Of a stretch of DNA of 64,000 nucleotides, positions 1-64,000 are shown one piece after another. The translations under genes and the position numbers were made by a program. The notes beneath the pieces are model-generated. The model was not told the DNA's origin. It saw nothing but the letters and a program-made list of their open reading frames with translations, and did no database searches. This stretch comes from Marasmius tenuissimus. Lineage: Eukaryota > Basidiomycota > Agaricomycetes > Agaricales > Marasmiaceae. How positions within the stretch are numbered: the first letter of the stretch is position 1; every line of letters starts with the position of its first letter. The stretch is from NCBI GenBank assembly GCA_029532415.1, contig JAQOTA010000047.1:186001-250000 (forward strand), in the 5' to 3' direction.

Positions 1-1440
1 GTCGATATCAACCCCCCATGTAGAAGGACGTCAACTTGAAGTCGTATCAAGATGCACAGCACACCGTACATAGCACAAGCACCTCGGCACGTTGTTGCGG
101 GGGGCCTACAGTAACAGTAGATCGCTTCAAGATCACTCAATTGCGAGACCCACCTGCCAATCGAACCTGAACGACTCGCCCTAGACCAAAGGGGATGAGG
201 GGAGTCTGACATGGTTTAGGGTTGCATCCATCGATGCTTTCATTCCTGGGAGCAACTGAATTGCCAAAGAAAGTTTACGGTGAGAAAACCAGCTCCGGGT
301 GAACGAGATGGCACACTCCGCGGAAACAGCCCAAAATATCTAGGAATTCAATCATCTACTACGCACGTCGGTGGCTGCGGGCCAACTTCCAAGTGGGAAC
401 AAAGAAGCCATCCTATTAGTATGTATTCTGACAGCGCCCCGTTCTATCCTGATCCCATCCTGTTAAATGTTCACATGTACATGCACGAATTCATTTGCTC
501 GTAAACGAGTAATCTTCCTTCTTGCCGAACTTCCCAAAGCAACATATAACGCGGTTCCGGGGCGCTCTGCACGCGCCGCAAGAGAGGAAAGGGAGATCTC
601 AGATGTGCCCATGATTGAGCCATGATTTCCAAAACAAAAATCCCCAAGCCCTTTTTTCCCATCCCTGAAACGGCTCATCATAGCTCATCATGGACTTGTA
701 AATCATTACGCAGCATCCATAGCCACAAATCCGATCAGCGTGGTCAGGAGGGAGGCTGAGGCGTGAGGGAGGGTGAACGTTGAACCAGGAACTCCCACCG
801 TTCCGACTCCGATGTCTCTCGATTATGGGATCTTCGTCAGTTGTCATGCGAAACTGTGGTGACGACTCGATTGCAACAAATTTAATAAATTTGCAAGAGG
901 GAAACATCCGACCGGCAATGAGCAATGTCCTGTGAAAGAACTTCCGTGATGTCTTGCGGGTTTGAAATGAGGTGAAATGTTTTCGCTCCTGAGTCCTCCT
1001 CCTCCGCGTCCGCGACATGGAAAAGAGATCGAAGAGTAGATCGAGTCTCTGGATAATCAGACTAACAGGCCGCAGGAACGTCATTCACACGATTGGTTAA
1101 ATAGCCGGAACGTGTCAAAGATAAGATTGCTCAACCCCGGTCACACAAGCAGTTTTTGTCAGAGCAAAAAAACTTGGAATTGCGTTGTATGTACCAGACT
1201 CAAATAACGAAGTAATAAGCTTAGTCCACAGAAGAATACACTTTTCATGCTACAGTTTGAGTCTTTGGATTGCAAGAGACGAGATATGTGTGGAAGGAAG
1301 GGGTAACGGTCGTATGAATCTACGCATAGCTGGTGATCATAGTGGGGCATAAAGGCATGTCATGACGAGGGTTCAAGAAGGAAAGAGACCATGTGTGCGA
1401 CAAGAAAACAAAAAGAATCGAAAGAGAAAAAAACAGTAGA
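1..1440. other. Intergenic region downstream of SSN6
   Basis: No gene is supported here. The longest open frames lie at 599-1084 on minus and show no domain, no codon pattern and no splice context like the neighbouring genes. The right end is the 3' flank of the SSN6 gene. Confidence 0.6.
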
Positions 1441-4400
1441 CTACGCGTCTTTCATCCCCTTATCTCTGGGACTGTGTTTTGGACTCTCTGCGATGTGTTT
1501 GCTCCTCGGCGGACTCACGCTCGGCCTCGAGTCGACCTGCATCGCGTCCCTGTCCCTCTCGCGATCATCAGGATCCTCCGGTAGCGTGGCGATAGGAGGA
1601 AGTGCAAAAGTCCTCCTACCACCTTCCCTCTCCCGTTCTCTGTCCCTGTCACTGTCATTAGAAGTTGCACTGTTCGGACCAGAGTTCAATCCTACAGGCC
1701 GAGGGTGAGGAGGCAACACGCTAACTGGAACACCTGGACCAGGAGGACTTGCGCCCCGGCCCGAAGGTGGCCTTCCACCCTCTCTATCGCGATTGCTGTT
1801 GTACTCCGGCGACCTAGAGGTGGGTTGCTGCCTGAACGGGATCGGGCTAGGACGAGTACTCTGACTCATGGCAGTCGGTGACCTTCGTCCAGAAGAACCA
1901 GGTGACGAGCCTCTCCTCTTCTGCGAAGTCCCGGGGATCTCAATCCGGCTCCTTTTATTCGAATCCGATCCGGGTGTGGGAGCGTCATCCATAAGCCCGG
2001 GGGAGAGAGGTCGCTTCATCGGCATGGGGAGGGAAGGGGTGATGGACGAAGGAGAAGCCATGGTGACGCTACCGTTGCCTCCGCTAAGGCTTCTCGTCGA
2101 CGACACCGAATCTCGATGAGGAAGTCGTGGAGGGCTTCCAGCTCCGTTCGCTGAACCCGAAGAGGTATTGCCGCTGCCGTTTCCGGCAGCCAGGGACATC
2201 AATGTATCTGCAACGCCTTCGTCGTAATCGTCGTCGACTTGTCTGTTTGGAGGTCGAGGGGTTCCCCTGCCACCAGTTGCAGTAGGTGAGGGTCGAGAAG
2301 AACCAGAACCCGATGCCGAAGGGGAAGAGGCCTTGTAGACAGCGCGGAGAGAGGAAGAAGCTGGAGTGCTCGTGACGGACTCGCCATCCTCGTCTCGACG
2401 TTTGCCACCGCTACGCTTCTTGCGTTCTTTCTTCTCCTGAGAAGGAAGTTGAGGAACTGATGTGTCAGACGGGGGCGGTGGGTTGACCTGCGGGCGGCGA
2501 CGTTTCGACATGTTACTCTCCGATATAGGATGAGGGCTTTCCGAAGTTCTTCTGCTGAAGCCAGTCGGCGTTGGGATCTGAGAAGGATGGGAGTGCGGAG
2601 GTGAACCATGAGCATGTGGGTGGGAAGGATGGGGTGAAGGGTGACTGCTATGATGACCAGGTGGGGGAGGTGGAGGAGCAACCATCCTCGAGATACCAGG
2701 GGGGTACTGCGCCTGTTCTCTCGCGTCCCTCACGTCCCTTTCTCTCTCCCTCTCCCTCTCAGCTCTATCCCTCCTTTCCATCTCAAAATCCCCTCTCATC
2801 ATATGATGACTATCATGCCTCGTTGGATCATACCTTCCTCTTTCCCTCTCCCTCACAGGAGGCCCATCCGGACTGCCACCTCGCTTTTGATGAGCTACAG
2901 GTGGGAGCGGGGGCGCCCCACCCGACTGAGTCTCCCAAATCCTTTCCCTCTCTCTCCTCGGCGAAGGCAACGTATCCTCTCTATGACTCACCGCAGGCGA
3001 CCATCCAGCACCTCCCGGATACTCGGGATTCCCATTCGCTCGTCGTCCACGTTCCCAGTCCCTGTCTCTATCGCGTTCGCGCTCACGATCTGAACTAGAA
3101 GTGGGTGGTCGCCATGGACCGTCTTCTGATGGTGGTATCCGTGAGGCGCCGGGAGGTGGAGGAGGTTCGGGATATGAGGCGGAAGATGTGCGAGGGTGCA
3201 AACTTGGAGAACGGGCTAGCAGAGGTGATGGATTCGCATTCGCTCGACTCGATGGTGGGAATCCACCTGTCTGAAAGGGTGGTGGCGGTGGAGGTGGAGA
3301 CCTTCCTCTTGAGTGATGGCTTGAATGAGGGGGGAGATGAGGAGGCAAAGAATGGGAAAGGTGATGAGGCTGGGAGTGATGCGCGGGGGGTAAGGTGGAG
3401 GTGGGAGGTGGGGAGACAGATCGGGCGGGAGATGGTCGCCTTCGGGTGAAGAAAGCATCTGGATGAGAGACAACGCCACGCCCAGGTGGTGGTGGTGGTC
3501 CCCGCTCGTCTGTTGGTGTATGGGTGTGTAGTAGGAGGCTTCGCGGAGGCAAACCTCCGTCTCGTACATCTCTCGCGTCTCGGGCATCTCTGAGGTCACG
3601 GATATCCCTCAAGTCCCGACCGTCCCTATCCTGAGAGTATTCTCGGCTATGACCATGCCGGGGGAGCGGAGGTCGACTGTCGACGTCCATGGGTGCCAAC
3701 GTCTGCACATGCCTTCCTTCATCAATGTTCACAGGTGGAGGTGGTCCACCTCTGAACGGCCCAGGCGGCGACCTCGTATGGCCATTGAGTAGAGGCTGGT
3801 TCGCGGACGGCGGCGGCAATGAAATCTCGTTCGTATTGCCGGGGGGGCCCCTCGAATCCGTCCTGAAGCTCGGGATACCTCCCCTCTGTCCCGGTGTCTG
3901 AAGAAGCAGCGGTGGACCTGAGAGTCCAGGAGGCGGCACGACTGCGCTGGCATACGCCGTGGGATGGACATCCTGGGGACCCGGTGCCGCCGGCAGCTGC
4001 CCACCAGTGGTCTGAGCCTGTTTCAGCAGAATCAACCTTCCACTGATGACTTCGTTGCCGGGATCCAGTTCTGACGCTCTGGCGTAAGCATCAATCGCAT
4101 CTGAAATTTGATTGTTACAGCTCTCGTAAAGTGAGCCCAGGTCAAACCAGACTTCAGAGATGTAAGGATTGATTCTGATCGCGCGAGAGTAGGCATCGAG
4201 AGCATCGCGGAACTGATTGATCTGGAAATAGAGGACGCCAATGGAGCACCAGAAGGTGGGGTTGCGACCATCCCGGTACACAGCCTGTTGATACGCTTCG
4301 TATGCCTTGTTATACTTCTGGCCTGCCATGTAAGCGCGACCGAGGAGGTACCAAGACTGAGCGTCGGAGGAGTCTGGCAACGTCGAGATGTTCAAAAGTG

Positions 4401-5712
4401 TGTCACGAGTAGAGTGGATGATTGCAAACTCACCGGCTTCGAGACTCTTGGTTAAGTACTGGATAGCCAAGTCTTGGTTCTGGAAGGAGGAACCATCTTG
4501 GTGGTAGAGCCAGCCGAGCTGTTGTAGGACTTTGGCATGTCCTGGGTTGTCGGCAACAACGCGTTCGTAGGCATTCTTAGCTCGATCGTGCTGTGCAGGA
4601 TGAGGGTGAGCGTGATGTTTCGGAGATTGATAAGGATGAACTTACATCTTTCTGCTGTTCATACACATGTCCGATCTGGAACCAAATGTCGGCATTGGCC
4701 AGGGGACTTGGTGGATTGCGAAGGATACGATCAAAGCACCCCAGTGACTCGTCGTACTTTCCTTGCTGTTTGTAGATGATGCCAAGGCGGAACAGGATTT
4801 CGTTGGCCTTGTCAAAATCTGAGTAGGTGGTCAGTGATCAACAGCAGTATGAAGAATATTGGAGTCATCACCTTTGTCCATCCTGAGGACGGACGAAAAT
4901 GCCTCTTCGGCGTGGTCGAGGGAGCCATAGCGATCATACAGTATGCCGATTCCATACCACAGTTTGGGGTCCTCTCGGGGATTGGGAAGGAGGTAAAGCG
5001 CCTGCTGGTATGCAGAGTACGCCTTCTGCAAGTCGTCTTGCATCAGATAACAGTGGCCTGTGATAAGATGAGATGGGATAGGATGACGAGATAAGATGAC
5101 GCGATTGTTGATCAGCTTCCGGTAACAAAGCCAAAAAAGGAAAAGTCGACAACTCACCAAGTGCACTCCAGACTTCGCCATTCTCTTCCTGCAAACTTAG
5201 CACACGCTGGAAGAACTCGATGGCCTGATTTGGAAATAGAAGTTGAACACATGAATATACAGCAGAGAAAAATAAACATACCTTGGGATAATTCTCTTTG
5301 ATCCGAGCTATGCCTGCAACCTGGGTAAGACCGGACAGGGACATCGGATTGTGCCGCAGGGCATTTTCATAAGCTGACAGCGCGTGTTCTAGGTCACCCA
5401 TTTGTTCCGCGACCCTTCCTGATCAGAGAAAAACAGAAGACAACGATCAGAATGTGAGCACATAGGCGTGATTGTACTCGTCTCACCTATCAAAAGCCAC
5501 GTCTGCTCGTTAGCTGTGTTGAGTTTCTGAATCATTGAGGGAGGTGGTGGCGGGAGCGCGCCATTGGGGGCTGCTGAAACTGTGGGGGAGACTATGGGCG
5601 TTGCTGCTGGTGGCTGCTGGGGAATCAATGCAGAAGGATGAGGGGGAGGAGGAGGAGGATCATGCATGCGAATATCCCTGTCGGGGAGACGGGGAGGATG
5701 ACGGATAGACAT
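1441..5712 (-). CDS. SSN6: Ssn6/Cyc8-type general transcriptional corepressor (TPR protein)
   Basis: Scaffold of the Tup1-Ssn6 corepressor, which DNA-bound repressors recruit in the nucleus. Six exons join to 1312 aa: 5712-5487, 5418-5282, 5224-5158, 5057-4872, 4818-4646 and 4590-1441. All five introns (53-100 nt) have GT..AG ends and keep frame. After a proline-rich start (MSIRHPPRLP) there is a run of about ten TPR repeats, for example AIEFFQRVLSLQEENGEVW and AKNAYERVVADNPGHAKVL. This is the number and position expected of the Ssn6 family, whose TPRs bind Tup1 and repressors. From about residue 400 the protein is low complexity: Pro-, Ser-, Arg-Asp- and Arg-Glu-rich, with a KRRRPQV-like basic patch. 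The C-terminal half evolves fast in this family and is the long single exon here. The start is chosen because it opens the exon directly upstream of the first TPR. Identification is firm; details of the disordered tail are not functional evidence. Confidence 0.95.
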
Positions 5713-7035
5713 CCTTGAGCTATGGTGGGGGGGAGAAAGGAGGCGGGAAAGTTATCTCGGGAAGTGGGGAGTTTGTATATAAAGGAACGGAGGGATGGTT
5801 CGCAGTGGCGATCAATTTGGGATCGTGCAACTTGGATCTCGGGTGGTTACTTGCCAATTACCAAATGCGCTGCCAAATCAGATCCAATCTGGGAAGCCGT
5901 AATTATGTCAGCATGTATGTAATATCAAATAGTCTCGTTCTTGGGTGCTTCTCGCGTGGCGACCGTTTATGATCAGGGCAACTTTAATCGCAAGCGCCAG
6001 CACCAGGTTCCCAAATTCAAGTTATTTCAATTCATACAGTTCAATTCAGTTGCGGCCCAACAATAAATGGCTCCCACGCCTCCGTTCCCGGCCCGTACTT
6101 TTGTTTATTCTCCTTCCGTTCAGGAGCATACGTCACCGAGTCCGGCAACCGTCTGCGACAGAGTTGTTCCAGCGACGACCCTAATATTATCCCCGGCTCC
6201 GCCTATCTCGGTCAGTTGCGAGGCACCCTGCCGCCAAGCTCCCCATTATTCCCTGCTCGTCACATTTTCCATGTCAGAATCCTTGCGTACGTTTATATTT
6301 ACCCTCATTCAACAGTCAATTCATCTCGATCCGTTCCCAGCTTCCCTCAATTCATAGATGTTATCACCGCGATTCAAAAGTCTTTCACACCATATGTCTG
6401 ACAGCTTTCCCGCCAGTGAGAGGGGCCTTCGAGACCTCGGACCTCCAGCCCTGAACCTGATTTCTATTGCTGTTGTAGAGACTACATACGATGTAAGACA
6501 ACATCACCTCAGATCACCGCCGGCATGACAGGGGTGCCACCATTAGATTCAGAGCTGACCGGGAAGCCATCGAATGCCGGCTCTTGTCTTGTACTTTATT
6601 GAATTCAGCTGTTCTGGCGGTGCAACTACCAGCCGCCAGCGCAGGGGACCGTTTTTCCGAGTAACGGAAATGTGGACATAAAGTCAATCAACTGAGAATT
6701 CAGCAGCGCCCATCGCACCTGTGTGGTTAATTAAGAATCGGAAACCGTGATTGATCTCCTCCGTTGGTTGGGGTATTTGGTTTCGCTGTATGATGGATCA
6801 CTGAAACGCAACATTCTTTGATTGTGTATGTACAACAAGGGGCACACAAACGCCCACAACGATGATAACGATGGAGATTACGATCAGGAGATCATCGATC
6901 ATCAAGAATTAAAACTCCGAATGCTGTGCAGCTGAGTGTACAGCCAGTGAGCCGACCACGCTGTGTAACGACGACGAACTCTCTGTTTATAACCTCCATC
7001 TTCTCTTGTCTATCTCTGGTAGCAATCAGAATCCA
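5713..7035. promoter_or_regulatory. Intergenic region between SSN6 and SERF promoters
   Basis: Divergent spacer of about 1.3 kb between the SSN6 start (minus) and the SERF start (plus). A TATATAAA-like stretch at about 5776-5783 lies near the SSN6 start. Nothing else in it supports a gene. Confidence 0.5.
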
Positions 7036-7435
7036 ATGACCCGTATGCCACTTTTTTTGACCATTATCAATGTCGTGACAACGGTCCAACTGACTTTTAG
7101 CTTCATTTATGCATGGCTAGGCGGTAATCAGCGAGAACAAGACCGTTTGAAGGCCCAAAAGAAAGCGGCTAACCAGAAGAAACCCAAAGAGAGTGCAACG
7201 AATTTGGCAAAGAGAAAGGAAGCGTGAGTTCTTTATTTTGTATCCTTTTGGTTTCGTGTCGTTAGGGGTCCTTGTACTCTGTCTATCAGCTCCAATCACG
7301 ACCTTGTCCTCCACCCTATTCATCATTACTGACGACCTTGTATTGCATTCTAGTGATGCCGAAGCTCTCCGTGCAAAGCAGAAGAAGAAGGAAGAAGAGA
7401 AAACCGCTGCCAGTAGTTCGGGTGCGAATAAATAA
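7036..7435 (+). CDS. SERF / 4F5-family small basic protein
   Basis: Three exons, 7036-7042, 7121-7223 and 7354-7435, give a protein of 63 aa. The first exon holds only ATG ACC C. Splicing to GCGGTAATCAG creates MTRGNQREQDR, the hallmark N-terminus of the SERF (small EDRK-rich factor, 4F5) family, so the tiny first exon is well supported. The rest is Lys/Glu/Ala-rich (KKAANQKKPKESATN, QKKKEEEKTAA), as expected, and the length fits the family (about 60-70 aa). SERF proteins are small, charged, largely disordered and conserved in eukaryotes. Animal members promote amyloid assembly and the human one is also nucleolar; the fungal role is not established. Introns are 78 and 130 nt. Confidence 0.9.
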
Positions 7436-9259
7436 CATTCGCTCAGTGTGCTGTAGACTTTGCACACGATTCCTTGATCTCTGGGTGTAAGACCGTGGAA
7501 TACTGGGTTGACATAGAGAAGGGGGGGAGTGGAGGGGGGAAGGGGGGCTCTGGGGTTTACGTTGCGTCGTGCATAGGCTCCCTCATCGTTTTCACTACTC
7601 ACAGTGCACACGACTTGTATCATTTCATGCTTTTGGGTCCTCGAATGTAGTCAATCGCTTTGCCTTCAAAGACTGGCTCTTCCTCACTTCACATTGCTTT
7701 GCCCTCAGTTTGAATTCCGGGCTGTCAGCAGCCTGTTGAGTTGAACCTCAGTTCATGCTTATTGCTTATTTTTACCTGTAACGGAACATGGGTACCAGGT
7801 AATGAATCCTCATTCAAAGCTTTTATTCTGATCCTCACGACCCTTCAAACGGTAAACCAAAACTTCCGATCCGCCGGTCTACATAATTCTCAACGAACGG
7901 GTCGGACAAATCTCCATGGCTCCCAGAACGTTCCGGAATCATTGCGACAGTTAGACCCTTCACGAAGACATGCGCCCGGCGCCGGTATGGAACTTGCTAC
8001 TTTTCTAGGTCGCCGAACCTGGTGTCAAGTGCGTGTGTCGAGGGTCTCCACATGCCCCATGAAGACCGATACAATTCATCATGACTGAATCCCTGTGGGT
8101 TGAGTCCATGCATCAGTCCGAGATGATATTGGGGGGACGACTCAATTACCTCAATTCAAAAACAGCCATCAAGTCGTTTGACAGGCTGAGCTGTCCCTGG
8201 CTTAGCCGTTCTGGTATACTTAAAAGGTTTAAGAGCCTCAAGGAGCGCTCGCGGCTCGTTGCTGGGCTAATGTGCGATGATTCTCCGCGTCGGATTTCGG
8301 ATTGATGATTCGAGGAGCTGAGCCACACAAGCGAGGGGAAGGTTTGCCGAGCTAGAGCTAGGGTCCAAACTGGCACTCTAACCAAGCAAGTTTAGCCACT
8401 TTCATACCGTATCGAGTATAACAAGTTCCTTGTAGGCCTGTGTCTTTCAAGCCATGATGCACACTAAAGCTAGTTCCGAAATTCGGGAGCCTCAACGACT
8501 CGACTCAGGACTGCGATTGTATAGTGTATACCATAAACGGTATACTTCGCCTCGAGCCCTTCGAACGAGCCTGTCTACGATGACATCGGCTTAATCTCGA
8601 CAATCAATATATGTCGACTCATCGGATTGCGGAATCGTAGGTACCGCCGTTGTCCGTGTGACTCCGGATCCCTATTCGATGCTAACCGTCAAAACGGTGA
8701 CAGAACTATGAATTCCCTGTCACCCGACGATGAAACAAACCCCAACCAGGAACGTGGCTTGAACGGAATTACCTATCCATTACAGTAATTGATTTCTGGA
8801 CGTGCGCGTATTGAACATCACCGGAAGTTAAAAAAACGTCAACTAGTGACTCCTTCTTATAATAGCTAGCGATTGGTGGAAATGAGATCAAGACCAACGA
8901 TTTGCATGCTTGGTTAGTATGTATGTAGGGCGCACTAGTCATGCACGCCTCCTAGCTCTATGGATTAGTGACGGGAAGCGAACGGGCTGTTCAGCCAGCC
9001 ATTCAGCTAGTGGCAGTAGTCGCAGCTGGCGGGTGTTCAAGTACAGGTAGTGCGAAATTCGAAATACACCAATTTCACAGATGGAGTTTAAGTCTACAGC
9101 CTGATGGCAGATGACTTTTGGAACCGCGCGGCCCAGTATAGTAGTGTACGGCAGGTCGTGAAGTTCTAGCCTTCGAGGCAATCAATGAATGACGAGAAAA
9201 CGACCACGGGTGCACGGGACGGGTCCTTATTCTCTTAGATTCTCTTAGTCCTTCACTGT
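7436..9259. other. Gene-poor spacer
   Basis: About 1.8 kb with only short open frames lacking any recognisable domain. It contains a small perfect inverted repeat, GTATACC/GGTATAC, at 8526-8532 and 8539-8545. Confidence 0.5.
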
Positions 9260-9935
9260 AGGACCCCCGAATATACCCTGGGATGTCTGCGCCGCAGGCG
9301 GATGAAAATTTCAATATTTGGGCGATGTATATGTCAGAAAACGGATGACTTTTGCTACTTTTTTGACCGAAAGTCTGATCCGGTTGTAAGGGGAAGTGCG
9401 GATGACTTTTGGCTGGTGGGCCGGTATGAGTCAGGTGCGGATGAAAAAGTACTGGGTGGAGGATCGAACATCAGCCTCACCAAACCCACTATCATTCGGC
9501 AACGCCATATACCGATACACTATACGGTTGCTTTTGGAGTGTGCATTATTGAGCTTGATTGGAGACAGTAGTCCTCAGTATTACTGCTGAGTAAGTGAAC
9601 GCACGTCGCGTGTTGGTTTTTCTTTTTGGCAATTCACTCGCGAAGGAAGCTCAGGACATGCTGGAGGACCTTGAAGAGGCTGAAGAGTACGAGACAATAG
9701 ATACGCGCTAGATAGACATAAATAGGGCGCTGTCGAGAGAAAAAAAAGCAGTTTCAGGCCAAATTTGGGCGAAAATTCGGGTTTTTACCATGCATGAGGC
9801 TCGAGGCGGATGAAAATTGGCCTCGGGCAGGTATGGGTAAAAAACGGATGAAAATTTCTAGATTTCGGTAGATTTCGGTGCGGATGTAAAAGTGCCTCTT
9901 GAGATCAGACATCCCAGGGTATATTCGGGGGTCCT
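9260..9935. mobile_element. Non-autonomous hAT-like transposon (MITE), 676 bp
   Basis: Perfect 30-bp terminal inverted repeats occupy 9260-9289 and 9906-9935 (outer end AGGACCCCCGAATA). They are bounded by an exact 8-bp target duplication, TTCACTGT, at 9252-9259 and 9936-9943. An 8-bp duplication is the signature of hAT transposases. The interior has no transposase frame, so the element depends on one encoded elsewhere. Seven same-strand CGGATG motifs, four of them followed by AAAA, sit in two subterminal clusters (see the repeat entry). No mismatch in the terminal repeats or target duplication suggests a recent insertion. Superfamily assignment rests on duplication length; the TIR sequence itself was not matched to a known family. 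Confidence 0.9.
9299..9890 (+). repeat. Subterminal CGGATG direct repeats inside the hAT-like MITE
   Basis: CGGATG starts at 9299, 9342, 9399, 9438, 9807, 9845 and 9881, always on the plus strand. Most copies continue as AAAATT, ACTTTT or TAAAAG. They cluster within about 180 bp of the left end and 130 bp of the right end and are absent from the middle. hAT elements are known to carry clustered subterminal motifs bound by transposase; that role is inferred here. Confidence 0.75.
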
Positions 9936-9943
9936 TTCACTGT

Positions 9944-12361
9944 TCAGGGAAGGGAAGGCGGGGAAACAAGCGTAACTTTGATCCTTCCCTTCCCTGCAAA
10001 TGAATGAAGGCTTGAAGGAGAAGGAAAGCTCGAAGAGCGGCGAAGCAACGTCGAGGAGAAGAATACAGTTCGTGGCAAGCTCGGAGCTATGAAACTGTAT
10101 CAAGGTTCAAGGATACTGTTTTACTTACACTCGCCCGGTTCCTCTTCAAGAGACAGTGAGAACGTACTTGGCTCATTACGGTTCACCCCCATGATCATCT
10201 TCACTCCCTATCAGATCGAGAAAAGAAGCTCATTACCCACGCCTTTGAGGCTTGGACTGTTTCCGTTCCATCTCTCTTCTCACAATCCGACTAGTGACCG
10301 ACCGGCGACAGACATAGATATGCCATGATTGTCATAATGATGATGATCGTGCCCAAGCCCACTCAAAAACGGCACAACGAAGAGCTTTCCATCGGTGGCT
10401 GTAGAAGTTTCAAATGGAGCTATGCGATAAACCCGAAAAAAGACCAGCTGGGCACGAACAAGGGGATGAGAACTAGAAGGAGAAATCACAAATCCCATCA
10501 ACGTGATCATACACAACAACTGTTCCAATTCAAGCGTCAACACGACACGGACGGACGGTGTTCTCGCACCTTAATCGCCGAGGTCCCAAATCTTTCATTC
10601 ATCATGATCTCTCTCCCTTTTTGGTATCAACCGGATCCTATTTGACCTGAGTGGCAGCCACACTGATGTGTTGTCATTACCTTCTAATTAGAATCCGGAT
10701 GGAAACAAACGATATAAATGAGGTTCGTGACAGGTCATTTCGTTGCCCCGTATAGGGCTGGATTAGAGTAGGCATCTGTATACATCCATACCTCCCGTCC
10801 GTATACGATATTCAATATTCCGATTCGCAGGGGCCGGGGTCAATGATCATTCCTGAGCCTGTTGTAGAACAGGGAAGGATAAAGACCCTCAGGATACCCG
10901 GCGGCGGGCAAAGCTACTAGGCGACGTTCGGTTAGCATATACTGTGCACAGTGTGGCCACACAGCATGCACGGTTACCGTACGACGGTAGAAGCTGGTTC
11001 CACGCAAACGGCAGAAGGGGGGTAATTTCGGTAACACTTGTGCAACCTTTCACTCACCAGGGCCAAATAGAACCACGAATCATCCGTACATATATTCTGC
11101 CTGTCAATCATGGCTCAGTTATGTTAACGTGTGGGGAGCGTTTCCAACGAAGAATCAGGTAGCCAGCCAGCGAGCGAAGTAAGAATGGTTGTTCCCAGCT
11201 ACCACGAGGATGTGGCGTGGCTTAGGGTTTCCATTCATGCAATGGATGACATTTGACGCTGCGTGCGCCAGAGGGGTAAACAGGTGAAAGTCGTTCGGCA
11301 GATCGGGGCGTACAAATCTCACCCCGACCCCGCAGGCCCATGGCCAGGACCGACATATAAATGGGATGGTCGATAATTGCATGATAAACCCCATTAATGA
11401 TTTAACGGTTTACGGCCTTCAGCCTTTGTCTTGTCATCAATGCTTTGCCCCTTGGAGGTTGAGATACCGCCACCAAATTCTAAGCCTCCAAGGGGTCTTA
11501 GGATAGGACCGCATGATGAAAAGATACGGAGATGAAGCGACGGTTCATGAGGACGAGTTCGTCATATTAACTTTAAAAGCACCGCAAAGAAGAGGCCCTT
11601 GATCTGAAATGATAACCCTTTTCAACGAATTCCACATCAGGAGGCTGACAGTATACATACTCACTCCTCATGCGTACGGGTCGGATCGGGTTGTGTTGCA
11701 GGGTCTGAGGCTTCGTTTCCTCCCATACCATAGGACAGTGCTATAAATAATAGGGCGCAGTCGCTGTTCACTGATGACGCGTTCGATGTTCTCAGGTACA
11801 GACCCGTTGCAAAGCCGAGGCATCGACGGGCAGATCGCTGTAGATTGAGATGTTGATGTACAGCACGCAGTCGAAAGCGATATACCGCTCGATCCCCTAG
11901 CGCCCCTGCCAAACCGAGGGTAGGACCCTCGCAAGATAGAGCAGGATCAATGAAATCTCCCAGCCGAATGAGCAATGTGAGCAGCCAACAGCGCACGCGA
12001 CCTTCAGGAGAGGATTTGACGCGGCACACCAAACGGAGTCTAGGGACTGAAAACCTAATCTGTCGTGTGGCGTCCTCAGTTCCACCGGTCCAAAACCCGG
12101 GCGCTGCTCCCGGTAATATTTCCCGCAGGATGATATGGGCGTGGTTGCTTTATTATCGTAATCAGATAATGAATGTCCTATGTATATAACCTGTTGAGAT
12201 GCTAAGTGAGGAGTCTATTAATCGACGCGTCTACTCACTTCCATCAAGGATCAACAGCATGCTAAGTCCCGCATAGGTATATGAGTACTGAGGAAAGATG
12301 GAGATTAGTGTGATGGTTCTGGGGAACCGTTTTGCCGACGAACGCACTAGGTTAAAATCTT
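9944..12361. other. Gene-poor spacer
   Basis: About 2.4 kb between the MITE and the BRL1 stop codon. Only short, unrelated open frames occur on both strands. I see no conserved domain, tRNA cloverleaf or repeat that I can support. Confidence 0.5.
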
Positions 12362-13775
12362 TCATTTGATCTTCGCAACAGCACCGCCTTCCAATCTTCT
12401 TCTCCTGGAAGGAGTTTCTAGCTCTTCGCCACCATCTTTCCATGATCCTCTCCAGCTTGGCGTAGGAGCCGCGGACAGATACCCACCATATTGATGCGAT
12501 GCATACGGCGGGAACGGATGGACAGGGGGCTGCGTGGTCTCGGGTGGTGGCCGGTGTCGAGAACGATATAAAGATAACAGCGTGTTTACAAAGACCGTCA
12601 AGAACGAGAGTGAGGTCAGAGTGAAGATCTACAAGGCCTGTATGAGCGGTGAGATACACGGTACGTTATTTCGAAACTCTCACCAAAGTCTTCCATGTTA
12701 TGGGCTCCACAAATCCATTGACAACCTCTGCGATGAGCTCGGCACCTACACGAGCGCGTCCGACCTTCGTAGGGTCACGGTTCATGCAGGTTTCCCATAG
12801 ACCACATTGATGAATCATCGCCGGAATGGGGGTAGCACAATTGTTGTTTTTGTATTGTAATGCACAACCTGCAATTTCTTGAACAATGTCTGATCAATGG
12901 CATTCGTCAGTCCGATAGAGCGACCCCGATGTGCATGTAGTGACGCATACCCATGGAATATTCCGATATTCGGTGTTCCACGTCACGTTGAACAGTGAGG
13001 ATGAATTGGATGAGGAGGTAGAAGAATATGAGGACGAGTGAGAAGTTGAAGAAGAACTGGAGGTAGCTATGTGCAAGCGTCAGTCGGACGTGACTTTTCA
13101 AGAACTTGTACGCACCCAAGGAGCACGTATGGAGTGTCGGATTGAGGAGGAGCTGGAGAGGGCATATTAAGAGTGTAATGGTTTGACGTGCTATGAATGG
13201 CTCGTTCTCCGCTTTCATCCTCGCTTTCGTCGTCTTCAATATCACTCCCACTTCCTCTGTTCCTCATTAGAGCCTTCCCGCCCCTCTTGGCACTTTGGCG
13301 TGCTTTGTAGACTCGTCTCAAGGCACCAGTAGCAACAGCACGTAAGTTGCCTTCAACTTTGTCCGGACTTGCTTCCTCAGGCTTTGGTGGACTGGCCTCT
13401 GACATGTCGACGTCGCGAATGTCATTCGCTACCGGCGTAGGGAACGCTCTTGAAGGAGGTGACCAGGGATATGGTGAGTTTTCTGGCTGTCGTGCCGGAG
13501 TTTGGAATATGAATGGAATGTTTTGGTTGATTCCAAACGTAGGTGGATCCATAGGGACATCTGGACTGAGAGCATCATGGGACCCTGCAGTAAAGTGAGC
13601 AAACAATGTCCATTTCTGCTTGACTGCCTCGCCACGCACTTTTCTTTGGTGTACTCTTCTCGTCGTCGCCACCGGAAGCCCAGACAGGTTTTGCCTGACT
13701 GCTTGGTCGTGAGGTATACGTGAAATCCATTGGCGCTTCCGAAGAGCGCATTCGTGAGTTCATAGCTCCTGCCAA
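12362..13775 (-). CDS. Brl1/Brr6-family nuclear envelope protein
   Basis: Integral membrane protein of the nuclear envelope. The family acts in nuclear pore complex assembly and membrane lipid homeostasis. Five exons (13775-13640, 13584-13116, 13066-12951, 12889-12684, 12628-12362) give 397 aa with all phases consistent. The disordered N-terminus is followed by the conserved core. The first membrane span (about 205-228, FFFNFSLVLIFFYLLIQFIL) leads into LTVQRDVEHRISEYS. The lumenal segment holds four cysteines near residues 249, 258, 269 and 275 (C-X8-C-X10-C-X5-C, around HQCGLWETC), the disulfide signature of the family. Then come MNRDPTKVGRARVGAEL and the second span, ending VFVNTLLSLYRSRHRP. 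Basidiomycetes usually have one gene of this family, so Brl1 and Brr6 cannot be told apart. Its start lies 110 bp from the CLPP start on the other strand. Confidence 0.94.
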
Positions 13776-13885
13776 GGCAGATGGAGGTAGGAGTCAAAGT
13801 TAAACGTCGTCGAACGTGAGCAACGTCCGTCAGTTGTTGTTGTTTGTTGACGCGTTCAGGTCACACATGCGCGCCTGTTCAGAGA
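13776..13885. promoter_or_regulatory. Bidirectional promoter between BRL1/BRR6 and CLPP
   Basis: Only 110 bp separate the two chosen start codons (68 bp if CLPP starts at its upstream in-frame ATG, 13844). Both promoters and 5' UTRs must share or overlap this space. Co-regulation is inference. Confidence 0.7.
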
Positions 13886-15002
13886 ATGTTCTCCTTCAAT
13901 CTTCCAATGTTTCGTTCTGGCTTTTCCTCTCTTCGGCGACATGTAGCTTCAAACTGGTGCAGAAACAGACAATTTCATCCATTAGCAGGAGCAGAATGGA
14001 TGCCACCGACAGCAAACCTCGTTCCAATCGTTATTGAACAAACGGTTCCTGTTTTGCCCGGCTTTGAACGAACAGGAGTGCTGACACGGAATTTGGTAGG
14101 GTAGAGGAGAACGCTCATATGATATATTCTCTAGACTGCTGAGAGAACGGGTGGTCATGCTCCATGGGCCAGTATGTATCCAGTCTGTCGCGTAGAATTC
14201 AACTCAGAAGTTCACAGATTAGGAGCACGGATTCGACCTTGATTGTAGCCCAGCTACTGTTCCTCGAAGCGGAAGATACATCCAAACCGATTCATTTGTA
14301 CATCAACTCTCCTGGTGGAAGCGTAACCGCAGGATTGGCAATATATGATACAGTGCGTTCTGTTCAACCCAGCTTTCCTCCATGACTCTGTCTTAACCAG
14401 CTACCAGATGCAGGTTCGCTGAGAAAGCTACAAATTCGCTTGTGGGTATCTAACCTTCTTCAAACAGTATGTTTCTGCACCAATACACACATATTGTATT
14501 GGCCAGGCCGCCAGCATGGGCTCCCTCTTACTAGCGGCTGGAGAGAGAGGTAAACGGCATTGTCTCCCAAATGCTAGCATTATGATCCACCGTGAGTAGT
14601 TATATGTCTTCCGCTCTGTAAGCTGTCTCACCTTATGCAGAACCTTCGGGGGGCGCATCCGGTCAGGCCAGTGATATCGCCATCCACGCGAAAGAAATCC
14701 TCCGGATACGGAAAGCCCTGACGGAGATTTATCAAAAGCATTGTGGGAAATCGGACGAGAGTGTTCAGGACGGCATTTCGCGTTTCGGTTTGTGATCTGA
14801 CCCTCAATTTTGGAAGATTCAATTGGCTGATCATGCTATAGAAACTGCTTTGGAGCGTGACTATTTTATGACCGGTATGTGCAGATCAGTCCATGTTTTC
14901 TCTGCCCTTCTGATTATCACCGCAGCGCAAGAAGCTCTCGACTTCGGGATCGTTGATGCAATCCTAGAAAAGAGTCCCAAAACCCACACGGTTGAACCTT
15001 AA
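13886..15002 (+). CDS. CLPP: Mitochondrial ATP-dependent Clp protease proteolytic subunit
   Basis: Serine peptidase S14 that forms the tetradecameric ClpP chamber served by a ClpX-type ATPase in the mitochondrial matrix. Eight exons: 13886-14044, 14100-14171, 14218-14352, 14408-14413, 14468-14591, 14641-14787, 14842-14874 and 14926-15002; 250 aa. The start [20 protein letters not shown] is an Arg/Ser-rich, acid-free presequence; an in-frame ATG at 13844 is an alternative. Family blocks follow in order: [44 protein letters not shown] with the nucleophile Ser (about 140), [12 protein letters not shown] with His (about 165), and [19 protein letters not shown] with Asp (about 221). The fourth exon is only 6 nt (ATG CAG). 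It supplies the Met-Gln of the conserved DTMQ motif and is needed for the known family sequence. ClpP is patchy in fungi (absent from budding yeast), so its presence is informative. Confidence 0.95.
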
Positions 15003-18000
15003 CAGAAATGTATTCTTGCACATCTATCATTCCTCGTAACATTGCCCTTTTCGGTTCAGATCTCAGATGATGACACGCTCATCGTCTGTATTGGAACTTA
15101 TCTGTGAACCCGCTGTCACTGTCAGTTGAGCGAAACATCTCCCGAGAGGATCTCGTACTAATGGATCCGGCCTTCAAGTTTTCATGTGGTCACTTGCCGA
15201 AGTCCAAACGTGTCTCTACCTGAGTTCACTGCATCCCGACAGGGCCAAGGCAAAGTCTATTCAAGTTAGGCTTAGGCAGGTCTCGACGTCCGAAGGGGGG
15301 CACCTTGCCAGCTGCGCACGCTATCTCATTGTTGACAGCCATCCGAGGAACCCTTTCAACCATCCCGTTGAGGCGTAGCTCGCAGTACTGCTGACCACAG
15401 GAGCCCTGTGCACTACATACTTCACAGCCGTGCATGAGGAATTTTCGGGTGCTCCTGGCCTAGGTTCTTCTCCCACAATCAGCTTGGCCCCTCAGTTGTC
15501 AGAATTCCTATCGGCGTTTAGCCGTATGTATACGCACATACCCGCGTTGGGCGGGGTCAGTTGTCGCTACTGTCTCTACTACGGAGCGGGAAATTATCGG
15601 TGTCCAACCCCTCCACAGCACGGAGCCTTGTAAGTATTGCACTCGACTCGCTTTCGGACTTGATCATTGCTTAATCAATAGAGGCTTCACCTGGCGTCCG
15701 TGTTACTCTACACCGCAAACCTTCTCGTCGAATATAAATACCTATCTCAGTCATCGTATCGGGACGCTATCCCGTGTGAATGATCGTGCTTTCCGTTCAC
15801 TCGGACCCGGCAGCTTCATCCAACCAAAGGTGGCGCCACACAAACTACTTCCCTATTCGTCCTCAACCCCATCACGATCTCTCAGCGAGGGTGATGCATC
15901 CATTTCGAGTAAGCATCATTCTGTTCCCCCGCAATGCATCAGGGGGGAAATCACTACGTGGATGGCTGTCCAGCGGTTTTCCCTGTCCGAGAAGCCGTCG
16001 AGATTTACACTTTGACTGCGTGGGGACGGCAGCTGTGCATAGTCATAGGGCGTGTGTCATTCATTCAACAGACCCGACGTGATGCACTTGGCCTGACCCC
16101 TCCAGAGTAGATGCGGCTCTGCAAAATGACCCGGCGGGTGCTGCAGCGCTGATGTACGTAGGCCGGGTTCTATTCGTTATCATGATGGAAAGGTACGTCT
16201 GAATTCACCCACCTATCAATCGGGACGCGGTAAGTGGCCTACAGGAGCGGTATACCGTATCTCCACACTGGTTCCATTCTACTTGAGACCTTTGACTGTC
16301 AAGAGGCTATGGGACGGCGTAAAATTTCCATGTCCTTCAGGAGTCTCGGTCACATCAATTCCGGACTTCTCGGGAGGCAGCTCACTTACTGCATTGACGA
16401 CTCCCAGAGCGCTCAAGCCAAAGCGTCGAAGACGGGATGCTGTGAAGATCACTGTCCAAGCTGCTTCCAGGCATTTGAGCTGTCTGGTCAACGACCCTTG
16501 CGCACTGTTCGGATAGCTGTCTGTGGCAAAGGCCTCGGCCATGCATTCATCTTCGCGGGAGGCAGCATGGTTCATACACGATCTCACGATCTTTTCACTG
16601 GAATACAGGCTGCAGCCCGACAGGCGGTCATAGACCCCCTGAGCTTGGTATTAAAACGAGCTCCGGTAGTACAAGGTCGGTATACGCCCAAAGAGGAACA
16701 ATAAATCCAGATTCCCTCGACCGCCGGAAGTGGCACAGAGAAGAACCTCCGGGAGAACCAACTAAAGATTCATCATCCGCCTAATTCGATGGCTCTCAGA
16801 CCGATACTAAAGACCGAGACAGATATCACGTCGAGGGGGATCGGCGGAACGTGGCGCACAACTTCAAGGTGCGAAAAGTATTTGTTTACATATAGACCGG
16901 CGAACAACCGTTTCTTGGTAATCTCAGCCAGTTCCATGATTCTATAGTCTATGAGCCGGTGTCACTGCAATCCATATCGTACTTAACAAAACACGATGTA
17001 GTGTGCTCGCTCAAAAGACTGACCATTGGCCCACGAATCGCCGTAGGGGCCACTCCACATGCCACCAGTGGGCCCAAAGGCAACACGCCGTCGACTCCGT
17101 TCCCGCCAGCGGGGGACATAGCGTATACGCGCTTCTATCCGCTCAAAACCATGCAGTAGCTTCCCTTCAGGCGACTGTCTCGGCGATCGACTTAGTCGTG
17201 AAGTCGGTTGATGGCTGAGGAATTCGGAGGTTCACTAAGATTAAGTACTCGAAATTGTAGCGCACAGTACCGTACATTTGTTCACTTGCCCATGGCCCTA
17301 ACCTCGTGAAACGAACGTGTAATCTACAAAGTATTGGGGAGTCCTCGTGTCAGCTCGAGGGTTTCAATTGGGCCGTGGAGGTTCGACTCAGCACTGCAGA
17401 CATGGCGATGGATCGGACAAACCCTAGGCGGTCGCGGACACTGAGCGTCCAGCACGGGCGTATCAGTGGACCCAGAGGTTGGATGGTCCTTGGTCCATGC
17501 CCGGTGTTTTCATCGTGGGACGCCGTTTAAAAGACGTCTGCGCACGTTTGATGTTACTTCCTTCCTACTGCCACCATCCAACTTCTTTATACTACCCACT
17601 AGTGCCAGATCTTTGCATGGTACCCTTCATGGAATCAGTGTACATGCCGAAAACTGTTAGCAGTTTTTTAATATAGGGGGAGTCCTACGAAGAGTCGAAG
17701 GAGCAGACCGGGCGGCGCAGGTAGTGAAGCGACTTAAGTTCGCTTCAGCTCCCTTTGGGTTGTGCTTACTCCATCCATCCTCGTTGTACTGTCTGCTATG
17801 TTCGATGTTCCCAATACCATCGAGAACAGATTCGACGGAATATAATCGTGTCGCGTAGAAGGACAGCCAGACATGCGGACGGAATAAAGAGGTTGGATTC
17901 GGACACCAATGTTGGCCGTGATCGCGCCCGGGTCATATCGTCGTGGAGGGAAGAGGGTCTTGGCCTCCAGGTGTTCTAGGGCGACTCGATCTGAAAATAG

Positions 18001-18436
18001 GGCCATTGACGAGGATCAGGGCACGGTTGGAAATGAAATTGGAGGGAGGGCCATGGTTGGCACTTGACTGGCTGAGAAGTTGGATTGGAACGGACTCGAA
18101 GTTCCAGATTCTGTAAAGGACGATTGGCATCCAAAGGATGTTCAGAGCACGCTACGGCGCCAGAGATTGTCAATGTGTTGGAGTATATAGAATTATGCTA
18201 CCGGTAAACTTAGTCCAAAGGGAAGGAAGAGTAGGGTATGGCGGCGGGGTTCGTGCAACAAGTACGCCGAACATCAGTCGTGAATATGTAACAAACCCGC
18301 AAACAAGATACAAGAAATAGCGATAACGATACAGTCATGGGATAGTGTCGGTGGTCCAAGAAATGCATAGTGTACAATGACGGAGAAAGAGCACAGGGAG
18401 ATTTCGTAGAGATGGCGAAGAGTAAGAGGGGTATAG
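15003..18436. other. Gene-poor block
   Basis: About 3.4 kb. The longest open frame, 16234-16704 on plus (156 codons), overlaps a minus-strand frame at 16279-16587. Neither has a domain, splice context or paralogue in the window. No terminal repeats or LTR pair could be found by eye. Confidence 0.45.
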
Positions 18437-18883
18437 CTGCCGCAAAGACGAGGTGAGATACCGATGCGTTCAATCTCTGTGTAGAACACTCACCGATTCC
18501 AACGTGGTTGCTTCTTTTCTAATCAACATTTTGAGGAAAAACCATCATCAAATCGCGATGCGTCCAAAATGCGACGGCGACGCGCTGAAATTCGCGTTAG
18601 TCGACTTGTCGTACACGAAGGAAAACGAACAATTACTGACCATTATCAGAACGAAGCTGATGACTACAAGCTGCCAGGGTTCAATAAGATTTTCATCGAC
18701 ATCTTCAACTTGAGCTGGAGGGTTCCTTGGAAGCTGCACATGGCAAGATTGTGAGTATCTGCAACATTTCGATGATAACGGTAATCTGACCTCTTCGACC
18801 ATATCGTTGACCAGAGGAAAACGCTGACTCAAGGGATACGGGTGGTAAGACCTTCTACGACGATATCGAGGAACACAGGGCAT
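18437..18883 (-). CDS. Small single-pass membrane protein, copy A (unknown family)
   Basis: I do not recognise this family. Coding exons 18883-18791, 18733-18641 and 18584-18519 (stop at 18519) give 83 aa with phase-0 introns of 57 and 56 nt. It pairs with copy B at 31.7-32.1 kb. Exon 3 is 66 nt including the stop in both, and both share the motif HPYP-[IL]-x-QRFP in exon 1. The N-terminus is Arg-rich (RYRRRRSYHPYP). Exon 2 is acidic and then hydrophobic (LVVISFVLIM), running into exon 3 (RVAVAFW), so one membrane span sits across the junction. TATAAA lies about 85 bp upstream (18962-18971 region). A further intron of 57 nt (18493-18437) follows the stop by 25 nt, again matched in copy B. The shared gene structure is the evidence that this is a gene; function is unknown. 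Confidence 0.6.
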
Positions 18884-21800
18884 CTTCAGAAGGTGTTGCG
18901 TTGAGGTGAGAAGAACCTGACGGTGATGGTTGAAGTTCAAGAAAAAAAACGCGAATCCGTCCAATTTATAGGCTAAGGCCGTGGGTACAACCAAACAACA
19001 TTCTCGTTTATAAACAATGGGAGTGCACCGGATTACAGCTCGAAGGCTCGAGAGTGCGATGGGAGAATATACGGTTGGTGTTGAGATGATGGATGATCAA
19101 TTCAGTGCACCTTTGGCCCAAAGTCACCCGTTCCGTCGCTGACCATCATCTCCTGTTTCTGGAGAGTGCCAATACCCGCTGATAGCCGCTGCCAATCTTT
19201 GAAGTCTCTGTAAAGCTGCTCAGCGCTGCTCACATCCCTTCTCGTCTTGCTATACGTCCCTCGCTTCGTCCAAGGTGTCCTAAATCTGCTCGCGTGCAAT
19301 CTGTGTATGGAAGCGATCTGCGATTTTGACTTCCCTCGTCTCGTTTAGGCCTGGCGAACACCGTTCACAATAAATCGCTTTCCGCTAGCCTATTCAGGCA
19401 AATTCCAAGCTACCGCTCCTCTGGGCTTCTGGGGTTCGTTTCTGGTCCGCAGAGAACGTCGCAAACAGGTCGTGGTTTTGGTCAAACTTGATGCCTGAAA
19501 GGAGTCGAGCTTTGGTCGCTGTGCTTCATCTCCGATTGGTTCTGGAAGAAGACATCCAGTTCACGATGGCAGGGGATCTGTAAGGCTGTCGCGAGAGAGA
19601 GCTCTCCGTCCTCATCGAGAAGGAAAACACGTGCTAAGCGAGGCACGGAGTGGGGTATGATGACTCGACGCGCTCCCGACGCGCCAGGTCAAGTACATAG
19701 ACCATCAAGGTCGACCTGGATGACTCGCAGATGTTCGTCCTTGGCTTTGACCTTGACTGCGGCATCCAACTGGCCGTGATACGAGCTCTCCTCGTGGTCT
19801 AAGATAACTCGATAACAAAAGTTTCATGCGCCTCGGCATATTCCCCCAAATCTAGCTCCGAGAGCTCCCTCAAGAACAAGACCTCTCTCTGGGCTGCTGG
19901 TTATCCAAGAGCGAAGGATCGTCGTCCCGTCCGGCTCTTTGATTGGACCTCAACCTCGAGGATGGACTTGAGCACCCTTGAGGGGTGTACATCGTTATTC
20001 GACTGGGACCCAGAGAAACACTCGCGGGATGGACCGTGACATCTGAAGGACGCTTCAAGTCGCGTTCTCATGCCGTCTGACGTCTTTGCGTCGGCCCAGG
20101 CCCCAACCACGAAGACGGAGTTCATTATGCATCCCGATGTATTGTGACCCGAGAAAACCACCACCGGATACAGCAGCTTAGAGTGCTTCGAGCCCTGTCC
20201 TTGCATTCTGTACGATGGGATATGGGTTGAAAGACGTGAAGGGCGCTCTGGTTATTGCGGAGTGTCAGCGGAGCTCTATGTTTGGTATTTTGTGGGCGAC
20301 CTGCCGTCACAATGGTATTTTTTCGCGCTTGTATGTCCAACCAAGTGCTGTACAGTACCCTCAAGTCCACCTGTGCCCTTCAACCCGAGAGATTGATATC
20401 GGATGCCAATAATTGCAGCATTCGTACAAGATATGGAGCTGCGAATTTTCAGTTTGTGGCCCCAATTCAGTTCGAGAGACCAACCCAGGAAGACGTACTT
20501 TAGTCCAGTTCAGAAGAAACCTCCGGTGTTCTCTTTCCAGCCTAGACGAGCGCATCGTTATCAAACGGTCTTGATGCTCTTCATTGCTTCACAGTGCTGC
20601 CCGCGTTAAGAATTCTTTCTTAGAGCTGTCCATGGGCATTCTCTCGTCTGAACCTTCGCGTAGGACGTCTTTGACACAACGAGAATGCCGGAGTCGTGTA
20701 TTTGTGGTGGGTCGGCGGTTGATGGTGATGGGGGCACAAACGAGGAGTGAAACAGAGTGAAGCCTTCGCTTAGCGCTAAGGCCTGTCTCCCTCACTCTCT
20801 TCATTGTTTACTCATGTGCCCACCTCTTTTTATTCTTACCACCACCCTCGTTTTCACGTTCTCTTTTTGCAAAAGGATTCTCTTCGTTCACGTTCAAAGA
20901 GCGGCGATAGGAATCGAATAGATCTCCCGGTCAACCCCCGCTGCAATGATTGGAATCAAAATCCCATGAATCTCTACGACCTACTGCAAGTATAGTAAGG
21001 TTTGCTATCACTCATATCGGTCAAAGTCGGCGAAGGTCTACTCTTTGAGAAGCGACAGACGGCTCTGTTGACGGTGAAACTGCGGTGAAAGGTGAGTGAA
21101 GTCTGGACGCTTTCGAAATCAGTGCTAATCAGTGTTGATTGGAACATTTGGTACCATATTATGCCTGCTGTCCAGCAGGTATACCATACACTCAAACTAC
21201 CGTCCGAACTTCTGTTGACTAACAGAGACCAGGAACTTGTTGCTCTTTGCCCGGAAAACATTCAAGTTTCAGACCCAACGAGCCTCAACAAGCTCGCTTC
21301 GTTATGATTTCGAATCAACTATTTCTACGTCTCTCGGAGCGGTTGGATTTGGGTTGGACGTCGATGGATCGCCCTCGATAAAGCTTGCAAGCACAACACT
21401 CCAGGCTCCACTCAAGTCATGGACGCGCTCGGGATGTGCTGCTGTTGTTGATAGGAGCTGGATAATTATCAATGAGGGAGTTATCGTTGCAGTCTGCTAC
21501 CTGCTTGGCAAGGAATGACCCAGAAGTCCCAAAACGTTGAAGTTTGCTAGGTCCTGGTCATTGGTGTAGGATCGAGATAATGGCATAGTAGGCTAGATAC
21601 CGAGTAGCTATAGGTCCTCGAGAACGTGAATTTGAGAGATAGATAATCCCGAAACAAGAAGGCTTTCACCACTGGACTAATGAAGCAACGGTATGCGTGT
21701 GTAGAATCTATGAGAATAAGCTTTTTAAATTACAATGACCTTGAGGTTTGACTCGGAACTCCAGCTTCGCTTGAGGTTTGCCATTTACCATCATCCTCCC

Positions 21801-23926
21801 TGGCGCTCTCCGAGACTACAAACCTCGACAATGAACAGAAACAACAATCAACATAGTCATTGTCATCGCTGGAGGCAAGTTCGCTATACGGAGCTAGGAG
21901 GATTTTGCTCATGAGGCGCACTTCGGAAGTTTTTGGGGCGAAATCTTGATTGGAACATCACCCATGGCGTCCTGACACATACACGTTAGCTAGGGCGGAG
22001 CAATGAGCCTACTATGTGCGTTACTTTCTTCATCGACCGCTCACTAGTTTTTTGACCATCCAGATTCGCAAACAGCCCGGACTTGCGGCAGTCTCAAGTT
22101 GAAGGACATCTGGTCGACTCAGTCCACTGTCCAACGCCGGCAAACATGCTATATGGGCAACCTATAGAACAGAATCTCACACTGGCACATCGCGGGAAGC
22201 TAAAAGAAAACAACTCCGACGACATACGGGGTTTTCAGCCAGAGAATCCCCGCGTAATGACCCCAGAAGCCCTCGACCCTCCCAAACATTCTCTATCGCT
22301 CGCTGCAAGCTTGGTGAGTCACCGAGCTATTTGCTGGTTGGGGGAACGTTGATGAATGTGACAGGACGGAAAATCGTAACACAGTCTTGAGGTTTGCAGG
22401 TTACCAAGATCCCCATACTGGCCGCAATCAAAGTCACCTCGCCTCGTTTGTGCGAAGGCAGTCGCTATCAAGGCTATTAGCGAGCATTTCTCCCATGCGA
22501 GCGGAGAGACGGTCAATCACGAATCACCATCTCTGCGCGGGGAACCCCTCGACTTGTGAAGTCGCCAGAGTCGCCCATACGTTGCCTGTGTTGGCAATGA
22601 CCGGCTTATCCACATCGCCGCGGGTCACCGATCGCCACAGGCTCTCTTCCAAGAGCAGCATGGCTCAGGCACCTCCATTGCTGCTACCACCTTGATCACT
22701 CGCGAAGACGCCGTCGCCTTCTAAGGTTGGGAACAGTATCTCTAAGTGTCGAAAGCTCCTGCGATGGTGATGGGACACTGGCAATGACACTTTGTGCTTG
22801 GTTAGCTGTCCTGTCTCTCAACTCCATGGTGAACTCGGACTTTCGGTTGCTTGAAGAGGGCCTGGAGACGCTTCCCATGAGGCTCTTGAGGTTCTCTTGC
22901 AGTTGGGTTGCTAGCACGCAGGTACACGGGTCACATTGCAGGTCTTTTATGACACTTGTATCACGACAAGCAGGAACTTTGGTCATTCTTCCGCTCGAGA
23001 TGTGCTCCGTGCCAGTCAGACTCTTTGTCGACGCGTTCAGTCGCGTCGTCGCTTCCGAGCGGTCACGTGCCCGATTCCGTTTTCGGTCATTCCCAACTAT
23101 CTAGCGAGCAATCGCTTCTGGCAGCACAGGCGGCACCAGGACATCTTCAAGTCGTCTTTCCGGTCGTTGAGAGCGTTTCTGGGGCGGTTTGGACGACAGA
23201 TACTCCTTGTACTCTGTCAGGCCTCAGTCAGTTGAACCTCCGCAACGTTCAGCACGACTGAGCTGGCCAGCTCAGTCGGGCGACTATCAAAGAAGGATCT
23301 AGTTTCTTCTTCCCAAGCTTCCATCTTCACTCTTTCGCAACGTATACTGGCCAGGGAGGGTGTGGCACCAGTACTGGGACAAGTGAAACTAGGTGTCGCG
23401 TCCAATCTTGATTGTGCAGACCTGCCTTCCAGCGGGACAGTTGCCGTGTCGAGACCAATCTTGGACCTCCTCAATGTACTCCTACTATTCTGGATGGGCC
23501 ACAACAGTCGGCGGGTGACCGAATTCCGGATTGTAGAGGGCTTCAGGCATCCAGGTGTGCGTCGTTGGGTTGGGTCAATTCAAGTCTTGACTTGAATTTT
23601 CGGACCTTGTAATGGATGAGCAGTTGATTATGTCCGTGTTCGTTAAATCTTGACGTTCACGGGAGGCGTTGTTGTTCGGAGAAGTCCTGGAAGTCAGGAA
23701 AGATGACAGTGCGGGGTAGGTCGCGACTGAATAGCGACTTACTTAACAATGCAGCACCGGCGATCTTCCTCGGGCAAAGATGCACCCCTCGCATCTTGTC
23801 GGCTCCCTGCCCCAGCGAACATTAAAACTGCGACGACTTTGTGGTCCCGCTGCCCTGCTCTATAAATGGTGGTTCGGGTTCTTGTTGCGTCTTCTTTGAC
23901 ACCACCACCATCAGCACTTGGTCGCT
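18884..23926. other. Diverged duplicated spacer (unit 1)
   Basis: No confident gene. Stretches at about 19.62-20.1 kb match 32.83-33.3 kb in the same order. Examples are AGGAAAACACGTGC (19621 and 32835) and ATGACTCGACGCGC (19660 and 32882). In the latter, 26 of 27 bases match over 19660-19686. Between 20.2 and 23.8 kb open frames are short and conflict between strands, including 22.7-23.1 kb on both strands. Confidence 0.5.
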
Positions 23927-24307
23927 ATGAGTAAATCAAACTCCGGTAGCTTTCGCGAACGTACACCTCCCTCGAATCAGAGCCATAGAGCTGCAGCTCG
24001 GCTCTACACTACTCGTCAACCAGCTGTCCTCCCCCCAATTGATCCTCCCAGTCGTAACGTTTGTCATCGTATTCTTTCACTTTTCCCAGTTAACTCAAGA
24101 TTTTCTCTAGCGTTTCACGAACGGTGATGAAGCCAAACAGGTCGGTGCTCAACTCCAGCATCAGCTCATCACCACTGCGATCTCTTTTGTGCTGCTGGTT
24201 AGAGTGTTCTGCCAACTTTTTTCACCCATCCAACTGACGTGGTTTTGTAGTACGGTTCCATCTCCGTCTTTTTCGGCTGGATGGCATGGTCTATCCTGAA
24301 ACAGTGA
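23927..24307 (+). CDS. Small single-pass membrane protein, copy C (unknown family)
   Basis: Family not recognised. Exons 23927-24058, 24111-24197 and 24251-24307 give 91 aa, with two phase-0 introns of 52 and 53 nt. The layout equals that of copies A and B: a basic, Pro- and Ser-rich exon 1 (SHRAAARLYTTRQP), a charged exon 2 ending in a hydrophobic run (ITTAISFVLL), and a short exon 3 that completes the span (YGSISVFFGWMAWSILKQ). TATAAAT stands at 23861-23867, about 60 bp before the ATG. Sequence similarity to A and B is weak outside the hydrophobic part (ISFVL is shared with A), so homology is inferred from structure. A degraded counterpart lies at 34.8-35.3 kb. Location and role are unknown; topology suggests an endomembrane or plasma-membrane protein with a basic tail. 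Confidence 0.5.
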
Positions 24308-26105
24308 TGTCTCAGAAACTATCGTTGTCGTCGGTGCAATGCCAATGTCTCTGTCTATATTGTGTTGGTGCGCCCCTCTTCGTCTTGCCCTTCGCCACCT
24401 CGTCTGACTTTGTTGTAGATGTACCCACCACCTATCTCCTTGACATCTCACAAGTCGCTTCGTTTTCCAGAAAGAAGAGTTACACATCGTTACTTTTTTG
24501 TTTTTGATCATCAGCTGCGGATGACGAACCTATTTCCCTCTCATGACGCGACAAGCTTTGACTCTTTTCGCTCACACGATTTGTCGTTCGAGCTAGCCAT
24601 CGATCGCAGGTCCGCCACCTCCATGTAACTCGTTCCTGCCAAAAATTATGGATTCGGGGCTTAGTCCTCCCTCTTTGCCTCATAGTATCATTACCACACA
24701 GTCCTTAGCGAAAGTATATTTACCCACGCAGCTGTCGAGCAACGTGTAATTGCTGTTTAGTTCCCCCGGACCTCTTCGGAGTTGTGTCGAACGAAAGGTG
24801 GGTCCGTGGCGTGACCCGATGTATTTTGTAACTCGGAATTCTTTTCGCAGATGCGAAGCAATCGCGAAGTTGAATGAAAGCCGCGCCGTGTATCAGACAG
24901 CATAGTGATTACTCGATTCACGAGTATAACATACGCACGTCGTGTATGGCTAAGTATGTGGGAGATCCGGACCTCTGGGTTTCTGGGAGCACGGTTACTC
25001 GAGAACATCAGAGTTATGCTTAACATTTGGAAAGACCTGAGCTTTGCCGTTCCGAAGGCGGTGATAGATTCTCCGACTTCAAGAAGCGTAGTCATTCTCC
25101 CTCGCCCATATTTCCTTATGATGTTTTGGATACGTAAAATTTATTTGAATGTTCGTTTTTTCGTCATGTCGAGAAATTCAGCACCAGAGGTTCCAAAGCC
25201 ACCACCCACGCCAGTTAATGCTCATACCTTTTCATGGATAGGCGAGTCTACCAACTATCCCAATTCTGTGCCCGCTGCTCCCAAGGCAAAGTGTGGACCT
25301 GCGCTCTCAGTTCTTCCCCTTCTCCAGCAAACCTATCCGGGAAGGTCTGTCAAGGAAGATCGCCGAATGTACAACACAATGATGAATAGGAATCAGAGCC
25401 CACCGGAAAAGCAACCCTCATCTCTATCCACGCAAATACATTATTTTTTCCTTCCTCCCCCTCATCAGGATGAACCCGCATCACTGGACAGTCTTTCGCG
25501 AGCCCAAAGAACGCCCGACAGAGTGAAACCAACTCTGCATCAAGGTGACAGTGCCTCAAGAGTAAGGACTGTACGATGTTCAGAAAGGTCGCTCCCAACC
25601 TATTGATGATTTTCTCGTCTTTGACACCAGTCTGTGCAAAATCCTCAAAAAGGGAGATGAATGTCTCGAAAAGCTGCATACAAGCTTTCTGGTATGCAAG
25701 GTGCCCCGGATCCTGCGACCCATCCGCCACAGAGAGATCACAGCGGCAGTCTGTGAGGCACACACACGGGGCACCAAGCAGAATTTCACGGCTGTGAAAC
25801 TGGATTCGGGAACTATAAAGATCAACCGGCCTGGTAAATCAACTCTTTCCCATCCAGTAAAGGTATACCTCAACAAAGGAAGTGGCTGAGGTTTTGCGAT
25901 TGCCAGCTTTATGAATTCACTAAGGCATATCTTACAGATAATGTAACGTTAGCAATTTTGATTCCCGACCGATAATTTCTTTTGTGTTTCCACAATGCCC
26001 GTTTATAAGGCAGCGTATTGGCCCCCAAAGGCGCGGAACGGTACTTAAATAGGCATACATTACCATATATGACCATCGCTAAGGGCCGGAGCCCCACCCC
26101 GTGAG
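24308..26105. other. Unresolved open frames and left arm of a long inverted repeat
   Basis: 24.3-24.8 kb matches 35.0-35.4 kb (second duplication unit). From 25350 to 25889 both strands are open. Minus carries 137 codons (25763-25350) that would form amphipathic helices (FETFISLFEDFAQTG). Plus carries about 105 codons ending at 25889 (KILKKGDECLEKLHTSF, then RGTKQNFTAVKLDSGT). A relic gene is likely, but I cannot decide its strand. The stretch from about 25769 onward is one arm of the inverted repeat described separately. Confidence 0.4.
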
Positions 26106-26342
26106 CGGGCATTGTGTTTCCACAAAATAATTATCGAACGGGAATCAAACTTGTAATCGCTGCAGAATATGTAGGATACACCTTCGTGAATCCATCAAGT
26201 TAGCAATCGCGAAACCTTGATCTTTGCTTTCACTAGAGTGTACCTTTACAGAATGAGAATGAGGTGATCAATCGGCCCAATTAACCTTTACAGTTCCCAA
26301 ATCCAGTTTCACGAGTGTAAAATCCTGGTTGGTGCCCCGTGA
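25769..26342. repeat. Long diverged inverted repeat (arms about 235 bp, loop about 100 bp)
   Basis: The plus strand of 25769-26004 aligns with the reverse complement of 26105-26342 along its whole length, at roughly 70-80 percent identity by eye. Anchors include CCAGTTTCAC, GGGGCACCA, GCGATTGC, TTTGATTCCCG and the inner CACAATGCCCG / CGGGCATTGTG. The inner ends are better matched than the middle. The right arm begins 170 bp past the stop of the NLR gene, so it is the 3' flank of that gene. Origin could be an inverted gene-fragment duplication or an old foldback element. Confidence 0.7.
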
Positions 26343-26510
26343 CATTATCAACATCGCGAAATGGCGGCCGTACCAGCAGTCCGTTAGGACGATAGCGACT
26401 TGTGGCATAGTGGACAGTCCAATGGACCACATCCTTCTGTGGAGACACGCCCTGTGGGTATTCGAGATGAAAACACTCCGGGCGGTTCTGAAACTTATAC
26501 ACGAGACCCT

Positions 26511-28627
26511 CTACAAGACCAAGTCTCTTCCCTTTGTTACTTGTAATGTGACTGGAAGCTCGCATCGGCCGTTGCTGTCAGATGGATGGTATCCGTTGGC
26601 CGCGAGGTGGGTGTCTTCGCCAGCATTCTCATATTTTCTACTTTCCTCCTTGACCTTGTCATCACTGGTCCCAGGGTCGTGCTGGTGACGGGAAAGTGTA
26701 AGTACATAAGTACAGAAGCAGGCTCGTCGTAGGGTAAACTTACATATTCCCTCACCCACGGTACTAGGTCCTTGAACATTTCTTCCCTTGGCCATTTCCG
26801 GTCGATCCGGTTCACCAGATATGCGGAGGCGAGGTCAACTTTCGACAGATCGTCCAATAACTCCTGCGTCGGTTTGGGTATTGACGTACAAAGCTCAATC
26901 CACCTCGTGAAGAAATCCCTGGTTTCCTTACCGTAAAGCTGGTTGTAGCTACGAATATGAAAGGTAAGATTTGATATTCGGGTGAGAGTGAAAGAAGGTG
27001 GATGACTCCGCACCTGTAAGTCCGCACTTTACTAGCCGTAAGGTTCTGGAGCCACTTTCGCGCGATGTCATGTGTCTGGGTGGGGATGTCGACGTAGGAG
27101 TGGCCCGACCTAGTCCAGTTGACCAGATATTCAATAAATGATGTGTGGTGCACACGTATTTCCGATTCGCGGCCACGAATGCTCAGCACGGAGTGCATTC
27201 TTCGTAATCTCAAAGCCACTTGTCCCGAGGCCAGCCCATACAATAGCTCAATGCCTGCTGGAGTTGGCAGGAGATAGTTTGGAAGGATGAGAATTGCAGC
27301 GAGAATGCGGAGAACTTCTCCGGGGTTGGGATTGGTTTCGAGGATGATATGATATAGTCTATCGAGCTCATGATAGGGCGATGCCCCTGGCTGATTGCTA
27401 GGAGAACCCTCGAGGATAAGGCGAAGTTGATCCATGGGAAGATTGTCTGCGAGCGTTATAAAGCCGACGGCGGTCGACGCGTAGATGAATTGGCTGCAAG
27501 ACTTATGAACCAGGGCTTCGAGCTCTTCCTCTGCAGGCCAGGGACTCGGGAACTGGACTTGTTTATACTTGGGACTGCTGACGGCCTCCCGGAATTGGTG
27601 GCGATAGTATTTCATGATGTCTTCAGCAGCTCCGAAGTGATCATTCAACAGGATGACCTTCGAGAGTTTAGAGAGCGGGCCAGCGGCGAACGCTTCCTGA
27701 AGCCAAGCTTCGGGACGACTGCAGATCAAGAAGCGCAATGGAAAATGAGGCAAGTTGTGAAACGCGGATTGGATCATGGAAAGAATGCGCAACTGGGTTC
27801 GCTCGTCGCCACATTCATCGAGACCATCGATGAGGACCAAGTTGGGAACCCCTGTTTGGTTGCGGCCTCCCTGCTGGGCCCTGTCCTCTTTCTTCGCGAA
27901 GGAAAGCTTCTCGGAGAACTTCCGTATACGCCCTGACCATCTCTTGTGTAGCGATAGTTTTAGTGCTTTCTGGAGCGGACGAAGTGGGGTGAGTGGAAGA
28001 AGTGTGGGAGGGAGTAGAGCAACTGGCGTACGTATGGTTCGATGACAAGTTCCCGGAATTGTTCCTCCATTCGAGCTTCCAGTATCGTCGGGTTGTCCAA
28101 AATCCTCTGATTGATAGAGACTCGGCAGGAAGTAAATTTGACGACAAGACCATGTGCAATGGAGAGCACGAGAGCTGAGGAGTTGTTCCGTTTGGGGTCG
28201 GATCGAAAGAAAAAGAACGAGGAAACCAGGCGGCCTTCCTGTTCAAAAGCTTTGGCGACGGTCGACACCTGCAGTTCCCGAGAGCCAGCAAACAGGAAAC
28301 TCGTTTCCCTTCAAGGCCAGGATCCACTCCCAAATCATCCTGATGACTTCCTCACGAGTTCCCTCAAGGCACTCCCCACGTTCGTATTGTTGCTCCGCAT
28401 TATGCGAGGCACCGACGCCCGCAACTGCATCCCAGAGAGTTTTGTGTGCTGTATCAACACATTTGAGTCTACCTTCTTGCTTGACGAAATCGAAGAACAA
28501 GCGACTCACGATAGGGGCCTGCTGTGTTGAAGGTATTTATAAAATTGTTGATCTGAGTGCCAGCAGCGTTGTTGTTGTTCTGCACCCCCGACCCATTGTT
28601 TTCGTTTCGTACCACCGTATGTGCCAT
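26511..28627 (-). pseudogene. NACHT-domain NLR (STAND NTPase), P-loop destroyed
   Basis: Fungal NLR-like signalling NTPase, a class linked to non-self recognition and regulated cell death. Five exons: 28627-28510, 28448-28032, 27969-27014, 26948-26744 and 26681-26511. The order is a short Asn/Gly-rich lead (MAHTVVRNENNGSGVQNNNN), the block DAVAGVGASHNAEQQYERGE, the NACHT domain, a winged-helix-like region (RVHHTSFIEYLVNW) and a charged tail. Walker B is clear (VLIDGLDECGD). In Walker A the sequence reads WLSGTAGV and then shifts frame (about 28256-28272). The Gly-Lys-Ser is missing and the frame resumes as STVAKAFEQEG. The assembled exons total 1867 nt, 8 short of an intact frame, which is what loss of the P-loop codons predicts. 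There is no WD40, ankyrin or TPR array. Unless this is an assembly error, the gene cannot make an active NTPase. It lies between membrane-protein copy C and the F-box gene and is absent from unit 2. Confidence 0.85.
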
Positions 28628-29190
28628 GAACAGGCCCAGGGTGTCGAGTGCACCAAGCAGACAGGTATTTCAAAATTTGCGTTCGGCGGAATGAACTGGA
28701 TTATAAATGTAGAAGGTGTGCAGCAGGGAGGAAAGGGACAGAGGATGGATATTGGATGGAAAGCTGCAACGTTGGCGAACCTCGAGTGGTAGCTTTCCGG
28801 GCTGAGTCTGGGACTGTAAACACACGGCGTGACGGTGTGTATTTAGTGCGCAGATGGATTCTGGAGAGGATCTCAACCTGTTGTTATTTCCCTCGGGGTC
28901 TAGGCGGACTCTCACGGCTGCCAACCTCCAGTGGTAGCAGTTGTGAACATGAGGGGTTTCTGGGAGTCGCATTGTACGTCGATAATATTATTGTGATGGA
29001 TCGCAACGTGAAATCGAGTCCTGACATTGACAATCAATTGCCTTTGACCTCCAGCCGACCTTCAGCTGAAGTGAAGGGCGAGAAACATGACGCGTCGCGT
29101 CGCGCGGGACTCGGACCGGGAGTCGGGACAAATGCCTCGGCCACTCGTGAGACCAACCGCCATCATCTCAGAAAACTTTGGCGCGGTAGC
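28628..29190. promoter_or_regulatory. Divergent spacer between NLR and F-box relic
   Basis: About 560 bp between the NLR start (minus) and the F-box start (plus). The 100 bp before the F-box start contains ACGCGTCGCGTCGCG. A related CGTCGCGACGCG occurs at a similar place before the intact paralogue (about 35520). No gene is supported. Confidence 0.45.
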
Positions 29191-31153
29191 ATGGTTCAGG
29201 TATGCAACCAGCCGCTGCTTCTTTTTGTTTTGACTCAATTACCCTATTACTCTTAGACTGGCTTCAACACGTTCGAACAATTCATGGTCGGCCTGGCTTG
29301 GCCCGACACCAGGATAGAGATGGAGGTTACTTCTCTCTGCAGCGAATGCCATCGCTCTTGGTTTTCGCCCGTGATCCCAGTTCCTAAACAACATATCCTT
29401 CAATTTGACCACATTCCCTCCTCTATCGAATTCGATCATATTCTGTCAGAGCTTCGCGAGGAAGAATCAGAGCTGGAAGCATTGGACAAAGAAGTTGCTC
29501 GTCCGGAGGTTACTCTTTTTCGGATGCGGACTGCGAGGACCTGGTTGCTGGATCGTATGAGGCAGAGGAAATCCGTCATATCTGTGATTCGAAGGGCACC
29601 CGTTGAGATCTGGGATATGATCTTCAAGACGGCCAATTCGATGATGAAGTTCTCGTTGGACTGACTATTCGATCACGGAACGCAGGAAGACACCTTCCAT
29701 GTCATTTCCCCATATTCTTTCTTGGGTGTGTAGGGACTGGCAAAGGATAGTGGACACTATTCCTGTGATTTGGTCCTCCATTCGGATAGCACAGATTGTC
29801 CACCTGAAAACCGACATCCGTCCGTTGCTCATGGAGTACCTATCAAAGTCATCCGGACATTCTTTGAAAATATCCATCCTGGAGGAAAACTCCCAGTATT
29901 ATGCCTTCCCACAAGATCAGGACTTTTGGCACCCCGAGAAGACTCTGAGCCCCCTGCAGCAGGACGTCTTTCTCTACTTGATGAGGAAAGCTGCCGTACG
30001 GTGTCAAGAACTCGAATTTCGTCTCCGAAAACACGCGATTCCATTCAACCCTTCCGAAGTTATCGAGTTCCCCATTTTGCGCTCCCTCCGTACAGACGTA
30101 ACCGCAGAATCTTCAGGAAATACGTATGGCTGGTTATGCAAGATACTCAAACCAGCTCCACGTCTTACTTGCCTGTCGACACACACCTTTCCGTACCTCC
30201 GCGACAACCCGTACAAGGCAAATCTAACGGTTTTGGAAATCAATGACGGTAGTTATCACAACCTCCCAGGTTTACTACGCGTTTGCAAACGCCTGCGATC
30301 ATTAGTGGTCAATAGGCTTCGCCTATCCAGCCGCAGCAACAACAACTTGGCCGAAATCGAGGTACCACATCTCCGAACATTGCATTTGAGCATCATCGAA
30401 GACCCTTCCCGCATGGCTACCTTCTTCGACCGCCTAAAAGCCACATCACTCGCAGACCTCAGGCTTACCTTCAGTTGTCAGTCGATCTACGACGACTCAA
30501 TTCGTTGGCCTCAGACATCGCTTGTTCAGATGTTGAAGCGACACGCGAGCTCTATAACGAGACTCACATTAGAGGTTCTTCGGCCTGAGGCGGACCCAAT
30601 GCCGGAGGAGCTTTCTTTGTCGGAGATTGTACAGGCCGTGCCCAGGTTAACATATCTGAAGTTGGGCCTGGAGATATTCGAGGATAGCGATCTCGAGCTA
30701 GCTCTCCGATGTATGTCTGCTCTCAAGTACCAGCAACCGGGCCCACAACACAAGGAGGTACTCCGGGGATTGGAGGTGGCCATTGTGCACTTCCAAGGTG
30801 GCGCGCAACTATCAAACAGGAGAGCCCAAGCGGTCGCAAAACGACTCCTAGAGGTGGCGGAATCGCGGACAAGGGATCGCCTGGAGGGCGTGCAGGGTGT
30901 GGTGCCCTTGTCGACCATGTGTGTCGCGTTAGGTGACATGGACGACGAGGACTGTTTTGGCACAGACTCAGAGAGGTGGTCCGACACGGATAGCGAAACG
31001 GAGGATGCGGGCGAAAACCTACCGTCATGGAGTGCTCTAGTGAGCAGTCGGGCTATAACGGGACGAGCGAGAGCCGTAGAAAAAGCAGGGGTTCGGTGTT
31101 TCTTTGGGAAATGGAAAGACTTCGAGAGCATGGCGAATTGTCGCCCGATATGA
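29191..31153 (+). pseudogene. F-box protein with coiled coil, copy 1, frameshifted
   Basis: Paralogue of the intact gene at 35.6-37.6 kb and collinear with it throughout. A 9-nt first exon (29191-29199, Met-Val-Gln) is spliced over a 57-nt intron to 29257. The first part matches the paralogue: SLCSECHRSW, the coiled coil ILSELREEESELEALDKEV, then the F-box start VIRRAPVEIWDMIFK. At 29659-29666 a tandem GACTGACT shifts the frame and brings TGA at 29662-29664. One GACT fewer would join L-D to Y-S-I-T-E-R, as in the paralogue. From 29663 the second frame runs open to 31153 with the LRR-like remainder. An alternative, a 37-nt intron ending at the AG just before GAAGACACC, would also restore frame, but it would be unusually short and would remove conserved residues. 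F-box proteins feed substrates to SCF ubiquitin ligases. Confidence 0.8.
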
Positions 31154-31632
31154 CTGTAGTAATTTCATACATGGAATGCTTATGTTGATGCTGGAGAGAC
31201 CGTTTCTCAGCGCGTCGGTGCCTATCACTTCTAACATCCGAGCTCAATCGAGCATGAACATGAACAAGGATTCCGTGTTAATTCCGATTTCATCGGCCGT
31301 TAGACGGTCAAGCGATGTTCCACAACGCGACTCAAGAAGGTAGGCGAAGTCTTTTAAGACCCAGAGGTAGCATATGAACATTGGGTGGCAAACTGGTACG
31401 ATAGTAGATTTGGGTGTATAGTATAAGTGGCGCGTGGCTTTTCGCAACATGAACTGGACCAATTAGTCCACGTAGTGCAGCAAGCGCGTTGACAAGAAGA
31501 TGGCAGTAAAAATACAGGGACAGGCGAGTGCTGAAGCGCTGAGCGATGGTCAAGCAAAGTGTAGTGTACATTAGCGACGAGACGAAAGGGTATCAGTGTT
31601 CCCCCGTGAACCACGAAGACGATGAGGAGCTT
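31154..31632. other. Short spacer between F-box relic and copy B
   Basis: About 480 bp. The right part (31.44-31.63 kb) aligns with the sequence downstream of copy A (18.2-18.4 kb), both read on minus, for example around GTACACTA. It may hold the last untranslated exon of copy B. No separate gene is supported. Confidence 0.45.
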
Positions 31633-32069
31633 CTGCAAGCCAACGGTGAGATGTCGTGAAAGATTCACAATGGCAAGTAAGTACTCACTTTTGGAGAGTG
31701 TGTTAATCCTTCAGGCAGCATTCTCTGTCAAAGCCCGGATTGCATTTCCATGAAGAAAGATGGCGACGAACAGACGCTGACCATCGCGTGAAATGAGACG
31801 AAGCTGCTAGGAATGATGGACCTTACCAGTACCAAAAGCAGGACGATGAACATATACTCGCGAAGGTTGATAGCCGCCCCAAGGACATCGTCTGCTTGAA
31901 TGGGCTCAGGAAGGGGATCGGCGTCCTGAAAAAGAAGAAGGTTGAAGATGATTCAATACACAACTTGCACAAGACTCACGTCTACGGGAGGGAATCGTTG
32001 GTGGATGGGGTATGGGTGAGGCCTTCGCTGTCGACGTGCTGCAAGTCTGGAGGTTGTAGATGGAGCCAT
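31633..32069 (-). CDS. Small single-pass membrane protein, copy B (unknown family)
   Basis: Family not recognised. Coding exons 32069-31980, 31925-31827 and 31776-31711 (stop at 31711) give 84 aa, with phase-0 introns of 54 and 50 nt. The N-terminus is basic (RLAARRQRRPHPYP) and shares HPYPIHQRFP with HPYPLSQRFP of copy A. Exon 2 turns acidic (DADPLPEPIQADD) and then hydrophobic (YMFIVLLLVL). Exon 3 continues the span (RLFVAIFLHGN) and is exactly as long as in copy A. TATAAA lies about 75 bp upstream, near 32147. An intron of 56 nt (31688-31633) begins 22 nt after the stop, as in copy A. Conservation of exon lengths, phases and motif after visible divergence argues for selection on the protein. 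No function can be assigned. Confidence 0.65.
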
Positions 32070-34760
32070 GAGGGAGCGCGTCGAGACTGAAGAGCCTCTG
32101 TCGTGATGGTGGTTTGGAAGAAAGAAGTGGTACCAGACCACTCAATTTATAAAGGAAACGTAGAGAAAACAAGCGTGGGTACGACCAAATAGAAAAGCCT
32201 GTGGAAGACAGATACCAACTTTCACCCAAGAGACAGGAGGCAGGGAATGTAGCGAAGGTGGAAGGGCATAGATGCTTATCAAGGTAATGACTATGGGGAT
32301 CGCGATTCAGGATGCTCTGACCCAAATTCATTCCATTGCTTCGCTCAGCCTTCATCTACAACAAGGCAGCAAGGCGAAACCCCACTGCCACCCCATCCCC
32401 ATCCCTGTTGTCGTCTTGCGCGGTCTCTGACACTTCTCTCCATCCTCCAACACCAATGTACCACGGAAACCATCACTTGAAGATGTTTCTTGCTTGTGCA
32501 CGACATTCGATTCCTGGGTCAAGATAGAGTCGGCTGCTGGGGCCTTGGTGGATGCTCCGTGGATGTACTGCTGGTTGTTGCATCCCTACTAGCTCAGCAA
32601 GAGTCTTGGTGTCGCCGGAACGTTGTCGTGGTCGGAGATGATACAGGAAGATACCCATCGAGTTCTCGTGGTTTGTCCTGGTTATGGACCTTCCATGGTT
32701 CAACTTTTACTTCGGTTCTCCTGCGACGACTGTTGGTAGAGTTTCTGGAGCTGTCTGGGTACGATGAAGGCGCTGTGTACGCTGAACCGGGCCTCTTCAC
32801 TGCGAAAAAGCCATTGGTCGGGAGCCGCCCGAAAAGGAAAACACGTGCCCTACGCGCGGGAGCGAGCCCGGTCAATGTACAATGACTCGACGCGCCCCCG
32901 ACGCGCCACATGCCCAGGGCCGGGGTTGGCCTTTGACTGGTGACCCCGCCCGCGTATGACTTGAAACTCTTCGTTCTTGACTATGGCCTTGACAGCTAAT
33001 GCCACTGGTGGGATATCGAGTCCTCGAAAAGTGAGATAGGCGTCCAGATTGACAAACTCAAGACTTCTGTGTGCCGGCGTGACCCCCCAAGTCTAGTTTC
33101 CAGAACTTTTCCAAGAGCAGGGCGATCGTAGTGACCTCAAGACAAAAGCCGGCCTTCCAACGTGAGCTGTGAAGCCAATCCTGAGCGTCGAAGACGGCCT
33201 TGCACACCCTCGAGGGGTGGATACGACTCGTCGCGGGCAGTCCTGGATGGAGACCTCTAACACCTCAAGGGTGCTTCGAGTCGCATCTTTTTTCGGGCCT
33301 TCACCATTGTCTTTGCCACCGGACTATCGTCGAAGATGCCAGGGAGCAGCAAGGAAGAGACAAAATTGTCTGTTCCATTTTTGGGTGCCCTGGGCGGTCA
33401 ATGGATGTTGTCCTTTCCTAGTCGTTCTAAAGGACCCTAGGTAGAGCCCTCTAGTCTGATTGATGCCACAGAGCTCGGTGTAGTGTGAACGCGCCAACAT
33501 GAACTACTTATGGGCCTGCAAATTTGTGATCAGACTTCAAGATTCCAGCGACGACTTCAAGACGAGAACGCACCGCATTCCAACCATAAGGCTCAGTGAA
33601 AGCTTCTTCATCATCTCTAGAGTGCATCCCAAATTCCTCGTCGACCTCTGTCTGATGAGATATGGCCCTGGTGTTGACAATCCTGCTGGTCAACCTCGTT
33701 GAGGTGAAAGAACGGTCCGTCGTACTTGGTTAGCAGTTTCGTGCCTAGATTCACAGTAGAAAGTTGTCGAGAGTACCAAAAGAGCATCGAGCTGTGTGCC
33801 GGGGAATGAGCACCGGCGATGTCACTGTGTGCTTGCTGATGATGGGGGTTACAATTGAAAGAGCTGAGTCTCATTGTTGAATGTTCCTCCTTCCCACCAT
33901 TGGACCTCATTGTTTCGTTCCTCCACCGCCCAAATGCCAAATATTGACGCAGTCTTATTCCTTTCTTTTCTCTCTTCATCACTCCCTCATCAAGTGCCGA
34001 TCCGCGTTCAGGAATATAATGCGCGCCTACATCGTTAAATCACCAACAAGGATGTAGTCCAAGCAATGTCGTCGACTCCGAACCTGAGTTCTGCAGGCCT
34101 CCGCAAGTCACAGTCAAGCTCATCTATGCTAGGACACTACCATAGGAGTCGCAGAAAGCTTCTGAACGGTCGAAATGCTGGACGACGTGGGGCGACGAGG
34201 TGAGTGATCCGTAACCTTAAGGCTTGTTACTGGCTCACTGGGTTGCCGAAGTTCTGACTCTCTCAGGGCCATCGGCTGATAGGACGTGTTCATCCAGGTT
34301 CAGTCTGACTCTCTGACAGTCATAGGGTATCGTGGTACAGAAGAATTGGGTGTAGTGGCAACTGGAGTCTCTCTGAGCCTTCCCATCCGGTAACAACGAA
34401 TGTTCGCAATGCATCACCCAAAGAATCTTGGCATGGGGATGGACTACATACCTAGCTCAAGGCAAGATTTGAATTGGGTTGAGAGTCCCAGTGCGTCGGT
34501 GAGTCCAAGACGTCCAACCGACAGTATGCGAGGTCAACTGAAACGCTTCTTTTGTATGATTGTGGCACCGATGTTGCGCTTGACTGGCGGGGACCGTCGA
34601 TACTCAAAAAGTGAAAACCTGTGTACTCAAATGACCCTTGCAATGGCCGTCACCTCAAATCAAGGTCCCCATCTCATACTTCGCATGACCCCAAACAGTA
34701 CATCATGCAGGTCAATCTCAGCACCGACCATGGACGAAAACGCTCCTCTGCGCTCTCTTG
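32070..34760. other. Diverged duplicated spacer (unit 2)
   Basis: No confident gene. 32.83-33.3 kb matches 19.62-20.1 kb (see unit 1). Short open frames on both strands near 32.5-32.9 kb overlap and have no domain. 33.5-34.7 kb shows nothing I can support. Confidence 0.5.
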
Positions 34761-35340
34761 GCTAGTCTAATGGCGCTCAAAGCTCAGTTTGAGATTGAAC
34801 GCTGGTTCGTCGCAAGGATAGCATTCCTGATGCAGATGCCAACCCAGTTCAGAGCCGTAAGCAGCAACTGTCCTTGCCCACGCAATATTCGTCATCAGTT
34901 TCTTGTACTTTCATTTCGTTTAACTCGAGCTTTTCCTAGCATGTTCCGGACGGTGATCAGGCCGAACGCCTGCACCTCCATCCCTCTTTACTGGAGGATG
35001 GTCTGTCATGATCCAGTGGACCCAAACACAGTTGTCGACTCAGCGCCAGTGTCCCCGTATGCGTTCGGCTTCGTCTTGCTTTTCACCATTTCCCTGTCTC
35101 GATTTACTACAATTATCCATCTCCATCATTATGGCAGTCTCCTAGTTCTCCCATGCGACAAAAAGAGTTCTTTACGGACACCAATCACTTTTTGGTTCCT
35201 TGCTTTCAGCTGCCGCTGGAGAGCGTGTGCTTCTCCCATGCTGCGATGACCTTGATGTTTCTTGTTCACACGATGTGTCGTTCAAGCTTTTCGTCGGCCA
35301 CGGGTTCATCACTTCCATGTAATTATATAGGCTTGAATCT
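34761..35340 (+). pseudogene. Degraded counterpart of membrane protein copy C and its 3' flank
   Basis: Aligns in order with 23.99-24.65 kb. The best blocks lie around GTCATC-AGTTTCTT, the branch-acceptor stretch TTTAACTCGAGCTTTTCCTAG, GACGGTGATCAGGCC, and later TTCGTCTTGC and GATGTGTCGTTC-AAGC. The exon 1 counterpart has no usable basic frame, and the exon 2 counterpart meets TGA after 23 codons. It is therefore read as a relic. It places the duplicated block directly before the intact F-box gene. Confidence 0.45.
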
Positions 35341-35607
35341 CCCAGGAATTGTCGCCGGTGCCTTGAAGCCCGCCCTTGCCTCTCAGTATCATTGCCACGA
35401 TTAGCACGCAGCCAGGCGTGAAGTTTATTGATGTACTTGAGCTGACGAGACGGCTGAGAAAGAGTGGGGAGCCTGCCGTCCCTGGGAGCCTTGAGGTGTG
35501 ATCTAAAATCATCGCAACACGTCGCGACGCGTTCACAGAGCGCGTTGCGTGGGAAGCTTGCCTTTGCGCTTACCCTCACCATCTCTTGAAATTTTCAGCA
35601 GAGCAGC

Positions 35608-37559
35608 ATGGCTCAGGTATGTGACCGATCCTCATTTTTGCGCCAAGGTCTCTTACATCTCTCTAGACTACCTTCTCATGTGAGCAGATCGTGGCTGGCC
35701 TAGCAAATTTCAGAGTAGAAATGAACGTTGCCTCCCTCTGCAACGAATGTCATCACTCTTGGATCTCGCCCGTTATTCCAATTCCAAGTCGACGTACCCT
35801 TCAGTCTGATTATGTGCCATCTACCTCAGAACTCGCGCAAATTTTGTCAGAGCTGCGCGAGGAAGAGGAAGAACTGGAGGCGTTCGATGAAGAGATTGGC
35901 CGTCTCGAGGATGCTCTCTATCGAATGCGGAGCGCGAGGAAATGGTTGGTGCATCGCATGAACCAAAGAAAATCCGCTGTCTCTGTACTTCGGAGGGTTC
36001 CTGTCGAGGTCTGGGAGATGATATTCAAATGTGCAGGCTCACTGACCGAGTACGCATTGGATTTTGCGGAAAGTGAACGTTGGAAGCCTTTGTCACTACC
36101 CCACGCACTCTCGTGGGTTTGCAAGGACTGGAAAAGGATGGTCGACTTCATTCCCGCAGTTTGGGCGTCCATTCGGATCTCACAACTTCCCACTGTGGAA
36201 GCCGACCTCCGTCCTGTCCTCGAGGAATACCTGTCAAAATCGTCCGGGCGTCCCTTGAAAATATCCCTTCTCGAACACGGTCCTTCACACTACAACTCCA
36301 TATACTACCGAGAGCCATCCCGCTCTAAAAAGCATCTCAGCCCTCTCCAGAAGGAGGTGTTCCTACTCCTGATGAAGGGGTCTGCGACACGATGCGAAGA
36401 GCTTGAGCTTCACCTCAACTACTTCGATGTCTCCGCGCCTCCCAAAGATCTCGCGTTTCCAATCTTACGCTCTCTCACAACGGACGTAGCTACGCACCCA
36501 AGCAACAAAATGTATTCGTGGTTGTCCCAGGTCCTCGAACAGGCACCTCACCTTGTTTTCCTGTCAACCCAGACGTTACCCTTCTTCCACAATTTTTCTC
36601 ACCGGCACAACCTGAGACGCCTGGAGATTCACAATGCCCAGGAAGTGTCCTTCAGCCTCCCGGCGTTGCTTCGCGATTGCGACACTTTGGAGTCATTGAC
36701 AGTCAAAAGGATCACCTTGTTATCCCGCAACGACTTCGACATGTCGGACATCTACTTGTCGCACCTCAGAACTTTACACCTGACCGTTCTCGAGGATCCT
36801 TCCAACATGGCCCGCCTCTTCGACCGCTTAAGAGCTACCTCGCTCACAGACCTAAGCCTCATCTTCCATTGTCAGTTCGATGATCCCGATGACATGGACT
36901 TTGACAACGAACTCCCGATCTCTTGGCCTCAGTCGTCGTTTGTCCAAATGTTGAAACGACACTCAAGGACGCTCACCAGGCTTGAGTTGGAAATCAATAG
37001 GGTCGACGACCAACCAATGTCGGACGAGTTCAAGCTGGCGGAAATCGCTCAGGCTGTACCGCGTTTAACATACCTGAAGCTCGGACTGGATGTATTGGAG
37101 AGGAGGGACCTCGAGCTGGCCGCCCAGAGTATATCTGCGCTTATGTATCAGCATCCAGGTCTACTGCCAAAGCTGGAGGAGGCGGTCATATACTTCCAAG
37201 ATTCCTGCGGGTTCGTCAAAAAGGACGCCGAGAGGGTCGCGAATCAACTATTGCAGGTGGCAGAATCGAGGACGAGGGAAAGCTCAGTGGCTGTGGACGA
37301 CGTAACAACTTTGGCGACTATGTGCGTAGCTTTGGGTGACATGGCCAGTGACGGCGGTTTTGACACGGACTCGGAGGGGTGGCCCGATTTTGATGAAGAG
37401 GGAAACGTTCGAGAGGAGTCATGGAGTGCCTTAGTTAGTAGTCGGGCTATGGAAGAAAGAGCAAGAGCTTTGGAGAGAGTAGGGACCTGGTGCTTCTTCG
37501 GCAAGTCGAAAGATTTCGAACGCAAGATAGCGGACGATGAGTCGATATATGATTCTTGA
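35608..37559 (+). CDS. F-box protein with N-terminal coiled coil and LRR-like C-terminus, copy 2
   Basis: Likely substrate receptor of an SCF ubiquitin ligase. A 9-nt first exon (35608-35616, Met-Ala-Gln) joins 35667-37559 over a 50-nt intron; 633 aa. The order is a short Cys/His stretch (SLCNECHHSW, about 27-36) and a coiled coil (about 60-110, ILSELREEEEELEAFDEEIG). Then comes the F-box (about 112-155, SVLRRVPVEVWEMIFKCAGS, with LPHALSWVCKDWKRMV), and next irregular Leu-rich repeats (HLRTLHLTVLEDPS, VPRLTYLKLGLDV). The coiled coil followed by R-x-[VL]-P-x-E is the usual build of the large mushroom F-box family. The Leu-rich part would choose the substrate, which cannot be guessed. Its frameshifted twin lies 6 kb upstream in the same orientation. 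The tail (FFGKSKDFERKI) is also conserved in the twin (FFGKWKDFESMA). Confidence 0.88.
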
Positions 37560-38247
37560 ATGTACTGCATGTATACGGTAGACACATACCTATCCTGGTT
37601 GAATGAATTGGCCCTCTTCCTATATATCTGGGACCGTTGATATTATCTGTCATGCAGTACAATTTGAATGCTCCTGGAGAGGTTCATTTGAAGTTTAATC
37701 GTCTATACAGATTACGTCGGGAAGGATATGAGTATCAACGATAACAGGAACAAAAATACATCGAGAAGTTTACTGCAATAGATAATGGTATTGCGTCCAC
37801 AGTCAGTCAGCCAGTCGGTAGAAGGGGGTGCATAGGGATTCGAGTATCAATCGCAGGACGCGAGCACACAATCTCGAGCAAAGAAAACACAGAAGCCAGT
37901 AGACGATAAACCAAAACAGAAAGGAACACAACGTTAAGAGATACACATATCTTGGAGAGGATTCGGACGATATCTGAGCCGAGCGAACGCAGGAATGAAA
38001 TAAGTATAAGATACGAGGAGCGAAACCAAAAGTAAGTCAACTCTAATATCCTCCAATCAACCCTTAACAAAGAGTCGAGGTCCACTATATCGGACAACGA
38101 ACCAAAGTGAAGAGGGCCCGGTCGGGCAGGCAGCGGCAGCGAAAAATCGCTTGTACTCGCTGGGCTGTTGCACGAGGAGATTCGGCATTTTTGTCCTCCG
38201 CTGAGCAAGGGCGATATAGCCGACCCTTGGAAAGGAGTTGTCAGCAG
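37560..38247. other. Convergent spacer between F-box gene and YAP1-like gene
   Basis: About 690 bp of 3' flank shared by two convergent genes. It is AT-richer than the surroundings and holds no supported gene. Confidence 0.55.
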
Positions 38248-40323
38248 CTAGTGTTTCCTGGAAAGAGATTCCCGGATATATTGCACTCCTGCCGGTTCTA
38301 TCACAACCTTGGAACCATCACATCTCGCTTTGCTCGAGAACTCGGAGCACAGCTTCGTGATGTCAGTATCCTGGGGAAAAAATGATATATCAGCCTGGCG
38401 AACATTGACGAGCCAACATTCAGCTTACCTTAAAGTTAGGATCCGTCGTTATACTGCGCCAAGCAGTGAGCACTTCGATGTTCGTGTCACTCTTCTCCGT
38501 TATTGGCAAACCAGTGCTCTCTTTGTGACAAGTCACCGATTGCAGCAGGCGGCGCTCCGCGTCCGAGCCAACGAACATGGAAGGTTCATTTGCACCTGAC
38601 TCTATAGCTTGTCTACACTCTTCCTCGCTGCCGGAACACTTCTTTGTCATTGGAGAGAGATTAACGAAAGGCGATGCGCCTTCTGCAGCTATTCGTTGGC
38701 GTGCATCTTCCCTTAATCTGGGACAATTTGTATGCTCATCATTCCCAGCCTCAGACTCTGACGACGAGCCATCCCTTGCACTAAATAAACTTGGGTCCGA
38801 TGCATGTGATGCCGGCGATGAGGAGGCGGAAGTCGAAGGTGAACCTGTATTGAAATGGGCAACTGGACTGACTGAGGAGGGCGGGCTTCGTATGAGCGAA
38901 TCAACATCCATGGGCGGCTGAGGGTTGTAGTACCCTCCGAACAGATCGTCTAATGTGCCAGTATCGGAAGTGGTCGCCGGCCAAGGCGCCAGGGAGTTGA
39001 AATCGAAACTGAAAGCGCTCTGTTCGTTGTTGGAGGCCGGAGGGGCAGGGGCGGGAGAAGTGTTTGTCGATACAGATGAGGGAACGGAGGCAGGAGGGGG
39101 GAGTGGCGATTCGAACATCGACGCCAGGGAGAAGTACGTTGGGTTGGTGGAGATAGTGGTGAGATTGGATGGGAGCCAGCCGAGGTGGGTACTGCTGTTG
39201 TCGTTCTTGTCGCTGTTATTATTGGTGTTGCTGTTGGTTTGTGTACCAAACCCAAAGTCCATCTGCATCGCTACGTCCGTGGCTGTCTGTTGTGGGGTTT
39301 CGTCAAGGAGATTAAGGACGTTTGGGTTGAACGCCATCCTTGATGACATATCGAGGGGAGTGAGGTGGTTTGGATCGGGGGAGGAGTAGGCCATTCGAGG
39401 TAGGGAGGAAAACAGCGAGGTATCCGTTAGATACTGCGGGGTTTGAGTGGGCGAAGTTGCAGACTTGGGAACCGTGAACGTGAACGACGAGGACGTGGGC
39501 GTGGACGCAGAAGCAGAGGCCTGTTGTCGCAGAGCCAAGTTTTCTGACTGCAGCCGAGTCAAAAGATCTCTTAGATTCTCGTTCTCGCTCGTGGTTGCCT
39601 CGTTCTTTGCTTCAAGTGCTGCAACTTGCTCCTCCAACTAGAGGGGAATGGTCATTGAGACTGCATGCATCGAAGCACAACAACTCACGTCTCGGACATG
39701 CTTTTCCTTCCGTTCTCGAAATGCTCTTTGAGCTGCCCTGTTTTGCTCCTTGCGCTTCATTAGTCGGGAATCGTCCTGAAATCGAGAATATGTCAGTAGT
39801 GAGAGGGGATATTGCGTGGTTTGATCTTACACCTGTACCACCAGTGGACTTGCGCTTCGTCGCCGATCCTTTCTTTACGGTGGCAGATGAGCCTGGAGTT
39901 GTAGCGAACGCCAGTCGACTTAAGTCAAGTAACGATGACCCCTCAATGACTGAACTCACCAGTATGTTGATTCTTCTGACTTGGACCCTCTTCGAAATCG
40001 TCATCGCTGGCCTTTCTTTTCAGCGCTGACTCCATTGCAGGCTCCTCCGCCTCTTCCGAACCTTGCTTGTTGTTAGGGTTTTTGCTCGTATCGGGCGGGC
40101 GGGGACTCGTATTATCTGAGGACGGCGACATCGTTGGGAGAGTGAACTGAGAGAGACTCTGAGGATTTATGGCATTGTTGTAACCACTAAACAGGGAGTT
40201 ATTCTGAGCTGAACCAGGAAATTGCTTCTGAAGAAGAGCGAGGAAATCGTCGTCAGGAAGCTGGGAAAAGGTTGAGGCTTGGGATAGGTCGAACAAAGGA
40301 GAAGAATTGGAAAACGAGTCCAT
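38248..40323 (-). CDS. AP-1-like bZIP transcription factor (Yap1/Pap1 family)
   Basis: Redox-sensing activator of oxidative-stress genes, controlled by nuclear export. Five exons (40323-39960, 39892-39831, 39775-39689, 39637-38429, 38370-38248) give 614 aa. The basic region sits in one exon (SRLMKRKEQNRAAQRAFRER), containing the family signature N-x-x-A-Q-x-x-F-R. It is followed by a leucine zipper (LEEQVAALEAKNEATTSEN). The middle is Ser/Pro/Asn-rich. Two Cys-rich domains, whose disulfide masks the export signal in Yap1, are visible. The first is near the C-terminal third (CPRLREDARQRIAAEG, then KKCSGSEEECR). The second is in the last exon (KLCSEFSSKARCDG). Extending the gene across the last intron is what recovers this second domain. 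The donor after exon 2 is set at GTAAGA, because the nearby GTGTAA would break the frame into the bZIP. Confidence 0.93.
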
Positions 40324-43300
40324 TGCTGAAATCTGGCAAGGCTTAGAGCAACGATGAATAATGCTTCGGAGCTCAGGCGGGGGAGTCGCGCTCGCTGACG
40401 GAGGCGACGATGACGGTTGGGAGAGAAATCCAGTGGACCCTCGGGATCTTTCTTACTAGTCTTACTCAGCACATCTCAAAAATAATTAATTTAGATAGTG
40501 TCACGTGAATCACGTTTTTGGTCGACGCGCGTCGCGGCAGGACGGCACTGTATGGAACCGGCCAACCGGTTAACACTGCTTTCTCACTGTCAACCCTTAT
40601 TCGTGTTCATTCAACAGCTTCCTGAAGTTTCTCCTGGCTTCCTCTTCCCCAAATCTCAGCCCAAGTCTCTATAGATTCTACTTATGACCGTCAGGTCACG
40701 CGCACTCCGAAAGGTACACGCGAGGCCCCCGCGAATATCTCGCCATCTCAAGACCTCTCAAGACCCTCCGCTGAAGCCGTAACTCAATACCTTCGCCACA
40801 ATCGTGACCTGGCTGGCGCCAACCTGCAGGATGTCCATTTCGCAGTTTCTGGATCTCCATTAATTAGGTTCCTGTGTCGGAAGCGCTGAAGTGACTCGAT
40901 TGCAGGCTGGTGATACCATTCTGGGCAAGCTATCCGTCTTGTATCCGTCCCTCCCGCTTGTATCCGGCTACAGTCCGAGACATCAGCACTGTATTACCAG
41001 AGTCGAATTAGCATTCCCAGCGCTCTCACTTTCTCCTGTGACCTTCCGGTTCGGACGCCCTGTGATATCGGAGGTCTTCTCATGATTCGACTCCCGCCGT
41101 CTCGCGAGGACCCTCAATGACTTCCATAGAGCTCTGGTCCCCCAGGGTATTGATCTCGCTGTCAGGGCAGCCTTTTTAGACGTCTTGTTGCGATCGGAAC
41201 GATCTTCCACAACGCTTTCCGTGCCTACCTGTTTGTACAATCCCGATGTTGCACCGGGGAAAAGTGGGTCGGGGGTTCTCGAGCCTTCGAGGATCTACCT
41301 AATGCATCAAGTACAAACTCAAAGGATCAATGTTTTCGGTAAATCGGATCCCTTGGGCCTAGAGCCATGCGCACTGTTGCCCTTAGGCGGGGCAGACAAA
41401 GTGAAGTTGCTCTCTGTGATCTAGTTTACGTCTCGTTCCTTCGACATACACATTTCGATCAGGCGCAATTCCACTTCATTTACATAGGGGAGTTCTCATT
41501 TCCCTGCTCTTCATCTCGACCCTACGGACCCTACCCGGTGCTGAAAACCCGCATTAGGTATTCAACAGAGAACTTCAAGGAGCCCGTTGCAGACCGTTGC
41601 ATCCCCAGGTGAACTCAATGTTGTCCACACGTAAACCTTCGTGTTAAGAGATTTTCCTGTATAGATAACAATATATAGCAACGAGAAGTTGTGGGGAAAC
41701 GTCCCCGAATGGCTTAAGGTCGGCGGTCATCCTTGGTCCAGCAGCCAGCTCACTGATCGTCTCCCCGTCTCTACCGACATACCCGTAATCTCTGTCCTTG
41801 GCCCGTCTTAACCTCGATTTCAGGGCCAAACATACACACATCCAGGGAAGTTCGACAGGGATCCATGGAGTACTGCACCGTACAAAGACTCCACAAAGCA
41901 AATCAAGCTGATACAAACACGGTTAGTTTATAGTATTCCCGCAGCTTGGAATCGAAACAAGCACTCTGATGAAACTGGAGACGTCACAGCAATCGTGATG
42001 GCCCTAAACCATATAGGCGTACTTGGATACGCAGGCGTCTATCCTCGTCTGCAATGTGCGAAGACAGGGTGATTAGTTTTCGCAATGTCCGTATTCAGGA
42101 AATCTTATTTAGCTATTTGAACAGGAACCAGTGACCACTCCACAGTACTTGGGTGCTACTACCCGCCCGTGAACAACGGGAAAAGACCCACAGGGTACTA
42201 GACGTTAGGTTCAATAACGAACACGAAGTACTTAGATCCTCAAATGTTCGAAGCATCTTTACTACACCTACACCGACCCTCTTGCCAAGGACCCTGCCGA
42301 TAATTCTCCGGACACTAATCCCAGACGGGCTCTAGGCTTTGCGATCTACCGTCGCTATGATACCCTCCAGCATCCTTTCCGGAGATGTTCATTCAGACAA
42401 ACAATCACTCGGACCTTAGTATATAGCTTTGACTTTTCGGGCCTCGGGATCAACACAAGATCAGGGCCCAGCATTTCGACGACGGGAGCTCCCGCCGGTT
42501 TGTGGCACATTTCACAACAATGTAGGTGCTCCGCGGCCAGATGTATACAAGACACGGAACCCAATTTCAACAGCCCTCAGAATAGGTACGGGAACGGATC
42601 TTCAAGCAGCGGAGCTTCTGATGAACTACTAAATTAGGGTGTGAAGGTCAAAGGAGGGAGCTCCCCGCTCCAGATACCAGGTTTTATTAGGTGGGAGAAG
42701 AGTAGGTGAAACTCCGCTGATCGATCGATGGAGGTATAGCGCACCAGGGAGTGCCAGAGCCTATTTTGTGCGTGTCCACAGGTGGACACCGAGATAGAGT
42801 CGGAACTGTACGCCTTCTAAGAATGTACCGGTCGAAAGGTTCAAGTACCAAGATGTAGGCCATGGTCAGTGGTGTTAGAAAGGTGTGGACAAACGATCCG
42901 TGCGTGCATCATTCGATCCCGGTCTCAACGCGTCCGCGCCCGCGTCGCGTAGGTCTTATCTCTCAGGATGCGGATTTCCTGTATCTACTTAGTATGCCTC
43001 TTCCAACAACAACTTATCGATTCAAAGCCAAACTCATTGCAATCTGATAACACACGTCAGGTTCTTGTTCAATCGTACTCGAATGGCGAGAGATAAGTCC
43101 TACCTTCAAGTTTCGAGCTCACCTTTGCGTTTCTTTTCGGCAACTTTTCTGTAAGTAACCGGGGGCAGGCATGGAACTTGGCTACAGTCGTTAGATCCGG
43201 CGTTGTTCCGAATCATGAAACGCTCTCATTCTCGAGCCATTGCCAGAATCTGCAAAGTTGTCAAAGGCGACTCGGGCCGCCACACTAGTGTTCTCAGAAC

Positions 43301-43492
43301 TCAATCTTCCAAGTTCGATCGGCAATAACCGTGATTATATTCCCAGGACCTCCCTTGGTGCCACCTGACAACACATCCACGAGACCCCATCGTCTTTCGA
43401 GACAAGATTACAAGAATTTGTAAGGAAAGGCCCATCTCTACCAGAATCGAATGTCCCAAGAATTACTCAAGCAAGGCTACAGCAACTTTTCC
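40324..43492. other. Gene-poor block upstream of YAP1-like gene
   Basis: About 3.2 kb. An E-box CACGTG lies at 40503-40508 in the YAP1-like promoter. At 40.69-41.1 kb a possible plus-strand relic contains EAVTQYLRHNRDLAGANL, but no start or family could be fixed. The rest (41.2-43.4 kb) shows only short open frames. Confidence 0.45.
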
Positions 43493-45140
43493 TCATACCT
43501 TCCTTCGTTTGCGGTCCCGCTCCGTCATCCCATCGTTCTCCTCGCCCTTTCCAGTGTCGAACGACCTAACCTTCCGTTTTTCGTGAGAACCGGATGGGCC
43601 GTCAAGTTCAATCATCTCGTCTATCTGCATGGTAGCCATGTCATCCAACCTCTTCGCTACTTCACTCAAATCCATCCACGCGGCGCTTTCTCGACCTACA
43701 CTCCCCATGCTAAGTTCCACCTTCCGCTTGAGCATGTGGAGCTCGAAAAACTTTTTTTCTGTGCTACTGCCTTGACTCGATGTGCCATTCGTTGTTGACG
43801 CCGATGTGGTGGAACGTTTTGAGGTCAATTTCGAGGGCTCAGCTTAAGAAATCAGATCATGAGTTGAAATGGATACACGACATTCGGTGAGCACACCGAC
43901 CTTTTTCACGCATTCCCGAGGCCACCTTGACCATCCTTTTCTTGGTCGCAGGCTCGACTTCTCGCTCATCATCGGACTCTACATCGATGACGCCAGCAAC
44001 AGCTGTCGAAGAGTCTGACCCCGACTCGGAAGATTCGCTACCACTATCTCTCTCGTCCCTCGAGCTATCAGTGTCCGAGAATTTGCTTCGACTGCCTCGA
44101 TTTTTTGGTCCCGGAGCGGCATTCTTTCCCTTTTTGGGCTCGTCTCGAGTCGTGTTGGCATTTTGACGTGATTCTATACCCTTTCTTGTCTGGGCGATTG
44201 TACGCGGCGCTTCATCCTCGGAGGATGGCCTGAGATAAGTAAGCGACCCGATCAGAATATCAAGACCTGAATGATAACTTGAGGACACACGTACTTCTTC
44301 AAGACCGAACGGACGGAGGGAACATGGATGCGGGGTTTTGCTGGGATGGAAGACCGCGAGATTGACTCTTGTCCGGCCCATCGAACTTGGGGAGGCCCTT
44401 TTGGCTTCATGGGTTGATCAGACGCTGTACCGCGATGATTTTTGAGATTAGAAGGTGTGGGCGCTTTGAACGCTGGCTAGAGTAGCGGTACATAGAACGA
44501 ATCACCATTGAGTTGCCTCTAAGGGCCGATAATGTTACCTGGAGAAATTTGTGGCGCACCTTTTTGACCGCAGTTTTCATGGCGACGTTGACCGGTTGAG
44601 CAGAGGTAGCCGCTACCTTTTTATGAGCTGTCGCTTTTTCGTTTGCGCTGCTGGGATTTGACCTTTTGAACCAAGCAGCCAGTGCGTCGTAGGTATTCGA
44701 ATTGATATCCAGGGTTCTCATCACTCGGTCTCGCCGCTCATCTTCGACCATGGTGCAGCTTCCTTGTCGAGAGCAGCGACAGGTTTCGCAACGAGGCCAA
44801 TCGGTGTTGTGATCACAGCGGACTTTTCTCTCTGCACAACTGCCGCAGACCTGAAGATGCGCATACAACGCAACTTAGGTGGACAACTCCTGCAATTCCC
44901 ATGAAAATACCTCACCTTGTTCCTATTCAACCTGAGCCATTCTCGTCGCTCCCTCAGCCCGCTGCGTTGACGAAAAGATTGCTCGAATTTCTTCTTCAAC
45001 TCCAAGTTCAAAACGGGTGGCCCCGGCGTGCGAGCAGTCTCAGAGGTGGACTTGTGCGTTTCTGTGTCGCTGACCTCGCTCTCGGGCTCTGAACCTGTCA
45101 CCATTGGATCTTTGAGTCTCGCTGAAGACGAGTTTTGCAT
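43493..45140 (-). CDS. Zn(II)2Cys6 binuclear-cluster protein, putative transcription factor
   Basis: Five exons (45140-44916, 44850-44560, 44476-44295, 44229-43901, 43842-43493) give 458 aa with consistent phases. At about residues 77-108 is CGSCAERKVRC followed by CETC and a final Cys after seven residues. The spacing is C-X2-C-X6-C-X8-C-X2-C-X7-C, a fungal Zn2Cys6 cluster that binds DNA. It is preceded by a basic helix (FRQRSGLRERREW). No fungal-specific transcription factor (middle homology) domain is present. Instead the C-terminal half is disordered, Ser/Asp/Glu-rich (SDSSRDERDSGSESSESGS) with basic patches (TKKRMVK, RDRKRRK). A helical stretch near the end (KKFFELHMLKRKVELSMG) may form a coiled coil. 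Similar small Zn2Cys6 proteins are numerous in Agaricomycetes; targets are unknown. The acceptor of exon 3 at CTAG/CCAGCG is required, because the AG four bases later gives an early stop. Confidence 0.85.
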
Positions 45141-45380
45141 GACAATGACGGCAAGAGGGAGAAAGAGTTCTGGATCTTCTTCCTTCCCGCAGCTAGTTCA
45201 ACCTGATCTGAAAAACTCTAACTCAATCTTCGGCGCTCGATTGCCACCCTCAAAATCAAAAACTCCCAGCGTGTCCCACAAATGCAATCCGAACAACTGA
45301 AAGACGCCCCTGCTTGATGACCTTATAAGTACACTCTGGCCTTTTCACCCACAGGAGCTTCTTTGCCTTCAACCTATAGC

Positions 45381-45929
45381 ATGTCCACGACCGATTCTTC
45401 CTCGACACCCAATCCCACAACTTTACTCCAGTCCTTTCGCGCTCTCGCTATCAGTGAAGGGATAACAAACAGAAAATCGAAAGCATATAAACAGAGACGA
45501 AGGGAGTTTCTCGTCGAGAACGTCCAGGACATATTCATCACTCAGTTCGGTGTGGATGCGGCCAACCTTAATAACTGGAAAAGATTGCTTGCGACAATTG
45601 GGATCGAGGGAAGCAACGAATTTACCAGTATCAAGGAGTGCAAAGAGGTCAGTAGGTCTACCGTCTACGACTCGCGTAAGTCCTTGTCCTGGATGTTAAT
45701 TGACTCAACGGGAACACAGGCATTGAAGGGAAAGTACATCAATATCGTCGACCTTGTAGATGCAGGCAATGCGGGAAAAACTATCACGAAGCCAAACCCC
45801 TTTCCCTCTGCAAAAGCGCTGGCCAGATACATACAGCGGACAGGAAAGGCCTTCCCAAAGAACAAAGCGAAAGCCAACCCTCTACTAGCGCAGTTTTTGA
45901 TTGTCGTCACGGGGCGAGGGCGACGATAG
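45381..45929 (+). CDS. Conserved small basidiomycete protein of unknown function
   Basis: Exons 45381-45647 and 45720-45929 with a 72-nt phase-0 intron; 158 aa. I recognise the overall pattern as one seen in Agaricomycete hypothetical proteins: LLQSFRALAISEGITNRKSK near the start, KQRRREFL, then ALKGKYINIVDLVDA and a C-terminal LLAQFLIVV. It is basic, lacks a signal peptide or membrane span, and looks globular and helical. It stands 240 bp from the Zn2Cys6 gene in divergent orientation. Function unknown. Confidence 0.75.
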   Translation: MSTTDSSSTPNPTTLLQSFRALAISEGITNRKSKAYKQRRREFLVENVQDIFITQFGVDAANLNNWKRLLATIGIEGSNEFTSIKECKEVSRSTVYDSRKSLSWMLIDSTGTQALKGKYINIVDLVDAGNAGKTITKPNPFPSAKALARYIQRTGKAFPKNKAKANPLLAQFLIVVTGRGRR

Positions 45930-46999
45930 GCATTGGCGGTGAGACTGCCTGGCTTCTGAGATTGGGCTAGGCTTTCATTAGGACAGTTACATGATCAGTG
46001 ATATGTCGAGGGCTGAATGACAGAACGTCGAACCTTATTCACGCGACTGAAGATTGATTCAGTTCCCTCCCGCCAGTCGAGCGTCTATGTTCTTACTTGA
46101 GTAAAAGTGAAGTTTTGCTTCCCGTGCCAAATTATGGATTTAGCCGACATCCGAACCCGTTGTTGTTCGTACCCGCGGGTTTTCCGATAGTCTTTCTTCC
46201 CGTTTCGGGATGCGTATTGATACTTTGTACTATGGAAAGGTCAAAGCGGTCGAAACACAAAGCACGCGCAGTAAGCTTAGTCACCTTCATGCCCGAAGAG
46301 AACAATGTCCACCAGAATGACTGAATATCGACGTAGATTTAAACCTTGGTTAAGGGCCTCAGAAACGACAGGTACGCGACTTTGGGCCAACTTGGGAGTT
46401 GCAGGGTCGCAAAGTATACCCAACATCCTGGGGTCCTGATCGCTCGGCGACAAGACAACGACAACATGTGTAGGCTTGAGGCTAGTGAGCGATGTCCTCG
46501 TTGCCATTCAGTCTAGAGGTTGGACGATAATTGTAATGAGAGAAAGAGGTCGAGGCTGTAATCGAGATGGGAACTTGGTTGTTTTGCATCAATCGATGCA
46601 TGGAAAGAAACCATCAGTGTATCGCGATTCGCTCGGCCTGTCAAAAATCGCTCTTAGCCTGAACGGACAAGACTCAAGGCAAAAAGCTGTTTCACTCGGC
46701 CAAAGCCAGCTGGTACCCTCGTTGTCAGTTAACCTGATCCTCTCACTGGGAAGACAATGGCTGGCCTCAGACACAGCCTCTGGCGTTGCAGTTGGTGGTG
46801 AGTTGAAAAGGGAGATGGGCGCTTGGCGGACAATAAGAACATGCCGAGGAAGGCTTTTGATTGTTACATAAGCAGAGATAATAGCCGTAGGCAGCTTTAA
46901 ATAATTACCTCCCTTACGATTGCCTCTCCACTTGCTTGCTCCTCCACTCTGTGATTTTTTCTCTTCCAACTTTCTCCAGGGACTTCCAACTTTGCACCC
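45930..46999. other. Intergenic region
   Basis: About 1.1 kb. Minus-strand frames at 46277-46507 and 46589-46969 lack domains and splice continuity. The last 100 bp is the promoter of the secreted-protein gene. Confidence 0.5.
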
Positions 47000-48188
47000 A
47001 TGCTTCTCCCTTCAAATTCCTTTTTGCTACTACTGTGCCTACCCTCTTTAGTACTTGCTCACGACGAGCGTTCATGGTCAATACGACGGCTCTGGCGACG
47101 AGCATCCCGGAAGACGACAGCTGAGGGTTTCGTTAACCCAAAGGATGATGGTGGTTCATTTTTGACTGTGCGTCACAATATCTTTTCTTTCAGGAATGCA
47201 GCTAATGAAACGTGCATATTTAACAGAAAGTATTCGATGTGTGGCCTGAAGATTTAGGAGAACCTGTGAACATCATAATATCGGCGAATTCTGATGCAGA
47301 CGTTCTTGAGGACCGGGAAACTGGCGGTGGCCTACGCAACTATTATTTGTGCGTCTCTCTTCGGTCCGCAGCCGCTGGACACTCAACGGTAACCATCATC
47401 ACAGGTCGCTAGACTTCTCGGGGGAGTGTTTGGGTCAACATGCAGGAAACAGTCAGCAGGTGAACCTGGGGGATGGACATGGCCTTTGTGAGTCACGCAT
47501 CAGTCAAGTACATTGACAGTATCCTCATCAGTTATATCACAGTGAACGAAACGGCAGTAATAAGATACAACTACGACGACCCCCAGCTCGGTTCTTGTAA
47601 GGAGTCGATCCAAGGAGGGAACCATTTCCGTTACTGGGTGCAGAACGGGCCTAATGCGAATACGTGCGTGTGCTAATCTTTGACCCGTAATGTCTCCTGA
47701 CACACTTGTTCTCCCAGCGGTGCTATATTTATTGCTGCATCGTACGAGAAACCCATAGCTGGTATGTTCCCTCTCCTTGAACTCAGTGCAAAATTTCACA
47801 CCAATTTCAGAGAATCATGCGATTGTCAAGAATGGCTACAACCTCGGACGGTATGTCAATCCTGAAACGTTCCTCTCCCCACTTGGTGGAGTGCCCTTCC
47901 GGTACTGAATATTCATCTCTTTACAGAGACTATATTGTCGGTAATATCACCAATTCGGTAATTCCCACCGCCAACCTCACCAACCAGTCAACATACTCCG
48001 GTGAAACGGCTTATGGTGGCTTCAAGTATTTCACCTCAGTCAAGTACCTCAGTGGTCTCCTCTCGAACACCAGCATCAGCATAAACCACAACGATTCCGT
48101 TCCTGAAGACGGCATGAATGCTGTAGACGGTCTTGTTGCGTTGCTCGAGGTCAAGATAACCGAGCGGCCCCAGAATGACGCTATGTGA
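47000..48188 (+). CDS. Conserved secreted protein of unknown function
   Basis: Seven exons (47000-47167, 47227-47348, 47405-47487, 47543-47663, 47718-47761, 47811-47850, 47927-48188) give 279 aa with every phase matching. It begins with a clear signal peptide (MLLPSNSFLLLLCLPSLVLA, cleavage after about 20). The mature part has a conserved-looking core: SLDFSGECLGQHAGN, YDDPQLGSCKESIQGGNHFR, IFIAASYEKPI and a Tyr/Gly/Thr-rich C-terminus. Several N-glycosylation sequons are present (NET, NIT, NLT, NQS, NTS). Two Cys in the core, CLG and SCK, could pair. The pattern resembles hypothetical secreted proteins common in mushroom genomes. No catalytic motif is visible, so a role in the wall or extracellular space is only a guess. 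Confidence 0.85.
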
Positions 48189-49137
48189 GCGGAAAATCTT
48201 TCGAACTTGACGCAACTTTTCTGACATTGCCCCACGACATGACAGCGCGATGCTTCCTACACGGGCTTGGCAAATACCCACTTTACTTGTACTCCTCGTC
48301 GCGACAGCGCTTTCCATTTCTCTATAGAGGACATTTCCCGACCTCAACACCGCCTTACCCGACGGAAGCCCCTGCAGTAATTCAGGCATAGAAAGGACCC
48401 TCCTTATACCAGTTATACCACTAGAAGCCTGTCTTCTCAACACTTTGGGAAGCAGGCGAAGAGCTCGATGACTACAACATCAAGGTTGCGACCATCATTA
48501 GTTACATCCCGCGATCGGCGATTCCCGCCTACGCCTTTCTCCACCTCTCCACTTACTCATTCCTCATCATTGGCATGCGGCCTGGCGCCCGACTCTTTTC
48601 ACGACATTCTGTCAGTCTTCAACCATTTTCAACGACATTTTTTGCATGGACCTTGTATCATATCTTCAATTATGTTCACGCTTACACGGTTTGCACACGC
48701 GCAGAGGATTGGATGGCCATCCCGCCCGGGAGGTTTTGTAAGTCAATTTTGACCTTATTCTGCCTACATATTCTGATGATTCTTGACAGACCTCACCGTC
48801 TGGTTGCGGAGTCTTCCATGGACCTGCAAGCGTGATTGCGTCCTATCTATCTCAATACAGGACGCCTTCTGACCTTATCATAATCGAAAGTAATGGCTTT
48901 AGAACTACATTATACATTATATCTGCACATACATTGTATATCCACAGTCACGCACACACAAAAGAGAGCTATCGTTGTTTCCACCGTTTCCAAGCTTGTT
49001 GTCTTCTGGGGTGCACCGCCCAGATTGAGTCAATTGGTCGCGACCCGCGCCAAACAAATACACGTTTCTTCTTATACTCTGCACTCACCTCCACCGCTCT
49101 GGACTATGGAACTCTTCCTTCACCACTCCAGTGCTTG
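48189..49137. other. Intergenic region
   Basis: About 950 bp between the secreted-protein gene and the first recognisable BTB sequence. It may contain the unresolved 5' end of BTB gene 1. Confidence 0.45.
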
Positions 49138-50404
49138 TTCAATGATGTAATATTTGTGGCGACTCACGATGCCCTTTTTGTTGTTGTGAAAGAAGCCACA
49201 GGTCCGGTCAGTGATAAAAGGAACTTCCTTTGTAGAAATAAAAGAATTCTAACTTTCAACTTATCTACGATCAATGATGCGGTCTGCTACTCAGAAATCG
49301 ACAACTTCAAGGGCAGCGACGTCGAAGGAGGGACCTACAGATGGTCCCCAATGTCGCTGGGTAATGGTAAAAAAGGTCCTGTTCGAGGTGAGCCGCGTTC
49401 TTGTTCACCACGATGCAGGATTTTGAGTACTCTCTCATTACAAATAGCTCAGTCCTTCCCAAGTCTACAAGCTCTCGAACAAATCACCCATCTTCCATAT
49501 CTTTCTCACCTCGCAGGGCGGAAGAACAGCCTCCGATCCCATACGTCTATCTGGCCATAATATTGAACAGTTTCAAGATCTGCTGTGGGCCTTGCAGACA
49601 GAGTGAGTTTCATATCTAATTTCGCTCGTATGAAACGTACTAATGACTTGATACAGCCCGTTGCCAGATGCTGTCGAAATACCACTTCCACGTCTGTTGT
49701 CCGTGGCAGAATTGGCGTTCAAATACCAGTTCAAACCTCTGGGACACTGGTCGATGAGCGGCATTCGTCGACTGGTGTCAATGCCCAACAACCCGAAGAT
49801 TCGTCAAGCTCCCGACATTTCTCTCAGCCGTCTCCTCAAGTTATCCATACTATACCAACAACACGACCTTTGCTCGTCCCTTCAATCCAACTGGCTAACA
49901 CGAGTTTATCGTCGTGAACTCTCGCCGTTTGCTGCCATCACTATTGGTGACAAATGTGCCCTACCTCATTTCCTCGGCCATGCGATGTATGTTCATATGG
50001 TTGAGGTGGCTTGCCGCATCGCCAATTGCGAGCGAATAGACCTCGGCTCGCCGTTGACACACTCCCAGAACCTCCATATCTTCTGCGGGTACTATTCGTT
50101 ACAAGCCTATTGGCGGCAAATCCCACAATCGCCGCCAACTTATCCACACTCCCCCGAATGTCGATCATCACAGAATTGCAGGGCCGCTTGGGTAAAACGG
50201 TGGAAAGCCTGTTCCTCATCAGAATTCTCGGCCTTTCCAGACGTCGACGTCCTTCGCCGGATATTAGAGCTCCAACGAAGGTTAGTCGCAGACCCTGTGC
50301 TCAAGGGGTCAATGCCGGTTGGATGTAGGGCCCGTGCGTTGGATGGAGTTATCCAAAAGCGTACAGAGGTCTCCAACAACATGCACCACCACTTTGACAT
50401 ATGA
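49138..50404 (+). CDS. BTB/POZ-domain protein 1 (5' part unresolved)
   Basis: The last two exons are firm: 49517-49602 and 49657-50404. They encode the end of a BTB fold (SGHNIEQFQDLLWALQT), then PLPRLLSVAELAFKYQFKPL and a helical tail. This equals the layout of the neighbour at 50.9-52.6 kb (KADRFRDLLWALHTL, then PLHRLLNIAELAHEYAFPSF). A plausible BTB start (FNDVIFVATHDALFVVV) lies at 49138. The exons in between could not be joined cleanly. Around 49400-49450 a frame reading VSRVLVHHDAGF meets TGA, so either an unusual intron or a lesion lies there. BTB proteins of this mushroom type are thought to be adaptors, often for cullin-3 ligases. The substrate is unknown. Confidence 0.7.
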
Positions 50405-50938
50405 AGTTCGTCCTCCATGTTCTAGAGTGGTATCTTTTTTCCATCGTGCCGATTGTGATCGCAGTGTATGTACGATACATGTACCCCGTACTCCATATGT
50501 CCGCGTGTCCCGAAATTGCTCCATATCACCTACACGAGGCAGGGCCAAGGGATGACCGCAGGTTTCCTAAGGTCTGAGGAAGTCTTTCGTGCCCGGAATA
50601 TGCCTTTGGAATGGAATGTTCCGAATCCATGGGATCTCCCATTTCCCTTTCCACGAAGACCAATCGGCCGTCTCATGATCCTGAACATACTATAGAGCTC
50701 CGTCACAACGCGTCAAACACGTTTCCTCGCTAAGGATCGATACGCTTTTGTACTCCTTGTACACACGTGGAGAAACCGTGTTTGACTTGAGGTCTACGGT
50801 GTATAATGCGGTCGTCCGCCATTGCTGTTCTTCATAGTTCCTTTCCCCGTTTTCAATCGATTTGAATCCGGCTCTCGTCGTCGTCGTTTGCTTCCTCCCT
50901 CCCTACCTTACAATCCGTCCGGAGTCTCCCATTCTAAG
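50405..50938. other. Spacer between the two BTB genes
   Basis: About 530 bp; no gene supported. It contains the promoter of BTB gene 2. Confidence 0.5.
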
Positions 50939-52577
50939 ATGCCCCGAATCGAAGTCTTCGAGCCCACCCACAAAGTCCAGATGTTATTCGAAATCTTTCG
51001 TCGGGGCTCCAAAAGAAGACAATGGACTCCGAGTCGTCGAACGCCGCCACAGGAGTTGAAGCCTAAAGACTCAAGACCCTCATTCTCAGATCATCGCCGC
51101 GCCTCGGATAATAGCAGTAGCGCCAGTGTTCGACATGAACATTCCAGCGTCTTTACGTCTTCATGTTTGACAAAGGACGAATCGCGACACCTCGTGCACG
51201 ACCATGAGTATTACTGCGATCCAGCCTCTGCTACCGATGACCAGTGTTGTCTTTTGAGAGTGGACAAGACATTGTTCCGGGTATGATGGTTCAGGTACTC
51301 TTCTGGTATCATTTGATTCATGTCAGTCTCCGCCAGGTTCTCAACATCGTATTATGCCGTGACAATTCAGCGTTTTCGAGACAAATCTGGTTCGGACGCA
51401 AGGATCATGGGAGAGTCTTCGTCATTCCCGGTAAGGCGGATAGATTCCGTGACCTGTTGTGGGCCCTCCATACTCTGTTCGTCGTTCATTTCTTCGAGCT
51501 CCGGACTGTCGACTGAAACCTGTGCCTATTGCCAGCCCTCCCGACTTTCATTTTGGCTCTCAAAGTTACGACTCAGATGACCACCGTTATACGATTCTTC
51601 ACGACATACCACTACATCGCTTGCTCAACATAGCTGAGCTAGCGCACGAATACGCCTTCCCTTCGTTTGAACGATGGGCGGTAGAAGGAGTTTATCGTTT
51701 CCTGCTTCGCTGCAGTGACCCGGAATCCACGATTCCGCTTCCAAGCTCAGCCTCGTCTTCCATCTCATCATCATCATCAATCACCATCGTTTCAATGGAG
51801 TCCTCGACATCATCCAAAGATGTGGACCCCGACGAGATATACGGGAGAATATTGAAGGTTGCATTACACAGCCGACATCCTCATCTCCTCGACGTCCTAG
51901 CCCAACGACTGGTTGCCAGAATATTATGGTACAACTACCTCCCTGGGCCGGCCCTTATGGAGCCTATAATTCAAAACCGTTCTCACAAGACGGTCGACAC
52001 ACTCCTCGGTGCTATCCACTATCGCATGCTCGTTGACCTGCCTCAACTTGAGCATCCGAAATCTCACATGTCTCGCTCGCAACACGTTTTCCCCCCTGAT
52101 ACGCCGATCGAGCAGCGGATGGAGTTCCTAGCAGCACATCACTCACTCACCAGTCTATGGAAGAAAGTCCGGGAGAATCCTCCTGAACTACGGTGTCAGG
52201 CTCCGTTAAGCGAACCCTCTGGTTCCAAACGTAGTAGCAGCACCAGTACGAGCAAGTTGTCTTTCCGAGGAAAGTTACCCTCTCGACGAGGGTCCTCTTC
52301 CAGTAGCGGAAGTGAGCGCGATATACCCACGTCACATGCTTCATGCGGGCATACATGGAAACGCGTCTGGTCTTCGGCCTGCCGCTACGCGGAGAACAGG
52401 TCTCAAAGCCAGGACGATATCTTGGGTATGCTTAAAGCAACGATGCTACGAGTGCGGAAGATCACGGCAGATGATTCTTCAATCTGTCTTGATTGTGCAC
52501 TGGAAGGACTGGAAGCGTTGGATGTGATCAGGGACAAGGTTATCGATAGGTTACCACAAATGTTCGTCTATGGTTAA
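50939..52577 (+). CDS. BTB/POZ-domain protein 2
   Basis: Exons 50939-51280, 51337-51476 and 51536-52577 give 507 aa; introns are 56 and 59 nt. The N-terminus is basic and Ser-rich. The BTB domain runs from about residue 95 (CCLLRVDKTLFR) through NIVLCRDNSAFSRQ and VFVIPGKADRFRDLLWALH to the conserved LHRLLNIAELAHEYAFPSFE. The C-terminal part is helical with a Ser-rich insert and SCGHTWKRVW. Splicing at CCAG/GTTCTC is chosen over the earlier AG (51326), because only the former joins the two halves of the BTB fold in frame. It is a tandem paralogue of the upstream gene, with about the same architecture. Likely an adaptor protein; partners unknown. Confidence 0.83.
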
Positions 52578-52925
52578 GGAAACTTGTTCTTCCATTAGTA
52601 TGAGTTCTTATTTTACTATCACCGTGTAATCCTCGATTTCCGGCAGGCTGGACTTGAACATGTTTTGTAACTGTAATCTACGCCGTTATAATCTATCAAC
52701 GAACTCAGTCAGATAGTAAAATGCGATGTCATTAGCTATTTTGGGTGCGGATGCTATGAGCGCTAGGGCTTAGGTAGGTTGACTTTCACGTTCTTGAACT
52801 TGAGCTGTAGACAGTCCCATGCTGAGCGCTGAGCGCTGATGGTGCCTTCAGCGAGTCAAACCGAGTCATGAGCAGAAAACTATATCTATTGCCGCCATCA
52901 GAGACCCCTCAACCTCAGATCAATC

Positions 52926-53546
52926 ATGGCAACGTACCATCTTCGCCCATTGCCTAACTCGCCGCCCACACCTTCCGACGTCGAAAAGTACAAAGCATTC
53001 CGACTCTTATCACTTCGCACCAACCCAGAATCCTACTCTTCAACTTATGAAGGAGAAAGCGCCTTCACGGACCAGCAATGGTACGAACGATTGGCGTCCA
53101 AGGGCCTCAAGGTCACGATCGTCGCGTCAACCGAAGGAGAAGACGAATGGGGAGGCATGATAACAGTTCTCACTCCCCAGTTCCTCGACTTTACGGGTTA
53201 CATACCGTCCCGCTTGAAAGAAACGCGCTCAGTGGACTCAGTGTACATCGTCGTCGGGATGTGGGTCCATCCAGACCATAGACGGCGAGGTTTAGGTGCG
53301 CGCTTGATCGAAGAAGCGTCGCAATGGGTCAGAATTCGAGAGGTAGACGATAGACATGTGAAAAGGACGCTATTGTTGGAAGTGGTGAGTGGGAATGCCG
53401 ATGCGGCAAGATTATATGGGAAAATGGGGTTTCAAGAGGTTGACCAGGCAGGGAGCGCGTCCGAAGGGGACGCTACCTTCATGTTTTTGGAAGTAGAGAA
53501 ACACGGGCTACAACGGGCCGGGGTTACAATGAGCCGGGAGGAATAG
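52926..53546 (+). CDS. GNAT-family N-acetyltransferase
   Basis: Single exon, 206 aa. It transfers an acetyl group from acetyl-CoA to an amine; the substrate is unknown. The acetyl-CoA loop motif is present as VGMWVHPDHRRRGLGARLIEE (R/Q-x-x-G-x-G/A; HRRRGLG at about residues 118-124). It is followed by LLEVVSGNADAARLYGKMGF, the typical motif B with the Asn and Tyr used in catalysis. The N-terminus starts with the usual beta strand and helix (YHLRPLPN, SDVEKYKAFRLLSLRTN). Length and layout fit intron-free fungal GNAT proteins related to RimI-like enzymes. The ATG is the first in frame and lies 6 nt after ATCAATC. Confidence 0.9.
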   Translation: MATYHLRPLPNSPPTPSDVEKYKAFRLLSLRTNPESYSSTYEGESAFTDQQWYERLASKGLKVTIVASTEGEDEWGGMITVLTPQFLDFTGYIPSRLKETRSVDSVYIVVGMWVHPDHRRRGLGARLIEEASQWVRIREVDDRHVKRTLLLEVVSGNADAARLYGKMGFQEVDQAGSASEGDATFMFLEVEKHGLQRAGVTMSREE

Positions 53547-53624
53547 AATCAGGAGATTGGGACAGTCGTATTATACATTTCAGGGCACTCGGCGGTTTGA
53601 TTTAGTTTTAGTTTATGGGTTATA

Positions 53625-54173
53625 TTAATGGAATTCTTCACGGAATGTAACCGAGAGGTCAACGACGATACCCGCTGCGACGAAGGCTTTGAACGTCTGC
53701 GTGGATACGATTCTTCAGTTCCTGAGACGAGGGAGATACAACAAGTGCTCACCTCCGACTTCGCATGTTGCCCCATCGCTTCTTTGTCGGCGTACCTACG
53801 AGCCGGTCGATCAGATCTAGTCAAGACAACACAACATCGAGTACGATCTTGCTCACTCTTCAATGACTGTGAACTTGTTACTTTCGTTGCCAACTCCCCG
53901 TGTAGTGCGATATCTAAAACTCAACACGGTTAACAATGGGACACTTAGTGGAGGTTGTGAGAGTACTCACGTCAGTGTCCCCGGTTCCTTAGAGGACTCG
54001 GCGTCTTGCCTGAGCACAGATAGATGCTTCTGAACCTCGTCTGCCTTGCCCTCTACTGCTATGACATGTGCAATCACAATGAATTTAGACTTGAGTTCCG
54101 GGCTGTGGTGACCAAGATGTCAGTCTTGAGAAAGAACATTGGTCTGTAAGGCATACGGCGGGACGATAGACAT
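53625..54173 (-). CDS. ABM-fold (antibiotic biosynthesis monooxygenase-like) protein, copy 1
   Basis: Small ferredoxin-like alpha/beta barrel protein of the quinol monooxygenase/YgiN type, usually dimeric. Five exons (54173-54157, 54102-53971, 53913-53857, 53795-53753, 53696-53625) give 106 aa. The family core is plain: PELKSKFIVIAHVIAVEGKA, DEVQKHLS, EPGTLTYRTTRGVG, KFTVIEEYADKEAMGQHAKS, and the end TFKAFVAAGIVVD. Exon lengths (17, 132, 57, 43, 72 nt) are identical to those of copy 2. It has no signal peptide and is likely cytosolic. The reaction is unknown; some family members oxidise quinones and others have no known activity. It lies tail to tail with the GNAT gene, 78 bp away. Confidence 0.87.
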
Positions 54174-54700
54174 GGTGGGACTGGGTTGGAAAGATAAAGG
54201 GCGGGGAAGACCATGTCCTCAGGACATTTTAAGGTTCGCAATTATGCATGGGGCCCTACGATATTCCGGCAAGATTATGATAGTCCAATTTGTCCTGTGC
54301 TGACTGTACTTTCTTGGTCTCTGAGGTTGTGCCACGACTGCCGACCGGCTGGATAAGTCAGCAAGACTTGTTGAAAAGGGGGCACACCGGGCAATTTCGA
54401 GGTGCCCCGGGTCCTTGGTGGTGGTAAGTATATGAATGAAGACTTGCATCGACCTGAGGAAGTCCACTTCCACTGAAGAGACTCGAAGGATGGGCCGTCA
54501 CCATGCCTATTATGAAAATAATGAAATACGGTAGATCAAGGCGGAATCACAAGCTCAGAATCCACTTCTGACCAGGCGACGCAAGAGGCCGATTATGACT
54601 GGTGGCTGGTGACCGGCGACCGGTGAAGCTGAGGGCAGGCGGTGGTGTGGAGGTCGTTTTGTACATTGTTATTGACTTCCCTATAATTTACGAGCAACAT
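54174..54700. other. Spacer between the two ABM genes
   Basis: About 530 bp; promoter of copy 1 and 3' flank of copy 2. No gene supported. Confidence 0.5.
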
Positions 54701-55240
54701 TTACTGGAACTCTTCACGAAACACGCACGAAACATCGGCAACGGTGCCAGAGGCAAAGAAATCTTTAAACGCCTGAACGAGTGTCCTCGAGTCAGTAAGT
54801 AGGAGAGGTGTGGTGGTTGTTTGCACACCTGAGACTGTAGGTGTTGATCTAACGCTCCCTTGTCGAGATACCTGAAGAACGACGGTCAAACGAGTGTATG
54901 ACCGACATCGAAGGAGAATCACTCACTCTTCGATGACTGTGAACTTATCGCTATCACTGCCAACCCCACGCGTAGTACGGTACCTGAGAACACAATGAGC
55001 GGTACTCATGAATCGAAATGAAGAAAGCACACATCAGGGTCCCAGGTTCCTTGGAGTTGGCCTCTTGTAGAATTTTCGATAGATATTTCTGGACTTCGTC
55101 CGCCTTGCCCTCCGCTGCCTTCAACTCTGCGATCGCAAAGAATTTCTTGGATTTCAGTTCTTCTCTGGGTCAAGACAAAGGATTGTCAAATTCTATGCGG
55201 AATTCACCATCTCCAGAACTTACGGGGGCGAGAGCGACAT
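54701..55240 (-). CDS. ABM-fold (antibiotic biosynthesis monooxygenase-like) protein, copy 2
   Basis: Tandem paralogue of copy 1, in the same orientation about 0.5 kb upstream. Five exons (55240-55224, 55164-55033, 54983-54927, 54871-54829, 54772-54701) give 106 aa. Sequence blocks are EELKSKKFFAIAELKAAEGK, ADEVQKYLSKILQEA, EPGTLMYRTTRGVGSDSDK, FTVIEEYLDKGALDQHLQ and AFKDFFASGTVADVS. All exon lengths and phases equal those of copy 1, so the duplication is of a whole gene. The proteins have diverged mostly in surface helices, while the strand YRTTRGVG is the same. Both copies look intact. Confidence 0.87.
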
Positions 55241-56317
55241 TGTTCTGATGTGGGATGATATTCTTGAGGATCTTGTGAGTATTTTGTCTGAGAGGTGTTG
55301 AACTCTTTATAAGTCCTGGGGCAGGCCCATATGGTGATTGCAGTACCCGGACCCATGTTATCTTAATTTGAATTGTCGATGAGGAATCGATATCCGAGGT
55401 GTGCGAAGAGTCACTTCCTTAGGTATGTACCACGCAACTGGGTGCGATGAATAATGACCATTGCCGACCAATGTCAGATTCATCAGCACGTAAAAGGATT
55501 GGCTGACGAGTCGGAAGGGTTCCGTTCGGACTCGTCGTCGTCTGGCTCCTTGCGCATACCTTCATCCGAACCGAGATGACCGCGAGTGAACGACAGCCGA
55601 AACATTCGATCGGAAGCTTGGCATAGGAACAGATACTGGATAGCGACAGCAATCTTCTTCAGGCCATGATACTATTTTGCCGTGAGATGGGGTCCGTGGG
55701 GTGACACTGAAAGAACGGTTGGTCACTTGGGTTGTGATGGAGAGTTCAGTCCGTTCGAAAGGGTGCCCGAGGGTGGCAGTCCGATGCTGACACTGAGAGA
55801 GACCCACGAGTAACCCATAAGCCCTTGCTGGGAGATGAGAAGTGAATTGATGTCGCTCTCGGAGGATCTCCGATAAACCGCCGTGATGAGGCCCTGTATG
55901 TTCTGGTAATCCCTTAGGGTTTGAAAGGAAGCGTAAGTAGGGCCTTGAGTTACAAGAAATAAACCGAAACACACCTCAATCAAGAATTTCGCGATGACAT
56001 GGGAGTAGTTCAACGAGTGCAAAAAACCGTGCTTGTCGCTCGCGATGCCAGAATGTTGTTGGGCGCAAGGAAAGTAGAGGTCAGCTTGCATGGCTCGAAG
56101 TGCTTGAGCGATAGCTAATGTTCTTTAGTAAATCAATAGAGGGCAAGGTCATGGTGGTTTTGTGGTAACCCGAGGATCAGGATGAGTTCACGGTCCGCGT
56201 CCCGCCGCGTGTCGTGCTTCAACGTCAACCACTACGAGCTCACTGAGCTCTCCTCACAGCCTTGCATCTTCAAGGCTTCAATCCGAAAATTTGCTTCCAT
56301 ATGCATCTTTGACGACC
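55241..56317. other. Intergenic region with an unresolved minus-strand frame
   Basis: About 1.1 kb. Minus frames at 56091-55723 (HGFLHSLNYSHVIAKFLIE) and 55972-55562 (TTQVTNRSFSVTPRTP) overlap. They could be pieces of a spliced gene or a relic; no family could be named. Confidence 0.4.
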
Positions 56318-59300
56318 ATGGAAGAAGAATTCGCTCCAGCTGGCCGTTCAGTCGACATCGAACTTGGTGGTCAAGAAGTCATCACTATCGACCTCGACAA
56401 CCTCGACCCGGACCCTCATGACGTTTTAGATCTTCTGAAGGATGGTGATTGTAAAGTATGGGTCTGGACAAAACTTGCAGGAGAATATTGGAGACGAGGA
56501 TATTTGGATGCGGCTGAGAGCATAACTAATGCTGGAATCGACGGTGAGTTCCAAATATTTTCTGTCCCGGTATTCATTTTGACGTCCTGGTTGAAGCGTT
56601 CCAACAAGTTGGAAACGACGACTCCTTGCCACCCCTTCTGTCCTTGAAGGCTAACCTGCAGTTGGCACATGCCCGACGAGCACCAAAAATTCTTCTTTCC
56701 AATGCCCGTGAGCGTGGTTATGAGGTTCTTTCATGGCCTTATTCATCTAATGTTTGTCCATTACAGGTGAGGATATCCTGCCGGTGGACCAGAAAACCAA
56801 GGAACAATACTTCAATGCGGCAACGAGCGACATGAACCGTGGACTGAGTATACCATCGGTTGCGCAGTATGGCGGGGGGCAGTTGGCATTCTTGACACGA
56901 GGTGCGTGTTTTGCCAGCGCTTTTTGCTCCTCATTTGACCTTCAGTATCTCTTCAGGTATCCTCCAGCTGGACACCCGACTATTCGACGAAGCAATGCGA
57001 ACATTTGAGCAGGTACTCAGTGACAAGCCCACAAATATCGTAGCTTTGTTCGGGAAGGTAAAGATCCTTATTCGCTTCTATCCTCAATCCTGACCCGATG
57101 CCAGGCGCGAATCCTCTACACGCGTAGAAATTACACACAAGCCCTCCAAACATTTCAACTCGTCCTTCGTTACAGTCCCAATTGCCAACCTGATCCTCGA
57201 ATCGGTATCGGTCTATGTTTCTGGGCTATGGATAACAAAGCTAAAGCCAAGGCTGCGTGGGAGCGGAGTCTGGAGGTGGTACGTGCCCTACCATTCGCCC
57301 GAACTACCGCCCAATTAACGCCTTATCTGACTTCAGAACCCGTCAGAATGGGCAGCGCAACTCCTTCTAGGTCTTGAAGCCATCAACTCCAGCAAAGACA
57401 CTTCCCATTCGGACGTTGAGCGGACCCACGCATTCGTCACTGGCACCAAACTTGTCGAGAGTGCTTTCAAATTGAACCAGAAAAACGCGTCCGCTGCCAA
57501 CGCTCTCTGCGAGTTGTTCATCCAGAAGGGCAACTTGAAGCGGGCGACTAAGCTCGCAGAACGAACAGTACAGTTTGCGGATACTCTGACGGTCCTTACG
57601 GAAGGTCACCTCCGATCTGCACGAATAGCTCACTCAGAAGGCGATCTCGTCTCGGCCAATGCACAATATAAAGCTGCCTCCGAGAAACAATCAAAACACC
57701 CTATTGCCGCCATTGGGGTCGCCCAGATGCAGATGAACAATGGTCAGTGATGTGTTCCTGCCCTTTGCTCGCGTTCGACCTTTACCTTACTCTTGTTTTT
57801 TGTTTTCAGACGAAATGGCTGGTGCTATCCATACCCTTGACACCCTTCTACAATCTCCCAACCCTCAAAAGTGTAATGAAGCCGTCGTCATGCTTGCATC
57901 CCTCCGAGCTTTCCCAAGACCCGGAGTTTCGAGCTCTGACATCGAGAAAGAGCGAACGAAAGCACGGGAACTGTTCGACCGGATAACGAAGGCTTTGGAA
58001 TCCGATGATTTGAAAGCTAATGGTCACGGGCAGCATGGTGGGAACAGGATTCCACGGGCACTTGCTGATGACATGGCGATGTACGTTGAAATTGCCAAGT
58101 TGTGGCAGTCGGAGAGTCTTGAGAGGACAACAAAGGCATTGAAGGAGGCGCTGAGGATCGGCGAAGCATCAGGATCGGTTGAGCCGAGGATACTCAACAA
58201 CCTTGGTGCGCTGCATCACTTGGAGGAGAGGTACACGGATGCGCGGGTGATGTATGAGAAGGCATTGACGACCGTGTCGAGTATGACTACGGAGAATGCG
58301 GAGAGCATGTCAACGTCGATTCTGTACAACTTGGCGAGAGTTTACGAGGATCAGGAGGACGATGCGTTGGCGAAGGAAGCGTACGATAAATTGCTGTCGC
58401 GGCATCCCGAGTACAACGACGGTAGGTGCCCGCAGATCTGGCATCGAATGTATCAAGTGCTGATCATCTGACAGCTAAACTTCGACAAGCTAAACTTCTG
58501 TGTAATATCAACCGCAACAATGATGCCCACGAACTGCTCAAACAAGCCCTCACCGCTCAAAGCGGTAACCTCAACTTACGCGCCTTCTACACCTACTTCC
58601 TCATCCAGAGCAACCTTCCGAAACTCGCCAAAGACTTTGTCTTTGCCACGCTAAAAGAGTACGACCGACATGATGTCTACTCGTTATGTGCCGCAGGGTG
58701 GATAATGTACCACCAGGCTCGCGAAACCCGCGAGACGACTCCTGAGGCTATCAAGGACAGGAAACGGGGCTTCCAGCGGTCGGCCGATTTTTACGAGAAG
58801 GCCTTACAGCTAGACCCGTGTTGTGCCTTCGCTGCTCAAGGCCTTGCTATTGTCACCGCAGAAGACGCGTTGGGATCGCTCACGAGTACTACTCCGTCAG
58901 CGGACGAAGTTCAGAAACGGATGAGCAATGCCAGGGAGGCATTGGACATATTCGCCAAAGTCAGGGAGTCAATCAGCGATGGGAGTGTTTACTTGAACAT
59001 AGGTCATTGTCACTATTCAAGAGACGAGTTCGACCGGGCCATTGAAAGCGTGAGTACATTGAGTTGTAGGGTTTGAGCAAACGTTCATCACCTGTTTGTC
59101 TTTCAGTATGAGACTGCATCCGTGCGGTTCTACAAGGGTCAGAACGTTCCGGTACTCCTCTGTTTGTGCAGGTCATGGTATGCAAAGGCCATGAAGGATC
59201 AGTCCTACCCAGCGATATGCAAGGCCCTGGATTGTGCTCAAAAGGTTCGTCTGGCTCTACGCTCGCCTGTGGTATATTACTCCTGACATGGACAACCAAG

Positions 59301-60322
59301 GCTTTGCACGTACAACCCAACGACAAAGCGATCCTGTACAACATCGCCATGATTCAACAAAAGTCAGCTGAGATGCTGTTCTCGTTGAAGCCTGAAAAGC
59401 GGAAACTGGAGGACTTGACTCGAGTCATCGAACAAGCGAGTCATGCGCAGAGGTTGGTGGCTCCATCTCATACGGGCTGGCATGTTCTTCCGCTGACTAG
59501 TTGGTGGTATACACCAGGCTCTTTGCATCGCTAGCTTCCGATCCGGCGCCAGTTGTACCTTACAGTCGTGACATCGCGGACAACCGACGGAAATATGGTG
59601 ACAACATGTTGAAGAAGGGTGACGACCAGTTGGCAGCACAAAGGAAGTATGAAGATGAGACAAAGGCCCGTTTAGACGCCGCGAGGGCGAAGCGTCAGGA
59701 AGACAGGGATCGAGTGGAAGCGGCTGAGGTATGGGTCCTCGCGTTATCCTTCGTGCAGAATTGACCGGCGATCGTATTTGCAGCGTGAGCGAATGGAAGT
59801 GTTGCGTCAAGAGGCGGAGAAACTTGCTGAACAGCGTCGGCATGATCGCGAGCAGGCTCTTGAGTGGACGAGAGAAGTTAAGATGGATAGTGATGATGAG
59901 AAGGAGAAGAAACCCAAGAAGACGCGTCGACCCAAGCTGGAGTCTGCAGCAGTGAGTGGCGATGAGAGCGAACCGCCAAAGAAGAAGCGGAGAGGGAAGT
60001 TGAGGAAGGCTGGCGGTGAACTGCCAGAAGAGGAGGAAGAGGAGGCCGTATTCTCCGACGACGAGGATGCGGAGAAACCTGCGAAGAAGGTCAGTTAATT
60101 TCATCTTACAGTGGTCGGATAATTTGATTGACATCTGGGCGATGTAGCGGCCGAAAAAGCGAGTAGTTAGGGATGACGACGAAGAGGAGGCTTCAGCTCC
60201 TTCGCGGAAGAAGCAATAGTGAGTAATTCTGATATCAGGATGAAAACGTAAACTAACGATGACTGTGTAGCAAAAGTAAGGAGGTGCTTTCTGATACTGA
60301 CGACGAGGATATGGAGGGATAG
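56318..60322 (+). CDS. CTR9: Ctr9, TPR subunit of the Paf1 transcription elongation complex
   Basis: Scaffold subunit of the Paf1 complex, which travels with RNA polymerase II and promotes histone H2B ubiquitination and H3 methylation. Fourteen exons, beginning 56318-56543, 56597-56707, 56767-56901, 56957-57057, 57105-57278, 57337-57742, 57810-58421, 58475-59049, 59107-59244, 59301-59452, 59518-59728, 59784-60089, 60148-60218 and 60271-60322, give 1089 aa with all phases consistent. The start is MEEEFAPAGRSVDIELGG, followed by many TPRs. Family landmarks include LQLAHARRAPKILLSNAR, GQLAFLTRGILQLDTRLFDE, ARILYTRRNYTQALQTFQL and NNLGALHHLEERYTDARVMY. A Lys/Arg/Glu-rich coiled-coil tail (KYEDETKARLDAARAKRQED) ends in acidic, phospho-site-like SDTDDEDMEG. 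Length matches fungal Ctr9. Confidence 0.95.
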
Positions 60323-60924
60323 TGCCCTTAACCTGTACCATCTGCTGTCGAGTTGTCGTAATTTATGCTTGTTCTACTCAACATTCCTCAGGGGACACTT
60401 AGATGGATAGGGCGGTCTTTGCCAGCCTCTCCCGAACAAGAGTGCGCAGCGATCGCAATACAAGTTTCATTGATACCAGCCGCCGCTATTCAGGCTAAGA
60501 CCGCCTCTGTTTGCTATGAATGTTCAATAATCAATGCTCGACTATAACTGTAAACATAGAGGAACAGTCCACTGTCCAGTCGGACATTGAAGAGAATTGA
60601 AGTCCTCATCAAGTCACAACGTACTGCGGTGACCCGACTATAATTACTTTCCGTGTAGCCGCCCATTATTACGATCTCTTTGAGCGTCTTTCACCCCCGA
60701 AGAAAAATAACAAGACTACAAAAGCTGTCGTTGTAATTAAGAGGTCTCTATTGTCCAGAAATGCAGTACACTAGGTACAGCGCATTTGTTGGGATTTTGA
60801 TTTACGGCATTGTCGTGGAAAATGTCTCTCCACGTGGTGCAATTATTGAGTACTCCTCCTTCGTCGTCGACCACGACGTTGGAACACCCTTCCTCGTCGT
60901 CGTGCATAGTGAGTACTGACCACC
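60323..60924. promoter_or_regulatory. Intergenic region and promoter of the proline-rich gene
   Basis: About 600 bp between the CTR9 stop and the next start codon. No gene supported. Confidence 0.5.
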
Positions 60925-63900
60925 ATGGCTCGTCAACGAGACGCACTTCCTCGCTTGAACATTCCTGCAAGCCTTAATATGCAGCAACCCCGCGGTCAAC
61001 CTCTTTTCTCTCCTGCTCTTCCTACTTCTCTTCAGCATAGTTTCCATCCTCCAATGCCTAATATGAATATGCAGACACCTATGCAGCCATTCTTTAATCC
61101 CCAACCACCAGCAGCGCCAGCACGTCCTACCCATGCTTCCCAGGCGACAATTTCGCATTTAGCAGCCGCTGGCATTCACCCCCCAAATGGCTTCCCAATT
61201 ACCCCTTTAGCTGGCCATTTCTCCAGGCCTTCAATGGCTTTGCAGGGACCTGGTCATCATGGGCCTCCTCATAGGAACAGAAGACAGCTGAGCATTGGTG
61301 GGCCACCGAAGGCCGTTCTCGGAGGTCCAGCGAGGAAAACAAGTCCGTTACCCCCACCCTCCGTTTCGCCAGTACCGCCGCCGCCCCCGCCGGCGAAAAC
61401 GAAAAAGATGACCGTGAACCTTCCGAAGGAGACAGTACCTGCAGAGGAAGAAGGTCAACCTCCTACTAGACCGCCCTGGGCCCGTTCCATGGTCGACGCG
61501 CCGCCTCTGCCACCGGAGGAACCCGTGGAGCCCGTCGAGCTTACCACAGCGGGGGTATATCCTCCGGACCAATGGAGGCTCGCTATACCACCTAGTGTTG
61601 ATGTCTTTCTTCCTGGGAAGGTTTGTTCAGTTCCATGTTGTATTTGCTCATCTATTGATGTGACCCCTACAGAGTTCCTGGGAGACCATCAAGCACCGAC
61701 ATATAGAAGAGAAGCTAGAGAAACTAGGGGTAGAACGCGGTGCGAATTCCGTTCCCCAGATTCATGCACCTCACGGGCGCGCTGCGTCGGTACGTTTGTT
61801 CCGTTAGACTCGATGATTGTTTATTTGCATTAACATCCACACGTGTTCTTCTTTGTGCCTTCTTAATCTCTTTGCCTCATTAAGATCTCATCTCCCGCTG
61901 ACCCTGCTCTCCTACTATTCAAGCTGAACAAGCTTCAGCAATCCCAACTCAATTCCGGCAACAACTCCCTCACAACATCACCTCAACCTCCTTTTGGGCT
62001 TTCCCCTTCTCCAACATTCTCACAGCCGCGATTTATCACGAATCGTCACGGCCATAGTCTCTCACTCGCGCAGCCCCCGACTCACTTGGGTGTCCACCCC
62101 AATCCCAATCCGTTTGGTCCAAACGCCACTCTGGGGTCAGACGCAAACACAACTGTGGGTAGTAGTCCAAGGTTCTCACCTGCACCGGAATCGACGCGGA
62201 GTGACGGGATTATTGCTCCTCAGGGTAGAGCACCGGTCGTTATGTCTTCACTGGTTCCCCCTCCACTTTCTGCCGTCCGCCGGGAAAGCAACCCCGACTT
62301 CTCTCGGGGTTTCGGCTTAGATATCCCCGAAGAGGAAGAAGAAGAGGAGGAGGAGGCATTGGAAGGGCAACAAAGGCAAGATGACGCGGAAGGCGAACCG
62401 AGTGGCGCGGTTCAAGAAGCTGAATTGCCTACCGTTGAGATGGACCAGGTTGATGAAGATGCTATCGGGAACCCGGAGAGTGACAAGGAGAATGATGAGA
62501 ACGAGGTTGCAGATGGCTTGTTAACTGCAACCAACAGTCAGGACCATTCAAGACATGTTTCCCGTTTGTCAGCAGCGCTGTCGCTACGTTCTTTCGGTGG
62601 GTTGGTTGCTGAAGGTCTGGGCGAGAGGATCAACACGCTGAGGGAAGAATCAGGTACTCCACGTCAGGATGTAGAATTGGAATCTGGAGTAGAGGAATGG
62701 ACGGGTTCTGAGGATGCTGATGGCTACGCGGGTGGTAATGGATCGGAAGATGGCGATGATGATGAGGTACGTGAACCTCCTTTATTAAGGGTTCAATCGC
62801 TGAAGATCTTTACAGAGTATCGGTGAATGGTCAAATCCCTCAGACGAAGAGAGGGCTCGTCAACAGCGTGCTGAACGCCGCCGCCGGGGTACCGCTGAAA
62901 GCGAACAACCCAGGCGGCTACCCAAATTCCCAAGGCCGCCGGAAACCACAGCCTATCACTTCATGCACCAACAGGCTGGTGATGAAGACGAAATCATTTC
63001 CAACCCCAGTGAAGAAGGCCAACACGAGTATCTGAACGTCCATGGTCATTATCAACAACATCCTCCGTCCAGCTCTACCCGATCGCCTCGTCCACTACCT
63101 CCTTTACCTCACTCACGGGGCCCTTCAGGCCAGCTCTCGGTTCACGACCCGGCCCTCGCTCACTCAAGGCAGCCTTCTGATGTCTCCGTAGGCGCTTCCC
63201 GACCTTCACAATCAGTCTCAGCGAACTTGAACCCATTGGCGAAACCGTTCGTCTTTGGGGCCCCGGTCCCACGAGAATCCAATAATCCCAGCTGGCCCCC
63301 TCAGCCTCCGTCGATAACCCATTCTCGCATCTCTTCGATAAGTGCAAAACCACTCAATGCAGCTGCCATAGAGTTCAAACCTGGTTTCACCTTCACGTTC
63401 CCTGCTCCAGTTCCCAATTTCCCAGTGCCCGAAACGTCGTCAAGTTCTATGTTCCCGCTTGCGATGCCGGAACCAAGACCACTACCGATTCTTCCTCCGG
63501 AGGAATACGAGTCATCGCCTTTCAAGGTCCAGGGAAGAGAGAAGCGCCAACGCACTGGATCAGATGCGTCGGTGCAAGAGGGCGACAGTATGGCATCGTT
63601 TAGGTTCCCCGCCACTGGTTCTGTGGATTCCCCAATGCATGCTGCGAACATCAAGAGAGTCATTTCTCCTCTACCTCCATTGCAACTGAATCCTGCCGCA
63701 GAACCCTTCACATTCGCCGGGTTCTCAGCAGCTGCAACGCTGCCTAATATCCTCAACAACATCGGCATCAGTCACAGCCCTGAAGACGATACCCTACTTC
63801 AGGAAAGCAATAAGGAGAACGAGAAGGGCGACGACCAGGACGTTGACCAGGAAGGGTTCACTCTACCTTCCCTTGCAGTTGGAAGCGCCAAGACCAAGCG

Positions 63901-64000
63901 TGCTCCGATTCCTCTGGACTTCAAACATCCTGTGTCACAAAACACGGTCCCGGCTGGACTATTCAAAGCACTGGTCAACAACGGTGAAGAGAGGACGAGG
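60925..64000 (+). CDS. Large proline-rich protein of unknown function (3' end outside window)
   Basis: Partial: the frame is open at the window edge. Exons 60925-61620, 61673-61789, 61885-62766 and 62816 to beyond 64000 keep frame (introns 52, 95 and 49 nt); at least 960 aa. The N-terminus is Pro/Gln/Met-rich (PPMPNMNMQTPMQPFFNPQ), then SPVPPPPPPAKTKKMTVNLP. A globular-looking conserved piece spans the first intron (PPDQWRLAIPPSVDVFLPGK, then SWETIKHRHIEEKLEKLGVE). The middle is acidic (EEEEEEEEEALE) and the rest is Ser/Pro-rich. No named domain is visible. The short conserved segment would be the part to search. It probably works as a nuclear or cytoplasmic scaffold, but that is only inferred from composition. 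Confidence 0.8.

What the first reader, a model, noticed from the sequence alone, without database searches (positions are those of the whole stretch)
18437..32069. A previously unnamed family of tiny single-pass membrane proteins with a rigid three-exon design
Copies A (18519-18883, minus) and B (31711-32069, minus) are diverged but share a basic N-terminus, the motif HPYP-[IL]-x-QRFP and two phase-0 introns. They also share a third exon of exactly 66 nt and one membrane span placed across the exon 2/3 junction. Copy C (23927-24307, plus) has the same design with weaker sequence similarity. All have TATAAA 55-90 bp upstream. Keeping exon lengths and frame through this much divergence suggests selection. 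They occur within 14 kb of an NLR and two F-box genes. I know of no described family with this pattern.
Basis: partly seen in the sequence, partly recalled or inferred. Interest (0 to 1): 0.75.

Follow-up and report, generated by a model that had tools for sequence, protein, structure and literature searches.

The report
Orphan small membrane-protein family in Marasmius
A mushroom of a cacao-disease group carries a cluster of tiny, so far unnamed genes, apparently for membrane proteins, that share exon layout and a motif; several look preserved by selection, but what they do is unknown.

Summary
Copies A and B are as described, and the family is larger. The contig is Marasmius tenuissimus. B is deposited exactly as joined here (PM082_013904). 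The genome holds seven HPYP-type copies (A, B, D, E, F, G, H; G decayed) and an exon 2-3 fragment at two near-identical places; five homologues are annotated in Marasmius sp. AFHP31. A is homologous to the B clade (43 bits, 0 of 5000 shuffles). All seven have two phase-0 introns and a GTGAGT 22-29 nt after the stop, a probable 3'-UTR intron. A 17-base promoter box, taken from the copies, has three exact matches in 71 Mb, at A, D and H. 'Exactly 66 nt' holds for A, B, D, H only. C is supported by a paralogue (I), but both have a 57-nt third exon and no significant similarity to the HPYP family. Codon constraint is shown for B-D, E-F and C-I, not for A. Best reading: genus-restricted, tail-anchored-like microproteins with an invariant arginine in the membrane helix, probably acting through a membrane partner (inferred). 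No transcript evidence was available.

The parts
18980..18995 (-). promoter box TTTGGTTGTACCCACG of copy A
   Evidence: exact; the 17-base form GTTTGGTYNTACCCACG has 3 exact matches in 71 Mb, upstream of A, D and H
18791..18883 (-). copy A exon 1 (93 nt; basic N-terminus, HPYPLSQRFP)
18641..18733 (-). copy A exon 2 (93 nt; first half of the hydrophobic segment)
18519..18584 (-). copy A exon 3 (66 nt incl. stop; begins with the invariant Arg codon)
18437..18493 (-). copy A putative 3'-UTR intron (57 nt; acceptor chosen by hand)
   Evidence: GTGAGT lies 22-29 nt after the stop in 7 of 7 HPYP copies
32174..32189 (-). promoter box TTTGGTCGTACCCACG of copy B
31980..32069 (-). copy B exon 1 (90 nt; RRQRRPHPYPIHQRFP)
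   Evidence: deposited protein PM082_013904 is identical to the joined exons
31827..31925 (-). copy B exon 2 (99 nt)
31711..31776 (-). copy B exon 3 (66 nt incl. stop; begins with the codon of Arg64)
31633..31688 (-). copy B putative 3'-UTR intron (56 nt; acceptor chosen by hand)
23927..24058 (+). copy C exon 1 (132 nt); C belongs to a separate C/I gene pair
24111..24197 (+). copy C exon 2 (87 nt)
   Evidence: exon 1/2 junction agrees with deposited PM082_013900
24251..24307 (+). copy C exon 3 (57 nt incl. stop); the deposited model ends differently
   Evidence: same 57 nt in paralogue I
18960..24724 (.). block with C and the upstream region of A; inverted duplicate of C23:173.2-179.4 kb, which holds I and the upstream region of H (coding exons of A and H lie just beyond the last match)
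   Evidence: six separate blastn matches of 65-77% identity
29699..31153 (+). F-box-like ORF (weak match) convergent with B, 557 bases between the two genes; the pair is duplicated with D

Best explanation
A real gene family, seen so far only in Marasmius, of 79-96-residue tail-anchored-like membrane microproteins. Shown: two phase-0 introns; a promoter box intact in A, B, D and H and diverged in E, F and G; a splice-donor-like site just after the stop; a basic HPYP/QRFP head; one C-terminal hydrophobic helix with an invariant Arg near its middle (Arg64 in B) and an invariant His at its end. Shown: local, partly inverted segmental duplication; codon-level constraint in B-D, E-F and C-I. Inferred: the protein is inserted after translation with the head in the cytosol and a C-terminal tail of 11-14 residues beyond the membrane; the buried Arg pairs with an acidic residue of a polytopic partner or with another copy, and the Pro/Arg-rich head regulates or tethers that partner. 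My odds: family about 0.95, single membrane-spanning helix about 0.8 for the B type and 0.6 for A/H, partner mechanism about 0.3; the figure below is for the reading as a whole.
For: Homologues in two species. Deposited proteins for B, E, F and H equal my joined exons letter for letter. A and H in the family: 0 of 5000 shuffles each. Third-position excess: B-D P=0.0016, E-F 0.035, C-I 0.016, B-F 0.00022, D-F 0.00009; NG86 dN/dS 0.13-0.31 for these. Promoter box: 3 exact matches genome-wide, all at members, reversed control 0 (the pattern was drawn from the copies, so the informative part is that nothing else matches). GTGAGT 22-29 nt after the stop in 7 of 7 HPYP copies. R64 and H72 invariant in 11 of 11 rows, G left out. 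AlphaFold2 on nine deposited proteins: helix 41-83, mean pLDDT 90-91 for residues 51-70. Best 19-residue hydrophobic window is C-terminal and spans the exon 2/3 junction in 9 of 9 copies; no N-terminal 12-residue window exceeds 0.94 on the Kyte-Doolittle scale (G), 0.29 among the intact HPYP copies.
Against: No transcript, protein or localisation data. AlphaFold confidence outside the helix is low (mean 66.7, pTM 0.32; residues 1-50 at 54-61). Constraint is not shown for A (A-H P=0.23, A-G P=0.41). Nothing identifies a partner. M. infestans models came from ab initio prediction with protein evidence (PMC11053350, passage); how the M. tenuissimus models were made is unknown to me, so agreement is not proof of splicing.
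Confidence: 0.45

Rival explanations
1. The small genes work as a pair with the convergent F-box-like genes: the microprotein anchors, or is a substrate of, the F-box protein's ubiquitin ligase at a membrane.
For: B, D and G each lie tail-to-tail with an F-box-like gene, about 560-630 bases from the small gene's stop to the end of the match; B+neighbour and D+neighbour are an inverted 4-kb duplicate (71.6% over 4081 bases).
Against: Only 3 of 7 HPYP copies have such a neighbour in the stretches searched (144 kb of C23, 10 kb around F; tblastn E<=1e-4). These genes form a local array of their own, so joint duplication suffices, and their F-box domain is below Pfam's cut-off.
Confidence: 0.12
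2. Self-oligomerising small membrane peptides that harm cells (for example in spore killing or incompatibility), which would fit small size, turnover and clustering.
For: Single-helix proteins, local duplication, decay (G; the exon 2-3 fragment), seen only in Marasmius.
Against: The B/D, E and F types each have relatives in a second species (of the groupings with M. infestans proteins only the B/D one is well supported), with constraint between paralogues; I saw no antidote-like partner, though I did not search for one systematically.
Confidence: 0.08
3. A (and perhaps C) is duplicated DNA whose frame is kept by chance; only the B/E/F lineage is functional.
For: No third-position excess in A-H (P=0.23) or A-G (P=0.41); no deposited protein equal to A among the hits.
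Against: A keeps intron phases, splice sites, promoter box, HPYP/QRFP, Arg and His at 35% identity to B; its relative H is deposited as a gene; C-I has third-position excess (P=0.016).
Confidence: 0.15
4. A membrane-surface (amphipathic) helix rather than a membrane-spanning one.
For: Invariant central Arg and terminal His; positive insertion sums for A and H; predicted helix of 43 residues is longer than a membrane span.
Against: B, D, E and F segments are strongly hydrophobic on both sides of the Arg (best 19-residue means 2.55-3.14). No helical-moment analysis was made.
Confidence: 0.2

Closest known systems
Tail-anchored membrane proteins (general class; recalled)
   Same: single C-terminal hydrophobic helix, short C-terminal tail, no N-terminal hydrophobic stretch
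   Different: no Pfam match at E<=1 for five proteins scanned and no PDB match; invariant Arg inside the helix; topology untested
Basidiomycete mating pheromone precursors (recalled)
   Same: tiny multi-copy genes of mushroom fungi
   Different: none of 14 C-termini (nine copies, five M. infestans proteins) has a Cys fourth from the end, so no CaaX box; have a C-terminal hydrophobic helix
Fungal small secreted proteins (defined by a signal peptide in PMC7105643; only the start of its abstract seen)
   Same: short proteins of orphan genes
   Different: no strongly hydrophobic N-terminal window; no signal-peptide predictor was run
Deposited hypothetical proteins of M. tenuissimus and Marasmius sp. 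AFHP31
   Same: the same family: PM082_013904, _013894, _013861, AAF712_009855 and five PQX77 proteins
   Different: no domain or descriptive name is shown for them in those calls

Membership tests
HPYP family (defined here by the B clade): copies A and H | whole-protein profile similarity beyond composition | tested here: met
   A 43.3 and H 35.9 bits, 0 of 5000 shuffles each
HPYP family: copies C and I | whole-protein profile similarity beyond composition | tested here: not met
   C 2.5 bits, 636 of 5000; I 5.5 bits, 227 of 5000; with A and H in the profile C 142 and I 200 of 5000. Against this, the C/I profile scores B at 7.1 bits with 16 of 5000, but G 82, F 339, H 1149, A 1485 of 5000
HPYP family: copies C and I | two phase-0 introns and a hydrophobic segment across the exon 2/3 junction | tested here: met
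   third exon 57 nt
HPYP family: copy C | promoter box and GTGAGT after the stop | tested here: not met
   no box within 3 mismatches near C; no GTRAGT in 220 bases after the stop of C or I
HPYP family: copy G | HPYP/QRFP head | tested here: not met
   exon 1 is 42 nt without the motif; kin of A by DNA (E 5.7e-25; 63%); A-G dN/dS 0.72-1.02
Tail-anchored proteins | one hydrophobic helix near the C-terminus, none at the N-terminus | tested here: met
Tail-anchored proteins | post-translational insertion with cytosolic N-terminus | not testable with these tools
   needs localisation and topology experiments
Mating pheromone precursors | C-terminal CaaX box | tested here: not met
   C-termini of nine copies and five M. 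infestans proteins
Any named Pfam family | score at curated cut-off | tested here: not met
   0 families at E<=1 for P0001, P0005, P0009, A and C, the five family proteins given

The most novel reading that the evidence does not exclude
A Marasmius-specific class of tail-anchored microproteins whose invariant intramembrane Arg docks them on a membrane partner while a co-duplicated convergent F-box-like gene controls their turnover, with C/I as a second, sequence-unrelated set that has converged on the same exon-and-membrane design.
Probability: 0.07. Interest if true: 0.75.

Novelty: new member of a known kind. Interest (0 to 1): 0.38.

Why it matters
Tiny multi-intron genes are easily missed: of nine copies in this genome, deposited proteins identical to my models turned up for four (B, E, F, H), a differently ended one for C, and none for A, D and I (G was not itself a query). 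The family is a clear case of a genus-restricted membrane protein whose gene architecture is kept while sequence drifts, useful for studying how orphan genes arise, duplicate and decay.

Tried and rejected
Rejected: pheromone precursor (no CaaX ending); secreted protein (no strongly hydrophobic N-terminal window; no signal-peptide program was run); one A+B+C family. A mobile element is disfavoured, because copies lie in duplicated segments that reach into flanks and neighbouring genes, but element ends were not looked for. Weak hits at C10:4774887 (E 1.87) and C69:205855 (E 4.78) were taken as chance; the first was only printed, the second not examined. The hits at C10:169599 and C46:39969 (E 0.001 and 0.002) proved to be an exon 2-3 fragment with no HPYP exon 1 in front. 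No fold search was run, since one low-confidence helix would match too much. YN00 failed on A-H, C-I, A-B, H-B and D-F. Paper searches: rows listed were 6 of 7, 10 of 10, 1 of 2, 10 of 11 and 10 of 96; none of the listed titles and abstract starts concerns this family. They cover open-licence PMC papers only, and only passages of PMC11053350 were read.
Full report
Source. The window is contig C23:186001-250000 of a 71,056,785-base genome. The deposited protein identical to B is on a contig of the same length as C23 (3,800,625) and is named hypothetical protein PM082_013904, Marasmius tenuissimus. PMC11053350 (passages read) gives 71,059,514 bases for the Ghanaian isolate GHA37, so the genome is probably that one; the paper calls that isolate Marasmius sp. 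1 or M. aff. tenuissimus. M. tenuissimus is named as a cause of cacao thread blight (PMC8581569, start of abstract). Marasmius sp. AFHP31, the other species in the hits, is M. infestans in PMC11053350.

Gene models. Reading and a script give A 93/93/66 nt, B 90/99/66, C 132/87/57, with GT-AG phase-0 introns of 50-57 nt. Further copies: D C23:151364-151724 (+), E C23:111101-110708 (-), F C24:270897-271275 (+), G C23:169850-170147 (+), H C23:179487-179845 (+), and C's paralogue I C23:174032-173646 (-) (ends partly counted by eye). Exon 3 is 66 nt in A, B, D, H; 72 in E, F; 54 in G; 57 in C, I. Deposited proteins equal my models for B (P0001), F (P0005), E (P0006) and H (P0009); none of the ten fetched proteins equals A, D, G or I. 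A and D were in the query and I in that; G was in no protein query. Deposited C (P0010, PM082_013900, 124 aa) has the same exon 1/2 junction but leaves exon 3 after YGSIS by another splice; the GT that this needs in C reads AT at the matching place in I, so the 57-nt ending is preferred.

More than chance. The clade-B profile finds A (43.3 bits) and H (35.9) with 0 of 5000 exon-wise shuffles as good, and the A/H profile finds B (46.7 bits, 0 of 5000). C (636 of 5000), I (227) and G (331) do not pass; G is kin of A by DNA (E 5.7e-25; 63%). GTTTGGTYNTACCCACG has 3 exact matches in the genome and 0 in the reversed control; they are upstream of D, H and A. The pattern was drawn from these copies, so the new information is that nothing else matches. 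B has the box but for its first base; E, F and G have diverged forms. In the window, up to 3 mismatches, the only other match is at 46162 with 3 mismatches, as chance predicts (0.76 expected), and C has none. TATAAA stands at the usual place in A, B, C, D, E, H and I; G has TATAAG and F none; an ACCA leader is aligned in all nine. GTGAGT lies 22-29 nt after the stop in 7 of 7 HPYP copies; with acceptors chosen by hand the putative 3'-UTR introns are 49-67 nt; C and I lack GTRAGT there. Close copies such as B and D could keep these features by recent ancestry alone; A and H against B, at 35 and 34% identity, are the informative comparison.

Selection. Differences by codon position: B-D 7/9/22, E-F 18/16/28, C-I 23/17/34, B-F 19/18/42, D-F 24/16/46, with third-position excess (uncorrected P 0.035 to 0.00009; pairs overlap); A-G 23/25/26 and A-H 37/29/39 without (P 0.41, 0.23). 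NG86 dN/dS: B-D 0.25, E-F 0.31, C-I 0.25, B-F 0.13, D-F 0.13, B-E 0.18, H-B 0.10, A-B 0.35, A-H 0.44, A-G 0.72; other methods give up to 0.48 for B-D, 0.43 for E-F, 0.39 for C-I and 1.02 for A-G; dS is saturated for A-B, A-H and H-B. In B-D, E-F and C-I identity of introns and flanks (0.64-0.78) is near that of third positions (0.63-0.74), while first and second positions are at 0.75-0.92. Constraint is thus shown for B/D, E/F and C/I and not for A itself.

Range. Protein searches of 5.8 billion sequences found only the two Marasmius species: 4 hits among 5 candidates, 9 among 4733, 1 among 12 for C/I, all at E<=10. In the tree of 11 rows B, D, P0002 and P0003 form a starred group, as do A and H (long branches; A of deviating composition); E with P0007 has 87/71, and F, P0004 and P0008 are unresolved. 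Absence elsewhere is weak evidence: such genes are often unannotated, and no other fungal genome could be searched by DNA.

History. Six inverted blastn matches link window 18960-24724 (C and the upstream region of A) with C23:173.2-179.4 kb (I and the upstream region of H); the coding exons of A and H lie just beyond. B plus its convergent F-box-like gene matches D plus its own (71.6% over 4081 bases); G also faces one; no other HPYP copy does in the stretches searched; E and F share 2.9 kb at 66%. An exon 2-3 fragment without an HPYP exon 1 lies at C10:169599 and C46:39969; the two 3132-base loci agree at 3127 positions.

Protein. The best 19-residue hydrophobic window is C-terminal and spans the exon 2/3 junction in 9 of 9 copies; insertion sums (scale recalled) favour a span in B, D, E, F, G and I, are near zero in C and positive in A and H. 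Invariant in 11 HPYP rows (G left out): M1, R12, R13, H18, Y20, P21, R25, I57, L61, R64, H72. R64 is near the middle of the hydrophobic segment and is the first codon of exon 3. AlphaFold2 gives one helix 41-83, confident only around 51-70. No Pfam match for five proteins, no PDB match.

Mechanism. Tail-anchored-like insertion and pairing of the buried Arg with a partner are inferred from this anatomy and were not tested.

Noticed in passing
G000:C10:169599-169730 (-) and C46:39969-40100 (-), L033/L034: An H-like exon 2-3 fragment (exon 3 reads RVAVAIMIQHDLVQEENTA) behind what looks like a WD40-type remnant (label from memory, no family scan), at two almost identical places.
   Followed up: partly
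G000:C23:155558-155943 (L016) and C23:143439-143824 (L020): A 386-base imperfect palindrome, 89% identical between the two places; at the first it sits between two matching parts of an F-box-like gene. Looks like a small inverted-repeat element.
   Followed up: no
window 25765-26341: Imperfect inverted repeat with arms of 104 and 94 nt, each 77% complementary.
   Followed up: partly
G000:C23:164422-165181 (L021): Overlapping self-matches at a shift of about 298 bases, up to 83% identity: a diverged tandem repeat.
   Followed up: no
window 23927-24307: Deposited model PM082_013900 ends with a different splice than the 57-nt exon 3 shared with paralogue I; probably a prediction error.
   Followed up: partly
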